Source: a virus | IMG/VR virus record: IMGVR_UViG_3300045993_000137 | Location: 1-22,660 of that record | Length of the DNA stretch: 22,660 nucleotides | Direction: 5' to 3' (one strand) | Shown: positions 1 through 22,660 of the stretch, piece by piece | Layout: every line of letters starts with the position of its first letter | Numbering within the stretch: position 1 is the first letter of the stretch | Notes under the pieces: model-generated | Database searches by the model: none | What the model was told of the DNA's origin: nothing | The model's input: the letters and a program-made list of their open reading frames with translations, nothing else | Made by a program: the position numbers and the translations under genes

Positions 1-278
1 GTTGGACCTTCAACTATAAGTTGGTTAACCACCTTATTCAAGGTAGTGCTGCGGATCAAACAAAGGAATCCATTATAAGGTACCACAAATACAACCCCAA
101 GGGTAGGTTCTTAATGACGGTACACGACGAAAACGTAATCAGCGTTCGCCAAGAGTATTTGGGGGAAACTCTAAGTCTACTCAATCATGCTATGGAAGAC
201 CTTGAGGGATTTGATGTACCCTTTAAGGTGGACTCAGAACAAGGGGAAAACTGGCACGAAATGGAGAATATCAAATGA
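1..278 (+). CDS. Family A DNA polymerase, C-terminal fragment (5' end outside window)
   Basis: This is the last ~90 residues of a replicative DNA polymerase of the Pol I/T7 gp5 family. The reading frame is open to the left edge (first full codon at position 3), so the start, the exonuclease domain and most of the polymerase domain lie outside the window. Two hallmarks are visible. The first is the conserved helix NHLIQGSAAD near position 27, which packs against the active site in this family. The second is palm motif C, TVHDE, near position 118, whose Asp binds catalytic metal. The frame ends in an ATGA overlap with the next gene, suggesting one operon with the two nucleases and the helicase downstream. 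If the phage carries modified thymine, this enzyme would have to accept the hydroxymethyl-dUTP precursor; that is inference. Confidence 0.93.
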   Translation, partial: WTFNYKLVNHLIQGSAADQTKESIIRYHKYNPKGRFLMTVHDENVISVRQEYLGETLSLLNHAMEDLEGFDVPFKVDSEQGENWHEMENIK

Positions 279-937
279 GCGACGAAATCAAGCGACCTAC
301 CCGCTGGAGCTACTCCAGCATCAGCACGTACCGAGAATGTCCAGCCAAGTGGAAGTTCTCGTACATCGACAATATCCCTTGGGAGGCTAGCGCAGCGATG
401 GACCGCGGCACACGGATGCATACAATGTGCGAGGATTATGTGTTGGGCAAGATCACGTATGTACCCACTGAGATCAAGCGAGTTGGGCCGCTTCTACAGC
501 AGTTACAAAGCCTAGGCGCCAAGGCTGAGGACGTTTGGCTGCTGGACAAGGATTGGAACGCCACTGACGATCTGTCGAAAGCGTGGGTCAAAGCCATCAT
601 TGACGTCCACTACGTTGGTGGAGACATCCTGTACGTCAAGGATTACAAGTCTGGTCAGATGTACGACTCCCACCGTAACCAGCTGGAACTGTACGGAATT
701 ATGGGTCTCATGAAGTACCCAGAGGTCAAACGTGTAGAGACCTCAGCTGTTTATCTTGATACGGGCCACGAGGGCATGGATGGTAGCCTCATTCGTGCCA
801 TGCTCCCCAAGACTATCGCCAAGTGGGAGACTGACGCCATTAAGATGATGAGCGACAACGACTTTGATCCTTGCCCAGGTAATGCCTGCCGTTGGTGCGA
901 CTACAAGAAAGCTAAAGGTGGCCCATGTCTATATTAG
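275..937 (+). CDS. PD-(D/E)XK nuclease, Cas4/RecB-like with probable Fe-S cluster
   Basis: This 220-residue protein resembles the RecB-family nuclease domain of Cas4 and AddB. The N-terminus has the WSYSSISTYRECPAKW signature of these exonucleases. His49 sits in a RGTRMH motif, followed by Asp110, Asp123-Tyr-Lys125 in DYKSG, and the QLELY motif beginning at Gln136. Together they form a complete-looking two-metal nuclease site. Cys22 and the C-terminal cluster Cys200/205/208/218 match the one-plus-three cysteine layout that holds a 4Fe-4S cluster in AddB and Cas4. The likely role is 5'-3' or 3'-5' exonuclease action in phage recombination or end processing. The start codon overlaps the polymerase stop (ATGA), and the 3' end overlaps the VRR-NUC gene by 13 bases. 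No CRISPR locus is present, so a CRISPR-adaptation role is not supported. Confidence 0.88.
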   Translation: MSDEIKRPTRWSYSSISTYRECPAKWKFSYIDNIPWEASAAMDRGTRMHTMCEDYVLGKITYVPTEIKRVGPLLQQLQSLGAKAEDVWLLDKDWNATDDLSKAWVKAIIDVHYVGGDILYVKDYKSGQMYDSHRNQLELYGIMGLMKYPEVKRVETSAVYLDTGHEGMDGSLIRAMLPKTIAKWETDAIKMMSDNDFDPCPGNACRWCDYKKAKGGPCLY

Positions 938-1221
938 AGTCAAAGATTGAAGATGACGTCACCAAATTCTGCAAGGCCAACAAGATACGTTGTGAGAAGC
1001 TCAAGATGGCGAGTCAATCTGGGTGGCCAGACCGAACGCTGTTCTACAAAGACCACTGTATGTTCTTGGAGCTCAAGAAGTTTGGCGAGAAGCCTACACC
1101 CTTGCAGTATTACATGATAGAGCAACTTAACTTTGAGGGGTTCAAAGCTCATTGGGCTAACACCTCTCAGGACGCCATAGAACTCATTGAAGATTGGAAG
1201 AAATATGTTGATCTCAGATAA
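925..1221 (+). CDS. VRR-NUC domain nuclease
   Basis: This 98-residue protein covers a minimal VRR-NUC module (a virus-type replication-repair nuclease of the PD-(D/E)XK superfamily, also found in FAN1). The catalytic pattern is visible: Glu9 near the N-terminus, SGWPDR with Asp36, Glu49-Leu-Lys51, and Gln61 in the TPLQ motif. Stand-alone phage VRR-NUC proteins of this size are often encoded beside SNF2-type helicases, as here with one gene between. They are thought to act as structure-specific nucleases in replication or recombination. The start overlaps the upstream nuclease gene by 13 bases and the end overlaps the next gene by 17. The assignment is firm at the domain level; the DNA substrate is unknown. 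Confidence 0.9.
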   Translation: MSILESKIEDDVTKFCKANKIRCEKLKMASQSGWPDRTLFYKDHCMFLELKKFGEKPTPLQYYMIEQLNFEGFKAHWANTSQDAIELIEDWKKYVDLR

Positions 1222-1975
1222 ATACCGCCAATTTGCTCGTGATCTAGTCACCTCAGGAGAGTTGGACCCCATGTACGACTTCATGTACACGGCCCGCAAG
1301 ACCAAGGGTGACGAGTGGGCCGACAAGTACGCGCTGTACCTATTCATGTTCTACGATGCCCGAGGTGCCTTGGCTGCAGCATACTCATTGGACTTCTGGC
1401 AGTACGTGTTCGACCACTACAATACTGCGAAGCGTGGCTCAGAGCGCAGGCACTTCCGAGGTACGAATGGTGCCAATGCTATAACCAACTTGCGTGCCAA
1501 GGGTTCCCCCACTGCTGTTTGGAACGATTTGTACAAACCCCACTACGTGGACCTGTACTATAACGCAGACGTAAGGTTTGCGGGTTGTCAGATGGGTGAC
1601 TACTTCCGCTGGAAGGCTATGGACATCTTTGACCGTACCATGGGACTACCTGTATCCCTAGGTATTGGCGCAGCTATGGCTTTACTACCTGACTCCCCCC
1701 GAGATTGCGCCAAGGCTGTCTATCCCAACTGCGAGCTCAAGGATGTATTGCTGGATATATCCGCATGGATCAGTGATTTACCCGCGCCAGGTGCTCCCAC
1801 ACGTAGCTGCGGCATACCCGAGGCAGAGACCGTCATGTGCGCTATCAGAGGGCTTGAGAAGGGCAGCTACAAGTTTGGAGAGGACATCACTTTACGTCAT
1901 CTTCAACTTAAGGGTTTATCCGAAGTACAGTGGTTACCCCCCAAGCAAGACTGGAGAGTGTATGGCCCCTATTAA
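1205..1975 (+). CDS. Putative amino acid:DNA transferase-like protein (thymine hypermodification)
   Basis: This is a 256-residue, mostly helical soluble protein. I place it tentatively with the phage amino acid:DNA transferase (ADDT) group proposed by comparative genomics to attach amino-containing groups to modified thymine. The parts that look conserved are GCQMGDYFRWK (residues 127-137), followed by a helix with a small hydrophobic pocket, and a C-terminal block with ETVMC (208-212) and GSYKFGEDI (220-228). No classical nucleotide-binding loop is present. An in-frame TTG at 1187 exists, but the ATG at 1205 has GGAAG in front and is preferred. The gene overlaps VRR-NUC by 17 bases and the helicase by 14. 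The presence of a 5-hmdU kinase-type gene and a pyrophosphorylase-type gene in the same block supports the role. The family call is from memory of motifs and needs a profile search. Confidence 0.5.
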   Translation: MLISDKYRQFARDLVTSGELDPMYDFMYTARKTKGDEWADKYALYLFMFYDARGALAAAYSLDFWQYVFDHYNTAKRGSERRHFRGTNGANAITNLRAKGSPTAVWNDLYKPHYVDLYYNADVRFAGCQMGDYFRWKAMDIFDRTMGLPVSLGIGAAMALLPDSPRDCAKAVYPNCELKDVLLDISAWISDLPAPGAPTRSCGIPEAETVMCAIRGLEKGSYKFGEDITLRHLQLKGLSEVQWLPPKQDWRVYGPY

Positions 1976-3371
1976 CTGGACGCCCAGGGACTACCAAGAG
2001 GAAGCGTTGGCCTTTGCTCTGAGCAGAACCAACTCTGGTCTGCTATTGGACCCAGGCTTAGGCAAGACCTCAACGTTCCTTGCCCTTATCTGTGTACTGT
2101 TGGAGCGCAAAGAGATTCGGAGGGCATTGGTGGTGGCGCCCCTACGGGTGGCTCAGACCGTCTGGCCGTTTGAAGCTCTCAAGTGGAGGGACTTCAACCA
2201 CCTCAAGGTTTGCGACTTGTGCCAACGCACGGACAAGGAGCGCGATGAACTTCTGAGCATGAAGTTTGACGTCTACGTCATCAATCCAGAGAGTTTGTAC
2301 AAGGTGCTGAACCCTACCAAGCTAACAGGTATGCGGGGGTTATCTGTACCTAACAAGTGGGGGTTCGACCTCATACTGTCTGACGAGTCCACCCGATTCG
2401 CTGACATACAGACCCAACGCTTCAAAATGCTGAAGCCAGTACTGCCGCAGATCAAGTACCGCAACATTGCTACAGGTACGCCAGCCCCAAATGGTCTACA
2501 CCAGTTGTTCGGTCAGTGCTACTTCCTTGACGACGGCAAAGCCTTGGGGGAGTACATTACGCACTTCCGTCAGATGTTCATGCACCCTCACCCGTATATC
2601 AACTACGTGTACGAAATGAACGCCCACGCTGAGCAGCAGATCATGGAACGGGTACAACATATGTTGCTACGTATGCGGGCGAAGGACAAGCTGGATATGC
2701 CGGAGTTGATACACAATCCCATACGTGTTACCCTACCCCCTGCTGTCCTCAAGCAGTACAAGACCCTTGAGCGAGACTTCCTCATCAAGGTGCTGGACGA
2801 GACCATACCAGCGTTCAACAAGGCATCGTTGGGGATCAAGTGTCGTCAGGTCTCCAATGGGTTCATCTACTCTCAAGAAGAGCGTGGCGAGTACCTACCC
2901 ATTCACGATGAGAAGTTGGAAGCCCTAGCAGAGCTCATTGAAGAACTACAGGGCAGACCCCTACTACTCATGTACGAGTTCATCGCTGACGGTGCTCGCA
3001 TACAAAAGCGTTTCCCTGACGCCCTCAACATCACTGGCTGTAAGAACATCGCCCAAGTAGTGGCTGACTTCAACGCTGGGAAGATACCCTTGTTGATCGG
3101 CCACCCGCGGTCAGCAGGTCATGGTCTCAACCTACAGGGTGCTTGCTCCGACATCTGCTGGTTCGGTCTCAGCCAGGATTTGGAGCTATGGCTGCAAGCT
3201 ATCGCCCGAGTCTGGCGTCAAGGGCAGGACTCACCTGTGGTCAAGAATCATATACTGATCGCTGACGACACGACTGACGACAAGGTGTTGGATGCCATTA
3301 CAGCCAAGGACACTACTCAGTCTAGGGTGGACCAGTCGCTTATTGACTACGCCAAGAGTGCCATACGATAG
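1962..3371 (+). CDS. SNF2-type superfamily 2 DNA helicase/translocase
   Basis: This 469-residue enzyme has the ordered motifs of the SNF2 branch of SF2 helicases. The Q-motif-like region PRDYQ is at residues 8-12 and Walker A LDPGLGKT at 29-36. Walker B/motif II is SDES at 140-143, followed by motif III-like GTPAPNG. Motif V-like SAGHGLNL and motif VI QAIARVWRQGQ (from Gln412) close the C-terminal lobe. Such compact phage SNF2 proteins probably translocate on double-stranded DNA, remodelling forks, recombination intermediates or bound proteins. The frame stays open upstream to 1665, but that part overlaps the previous gene and has no family signature. The ATG at 1962 has GGAG six bases upstream and begins right before the Q-motif. 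It ends the first gene cluster and is followed by a promoter-like gap. Confidence 0.92.
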   Translation: MAPINWTPRDYQEEALAFALSRTNSGLLLDPGLGKTSTFLALICVLLERKEIRRALVVAPLRVAQTVWPFEALKWRDFNHLKVCDLCQRTDKERDELLSMKFDVYVINPESLYKVLNPTKLTGMRGLSVPNKWGFDLILSDESTRFADIQTQRFKMLKPVLPQIKYRNIATGTPAPNGLHQLFGQCYFLDDGKALGEYITHFRQMFMHPHPYINYVYEMNAHAEQQIMERVQHMLLRMRAKDKLDMPELIHNPIRVTLPPAVLKQYKTLERDFLIKVLDETIPAFNKASLGIKCRQVSNGFIYSQEERGEYLPIHDEKLEALAELIEELQGRPLLLMYEFIADGARIQKRFPDALNITGCKNIAQVVADFNAGKIPLLIGHPRSAGHGLNLQGACSDICWFGLSQDLELWLQAIARVWRQGQDSPVVKNHILIADDTTDDKVLDAITAKDTTQSRVDQSLIDYAKSAIR

Positions 3372-3374
3372 TTC

Positions 3375-3403
3375 TTTACCCACCAAATGCTTTAGGCTAA
3401 AAT
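3375..3403 (+). promoter_or_regulatory. Sigma70-like promoter before the small-protein/kinase cluster
   Basis: TTTACC at 3375-3380 and TAAAAT at 3398-3403 are separated by exactly 17 bases. They match the -35/-10 layout of a bacterial housekeeping promoter, with 4 of 6 and 5 of 6 consensus bases. Transcription would begin around 3409-3411, at the start of a 16-base leader that is repeated at 7096. It lies in the 59-base gap after the helicase and would serve genes from 3431 on. Confidence 0.55.
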
Positions 3404-3408
3404 ATAGT

Positions 3409-3424
3409 CTTACCAACTACGGAG
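3409..3424 (+). repeat. Leader repeat copy 1 (16 bp) with ribosome-binding site
   Basis: CTTACCAACTACGGAG is identical to 7096-7111. Both copies begin five bases after a TAxAAT-like -10 box and end in GGAG, 6 bases before a start codon. The repeat is therefore probably the conserved 5' end of two transcripts, containing the Shine-Dalgarno sequence. Confidence 0.8.
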
Positions 3425-3430
3425 CTAACC

Positions 3431-3655
3431 ATGCCCACCATCAACAGCAAAGAAATGGTCGACAAGATCATAGCGGCAGACGGTCATTACGAGAATGATC
3501 CCCGCATCGTTAAGATCGTGGAGTACTGCAGCGCTTGGGGTAACCAATGCTACGGTCTCATCTACGAAGGTCACCGATTGGACAACTACGAAGCCAGCGA
3601 GTACGTTCGCAACCCTGTCACTATCTGGGAGGCAAAGCGTGACCTCTCTCATTGA
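3431..3655 (+). CDS. Conserved phage hypothetical protein, 74 aa
   Basis: This small soluble acidic protein has no membrane segment. The central stretch DPRIVKIVEYCSAWGNQCYGL followed by a C-terminal SEYVRNPVTIWE resembles a conserved small protein seen in many phage early regions. I know of no function for it. It is the first gene after the promoter/leader at 3375-3424, with GGAG six bases ahead of the ATG. Its end overlaps the next gene by 17 bases, so the two are likely co-translated. Possible roles such as host takeover or regulation are speculation. Confidence 0.8.
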   Translation: MPTINSKEMVDKIIAADGHYENDPRIVKIVEYCSAWGNQCYGLIYEGHRLDNYEASEYVRNPVTIWEAKRDLSH

Positions 3656-4022
3656 AATCCCCTCAGACGATCTTGAGGAAGCCCTTGACCTTCTCACTAC
3701 TGACGAGGTCATCGTGTTCCCCATCCGTATCAGCCAGATTCTGTACTCAGTCTGGCGTCAACAACGTAAGTGCCCGATCAAACGATCCATCGAGACTTTG
3801 CCCGCCGACCACGAGTGGGTCAAATGGGCAAGCGAGTCAGTGGAGAACTACGAGCACTTGTGGAACTTCGGCATGGACGTTCTGGACGAGCATGCTAAAC
3901 TTTACGGTGAAGTGGCCCAGCACCCCTACGTGCACGGCAGCTTCAAATTCATGGAAGAATTGGGGTCACTTCCCCCACTCCCTGCTGTCGGGTTGACAGA
4001 GAAACCAAAGGTAACTGTATGA
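3639..4022 (+). CDS. Conserved phage protein, 127 aa, GTG start
   Basis: This is a soluble 127-residue protein. The start chosen is GTG at 3639 because GGGAGG lies six bases upstream; the open frame extends further upstream only through the previous gene. The C-terminal half has HEWVKWASESVENYEHLWNF and a downstream HP...FMEELG...PLP pattern. It recalls a family of small phage and marine proteins often labelled pyrimidine dimer DNA glycosylase-like, whose core reads roughly HPxxxWxxxSxxNYxWL. That label is weakly based and the catalytic residues are not obvious here. Genes on both sides overlap it (17 bases upstream, ATGA downstream). It sits just upstream of the kinase of the modification cluster, so a role in recognising or handling modified bases is possible but unproven. 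Confidence 0.72.
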   Translation: MTSLIEIPSDDLEEALDLLTTDEVIVFPIRISQILYSVWRQQRKCPIKRSIETLPADHEWVKWASESVENYEHLWNFGMDVLDEHAKLYGEVAQHPYVHGSFKFMEELGSLPPLPAVGLTEKPKVTV

Positions 4023-4246
4023 ACCAATCGCAACGCAAAACCTTGTCGGGCTTGGTGGCCCAATTGGATACTATCAAAGACGCCATTAACGACATGGCTA
4101 CCGAAGAGCAAGACAAGTACGACAACTTGTCTGAGGGTCTACAACAATCAGATAACGGACAAAAGTTTGAGGTCAATGCTAGCACACTCAACGATGCAGT
4201 GTCTGAATTGGAGTCTGTTATAAACAACCTTGGAGAGGTGGAGTAA
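4019..4246 (+). CDS. Small acidic coiled-coil-like phage protein, 75 aa
   Basis: This short, acidic, Gln/Asn/Glu-rich protein is predicted by eye to be entirely helical. It has a central EEQDKYDNLSEGLQQSDNG segment that is strongly conserved in many phage hypothetical proteins. Heptad-like spacing (LVAQLDTI, LNDAVSELESVINNL) suggests an antiparallel helical hairpin or a dimer. The start overlaps the previous stop as ATGA and the stop is one base before the kinase ATG. No function is known to me. A binding partner among the replication or host proteins is plausible because of its size and charge. Confidence 0.78.
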   Translation: MNQSQRKTLSGLVAQLDTIKDAINDMATEEQDKYDNLSEGLQQSDNGQKFEVNASTLNDAVSELESVINNLGEVE

Positions 4247-4247
4247 C

Positions 4248-4805
4248 ATGTACAAAATTCTGAAGGTTCATGGGTGTTCGGGGGCAGGTAAGACCACTGC
4301 CGTCCGAGAGTTGTTGACCACCGCTACTGCTAAGCGCAAGATGCTGAACGCAGCGGGTAAGCTGGAGGCATACGAATTGGTTGTGCCCAGCGTAACCGAC
4401 AAGATTCACCTGCTCGGCAGTTACGCCAACGCTTGTGGGGGCATGGACACCGTATCGTCTGCCGCTACGGCCATAGACATGGTGAACCGCTACGCAGAGT
4501 TGGGCCACGTTGTCCACGAGGGTTTGCTCCAGTCCACGTACTACGGTGCGATGGGTACTGACTCCAAGCAGTACGGTGACGCGTACATCTACGTGTTCCT
4601 GGATACACCCATCGACTTGTGTCTGGAGCGTGTTGTCGCCCGACGAGCCGCCAATGGTAGCACCAACAAGTTCAACCCCCAGCTGACCCGCGATAAGCAC
4701 GCTACCATTGAGCGTCTACGCAAGCGTCTGCCGGCACTAGGTCATCGGGTGGAGATTCTCCACCACGACCAACCTATCCTACCCCAACTATTGGCTCTGC
4801 TATGA
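4248..4805 (+). CDS. 5-hydroxymethyl-dU DNA kinase-like P-loop kinase
   Basis: This 185-residue P-loop kinase has Walker A GCSGAGKT at residues 9-16 and a Walker B-like strand YIYVFLDTP. The substrate-side features GSYANACGGMDT and HEGLL recur in the phage family that phosphorylates 5-hydroxymethyl-2'-deoxyuridine within DNA (5-HMUDK, shown biochemically for phages ViI and M6). A basic segment ERVVARRAANGSTNKFN may be the lid. In the known pathway the phosphorylated base is then displaced by an amino compound. ATG 4248 follows GGAGAGGTGGAGTAAC and is preferred over TTG 4230. A related nucleotide (dNMP) kinase is the main alternative. The pyrophosphorylase-type gene two positions downstream and the thymidylate-synthase-fold gene further on favour the DNA-modification role. 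Confidence 0.77.
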   Translation: MYKILKVHGCSGAGKTTAVRELLTTATAKRKMLNAAGKLEAYELVVPSVTDKIHLLGSYANACGGMDTVSSAATAIDMVNRYAELGHVVHEGLLQSTYYGAMGTDSKQYGDAYIYVFLDTPIDLCLERVVARRAANGSTNKFNPQLTRDKHATIERLRKRLPALGHRVEILHHDQPILPQLLALL

Positions 4806-5086
4806 ACCACATCACCGCGATGAAACTGGCGCTTGATGCGCTTGAGTGGGATTGTTTATACGCTCCTGTAATCCACACCAAAGCCATCGCCGCCCTGACT
4901 GCTGCTCTGGCAGAGCCGAGTGAGCCTGTGGCTTACCTAGTCAAGTTTGACGCTAGGTTGTGTGACATGAAGGTGACTGACAAGCTGCTTGTCTGGAAAC
5001 AATCCGATGCTGAAATGCAGGTCGATAAAAGTCTGATCCAAAGCGTTGAGCCATTGTTTACTTCTACCATCAGGAGCAATACATGA
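4802..5086 (+). CDS. Phage hypothetical protein, 94 aa
   Basis: The N-terminus MKLALDALEWD...KAIAALTAALAEP, followed by SEPVAYLVKF and a C-terminal VEPLFTS, has the layout of a widespread small accessory phage protein. In that type an Ala-rich helical head, a PVAY strand and an EPLYT-like tail flank a variable middle. No function is established. It is inserted between the two presumed DNA-modification genes and coupled to both by ATGA overlaps, but nothing in it suggests an enzyme. Confidence 0.75.
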   Translation: MNHITAMKLALDALEWDCLYAPVIHTKAIAALTAALAEPSEPVAYLVKFDARLCDMKVTDKLLVWKQSDAEMQVDKSLIQSVEPLFTSTIRSNT

Positions 5087-5916
5087 AGCACCTGGACGAT
5101 CTCATCTATTGGATAAAGGAACGTGAGTCCATGCATCTACTCAAGGACGCTGGACAACCTGCTCCCTGGACCAAAGACCCAATCCTGTCCAAGTACAGGT
5201 TCTGTAACGTCCATCGTGAGGACGACAAGGTGACCAAGTGGATACATCAAAACTACTTGCGTCCGTATATCTACCACCCCAACATAGCCTTCGCTTGTGG
5301 GGTAGCTCGCATGGTGAATCTGCCTGAGACCCTAGCATTGTTGGACTTCCCATTTGAGTGGAACGCAAGCGACTTCATCAATGTCATTGCTAAACGCAAG
5401 AGTACTGGGGCCAAGGTCTGGACCAGCGCCTACATGATTACAGGTGGATACTCAGAGGGTGGCGAGGCCAAGGAGGTCATCATTGCTCGTGTACTCACTA
5501 ACCTGTACAGCCGATTGAAGGATAACCCCATCGTCAAGGGTGACAGTCTGGAGTCAGCCGACAAGAAGCTGACGACACCAGGCATAGGTACATTCCTGCG
5601 GGGTCAAATACTTGCCGACCTTAAGATGGAGTACATGCCTTTGGAGTTCGCCAAGGATTGGGATACATGGTGTGCTGTTGGACCTGGGTCAACTGCTGGT
5701 CTCAACTACTTACACAACCGCAACCCTTGTATTCTCCCGGCCAACGTTTTCATTAAAGAGGTCAACGAGCTTCGCCCTATAATAGAACGGGCTACAGGGA
5801 TTAGTCTTTGCGCTCAGAACACCCAGAACTGCTTGTGTGAGTTTAGCAAGTTTGTTCGTACCAAATACTATGGCGGTAAGCCCAAGTCGCAATACCGACC
5901 AGATGTGTCTGTCTAG
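5083..5916 (+). CDS. Alpha-glutamyl/putrescinyl-thymine pyrophosphorylase / 5-hmdU kinase helical-domain protein
   Basis: This 277-residue protein carries the signature of the family named for alpha-glutamyl- and alpha-putrescinyl-thymine synthesis, also annotated as the helical domain of 5-hmdU DNA kinases. The stretch PWTKDPILSKYRFCNV with REDDKVTKW (residues 28-53) is diagnostic. A second conserved part is TPGIGTFLRGQILADLK in the middle, resembling the helix-hairpin-helix region of DNA glycosylase-like folds. The C-terminus has CLCEFSKFVRTKYYGGKPK, rich in basic residues. The proposed job is to act on phosphorylated or pyrophosphorylated hmdU in DNA so that an amino group can replace the leaving group. 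In this phage it is separate from the kinase, with one small gene between. Its start overlaps the previous stop (ATGA). The stop lies in a short CTAGG/CCTAG inverted repeat (5913-5928). Confidence 0.82.
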   Translation: MKHLDDLIYWIKERESMHLLKDAGQPAPWTKDPILSKYRFCNVHREDDKVTKWIHQNYLRPYIYHPNIAFACGVARMVNLPETLALLDFPFEWNASDFINVIAKRKSTGAKVWTSAYMITGGYSEGGEAKEVIIARVLTNLYSRLKDNPIVKGDSLESADKKLTTPGIGTFLRGQILADLKMEYMPLEFAKDWDTWCAVGPGSTAGLNYLHNRNPCILPANVFIKEVNELRPIIERATGISLCAQNTQNCLCEFSKFVRTKYYGGKPKSQYRPDVSV

Positions 5917-5946
5917 GCAGTTCCCTAGTGTGTAATGGAGAGTAAC

Positions 5947-6243
5947 ATGGCAACTATTAGAGTGTACGTGACCCACGAAGGTCTGGAGAAATTGGCTTTG
6001 GGTCAAAAGCTGTACTCGTGGCACTACGGCATCAAAGACCACGAGGATGACCCCATCCCTGAGCATAGCAAACTCGTTGGAGAGTTTGAACCCAACTTGC
6101 CCACACCTGCAGAGTGCGTCCAACCTGTACTAGCCAAGTTGGCTGAAAAGGAAGCCCAAATTCAAGCTGACGCCTACGCAGACGTTAAAGCTCTGAATGA
6201 GCGTCGGCAAAACCTGTTGAGCCTTACTTACGCAACCCCCTAA
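5947..6243 (+). CDS. Hypothetical phage protein, 98 aa
   Basis: I do not recognise this protein. It starts with a beta-rich half (ATIRVYVTHEGLEKL, SKLVGEFEPNLP) and ends in a long, charged helix (KLAEKEAQIQADAYADVKALNERRQNLL). A start at the ATG at 5935 is possible, but the ATG at 5947 has GGAGAGTAAC directly before it, the same ribosome-binding context as the genes at 4248 and 9098. It is the last gene before the 120-base hairpin region and may end a transcription unit that includes the modification genes. Confidence 0.75.
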   Translation: MATIRVYVTHEGLEKLALGQKLYSWHYGIKDHEDDPIPEHSKLVGEFEPNLPTPAECVQPVLAKLAEKEAQIQADAYADVKALNERRQNLLSLTYATP

Positions 6244-6248
6244 AAGCG

Positions 6249-6290
6249 TTTTTTCGTTCGGGTAGTACCTACCCCCTACCCGAGCGAAAA
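6249..6290. other. Strong hairpin, imperfect 15-bp stem, with an alternative internal hairpin
   Basis: CGTTCGGGTAG (6255-6265) pairs with CTACCCGAGCG (6276-6286) with one G-U wobble. The stem extends outward through TTTT and AAAA. The same GGGTAG (6260-6265) can instead pair with CTACCC at 6269-6274 over a three-base loop, so two folds compete. There is no U-run after the stem on either strand, so it is not a standard intrinsic terminator. RNA processing or mRNA stabilisation is possible. Confidence 0.6.
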
Positions 6291-6319
6291 TAAACGATTC
6301 TGCAAGGATTTACAAAGCC

Positions 6320-6340
6320 CTAGGCCGATTCCCGGCCTAG
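6320..6340. other. Perfect 8-bp GC-rich hairpin in methyltransferase leader
   Basis: CTAGGCCG and CGGCCTAG form a perfect inverted repeat around a five-base loop ATTCC, 23 bases before the ATG at 6364. It lacks a following U-run. With the hairpin at 6249-6290 it occupies the 120-base gap; I see no convincing promoter or open frame in this gap. Both a leader RNA element and a protein-binding palindrome fit. Confidence 0.6.
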
Positions 6341-6363
6341 CTAACCCCGAGAGGAAAACGAAA

Positions 6364-7080
6364 ATGCGCGTAGAGACCCTGAAGGTGAATGGATATTCCA
6401 TCAATTTGCCCATTGGACTAGAAAGAACAATGGATACCCCTGTCCGAGACTCATATCAAGAGTTCCTCAAGGACTCAACCAGGGATGTGGTACGCCACTT
6501 AACCTGCCTCACAACGTTGCTACCCCCGGCAATCGAGCACCTGTACAGGCCAAAGGTACTCCATGCCTTCGGCGGTGTTGGGGCATCGGCTCAGGTAGTG
6601 GACCAAACAGTGGCGGGGGCTAAGCACTATTTCTTTGAGAGAGACCCCACTTGTGTGGAGTACCTCATGTGCCACTACCCCTTTGTGTACAAGATCGAGG
6701 ACTCCATGCCCATGCTGACAGGTACAAAACTGACAATCTTTGACGTCCTGTTACTGGACATGTCTGTCGGTACCATCAAGACCAAGGGGGTCAAGGAAAT
6801 GTGGGACAACGTGGCCCGTGCGGTCAAGGACAAACCTGAGATCGTAGTCTGGTTCACGGACACCTCATGTCACAAGATACACCTCAACTACAAGACCTAC
6901 GCCAAGGACTTTGGGGAAGACATTGACCCCACCGCTGACTCGTACCTGTTGGCCTACGACAGGTGGCTCAACGAGAAGGGTTTGACTATCACCGCGGCCA
7001 TGCGAGAGGCGGGTGAGTTCTACTGCGTTGTACAAAACGTTGACCAGCACAAACGATTCACGGCTATCCCCTACGTGTAG
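6364..7080 (+). CDS. Rossmann-fold methyltransferase-like protein
   Basis: This 238-residue protein has a class I methyltransferase-like core. The glycine-rich motif I is VLHAFGGVGASAQVV (residues 65-79). An acidic residue ends the second strand (FFERD, Glu92), and a motif IV-like LLLDMSVG is at 129-136. It has neither the DPPY/NPPY tetrapeptide of adenine-N6/cytosine-N4 enzymes nor the PCQ/ENV motifs of cytosine-C5 enzymes, so the substrate is open. The C-terminal DRWLNEKGLTI resembles the last strands of such folds. The ATG at 6364 is preceded by GAGAGGAAAACGAAA. It stands alone between a two-hairpin leader and a promoter, so it may be regulated independently. A role in base hypermodification is possible because of its neighbours, but methylation of a protein or small molecule is equally open. 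Confidence 0.68.
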   Translation: MRVETLKVNGYSINLPIGLERTMDTPVRDSYQEFLKDSTRDVVRHLTCLTTLLPPAIEHLYRPKVLHAFGGVGASAQVVDQTVAGAKHYFFERDPTCVEYLMCHYPFVYKIEDSMPMLTGTKLTIFDVLLLDMSVGTIKTKGVKEMWDNVARAVKDKPEIVVWFTDTSCHKIHLNYKTYAKDFGEDIDPTADSYLLAYDRWLNEKGLTITAAMREAGEFYCVVQNVDQHKRFTAIPYV

Positions 7081-7084
7081 ACGT

Positions 7085-7090
7085 TATAAT
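7085..7090 (+). promoter_or_regulatory. Consensus -10 box before the thymidylate-synthase cluster
   Basis: A perfect TATAAT is found five bases before the second copy of the leader repeat, the same spacing as at 3398-3409. No -35 match lies at 16-18 bases upstream, nor is there an extended -10 TG. It may need an activator, or may be weak. It would drive 7118-9226. Confidence 0.5.
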
Positions 7091-7095
7091 AGAGA

Positions 7096-7111
7096 CTTAC
7101 CAACTACGGAG
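7096..7111 (+). repeat. Leader repeat copy 2 (16 bp) with ribosome-binding site
   Basis: This is identical to 3409-3424 (CTTACCAACTACGGAG) and sits in the same position relative to the -10 box and the start codon. The GGAG is the Shine-Dalgarno sequence of the gene at 7118. Confidence 0.8.
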
Positions 7112-7117
7112 AACGAC

Positions 7118-7396
7118 ATGTCTCGTCCACTCAACAAGATCGCAAGTGAAATACTGGCTGACTGGGGTCCACCCGGTAAGTCTCAGCCGAACTACATCGT
7201 TTGGTGCAAGCCATACGTTGCGGCTATGCTATCGCTCCAGTCGATAGCCGATACCTATGGACTCGATCCAGCAGATGACATCGTGCTGCGGTTCCTCTGC
7301 AACTCCGCAGGGTGGCGCGGCCCAGTGGCGAAGCGTGTCAAAGCTGAACTCAACCAACTTCTGAAAGAGCGTCATGATTGTCCTCAAAGCAAATAA
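7118..7396 (+). CDS. Conserved phage hypothetical protein, 92 aa
   Basis: This soluble basic protein has an N-terminus SRPLNKIASEILADW and a C-terminal IVLRFLCNSAGWRGPVAKRVKAEL that are conserved among many phages of unrelated hosts. I know of no assigned function. The middle (YVAAMLSLQSIADTYGLD) is helical. The ATG at 7118 follows GGAGAACGAC from the leader repeat, so the longer frame from 7013 is not needed. It overlaps the thymidylate-synthase-fold gene by 23 bases, placing it first in that operon. Confidence 0.8.
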   Translation: MSRPLNKIASEILADWGPPGKSQPNYIVWCKPYVAAMLSLQSIADTYGLDPADDIVLRFLCNSAGWRGPVAKRVKAELNQLLKERHDCPQSK

Positions 7397-8360
7397 CGTC
7401 AACGAAGCCTACAGGGACGCCCTGTGGAACATGCGGGTGTCAGGGGTAAACGAGAAAACCCGCAACGGTTTGGCTAAGGTACACCCCCAACCTGTGTCTA
7501 CGGTTTACGCCAATCCTACCCAGCGTATGCTGTATGACGTCAAGCGTAACGCCAATCCTTTCTTCCACGTGATGGAGGCCATCTGGATGCTGGCAGGTCG
7601 CAATGACGTAGCGTTTGTAGCTACCTACGCTGCTAACATGAAGGACTTCAGCGATGATGGTCTCACTCTCAATGGAGCCTATGGCTACCGTTGGCGTCAT
7701 CACTTTGATGGAGATCAATTGGTATCTGTCATAGAACTACTTGCGGCTGACTACGAAACCCGCAGGGCTGTACTAGCAATGTGGGACCCATCAGTTGATG
7801 CAGATGGGGCCGTAACGTCCAAGGACGTACCCTGTAACACCCATGCCTACTTTCGGGTAGTTAGGGGTGACACGCTAAACATAACGGTTTGTAATCGCTC
7901 CAACGACATTATTTGGGGTTGCTACGGGGCCAATGCTGTACACATGTCGTTCTTGCTGGAGTTCGTAGCCAACGCTGTCGGACTCAACGTTGGTACGTAC
8001 ACCCAGGTGAGTAACAACTGGCATATGTACGAGCAACACTTTCCGTTGTTGGAGGGTATAGATGACCCCGACTGCTGTATGTACAGCCCCGATTGGACGC
8101 ATGTACCAGTCATGTCGGGGGATGATGATTACTTCCTGTTCTTAGAAGAAATCAACACCTTCATTTGTAACGTGCTGAACTTCAGCTTCCATGGTAGCTA
8201 CAAGTCCTCATATATCAATTGGGTACTACAACCGATGGCTAGAGCATGGGACGCCTACAAGCGTGGTAACTTTACAAGGGCCGTACAGTACACCTATACC
8301 ATTAAGGATACCGCTATACTAGTGGCTTGCGCTAACTGGCTACAAAGGAAACAAAAATGA
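7374..8360 (+). CDS. Thymidylate synthase-fold enzyme, probable dUMP hydroxymethylase
   Basis: This 328-residue enzyme belongs to the thymidylate synthase superfamily. The catalytic Cys is Cys154 in DVPCNTH. NRSND (Arg175, Asp178) matches the phosphate- and folate-binding QRSCD block. HMY at 217-219 matches His207/Tyr209 of the E. coli enzyme, and GAYGYRWR matches the GPVYGKQWR loop. Asn187 in YGANAVH aligns with Asn177 of E. coli, the residue that selects dUMP; dCMP hydroxymethylases carry Asp there. The substrate is therefore most likely dUMP. Sequence alone does not separate methylation (dTMP) from hydroxymethylation (5-hm-dUMP). The nearby 5-hmdU kinase-type gene favours the latter. The ATG lies inside the preceding gene, and the stop overlaps the HD gene as ATGA. 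Confidence 0.85.
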   Translation: MIVLKANNVNEAYRDALWNMRVSGVNEKTRNGLAKVHPQPVSTVYANPTQRMLYDVKRNANPFFHVMEAIWMLAGRNDVAFVATYAANMKDFSDDGLTLNGAYGYRWRHHFDGDQLVSVIELLAADYETRRAVLAMWDPSVDADGAVTSKDVPCNTHAYFRVVRGDTLNITVCNRSNDIIWGCYGANAVHMSFLLEFVANAVGLNVGTYTQVSNNWHMYEQHFPLLEGIDDPDCCMYSPDWTHVPVMSGDDDYFLFLEEINTFICNVLNFSFHGSYKSSYINWVLQPMARAWDAYKRGNFTRAVQYTYTIKDTAILVACANWLQRKQK

Positions 8361-8830
8361 TACGGTTCCAACGATTGTACGAAGCGGGGGCAGTGACTCG
8401 CTTCCATACCAAGCGAGTGCTTAACCGTCAGACGATAGCAGACCATAGTTGGGGGGTAGCAATGATCCTGTTGGAGATTTGCGAACCCAGCGTTGATCTA
8501 CTCAAGTCAGCCCTGACCCACGACCTTGCCGAGTCGGAGACTGGAGATATACCCGCCACGGCCAAGTGGGCTAGCCCAGACCTAGGTTGGGCTTTGGAGA
8601 AGCTGGAGTTTGAGTACAACAAACGGTTTGAGGTCAACTTTACGTTGTCTCCGCATGAGCAGGAGTGTCTCAAATGGGCAGACATGCTAGAGCTTATCAT
8701 GTACTGTCAGACCGAGGTGTCTATGGGCAACCTCAAGATGGAAGGTATTGTCAGGACAGGGATTACGTATTTGGACGCCCGTAACCCGCCAACACTTTTG
8801 GCGTCCGCATTTTTGGAGCTATTGAAATGA
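8357..8830 (+). CDS. HD-domain phosphohydrolase, YfbR-like 5'-nucleotidase type
   Basis: This 157-residue protein is a metal-dependent HD hydrolase. The ligands appear in order: His30 in ADHSW, His55-Asp56 in THDLAE, and Asp109 in KWADMLE. The TRFHT context near Arg15 and GDIPATAKW match the YfbR/deoxyribonucleoside 5'-monophosphatase group. Its length is slightly below the ~200 residues of bacterial YfbR. It is coupled by ATGA overlaps to the thymidylate-synthase-fold gene before it and the DUF3310 gene after it. In phages with hmdU-containing DNA, dTMP or dTTP hydrolases lower the thymidine pool so that the modified precursor is used. This gene fits that role, but the nucleotide preference cannot be read from the sequence. 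Confidence 0.85.
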   Translation: MIRFQRLYEAGAVTRFHTKRVLNRQTIADHSWGVAMILLEICEPSVDLLKSALTHDLAESETGDIPATAKWASPDLGWALEKLEFEYNKRFEVNFTLSPHEQECLKWADMLELIMYCQTEVSMGNLKMEGIVRTGITYLDARNPPTLLASAFLELLK

Positions 8831-9096
8831 GAGCAAATGATATGCAAGTAGGTGGTTCCCACTACAAGCAAGAGGGCACTCCCCAGCACTGGGACGTAGT
8901 CATCGCCCTCAATTGGGACTACCTTACTGGGGCTGCTACCAAGTACCTATGGAGGCTAGGCCGCAAGGGTGACGAAAACAAAGCCATCGAGGACATCGGT
9001 AAAGCCATTCACTTCCTTGAGAAGAAACGGGAAGTCATGATTGCTGAGCGTGAGCGCGGTGGCCCCACCCCTGGCTACGTCAACCAAGGAGAGTAA
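8827..9096 (+). CDS. DUF3310 family protein
   Basis: This 89-residue protein has the whole DUF3310 signature: QVGGSHYK near the N-terminus, QHWDVVIALNWDYLTG, AATKYLWRLGRKG, and EDIGKAIHFLEK. These small proteins are very common in phages and are often found beside nucleotide-metabolism genes; sometimes they are fused or labelled as nucleotide kinase-like. A biochemical role is not settled to my knowledge. The first ATG overlaps the HD gene stop (ATGA); a second in-frame ATG at 8842 is also directly before the conserved part. A basic C-terminal tail (ERERGGPTPGY) is likely disordered. Confidence 0.9.
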   Translation: MRANDMQVGGSHYKQEGTPQHWDVVIALNWDYLTGAATKYLWRLGRKGDENKAIEDIGKAIHFLEKKREVMIAERERGGPTPGYVNQGE

Positions 9097-9097
9097 C

Positions 9098-9226
9098 ATG
9101 AAGTACAAAGAAGTGTTTGATCACTTGGGTAACCCACACTACGCCAAGATTACTGACCGCGAGGGTATATTCATCGCGGTAGTAATGGTGGCCATTGTGT
9201 TGCTAACTTGGGTGTGGTCAAACTGA
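9098..9226 (+). CDS. Small single-pass membrane protein, 42 aa
   Basis: This short gene starts at the ATG at 9098, right after AAGGAGAGTAAC, one of the strongest ribosome-binding sites in the window. The product has a charged N-terminal 24 residues followed by one transmembrane segment, FIAVVMVAIVLLTWVW, and ends with SN. There is no lipobox. It is the last rightward gene, ten bases from the convergent spanin gene. A holin-related or superinfection-exclusion role is possible because of its size and position, but nothing proves it. Confidence 0.72.
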   Translation: MKYKEVFDHLGNPHYAKITDREGIFIAVVMVAIVLLTWVWSN

Positions 9227-9236
9227 AAGACATGAC

Positions 9237-9680
9237 CTACTTCGGCCAAGCCCCTTGCAACGTCACGGCTTGGACGGCCCACCCGTCAGCTTCTGCTGCA
9301 AGCCTTCTAGCCAAGTCTGTACTTCCAGCGAGTAGCTCACTGAGGGTAGCGACTTGGGTGGTACAGGCATTGAGATCAGTGGCAGCGGTTCGCACGGCAC
9401 CGGCAAGTGCGTCGCGCACCCCGACAGAAACACGACCAGCGCCAATAGCATCCAGCCGAACACGATCAGTAGCAGCTTGAGCGTCTGCCTGCGCTGCTGC
9501 GACCTTTGCTTGAGCATCAGCAAGTGCTTGCCTACTTGACCGTTCTCGGGATAGCTGTTCATTTGTGTACTCCTGCTTCAAAGTGTTTACTGCTGCATCC
9601 ATCCTATAGCCCTGCCAGGTCCAGGCCGAGCCAAACCCGACAATGATGGCAATAGTGGTAGAAATCAGAAGTGGGTTCAT
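9237..9680 (-). CDS. Rz: Rz-like inner-membrane spanin (i-spanin)
   Basis: This 147-residue protein has an N-terminal membrane anchor (LLISTTIAIIVGFGSAW, residues 4-20). A long Ala/Gln/Arg-rich coiled coil follows (about 35-75), then a periplasmic C-terminal region. This is the standard layout of Rz, which fuses inner and outer membrane with its lipoprotein partner at the end of lysis. The partner gene Rz1 lies entirely inside it in another frame. The start codon overlaps the holin-like gene stop (ATGA). Sequence identity within Rz families is low, so the assignment rests on topology, nesting and neighbours. Confidence 0.87.
   Translation of the reverse strand: MNPLLISTTIAIIVGFGSAWTWQGYRMDAAVNTLKQEYTNEQLSRERSSRQALADAQAKVAAAQADAQAATDRVRLDAIGAGRVSVGVRDALAGAVRTAATDLNACTTQVATLSELLAGSTDLARRLAAEADGWAVQAVTLQGAWPK
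9263..9562 (-). CDS. Rz1: Rz1-like outer-membrane lipoprotein spanin (o-spanin), nested in Rz
   Basis: This frame lies wholly within the Rz gene. It encodes a 99-residue protein with a basic n-region, a hydrophobic signal (LLLIVFGWMLLALVVF) and the lipobox LSGC with Cys49. The mature part is proline-rich (LPVPCEPLPLISMPVPPKSLP), the hallmark of Rz1. It would be lipidated, placed in the outer membrane and bind the C-terminus of Rz. AGGAG seven bases before the ATG at 9562 supports this start; a shorter form starting at residue 16 would give a more usual signal length. The host is therefore a Gram-negative bacterium. Confidence 0.9.
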   Translation of the reverse strand: MNSYPENGQVGKHLLMLKQRSQQRRQTLKLLLIVFGWMLLALVVFLSGCATHLPVPCEPLPLISMPVPPKSLPSVSYSLEVQTWLEGLQQKLTGGPSKP

Positions 9681-9871
9681 TTGGCGTTCTCGACGTTGTG
9701 CTTGTTCTCGAACACGTTGCCGGTGATATAAGCACCGACAGTCCCAATCACGACAAGCATGTAGTTAGCCCCTGCTGGGTCCATCTTCCCGCTGTACTGT
9801 AGCCAAGTCGCCAGCCAGCCTGTCATTATGGTGAGCAGGAAGCGTCGGCCACCAAACTTTTGCAGGTTCAC
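9677..9871 (-). CDS. Holin-like small membrane protein, GTG start
   Basis: This 64-residue protein has two membrane segments, about residues 11-28 (LLTIMTGWLATWLQYSG) and 36-55 (ANYMLVVIGTVGAYITGNVF). A short basic N-terminus and a charged tail flank them. The FGGRRFLL start and the TVGAYI segment are seen in many small phage membrane proteins encoded beside spanins. This makes a two-pass (class II-like) holin the best guess. The start is GTG, overlapping the upstream stop as GTGA, with GGGGAC ahead of it. No endolysin gene is seen next to it in this window. Confidence 0.7.
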   Translation of the reverse strand: MNLQKFGGRRFLLTIMTGWLATWLQYSGKMDPAGANYMLVVIGTVGAYITGNVFENKHNVENAK

Positions 9872-10227
9872 TTTGTCCCCGGTCTTGGTATTTGCCGCTC
9901 AATCAGACGATCCACCTTTGCGTTGAGCTCTTTGTACTGAAGAGAAATCTGGGATAGCGTATCTTGCTCTGCAGACTCCATGTGGGACATCTGCAAATGA
10001 ATATTGGTAGTATCTGCCTTTAGTAAGTCATCACTACGTTTCAAGTCGCTATACGCCAGTGTTCCAGTAACAATGAACGTGACAATGGTGACGATGATGG
10101 AGGGTGAGATAGTCTTGTCTATCTTCCACTTGTCCTCAGTTCGTCGGCGGTTGGTACGGATGATGTTGGCCCGAGACTCCACAGCCTCATCCAGAGCAGC
10201 AAAATCAGACTCAGTGAGGTTGCTCAT
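9868..10227 (-). CDS. Single-pass membrane protein with coiled coil, 119 aa
   Basis: The start is set at ATG 10227, which overlaps the upstream stop (ATGA); the frame extends to 10308 only inside the upstream gene. The protein has a charged cytoplasmic N-terminus with a RTNRRRTEDKW cluster. One transmembrane segment follows (SIIVTIVTFIVTGTLAYSDL, about residues 42-61), then a helical, probably coiled-coil C-terminal half (LQMSHMESAEQDTLSQIS, KELNAKVDRLIER). It is part of the lysis gene group and might be an antiholin, an accessory holin or a structural membrane protein. I do not recognise a specific family. Confidence 0.68.
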   Translation of the reverse strand: MSNLTESDFAALDEAVESRANIIRTNRRRTEDKWKIDKTISPSIIVTIVTFIVTGTLAYSDLKRSDDLLKADTTNIHLQMSHMESAEQDTLSQISLQYKELNAKVDRLIERQIPRPGTK

Positions 10228-10520
10228 AATATTTCCACTATGTGGTTGTGTCCAGGAGCAAAGTAATTGAGATACCTCGCAACGTAATGGGCTAGATCGC
10301 CTCTCCAACCTTGATCGAACAGTAGTGCTGGGATACGCATCGAAACCGTAGGTTTACCCTTCTCAGGCCACGCCAAGCACAGCAAAGACACCTCGGTGTA
10401 GTTGGCTAGGGTGTCCAACAAGGCTGTAGTAAGGTACAATGGGAACAATAGCTTCCAAGCCCCGCCGCGCTCGTATTGGATAGCCATTGGGTAGAGCAGT
10501 AGAGTGATGAGTGAGATCAT
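10224..10520 (-). CDS. Conserved phage lysis-region membrane protein, 98 aa
   Basis: The N-terminal half is hydrophobic (LITLLLYPMAIQY and LLFPLYLTTALLDTLANYTEVSLLCLAW) and looks like two membrane segments. The C-terminal half has the conserved FDQGWRGDLAHYVARYLNYFAPGHNHI motif of a small protein family often found in prophages and phages near lysis or tail-end genes. No function is known to me. CAGGAG lies ahead of the ATG, and both ends overlap neighbours by four bases. Confidence 0.75.
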   Translation of the reverse strand: MISLITLLLYPMAIQYERGGAWKLLFPLYLTTALLDTLANYTEVSLLCLAWPEKGKPTVSMRIPALLFDQGWRGDLAHYVARYLNYFAPGHNHIVEIL

Positions 10521-10840
10521 AGTTGGCTCCTGAGTGCTTTAGCTTCGGCTTCGATTGCTATTACCTTGCTGATTCCAAGTACTGGGGAGAGATCAACAGG
10601 TTTACCGAGCTTCAACGCTTCGACGGTCAGCAAAATGAAGTCCCGCAAGTTGCGCTGGGTCAGCGTGTTGGCTGCATCTAATTCAGCAAGTTGCTCAAGA
10701 GGTGTCGGTGGCTTTGGTGCGCGTAATGCTTCAAGTTCAGCATCGCCGATAGGGGTCATATCCTCAGTGATCAGATGATCCTGCGAACCATCAGCTTCAA
10801 ATGCCCAAATGGATTGATCTGGTTTTAGAAAGTGTTTCAT
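10517..10840 (-). CDS. Tail-fibre-associated small protein, 107 aa (possible assembly chaperone)
   Basis: This gene directly follows a fibre gene. Its N-terminus MKHFLKPDQSIWAFEADGSQDHLITEDMTPI is typical of small proteins encoded right after tail-fibre genes, some of which are fibre assembly chaperones. A proline hinge (APKPPTPLEQ) separates it from a helical C-terminal half (LDAANTLTQRNLRDFILLTVEALK). AAGGACTAAAA precedes the ATG. The chaperone role is inferred from position only. Confidence 0.7.
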   Translation of the reverse strand: MKHFLKPDQSIWAFEADGSQDHLITEDMTPIGDAELEALRAPKPPTPLEQLAELDAANTLTQRNLRDFILLTVEALKLGKPVDLSPVLGISKVIAIEAEAKALRSQL

Positions 10841-10849
10841 TTTTAGTCC

Positions 10850-12217
10850 TTATACAGACATCTCAGCCCATTGTATGCTACTACCAGTCCCTAAGCTTAT
10901 GGCAACACTATAGACAATTCCAGGAGGAACAATAAACCCCATATAAGCACGTTGCCCTGCTAAGTTAGTCACTTGTGGCCCAATAAGGGCTACACCACCT
11001 ACAGTTGCAGTCAGTGTAGCTGATCCAGCACTACAAATAACTGACATGCTTACGGCAATAGGTTTTCCCGTAGAATTTGTATAGCTAGTAGCTAAAACTT
11101 TAGCCGTTGCACGCCAAGTTTGATTAACCCCAAGTCCAGCATTCAAAGAATTAGAAGTGCCTGTTAACCCTGTGCCTGGACCTGAGAACTGCGTAGATGC
11201 TGTGATAGTAGTGCCTGTATAGGCATTTGCAGTATTGAGCGCATTTGCGGTCGTGGCTGTCGCTGCGTTACCAGAGCATGACTCAGAAACTCTAGCTGTA
11301 TCAACCCGAACCCCATAAGTACTGCTACCATTCCATCCCATTAAAGTAGGAAACGTTGGAGCCCATACAGTAGTGGCACTAGCATTGTTAACAACACTAC
11401 CTGTAGGTGATGTACCTTGGCTAGCGTCAAATATTACATGTCCGTTGCCATAATTCTTCCAGCCTAAGAAGTTAGCAACTGCTGTTGATCTATAATTAGC
11501 CCAATTAGTCTGATCACCAACAAGTGTAGTAGCATAGCTTACAGTCAAACCAACAGCGGTTCCCGTGAGACCTGTTCCCGGGCCATAGAACCCACCATTA
11601 CCGCTGAACGATCCAGTACGGCAATCAATCCATGCCTGAACCGTGTTGAGGTTTTGGTAGTCTCTGAACCCAATACCCCACCAAGATTGGATTGCTACAT
11701 TGTATACCGTGGAGGATGAACCATCTCCCGTACCTGCTCGAATAGCACATGTACCAGTAGTTCCAGGTAGAACTATTGGTCCCGTTGAAGTTAACCCAGC
11801 GACAGTATAGTTGTTGGCCGTATTTAGGGCATTAGCAGTACCTGAAGTGAGACTCGCAGCCGTGCCGGTCAACCCAGTAGCTGGACCTGCCAATGCTACC
11901 TGGAAAGTAACCTGTGTAGGTGTAAACTGAGCAACATATACACCGTTTACGGACATTCTAATGTCCGAAGTACCAGCACGATAAAAGCCAGAATTGTCCT
12001 CACTAACAAAGGACAACGCAGGAGCAGCCAAAGACCCGTTGGGCACCTTTAAGGGTGCCGTCATAGCACCTAATCCACTACGACTGAGACTGTCCGTTAA
12101 CGCACTAGACAAATCCAGCATTAAGGAATTAGCCCAATCTACAGTTATCGGGGTGCCAGCGACTACTGGGTATGACCCCAAAGGTAGTTGGTAAGTACCA
12201 TCCGATATACGGGCCAT
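10850..12217 (-). CDS. Tail fibre protein A, 455 aa
   Basis: This is a fibre protein with an N-terminal virion-binding segment (about residues 1-50, YQLPLG...PVVAGT...DWANSLM), shared with the 280-residue fibre encoded at 12510-13352. It is followed by a Ser/Thr/Gly-rich repetitive shaft. The motif GPGTGLTGT appears three times (once as GPATGLTGT) and ANALNTAN twice, as is usual for trimeric beta-structured fibres. The middle has short Trp-containing stretches (SWWGIGFRDYQNL, TNWANYRST). The C-terminal ~90 residues form a beta-rich end without an obvious endosialidase or lyase motif. The role is likely receptor binding. The ATG shares one base with the preceding stop (TAATG). Confidence 0.85.
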   Translation of the reverse strand: MARISDGTYQLPLGSYPVVAGTPITVDWANSLMLDLSSALTDSLSRSGLGAMTAPLKVPNGSLAAPALSFVSEDNSGFYRAGTSDIRMSVNGVYVAQFTPTQVTFQVALAGPATGLTGTAASLTSGTANALNTANNYTVAGLTSTGPIVLPGTTGTCAIRAGTGDGSSSTVYNVAIQSWWGIGFRDYQNLNTVQAWIDCRTGSFSGNGGFYGPGTGLTGTAVGLTVSYATTLVGDQTNWANYRSTAVANFLGWKNYGNGHVIFDASQGTSPTGSVVNNASATTVWAPTFPTLMGWNGSSTYGVRVDTARVSESCSGNAATATTANALNTANAYTGTTITASTQFSGPGTGLTGTSNSLNAGLGVNQTWRATAKVLATSYTNSTGKPIAVSMSVICSAGSATLTATVGGVALIGPQVTNLAGQRAYMGFIVPPGIVYSVAISLGTGSSIQWAEMSV

Positions 12218-12507
12218 TATTTTATCCCAAGAGGCAACGAAGATTGAAACGGAAGCATAATTTGAGTGCTGGCCACCTCATTCCTGAAGGACTCAACCGC
12301 AGCTGAGGTACTACGTTGCTGCATAGAGTTCTCAATCAGCAGAACGGGCAACCACGCTATGGCGCAGCCCTTCTCATCCTTCTGCTCTCCAGTATTAGGG
12401 TTGATCCCAGCAAGCTGAACAAACCACACGCAGCGGTGTAGCTTGCCGTCTTTGGCTTCCTCACACTTGCTGCCCAGTGGGCAAGTCAGGACTGTTTCTA
12501 ATTGCAT
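12217..12507 (-). CDS. Conserved phage protein between fibres, 96 aa
   Basis: This is a small protein with a cysteine-bearing N-terminal part (Cys9, Cys15, Cys26 and one near 48) that could bind metal. The conserved run LAGINPNTGEQKDEKGCAIAWLP and VESFRNEV are found in many phage proteins near tail or replication genes. No function is known to me. It sits between two fibre genes and is one base from overlap with the downstream one. Confidence 0.8.
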   Translation of the reverse strand: MQLETVLTCPLGSKCEEAKDGKLHRCVWFVQLAGINPNTGEQKDEKGCAIAWLPVLLIENSMQQRSTSAAVESFRNEVASTQIMLPFQSSLPLGIK

Positions 12508-12509
12508 GA

Positions 12510-13352
12510 TTAGTTCTTAGAGCAGATGATCATGTTAATGTAGCGGGGTGTCCAGTTGGTTTGGCTGGAGCCGTTGTCCGATGTCCCCGAGTAGGTATGT
12601 GTATGATTTGCGCTAATCCCACCAGTATTACCCGCTACGTTGTGGTAGTGGTTTGCTGTCTGTGTCCCTAGCGCAGCGTAACCAATACCTGTAGCGACAT
12701 TCAAGTCATTAGGTGAAGTCAAAACAGAAGCCACGTTTGTAGGGCCATCGCCAGCAGTTGAACCTATTTGCGCATGCGTGTGACCAGAATCATTGTGAGT
12801 ATGCGTTGCTGACTCAGTTCCTGAGTTCACATTGAACGAGTGGGTGTGGTCACTACTGACATTACTAGATGTACCTGAGTATCCGTGGCTGTGGGCAGGA
12901 ACTACATTATTGAGGATTGGATCACTTGAACCACCTACCCCACCGCCAGCAACGTTAACAACCCGCAGCATACGATTGTTGGCGTTGTCAGTGAAGTCCT
13001 GCGTCCAACCTGTGGGAGCAGCAGCTTGCGCGAACGGCATACAAGTACCAGCAGGAAGCAAAGCAGCCACTGCAGGGGCGATGGCCGCATTTACAACCGC
13101 TATGGCGACAGTCATTTGAGACAAGTTGACCGCATCAGTTGATGCAACCCCGTTAGCCAACCCAGTGATCTTATTATTGCCCATAGGGATACTAGCTACC
13201 GCACCCAACAACCCATCCCGCGTGATAACGTTGTTCATTTGTACAACTATATCCGCCATCGTAGGATTGGCCCACGCCACATCAATAGTGGTACCAGCTA
13301 CCACTGGATTGCCAGCGGGTAGCGTATAGTTGCCGGATAGATCACGAGGCAT
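12510..13352 (-). CDS. Tail fibre protein B with collar-type domain and HxH metal-binding tip, 280 aa
   Basis: This protein has the same N-terminal anchor (YTLPAGNPVVAGT...VAWANPTM) as the 455-residue fibre. A short helical region (VNLSQMTVAIAVVNAAIAP) follows, then a phage tail-collar segment with LPAGTCMPFAQAAAPTGWTQ. The last ~120 residues contain six His-x-His pairs (HSH, HTH, HTH, HTH, HYH, HTH). Rows of HxH in fibre needles such as T4 gp37 bind iron ions along the trimer axis, so a metal-stabilised needle is likely. It ends in TPRYINMIICSKN, a typical collar-domain ending. GGAG precedes the ATG. Confidence 0.9.
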   Translation of the reverse strand: MPRDLSGNYTLPAGNPVVAGTTIDVAWANPTMADIVVQMNNVITRDGLLGAVASIPMGNNKITGLANGVASTDAVNLSQMTVAIAVVNAAIAPAVAALLPAGTCMPFAQAAAPTGWTQDFTDNANNRMLRVVNVAGGGVGGSSDPILNNVVPAHSHGYSGTSSNVSSDHTHSFNVNSGTESATHTHNDSGHTHAQIGSTAGDGPTNVASVLTSPNDLNVATGIGYAALGTQTANHYHNVAGNTGGISANHTHTYSGTSDNGSSQTNWTPRYINMIICSKN

Positions 13353-13354
13353 GG

Positions 13355-15208
13355 TTATTCTCCAATTTGGGTAGCTAGGGCATTACCTGGGACCATCATA
13401 GAGCTACGCAGCGCCCTGGACAAGTATTCTTGCTGGGTCAACGGAGCCTTGCTAGCCGCATAGTCCGACATCATCTTCTGCCAGACTGCTGGATCCATCA
13501 TTGCCTTGTCAGCTGATTCCGTAGTTGCTTTGCGAGCACCGCTGAACAGCCAGTTAGCTCCACCCTTGACGAGTGGGAAGTAGTTGAACGGATTATCCCG
13601 ACCAGACGATACCACGTTCAATGGGTTAGCAATGTCGAGTTGGGACGTACCAGGAGAATTAGCTGGGGCTGACATCTCATGGCGGGTCAATTCACCTTCA
13701 AGGTTGTTAAGCGCCCCACGTGTAGATGGCTCCAACGTATCCCCAAAGCTGTTGACCCCATTCTTAGACATGGACTTGCGAAGGGCAGCTGCGGTAATAT
13801 TGGGGGTGTCCCCAAACGTCTGCGGGGTCTTGGGTACACCCATTGGATCTACAAACGACTCGCGCAATCCTTTGGACGACTCCGCAGTACCCACGTGGGC
13901 TTGGTCCACTTTGAAGCGTTCCACCATATCGGTAAACTGGTTAGTGCCGCCACTAGCCTCGTCAGCTGCTTCTTGTACTGCCTGACGCATCTTAAGTATG
14001 ACCCCCCGAGCCTCCGCAGACGTATTGGCGTTGTTGGCTATATCGCTCAGACGCCAGTACTGACTGGCGTAGTCACCCGCTGTACGCTCAGGGTGGGCTA
14101 GCATCTGCTCCGTCTGGGACAACAAACTAGTGACCTCAGGATTCTGACGGGACACTGGGGTACGGCGCAGAGCCTCAGCGGTATCCGAGACCAACTGAGA
14201 AGCGCCAGCCAATGCCTTAGGGTCATTAAACTGGTCCAAATGATCTTTCGACATCTGGATAGTGGCTTCGCGGTCAGCCACCCGATTGGTTAGATCGTCT
14301 GCTTGGGTGGTGGCACCCTTGACGGTATCCCAAGCCTTGTTGGCTACAGCCCTACTTTGGTTGTACCCCAAGTCTGCTGTGTTGCGGCCACGAGCACCCC
14401 GCTCCAACGCTGCAAGAGTGGCGTTCTCAGTGGTGCCCGCGGTGGATAGCGGCAACGATGGACGAGGCTGGGTGTCCAGACGAAAACTGATGTCGTGCAT
14501 GTTATTCGGGCCCAATTGGTCCTCAAATATCTTGGCCGCACGATTGGGGGCATTGGACTTATTCAGCGTCTTACGCAGGACGTTTCCAGCCACAAGTGTG
14601 CTGGGTACGAGCGTGCCGCCAACCGTCCCGAGTAACGTATTTAACCCCCGCGATTCATCCTCCGTAACAGGATTTAACGCCCCTATAGCGCCGCCTTCGA
14701 CCGCGCCCCTACCTACCCCCCCGAGGTTAACGATTCGACCGCCTACGCCCCCCGCGTTAGCTATGGCCCCGCCTACCCTAGGCAGCATCGTCAGACCCTT
14801 GGCCACCGCAGAGGATAGTTTGGCAGCTGGTATAGCAGAGGCTGCTAGCTCACCGCCAAACTGGGCTAGACCCCCACCTGTGGTGGAGTCAGCAAGCTGT
14901 TGGTTGATACGCCTGCGCTCTTCAGTGTCTGCGTCCGATTGGCCGTGACCAAATAACTGCTTGACGCCCTGGATGACGTTATCTGCCCCAGCACCTATGT
15001 TAGCCCAAATACCCCCCTCAGGCAGAGACTTCTCATGGGCAGCTTGGGCATCCTTGACCATCTGGAGGTCATTCACCTCAGGCTTGGTGGCACCGCTCAG
15101 TTTAGCTATGTCATACCCGTTGGACTGCAACTTGGCGTATAGCTCAGCCTTAGTCATGCCGTCCGGCACGTTATGTATTACCGTACCATCGGGCAGTTTG
15201 ACGTTCAT
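13355..15208 (-). CDS. Large internal virion / ejection-like protein, 617 aa
   Basis: The gene position (between fibre and other virion genes) and composition suggest a protein carried inside the particle and ejected with DNA. The first ~35 residues (VKLPDGTVIHNVPDGMTKAELYAKL) match a short N-terminal domain common in such phage proteins. A long Gly/Ala-rich, amphipathic stretch (about residues 100-190) with several small-residue repeats could insert into membrane. The rest is helical and charged (SRAVANKAWDTVK, QTEQMLAHPERT). No muralytic or polymerase motif is visible. GGGAG precedes the ATG; the end has 2 bases spacing to the fibre gene. Confidence 0.72.
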   Translation of the reverse strand: MNVKLPDGTVIHNVPDGMTKAELYAKLQSNGYDIAKLSGATKPEVNDLQMVKDAQAAHEKSLPEGGIWANIGAGADNVIQGVKQLFGHGQSDADTEERRRINQQLADSTTGGGLAQFGGELAASAIPAAKLSSAVAKGLTMLPRVGGAIANAGGVGGRIVNLGGVGRGAVEGGAIGALNPVTEDESRGLNTLLGTVGGTLVPSTLVAGNVLRKTLNKSNAPNRAAKIFEDQLGPNNMHDISFRLDTQPRPSLPLSTAGTTENATLAALERGARGRNTADLGYNQSRAVANKAWDTVKGATTQADDLTNRVADREATIQMSKDHLDQFNDPKALAGASQLVSDTAEALRRTPVSRQNPEVTSLLSQTEQMLAHPERTAGDYASQYWRLSDIANNANTSAEARGVILKMRQAVQEAADEASGGTNQFTDMVERFKVDQAHVGTAESSKGLRESFVDPMGVPKTPQTFGDTPNITAAALRKSMSKNGVNSFGDTLEPSTRGALNNLEGELTRHEMSAPANSPGTSQLDIANPLNVVSSGRDNPFNYFPLVKGGANWLFSGARKATTESADKAMMDPAVWQKMMSDYAASKAPLTQQEYLSRALRSSMMVPGNALATQIGE

Positions 15209-16362
15209 TTCAAGCTCCCATAGTCAACAGTGTCCTCACCGCCACGAGGGGACTTGTATCCTTGAGTCTTGGAGAAGTCCTCAATGTCTTGGTTCATCAA
15301 GTTGTATTCACGTTGGAACCCAGCTAGCTTGGTTTTAACAGTCTTGGCGTTGTCCCCAGGGGTGGGGATGAACGGCAGCAACCGTGGGGTTTCCGACGCT
15401 GTAACAGCGGCACCCGAACGGTCATGAATCTTCAGAGAACCCAAGTTGAACACCGCGGCACGTGCCTCAACACCCTTGGGATCCATACGGGTTAGCATGG
15501 CGTTAGGGAGCATGTTAGTCAACCCGAAAGCATTGGGGTTACTCTCAACCTTCTTCAAGGCATCCGTAATACTGCCCAACGCGGTCATATTGCCAACATA
15601 GGAGGTGGCCAGTCCCGAGGGCAACGGCTTCTCAGCGCCAGCACCCTTTTGGTCGGCTAACTGTTGGCGGATACCCAACCCTTGGGCAGTCAATGCTTGT
15701 TGACCATTGGCAATCTCACGGCGTAGGGCAAGAGCCTCAGCCGCAGCTGCTTCCCGCGAAGCCCGATCAAGTGACCGATCTTCAGAGCGTACACGTGCAT
15801 CGTCAGCCCGTTGGGTCAACGTAGCAATTAGGTTGTCCGAACGCTCCTGGGCAGCTTGACGAGCTTGTTGGTCTCTGAACTTCATGTCCTCACCGCGAGT
15901 CAAGTCAGACGTCAGAGATTGGTTGGTAATCGCGGCTTCCTTGGCCGTCAAGGGATTGGTCAACCCTGCTAGGGTATGCTTGAGAATAGCATCCCGAGTT
16001 GGCGGTTGTTCAGGCATAGTTGGGCCCATACCATCACCAGGGACGTTCTCAGGAACAGTCTGGGGCATAGACGCTTGCCATTGCTTCGCCGCAGCCATCT
16101 GAGAGGCCGTGGTAGCCATATCAGCCTTGTCTGCTTGCATACCGGCATACTGAGCCAACGCCTGATTCAAGTCACCCATGATACTGGGGCGAATGTACCG
16201 ACCCCCGACTATTTGGGCCTTCTCAGGAGGATTGCTGATGGCCTGCTGGCGTAGCATTTCAGCCAGCTTACGTTGTTTAGCAGCAGCTAGTGTAGCCCCT
16301 TGGTAGTCCATGGGGTCCAAGGCTGGGTATTGGTTCTGGTTGAATAGGTTTTGGAAGTCCAT
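15205..16362 (-). CDS. Virion/ejection-associated helical protein, 385 aa
   Basis: This is a helical, Gln/Ala-rich protein. The N-terminus has an aromatic/Asn-rich segment (MDFQNLFNQNQYPALDPMDYQ), and a long charged helical middle (QQARQAAQERSDNL, DRSLDRASREAAAAEALALR) looks like coiled coil. The C-terminal part (DALKKVESNPNAFGL... and DRSGAAVTASETPRLLPFIP) resembles a conserved domain of phage internal or tail-tip proteins near ejection genes. It overlaps the 617-residue gene by four bases. Its location in the virion is inferred. Confidence 0.7.
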   Translation of the reverse strand: MDFQNLFNQNQYPALDPMDYQGATLAAAKQRKLAEMLRQQAISNPPEKAQIVGGRYIRPSIMGDLNQALAQYAGMQADKADMATTASQMAAAKQWQASMPQTVPENVPGDGMGPTMPEQPPTRDAILKHTLAGLTNPLTAKEAAITNQSLTSDLTRGEDMKFRDQQARQAAQERSDNLIATLTQRADDARVRSEDRSLDRASREAAAAEALALRREIANGQQALTAQGLGIRQQLADQKGAGAEKPLPSGLATSYVGNMTALGSITDALKKVESNPNAFGLTNMLPNAMLTRMDPKGVEARAAVFNLGSLKIHDRSGAAVTASETPRLLPFIPTPGDNAKTVKTKLAGFQREYNLMNQDIEDFSKTQGYKSPRGGEDTVDYGSLK

Positions 16363-17456
16363 TAGAATAACCCTCCAAGCATACCCCCGAGACTAGACCC
16401 AATACCCATACCTGCAGGGCCACCTAGGAAGAATCCAGCGCCAGCACCTAGCAATCCCCCAGCGCTCTTGTTCGAGTTGGCGTTTTGAGCTTGGTTGGCG
16501 TTGTAAGCGTCCATCTGAGCTTTGTAGGTATTGTTCAACGCAGCCATACCCCCGCTGGCGTCGGCAACACCTTGTTGGGGCGTATTACCATTGCCTATTT
16601 GCGGTAGACCAGTACCACCCCCACCGCCCGTGGTCAACCCCATCAATCCCTTGACTTGATTCAGGTCGTAGTTGTTCAACAAGGATTGCTCGTTGAGCTG
16701 ACTATTCCTCAGAGCGTTGGACTGGTTAACCGTAGCAGCATTCTGGTCGAATTGCTGACCACGCAGCCCCATAGCCAAATTCTGAGCCTGTAGGTTCTGG
16801 TTGTAGTTCTGGTTGTTGGAGGACAACCCACGGTTGAACGAGTTACCATACTCTTGCTGACCGGCCAGTAGAGACTTGAGTTGAGCGTCCGTATCCCCTT
16901 GACCCAACGTAAGCATGGCCCGTTGGAAGGCGGGGGAATCCTCAGTCAAACCTTGATTCTTCAGACGTTGTATCTCACCATCCCGAGCCATTTGCCGTTG
17001 GGGAGATAACAGAGCGTATGTAGCGTCCTGTATGGCCTTAGAGTTACCCGTTGGGTCCATGTTAAACTGACCAGCCTGGCTAGCTAATCCGTTGGCGTCA
17101 ACCTGTTGCGTAGGTGCTCCAATGGTTTGCCAGTCAGGTAGCCCAGAGGTATTCAACCCCCGCAAGGCACTTGAGATAGCTCCAGGTAGCGCTGCGCTAC
17201 CTGCGTTAGTCATACCCAACAGCCCCGCTTGTTGGGCTTGGTAGTTCTTGCCGGCATCGCCAGCGTCTACGGTATTGGTCCAAGCCCCAGTGACGGGGTC
17301 TTTGGACCAAGTATTGGTACCTTGTGGCCCAACAGAGTTTGTACGGTTGGCTACTGTTTGAGCCTCCAGCATCTTCTGCTGGTTACGTAAGTCAAGGTCG
17401 GCTTGCTTCTGATAGTCTGGTGGTGGAGGTGCTGCTGGTTCCGATGACTTACCCAT
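16362..17456 (-). CDS. Gln/Asn-rich internal virion-like protein with C-terminal glycine zipper, 364 aa
   Basis: This protein has a proline-rich beginning (EPAAPPPPDYQKQADL) and a Gln/Asn-rich helical body (SNNQNYNQNLQAQNLAM). The last 25 residues are small and hydrophobic (GAGAGFFLGGPAGMGIGSS), a glycine-zipper-like tail that could enter or assemble in membrane. Phages with short tails use three ejection proteins, and this gene with the next two would make such a set. GGGG precedes the ATG. The TAATG junction shares one base with the next gene. Confidence 0.72.
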   Translation of the reverse strand: MGKSSEPAAPPPPDYQKQADLDLRNQQKMLEAQTVANRTNSVGPQGTNTWSKDPVTGAWTNTVDAGDAGKNYQAQQAGLLGMTNAGSAALPGAISSALRGLNTSGLPDWQTIGAPTQQVDANGLASQAGQFNMDPTGNSKAIQDATYALLSPQRQMARDGEIQRLKNQGLTEDSPAFQRAMLTLGQGDTDAQLKSLLAGQQEYGNSFNRGLSSNNQNYNQNLQAQNLAMGLRGQQFDQNAATVNQSNALRNSQLNEQSLLNNYDLNQVKGLMGLTTGGGGGTGLPQIGNGNTPQQGVADASGGMAALNNTYKAQMDAYNANQAQNANSNKSAGGLLGAGAGFFLGGPAGMGIGSSLGGMLGGLF

Positions 17457-17865
17457 TGGTATTACCCCTCAAATATCTACATTCACTAGGTCTCATAGAC
17501 ATTATGATGGCATCCCCTTCGGCATAGTAGTCCGCAAGGGTATGTTCATACCTAAAACCCACTCTCTCCACCAACCTCAATGATTTGCGGTTGGTACTAC
17601 AAATTATGGCGTAAGCAACTTTCAATTCGCACACTCTAAATGGGTAATCAAACATCGCCCATAAGAATGACCTAGACATCCAGTTACCCTCACCAGCCAC
17701 ATGCATTTGTACGGATGCATTGGTGAAACTATCGTACCCAACGACACCGATTATATCCCCTTTTTCCCCAATTCTACCGATACACCGTAAATTTTTTGTA
17801 GGGGCCAATCCAACTCTATCGCACAACCAACCAACCAATCTTGGCTGATCCTCTGTCTCAATCAA
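17449..17865 (-). CDS. GNAT-type N-acetyltransferase-like protein, TTG start, 138 aa
   Basis: The fold order of GCN5-related acetyltransferases is visible: strands IGVVGYD and SVQMHVAGEGNW, then the pyrophosphate-binding turn region GEGNWMSR (about 58-65). The STNRKSLRLVERVGFRYEH segment (about 90-108) closes the CoA-binding end. The normal Q/RxxGxG/A motif is replaced by HVAGEGN, as in a phage GNAT subgroup. The start is TTG at 17865, overlapping the upstream stop as TTGA, with GGGGTTAC ahead; no other start gives a complete fold. It sits among virion structural genes, so its target may be a structural or host protein. Confidence 0.78.
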   Translation of the reverse strand: MIETEDQPRLVGWLCDRVGLAPTKNLRCIGRIGEKGDIIGVVGYDSFTNASVQMHVAGEGNWMSRSFLWAMFDYPFRVCELKVAYAIICSTNRKSLRLVERVGFRYEHTLADYYAEGDAIIMSMRPSECRYLRGNTNG

Positions 17866-19454
17866 AGTAACCCCACCCCATTGCCCAAGCTGTAATTAGT
17901 ACCCACCCAGAGTACGTCCCCGTCAGACTGGGTTATCATACGCAACGAGGCAGCTATACCCATACCGTTAGCCCCCACCCAATCCTTTTGAACGTTGGAA
18001 GATCCACCCCAAATGGCAGTGTTCCATAACGAACTGTTCCACAAGCTACCGTCTGGCGTAGAATAAACCGCCGTTGGGCTAGCCAAGTTTTTGTCCGCAA
18101 AGTCGTATTCAATTGTAGTGGATATAGCAACGTCACTGGTGGCTACCAACACAGGTTGGTACATACCCACTTGCTTCTGGGTGGACGTATGGCCAAAGTA
18201 GGTATACGCCTGTTGAACCTCAGCTATTATGGTGGTACCGCCAGTGTTGTCGAGCAGTATACCATCCTTATTGCCTGTCCAAGCAGCCATGACTCTACCG
18301 TCATACGTACCAAAGTAGGGGTCAAGATTGTATAGACCCCAACAAGAGGCGTCCATTCCAGAGAATAGGGTCCACGCATTGGTGATCTGGTTAGCAGCGA
18401 ATTGTGTGGTACCCCCGCTCACCACGGACGGTACATTAATCAAAAGCATGTTAGCCTTGGCCAAGTACTTCATGTCCCAACCTGCGTAGGTTGAGTAGGA
18501 GGCGATGGCGGTAGAGACCAAGAACTGTATCTTGTAGGACGTCAAGGGGTTCAACGCATCCTTGACCTTGGTAGATACCAACTGCTGAGACATCGATACG
18601 ATGCCCTGCTGCGTGAGAGCGAGTAGATCGCCGCCAGCCTTGCAGAACCCAACCCTACCGCTGACGGGGGCGCCAATGTAGTACACCCCGACTAAACCCC
18701 ACTTGGTGGAGTCTGTTGGGTCAGTACCCGCATACACCACAGCTTCACCGTTGGAACTGAGGGCAACCAAATGGTCCTCAGCCCCATTACCGTCGTCAAT
18801 TGTCCAAGTGGCTAGAAAGCTGAGATAACCACCCTTGTTGAACAATGGGCCAAAGTCGTATTTGAGGAACGTACCTTGTAAGGCATCAGGGGGCAAGAAC
18901 CAACCATACGAGGTGTTCTTTTGAACAGCCCATAGACGGTGTTGATGTACGATCACTTGGCTAGCATTAATTGGGTCTAGCCCAGCCCAAGTATTGGCCA
19001 CGATACCGTCCCCAACGGTGAGACGGAACATACCTGTAGGCTTGTAGATAACCCCGTTGTCCACCCCGTTAACCGCAATCAGGTTGTTACCTGACGAGTT
19101 TGTAAGCTGAGTAGTTGCCCAGTTGGTTCCAGTCAAACCTGTAATTAGTGGCGCCCCGACAGCCCCTGCGGATGTGACATCGAACACCTTAGACCCAGCC
19201 CAAGCGAATAGCTTGCGGGTGCCGTTTACAGACGACCACTCTGCGAGTAGGTTGACCGTAGAACCCAAGCCTGTAGACCACTCATGGAACCCCTTGCGTA
19301 TGGAGCAACCGTAGGACTGAGGCCACCAGTTGCGTAGCGTGATAGCGTCTGTCTGGTCCATCGCAATGATGGAGTCCTTGGAGTTTAACCCACCGATGGG
19401 GGACGGTATGGTTACAGGGGTGTTATACGAAGCCGCAGCGCCTTGGAAAAACAT
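17862..19454 (-). CDS. Tail nozzle / packaged-DNA stabilisation-like protein, 530 aa
   Basis: This 530-residue, beta-rich protein has repeated Trp/Gly-containing blades (LLAEWSSVNGTRKLFAWAG, NNLIAVNGVDNGVIYKP, HQHRLWAVQKNT) that suggest a beta-propeller. Similar proteins close the tail in short-tailed phages (the P22 gp10 or T7 gp12 role). They follow the tail tubular gene, exactly as here. The opening SYNTPVTIPSPIGGLNSKDSI and LRNWWPQSYG is typical of the family. The ATG shares one base with the tail tubular stop. Confidence 0.75.
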   Translation of the reverse strand: MFFQGAAASYNTPVTIPSPIGGLNSKDSIIAMDQTDAITLRNWWPQSYGCSIRKGFHEWSTGLGSTVNLLAEWSSVNGTRKLFAWAGSKVFDVTSAGAVGAPLITGLTGTNWATTQLTNSSGNNLIAVNGVDNGVIYKPTGMFRLTVGDGIVANTWAGLDPINASQVIVHQHRLWAVQKNTSYGWFLPPDALQGTFLKYDFGPLFNKGGYLSFLATWTIDDGNGAEDHLVALSSNGEAVVYAGTDPTDSTKWGLVGVYYIGAPVSGRVGFCKAGGDLLALTQQGIVSMSQQLVSTKVKDALNPLTSYKIQFLVSTAIASYSTYAGWDMKYLAKANMLLINVPSVVSGGTTQFAANQITNAWTLFSGMDASCWGLYNLDPYFGTYDGRVMAAWTGNKDGILLDNTGGTTIIAEVQQAYTYFGHTSTQKQVGMYQPVLVATSDVAISTTIEYDFADKNLASPTAVYSTPDGSLWNSSLWNTAIWGGSSNVQKDWVGANGMGIAASLRMITQSDGDVLWVGTNYSLGNGVGLL

Positions 19455-20176
19455 TATACACCCCAGTTGCCGTCAGGCACGGAATTCATGGTGAGGTAGG
19501 CCGTGGTGGGATTAGACGACAACGATAGCTTGTCTGCCCCCGTATCCTTGCCGGTCAACGAGTTGAAGATACGCATGAAGTCGGCTTGTACCCCCAACGT
19601 TGGGAATCCCTTCAACTCATAGAACTTGAACTTAACAAACTTGACCAGCAACCAAGGGTTGTACTGCAATACATCGGTGTCCAAAGTGATTAAATCGGAC
19701 TCAACTAACGTCAAAGGTTGTACCCAATTCTTTGAGATGTATTCCATGCTCAGGGATAGAGAGCTGGCGCCTATGGCGGGTACAGGGTACAACTTCAGTA
19801 CGTCCCCTGCGATGCGGTAACGAATACGAGGCAACGGAGCTACCAATGAACCCTTGAGAAATGCCCACTCTTGTGCCGATTTGGGTCCAGACAAGGGCCA
19901 GTGGTTCGTGTTGTCCCACTGAGTTTGGTCGGTGAAGTAGGCCAAGTCTTCAGGCAACGTGTAGTCTCCCTGACCGCCTACGGTGGCAACGTTGAACGTG
20001 CTGGAGAACTGCTCCCATGGGTAGTACAACAACAACTCATTACCCGCACTGTTAAGCAACGCGAGCAATTGAGACGAAATAAGGTCGTTCACCCCAACGA
20101 CAGTAGCAGGTCTAGGTAAACCAAGCTCTCCTGCTACCTGTTGTAGCACGGATATTGCCGACCAATATTGGGCCAT
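19454..20176 (-). CDS. Tail tubular protein A-like (T7 gp11-type) adaptor
   Basis: This 240-residue protein is similar in layout to the gp11-like head-to-tail adaptor. A helical N-terminal part (AISVLQQVAGELGLPRP, ISSQLLALLNSAGNELLLYYPWEQ) is followed by a beta-strand region (GDYTLPEDLAYFTDQTQWDNT, PRIRYRIAGDVLKLYPVP). A late SMEYISKNWV segment then leads to a helix with WLLVKFVKFKFYELKG. It would form the ring below the portal that carries the nozzle protein encoded next. GAGAG precedes the ATG, and the 50-residue membrane gene ends three bases upstream of it. Confidence 0.86.
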   Translation of the reverse strand: MAQYWSAISVLQQVAGELGLPRPATVVGVNDLISSQLLALLNSAGNELLLYYPWEQFSSTFNVATVGGQGDYTLPEDLAYFTDQTQWDNTNHWPLSGPKSAQEWAFLKGSLVAPLPRIRYRIAGDVLKLYPVPAIGASSLSLSMEYISKNWVQPLTLVESDLITLDTDVLQYNPWLLVKFVKFKFYELKGFPTLGVQADFMRIFNSLTGKDTGADKLSLSSNPTTAYLTMNSVPDGNWGV

Positions 20177-20178
20177 GA

Positions 20179-20331
20179 TTATTCTCTCAATTCAAATCTG
20201 TTAATACGAACAAGCGCCCAACTCACCGCCAAGCCACCAAGCCACAAAAGCACCCAGCTTGTGAGAAAGCAAGCAGCCCACCAGACTACAGTAAAGCCTA
20301 GGAAGAACAGGATGCGGTCTAGGGTGGTCAT
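20179..20331 (-). CDS. 50-aa tryptophan-rich membrane protein (small gene)
   Basis: A complete ATG-to-TAA frame of 50 codons fills the gap between the fibre and the tail adaptor. It starts MTTLDRILFFLGFTVVWW and ends ALVRINRFELRE. It would have two short hydrophobic segments (ILFFLGFTVVWWAACFL and WVLLWLGGLAVSWALV) with five Trp residues, followed by a basic tail. Its ATG overlaps the fibre stop (ATGA), and its stop lies two bases from the tail adaptor ATG, which supports a real, translationally coupled gene. The upstream Shine-Dalgarno is weak. A membrane role during infection or lysis is possible, but no family is recognised. Confidence 0.65.
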   Translation of the reverse strand: MTTLDRILFFLGFTVVWWAACFLTSWVLLWLGGLAVSWALVRINRFELRE

Positions 20332-22660
20332 GGGCTGGTCAACGCTTGTAGCTGAGCCGAACTTAATGCAGTCCCATAGATGCGGACGTTGCGGAGGGTT
20401 CCGTAAGGTTGTGTCGCCCCTACTGAATCACTTGCAATAGTCATGTTTGCAGTAATATTTAGATCACCGTCAAATGCAAGCAAAGATGATGCAACTCCAC
20501 CTATGAAAGTTTGACTATTAGCAACAGTCCACTTATATGCCGCTTTCTGTATCGTGCTAGATGGTGTGAAAGTATTACCGCTTCTTACCCCGGTTCCGTC
20601 ATAAAGATACAGCACATTCGTAGTTGCAAGCACCCCGAGGGATGAAAAGGGACTCCCAAAACTTAACAATTGCTGATTGGCTGCTCCTGCTGCATAGGGA
20701 ATAGCAACCTCAGCATAAGCCGTCCCAACAGTCCCACTCACATTCCCCGCACTAGGGTATGTCAAAACGTCTGCCGCCCGTGTGACTGCTGTGGTTGCTG
20801 TGGGGATGTAGGTGGAGGCGAAGGAGGCTTGTTCTAGTTGAGCGCCCCAGACATAAGCACCACTAACACCGTTACCTGTATATGAGGATGTACCGTCAGC
20901 AGAACTTAGCAATACTGCATGAGGGCTTGCGACCCCTGTACCCGTATAAGTTATAGACGCACGATACCACCCATTCGACACAAGTGAAATCACCGCCGCC
21001 CCAGCAGCTACCCCAGCGCCCTTAGTACCAACAGTACCGTTTGCAGATGCGTTGAAATAGGCGTAGTTACTAGCGCCACCGTCAGATAGTGCAAACCATG
21101 TTCTGCCGTTTGGCTTAAAGTAAACTGAAAATGTGTATGTTGTCGCAGCGGTATCAGTGAAAGTCTGCTGGATTACATGGGTGTTTGTCGCTGTCGTATC
21201 TTCTGTAATCAGGTCTGCTGTCAGAGCACCATCTGGCCCAGCAATAGCGTCTACCGTAGACCCTGAGCCAAAAGCAAGTAAACGAATAATAGACCATGAA
21301 GTTTGAAACGTGCTGCTCTGCAAACACAAATTCACCCTGCTCCCCTCACTCAAGTACCCCAGCGGTCCACTCGCATCGACAGGGGCAGTGGACGGGACTA
21401 GGACTTGTTTGACGGAGATGTTGTCGAAGTCGTAGTATTGGTTTGCTGTGTTAGCACCAGCCTGTACACCAATATAGTGTGTCGTTGCCGTAGCTACAAA
21501 ACTAAACGATGTGGCTGTTTGGTTTGCTAGGATGTTGTTGACCGTGCCAAAAACGACACTCGTACCAACGATCATGTAGCCAGAACCAGTCCCACCAACA
21601 CGAGTTACCGAAACGGTATATGTCCCACCAACTATGCAAGTTATTGGCGTAGACGCTGCACCATAGTTTGTACCTGTGGCATCATTCTGGATTCTCAATG
21701 CACCAGCAACAACTGACAGTATCCCGCCTGTGATCACCCCGCTTGAGATGGTTGTCCACCCCGTAGTCCCGTTACTAAAGTCCCCATTAGTCACCAACTC
21801 ACTACCCAACACTCCACTCTTAATCGCAGCACCAGTGCCCGAAGTGACCACGTTGGAAGAAGTTGTGTTGCCGTTCAGGGTACTGAAGAACTGAATCCCA
21901 TCGACACCTGCGCCTTGGTATGGAGCAGCAAGAACACCGACGCTTACGTATTCGCTGGGGTTTTGGTTTGTCTGGCCGGTGACATCTTCGATCATAAAGT
22001 TAGTACAAATTATCGTACCAGCAATGCCATCTCCACCAACCGATACTCTATTATCAAATCCGATACCACCTGTAATTCCATTTATTCCGGTGGTTAAGAA
22101 ACTATATCTAGTAGGCGTTGGTAGAAGATTTATAACTAAACTTCCCCCAATTCCATTCGACCCATCCCTAATTACAATGGTGCCTGTTTTAGTTCCTTGA
22201 CCAACCGTGAACGAAACCCTATAAATGTGGCCCACTATCACAGGAACTACACCACTCAAATAATTACCATATCTCCAATCATTTCCGGACCCAGTAAAAG
22301 TTATTGACGAACCTGATGTGCTTCCAGAAGGAGCGCCAATTGCAGTCCAACCTGAAAAATTAGAATCGGAAACTGAACCCAACAAATTCCTCACCAACCG
22401 CGCACCTTGGAACCGAGCACACCCCGCAGGTACTACCCGAACAACACCTTCAAAGTCTGTGTGTGTGGCACAAGCAGTTGCGTCTGCTCGGGTGAATGTG
22501 GGGGTACCTGTTCCTAGTTGTTGGATCAGGCTGGTGATCAGGTTGACTTGAAACGATGGTGTTCCGACTGCGAAGTTACCAACCGATAGCGCACCGTTAG
22601 CAGCAAATGGTAAACCGTTATTCCAAGTGGATACTGCGGCTGTGCTTGTGCACAATTCAC
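20328..22660 (-). CDS. Large glycan-binding fibre / head-spike protein, 5' end outside window
   Basis: The frame remains open to the right edge, so the start is missing; the TTG at 22655 is only an internal codon. The visible N-terminal part (WNNGLPFAANGALSV) is a repeat found in phage virion-surface proteins. It is followed by a jelly-roll-like domain (about 21960-22380), a second one (about 21400-21800, GSELVTNGDFSNGTTGW to FDNISVKQV) resembling a CBM_4_9 carbohydrate-binding module, and a third (about 20750-21350, NLCLQSSTFQTSW to YVWGAQLEQASFASTYIPT) resembling the phage head spike fibre domain. The final ~110 residues look like a LamG-like beta-sandwich (WTVANSQTFIGGVASSLLAFDGDL, LRNVRIYGTALSSAQLQAL). 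It probably binds host surface glycans. It lies upstream of the tail adaptor, so attachment to the head or neck is possible. Confidence 0.84.
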   Translation of the reverse strand, partial: ELCTSTAAVSTWNNGLPFAANGALSVGNFAVGTPSFQVNLITSLIQQLGTGTPTFTRADATACATHTDFEGVVRVVPAGCARFQGARLVRNLLGSVSDSNFSGWTAIGAPSGSTSGSSITFTGSGNDWRYGNYLSGVVPVIVGHIYRVSFTVGQGTKTGTIVIRDGSNGIGGSLVINLLPTPTRYSFLTTGINGITGGIGFDNRVSVGGDGIAGTIICTNFMIEDVTGQTNQNPSEYVSVGVLAAPYQGAGVDGIQFFSTLNGNTTSSNVVTSGTGAAIKSGVLGSELVTNGDFSNGTTGWTTISSGVITGGILSVVAGALRIQNDATGTNYGAASTPITCIVGGTYTVSVTRVGGTGSGYMIVGTSVVFGTVNNILANQTATSFSFVATATTHYIGVQAGANTANQYYDFDNISVKQVLVPSTAPVDASGPLGYLSEGSRVNLCLQSSTFQTSWSIIRLLAFGSGSTVDAIAGPDGALTADLITEDTTATNTHVIQQTFTDTAATTYTFSVYFKPNGRTWFALSDGGASNYAYFNASANGTVGTKGAGVAAGAAVISLVSNGWYRASITYTGTGVASPHAVLLSSADGTSSYTGNGVSGAYVWGAQLEQASFASTYIPTATTAVTRAADVLTYPSAGNVSGTVGTAYAEVAIPYAAGAANQQLLSFGSPFSSLGVLATTNVLYLYDGTGVRSGNTFTPSSTIQKAAYKWTVANSQTFIGGVASSLLAFDGDLNITANMTIASDSVGATQPYGTLRNVRIYGTALSSAQLQALTSP

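Follow-up and report, generated by a model that had tools for sequence, protein, structure and literature searches.

A predicted thymine hypermodification cassette with an associated methyltransferase-like gene in an uncultured short-tailed phage

Gene content of the locus

The window analysed here (22,660 nucleotides) is a genome fragment of an uncultured short-tailed phage, IMGVR_UViG_3300045993_000137. A preliminary description had assigned four open reading frames, at 4248-4805, 5083-5916, 7374-8360 and 8357-8830, to a thymine hypermodification pathway; all of them were present there, and profile and tblastn searches bore out the family placement of the four products. The set was not confined to 4248-8830, as had been described, because a gene for an amino acid:DNA transferase (ADDT) was located outside it, at 1205/1208-1975, with a SNF2-type helicase gene, assigned to replication, between ADDT and the kinase. 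Besides ADDT, a DUF3310 kinase and a methyltransferase-like gene had been overlooked. The features considered are:

1205-1975, plus strand: predicted ADDT, aGPT-Pplase2/PF18724 type (profiles, PDB, phage homologues)
4248-4805, plus strand: predicted 5-hmdU DNA kinase, P-loop (PF18748, M6 gp54)
5083-5916, plus strand: HMUDK_hel/aGPT-Pplase1 protein (PF18723, M6 gp55, AF2/Foldseek)
6364-7080, plus strand: class I SAM-methyltransferase-like protein, candidate tailoring enzyme; its family is cassette-associated and undescribed (Foldseek, genomic association)
7118-7396, plus strand: small conserved protein, immediately upstream of the hydroxymethylase (phrog_13953, 55 bits)
7374-8360, plus strand: predicted dUMP 5-hydroxymethylase, thymidylate-synthase fold (M6 gp58, SPO1 gp29 residues)
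8357-8830, plus strand: YfbR/DatZ-like HD nucleotidase (PF12917, DatZ 6zpa, M6 gp59)
8827-9096, plus strand: DUF3310/T7 gp1.7-type nucleotide kinase homologue (PF11753, phrog_236)
17449-17865, minus strand: GNAT acyltransferase, in the structural module

Profile, PDB and M6 comparisons placed five families of one pathway within one early region, and the phage is predicted to encode a near-complete set of the known enzymes for thymine hypermodification. The same cassette was kept in IMG/VR relatives, and comparison with two relatives revealed purifying selection on all four of the genes first described (dN 0.18-0.33, dS at least 0.9). The position of the small 7118-7396 protein was unchanged in most loci of the window type.

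Enzymes predicted to make and activate the modified base

Comparisons with Pseudomonas phage M6, with E-values computed for a set of about 40 proteins, matched the kinase to gp54 (31% identity, E = 1e-18), the 5083-5916 protein to gp55 (E = 1e-35), the 7374-8360 protein to gp58 (40%, E = 4e-86) and the HD nucleotidase to gp59 (E = 1e-15). The features of 5-hmdU DNA kinases reported for 4248-4805 were confirmed, namely a P-loop (GCSGAGKT, residues 9-16) that was conserved in the family alignment, and a PF18748 match, which at 28.4 bits (cut-off 27) is marginal when taken alone. M6 was also matched in a tblastn search of 2.3 Gb of phage DNA (E = 2e-11), and the gene is predicted to encode a 5-hmdU DNA kinase. 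The signature noticed in the 5083-5916 protein was found at residue 28 (PWTKDPILSKYRFCNV), and this protein matched PF18723 (HMUDK_hel) with 120 bits. The top five Foldseek matches of its AF2 model (pLDDT 89.6) were HhH glycosylases, the best with a probability of 0.91 but an E-value of 0.17; a helix-hairpin-helix DNA-glycosylase-like fold is predicted from the model, and the protein is possibly the base-flipping partner of the kinase.

The 7374-8360 protein had been presented as a thymidylate-synthase-fold enzyme retaining Asn187. Both the fold (PF00303, 75 bits) and this residue were recovered, Asn187 and the nucleophile Cys154 being invariant in 13 sequences, but the enzyme does not look like a thymidylate synthase proper. 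ThyA Trp80, Leu143 and His147 were aligned with a gap, D and N, respectively, whereas Asn177 was kept, and the aligned protein had no equivalent of the ThyA-type C-terminal tail. The discriminating residues were common with gp29 of Bacillus phage SPO1, not with ThyA, and core identity was 41% to the SPO1 dUMP hydroxymethylase vs 29% to ThyA. By these residues the enzyme is hydroxymethylase-like rather than ThyA-like, although the two classes are not distinguished with certainty by sequence alone (PMC5977210).

An HD nucleotidase had been announced at 8357-8830, and the gene, which overlaps the stop codon of the hydroxymethylase gene, indeed encodes a YfbR-like protein (PF12917, 52 bits; DatZ 6zpa, E = 3.5e-5) with conserved HD-type metal ligands (H30, H55-D56, E59 and D109). 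The DUF3310 gene comes after it; its product scored 18.8 bits against PF11753, under the cut-off of 24, and 48.6 bits against the phrog_236 nucleotide kinase, and homologues were also found in the M6, P26218 and ctfPj964 cassettes.

The ADDT gene starts at ATG 1205 or TTG 1208. Its product scored 16.9 bits against PF18724 (cut-off 26.2) and 96 bits against phrog_6364, and matched PDB entries 25qc (ADDT, E = 4.5e-8) and 8z2m (glycinyltransferase, E = 8e-4), as well as phiW-14 gp109 (26%, E = 3e-12), M6 gp51 (E = 2e-7) and a P26218 homologue (E = 2e-18). Nineteen columns were invariant over 13 aligned sequences, M6 and phiW-14 among them, and the gene is predicted to encode ADDT, the defining enzyme of the pathway. 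An attempt to derive the amino-acid donor from ADDT similarity was dropped, because phiW-14 is a long branch of unsure placement on the ADDT tree, which makes such a derivation impossible.

Tailoring enzymes

The preliminary description had stated that PLP enzyme, radical-SAM and acyltransferase partners were lacking. This held for the first two: no radical-SAM (PF04055) or PLP (PF00291) match was detected in the window or in 14 further cassette-bearing IMG/VR contigs, one relative without them having 127-bp terminal repeats, while the M6 control was positive. The arrangement of the M6-type 5-NedU subpathway, with radical-SAM and PLP enzymes after ADDT, was accordingly not seen in the window; since this is a fragment, tailoring enzymes could sit in its missing parts. 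An acyltransferase, in contrast, is encoded in the window, the GNAT protein at 17449-17865, although it is probably unrelated. Its location in the structural module, on the opposite strand, and the lack of a match in the terminal-repeat-bearing relative G6 excluded it from the cassette as an acetyltransferase step.

A cassette-associated methyltransferase-like family

The Foldseek matches of the 6364-7080 protein were SAM methyltransferases (probability 1.00, E = 2e-5; model pLDDT 64, TM 0.3-0.5), and its HAFGGVGA motif includes a G-x-G that was invariant in 23 aligned members. The family had no match above cut-off in Pfam, nor in PHROGs or NCBIfam, was not detected among cultured phages, and had no relative in GTDB genomes when the family alignment was used as query. 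It was present in 20 of the 47 dereplicated ADDT loci. PLP/rSAM genes occurred in none of these 20 loci, vs 7 of the 27 loci without the family (Fisher p = 0.015). On the ADDT tree, every PLP/rSAM locus lay on one side of a branch with a support of 100, and an independent-pairs test was uninformative. Presence of the family follows ADDT phylogeny, so this non-overlap is not independent evidence and was dropped as proof of an alternative tailoring enzyme.

There is an even chance that 6364-7080 encodes a methyltransferase acting on DNA, RNA or protein, or an inactive protein, that hitch-hikes in this phage lineage outside the pathway; the dependence on ADDT phylogeny, the low-confidence structure model and the conjectural pathway substrate are in keeping with this. 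Against it, 26 of the 28 matches obtained in reverse scans of 2.9 million viral contigs lay inside such cassettes, at several positions, at least 3-5 changes are needed on the ADDT tree, and the gene had the lowest dN of the cassette set. The protein may be regarded as the leading candidate for a tailoring step not described before. SAM-dependent N- or O-methylation of the amino acid placed by ADDT, giving a methylated amino-acyl-thymine, is a tentative and rather doubtful proposal for that step. The tailoring branches already known are radical-SAM/PLP, flavin-lyase and acetyltransferase; methylation, if true, would add a new one to these finishing routes and might be a counterpart in DNA of the cmnm5U/mnm5U tRNA modifications.

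Proposed pathway

The locus very probably specifies an M6/phiW-14-type pathway that hypermodifies thymine by way of 5-hmdU. From the gene identities, conserved residues, cassette conservation and radical-SAM/PLP absence observed above, we infer its reactions, substrates and product. The 7374-8360 hydroxymethylase would form 5-hydroxymethyl-dUMP, the HD nucleotidase would probably clear dTMP/dTTP, as proposed for it, and the DUF3310 protein, a proposed hmdUMP kinase, would probably charge hmdUMP, after which the phage DNA polymerase would put hmdU into DNA. The 4248-4805 kinase would then (pyro)phosphorylate hmdU in DNA, probably with the glycosylase-fold 5083-5916 protein as its DNA-recognition partner, and ADDT would allow an amino acid to displace pyrophosphate. 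Because no radical-SAM/PLP enzyme is present, the final base would stay an amino-acyl-type thymine or be finished by the 6364-7080 protein. As a caveat on this pathway, ADDT and DUF3310 fall under their Pfam cut-offs, both being supported by other searches, and the kinase match is barely over its own.

The DNA of M6, ViI and phiW-14 contains 5-NedU, 5-NeOmdU or putrescinyl-T, made via 5hmdU, a 5hmdU DNA kinase and transferases (PMC6449724). In phiW-14, hmdUTP is made, dTTPase activity was seen and a mutant accumulates a pyrophosphoryl intermediate (PMC5977210). The earlier reading that a hypermodified base replaces some thymine is supported by the placement of the four families, the M6 gene order and the additional ADDT, and the modified base may, by analogy with related phages, serve restriction evasion.

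It is improbable that this is a plain 5-hydroxymethyluracil phage like SPO1, in which only the hydroxymethylase and HD protein are active and the kinase and ADDT are relics or have other targets. The hydroxymethylase is similar to SPO1 gp29, and in contig ctUhy936 a hydroxymethylase and HD pair was found with kinase and ADDT undetected in the 21 kb searched, but here none of the ADDT, kinase and PF18723 genes is disrupted, selection on them is purifying, and they are conserved together across dereplicated loci. Nucleotide salvage, with 4248-4805 as a dNMP kinase and 7374-8360 as a true thymidylate synthase giving dTTP, is highly improbable: despite weak matches to thymidylate kinase phrog_761 and to thymidylate synthases, the latter protein lacks the ThyA residues and tail, the kinase fits PF18748 and M6 gp54, and no role in salvage is known for the ADDT and PF18723 proteins.

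Comparison with known phages

The best-known cases of thymine hypermodification come from siphoviruses and myoviruses that infect cultured bacteria. In our locus and its relatives, the cassette occurs in short-tailed phages, a group known almost exclusively from metagenomic data, and lacks the usual tailoring enzymes; the same loci also point to a methyltransferase-like family, not described before, that is nearly restricted to such cassettes. If the 6364-7080 member of this family acts on the base, phage DNA modification has a further chemical branch, with a bearing on restriction evasion and on the sequencing and cloning of such phages. The cassette itself is predicted to be like those of M6 and phiW-14, the methyltransferase-like gene being the new element.

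M6 (gp51-gp59; 5-(2-aminoethyl)-dU) has homologous ADDT, kinase, PF18723, hydroxymethylase, HD and DUF3310 proteins, in the same order (gp51, gp54, gp55, gp58, gp59). Its PLP enzyme gp52, radical-SAM gp53 and gp56 (Nmad5) have no homologues in the window, which instead carries the methyltransferase-like gene and, separating ADDT from the kinase, the helicase, and the two ADDTs belong to different major clades. In M6-like phages this cassette was described as a thymidine modification pathway (PMC9476957).

The podophages Rhodoferax phage P26218, which is in culture, and ctfPj964, for neither of which a modification is reported, likewise have ADDT, kinase, hydroxymethylase, HD and DUF3310 genes adjoining DNA polymerase and helicase, and also lack PLP/rSAM; unlike in the window, the PF18723 protein and methyltransferase-like gene were undetected. 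SPO1 is a plain hmU phage, and ADDT and kinase homologues, both present in the window, were not found in the 43 kb of it searched. Delftia phage phiW-14 (alpha-putrescinylthymine) shares the ADDT homologue gp109 and has an hmdU pathway known biochemically, but it is a large myovirus with another gene context, and its donor is ornithine/putrescine.

A probable thymine hypermodification cassette related to that of phage M6

The window is one complete IMG/VR record, a linear fragment of 22,660 bases with the early region on the + strand at 1-9100 and the structural genes reading from the - strand. All four ORFs from which a hypermodification pathway had been proposed (4248-4805, 5083-5916, 7374-8360 and 8357-8830) were recovered, together with the signature of the second, PWTKDPILSKYRFCNV, which begins at residue 28, and Asn187 of the third. 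That set was incomplete, as the ADDT (amino acid:DNA transferase) gene lies outside 4248-8830, at 1205/1208-1975. The proposed pathway is supported and extended by further genes, and the results support reading the locus as a new variant of the known thymine hypermodification pathway. Comparison with two relatives revealed purifying selection on the window genes.

Features of the cassette in the window
1205/1208-1975, +: ADDT (aGPT-Pplase2), by profile and sequence searches
4248-4805, +: 5-hmdU DNA kinase, PF18748, 28.4 bits (Pfam; cut-off 27)
5083-5916, +: HMUDK_hel protein, PF18723, 120 bits (Pfam)
6364-7080, +: methyltransferase-like gene
7374-8360, +: thymidylate-synthase-family enzyme, PF00303, 75 bits (Pfam)
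8357-8830, +: HD protein, PF12917 YfbR-like, 52 bits (Pfam)
8827-9096, +: DUF3310, 18.8 bits (weak); nucleotide-kinase PHROG 236, 48.6 bits

The ADDT gene scored 16.9 bits with PF18724, below the Pfam cut-off, and 96 bits with phrog_6364; phmmer matched it to the PDB ADDT 25qc (E 4.5e-8) and to the glycinyltransferase 8z2m (E 8e-4). Its tblastn matches included phage P26218 (E 2e-18), phiW-14 gp109 (E 3e-12) and M6 gp51 (E 2e-7), and 19 columns were invariant in an alignment of 13 sequences, M6 and phiW-14 among them. A tandem pair of kinase paralogues adjoins ADDT at loci L064-L067, L070, L071, L073, L081-L083, L089, L110, L114 and L115, where two successive phosphorylations possibly yield a pyrophosphate intermediate.

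The best characterised relative of the cassette is Pseudomonas phage M6, with blastp matches (E-values for a set of ~40 proteins) of the kinase to gp54 (31% identity, E 1e-18), the PF18723 protein to gp55 (29%, E 1e-35), the thymidylate-synthase-family enzyme to gp58 (40%, E 4e-86) and the HD protein to gp59 (36%, E 1e-15). The pathway of the M6-like phage SN1 comprises a pyrimidine hydroxymethylase, Nmad5, aGPT-Pplase1, a nucleotide kinase, a radical SAM enzyme, a PLP enzyme and aGPT-Pplase2 (PMC9476957), and the PF18723 protein is therefore taken as the aGPT-Pplase1 counterpart. Public records label the 5-hmdU kinase 'terminase small subunit' (M6 gp54 in NC_007809, P26218 gp15, PHROG 800), probably a misannotation.

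Probable hydroxymethylase and accessory genes

The 7374-8360 protein was aligned to E. coli ThyA, T4 gp42 and SPO1 gp29, the last annotated as a dUMP hydroxymethylase. It shares with SPO1 the changes Leu143->Asp, His147->Asn, Gln165->Asn and Trp83->Phe, the loss of Trp80, and the dUMP-type Asn177 (window Asn187); core identity (window residues 94-221) was 41% to SPO1, 29% to ThyA and 20% to T4 gp42. Because of these residues and the core identity it is read as a dUMP hydroxymethylase, a distinction from the synthase on which sequence alone may mislead (PMC5977210). In another phage, ctUhy936 (L006:18218-20516), an annotated glucosyl transferase gene lies directly 5' of the hydroxymethylase and HD genes, which suggests a glucosylated-hmU type modification.

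The HD protein is similar to YfbR and DatZ; since dTTPase activity appears upon phiW-14 infection (PMC5977210), it could plausibly remove dTMP/dTTP. The 8827-9096 family also occurs in M6, P26218 and ctfPj964, and its product is a candidate hmdUMP kinase by analogy with T7 gp1.7, a DUF3310 protein that phosphorylates dGMP and dTMP (PMC12846349).

The PF18723 protein model was confidently folded (pLDDT 89.6), and its top five PDB matches were DNA glycosylases of the helix-hairpin-helix type, the best at probability 0.91 though with E 0.17; it is proposed to serve the kinase as a base-flipping partner. It was undetected in the podophage cassettes of P26218 (L002), ctfPj964 (L003), L069, L072 and their relatives, all with ADDT, kinase, hydroxymethylase and HD genes, so it may not be strictly needed.

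A methyltransferase-like gene linked to the cassette

The 6364-7080 gene gave only chance-level matches in Pfam, PHROG and NCBIfam; tblastn with it and two relatives found no match in 50,697 phage records, and a search with the family alignment found no relative in GTDB genomes. Its AF2 model was modest (pLDDT 64), with SAM methyltransferases as Foldseek PDB matches (best E 2e-5) and AdoMet_MTase proteins from uncultured phages as best viral-library matches. In 23 members the family shows an invariant G-x-G motif, one Thr and two Tyr, and its subfamilies were joined by profile-profile comparison at probabilities of 94-100%.

Among 2.9 million IMG/VR contigs scanned, relatives turned up in which ADDT is followed by a helicase, the kinase, PF18723, a small protein, the hydroxymethylase, HD and DUF3310, in that order. 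By iterated profile, relatives of the 6364-7080 gene sit between PF18723 and the hydroxymethylase, and elsewhere directly precede the kinase or ADDT, or follow DUF3310. After dereplication, 47 ADDT loci remained, and 20 carry the gene. Reverse scans from it gave 28 matches on distinct contigs, near-copies included, 26 of which adjoin ADDT and/or the kinase, PF18723 and hydroxymethylase genes, making a functional link to the cassette likely; the other two were L131, at a contig end, and L132, a remote match in another context. The protein may methylate the base. This cassette-linked family is undescribed and is the main novelty here; the pathway literature may already mention such an association.

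Tailoring classes of the pathway are radical SAM, PLP, flavin lyase and acetyltransferase enzymes. Radical-SAM PF04055 and PALP PF00291, both detected in the controls M6, G019 and G020, were not found in the window, in 14 more IMG/VR contigs carrying the methyltransferase-like gene, or in P26218 and ctfPj964. Among the 47 ADDT loci, the methyltransferase-like and PLP/radical-SAM genes did not overlap in occurrence (Fisher p 0.015, confounded by phylogeny). Contig G6 (G006, L028-L030; 41,124 bp, with 127 bp terminal direct repeats) is a relative of the window phage, probably complete at 41.1 kb; a Pfam scan of 51 of its ORFs revealed no other recognised tailoring enzyme among the 25 listed of 30 matching families.

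A GNAT acyltransferase gene (phrog_4470; 17449-17865, -) lies within the structural module of the window; it was not found in relatives G3 and G6 and was found in G2 and G7. At L132:7965-9963, in a viral setting that differs, the gene directly 3' of the remote methyltransferase-like homologue encodes a radical-SAM-like protein similar to spore photoproduct lyase.
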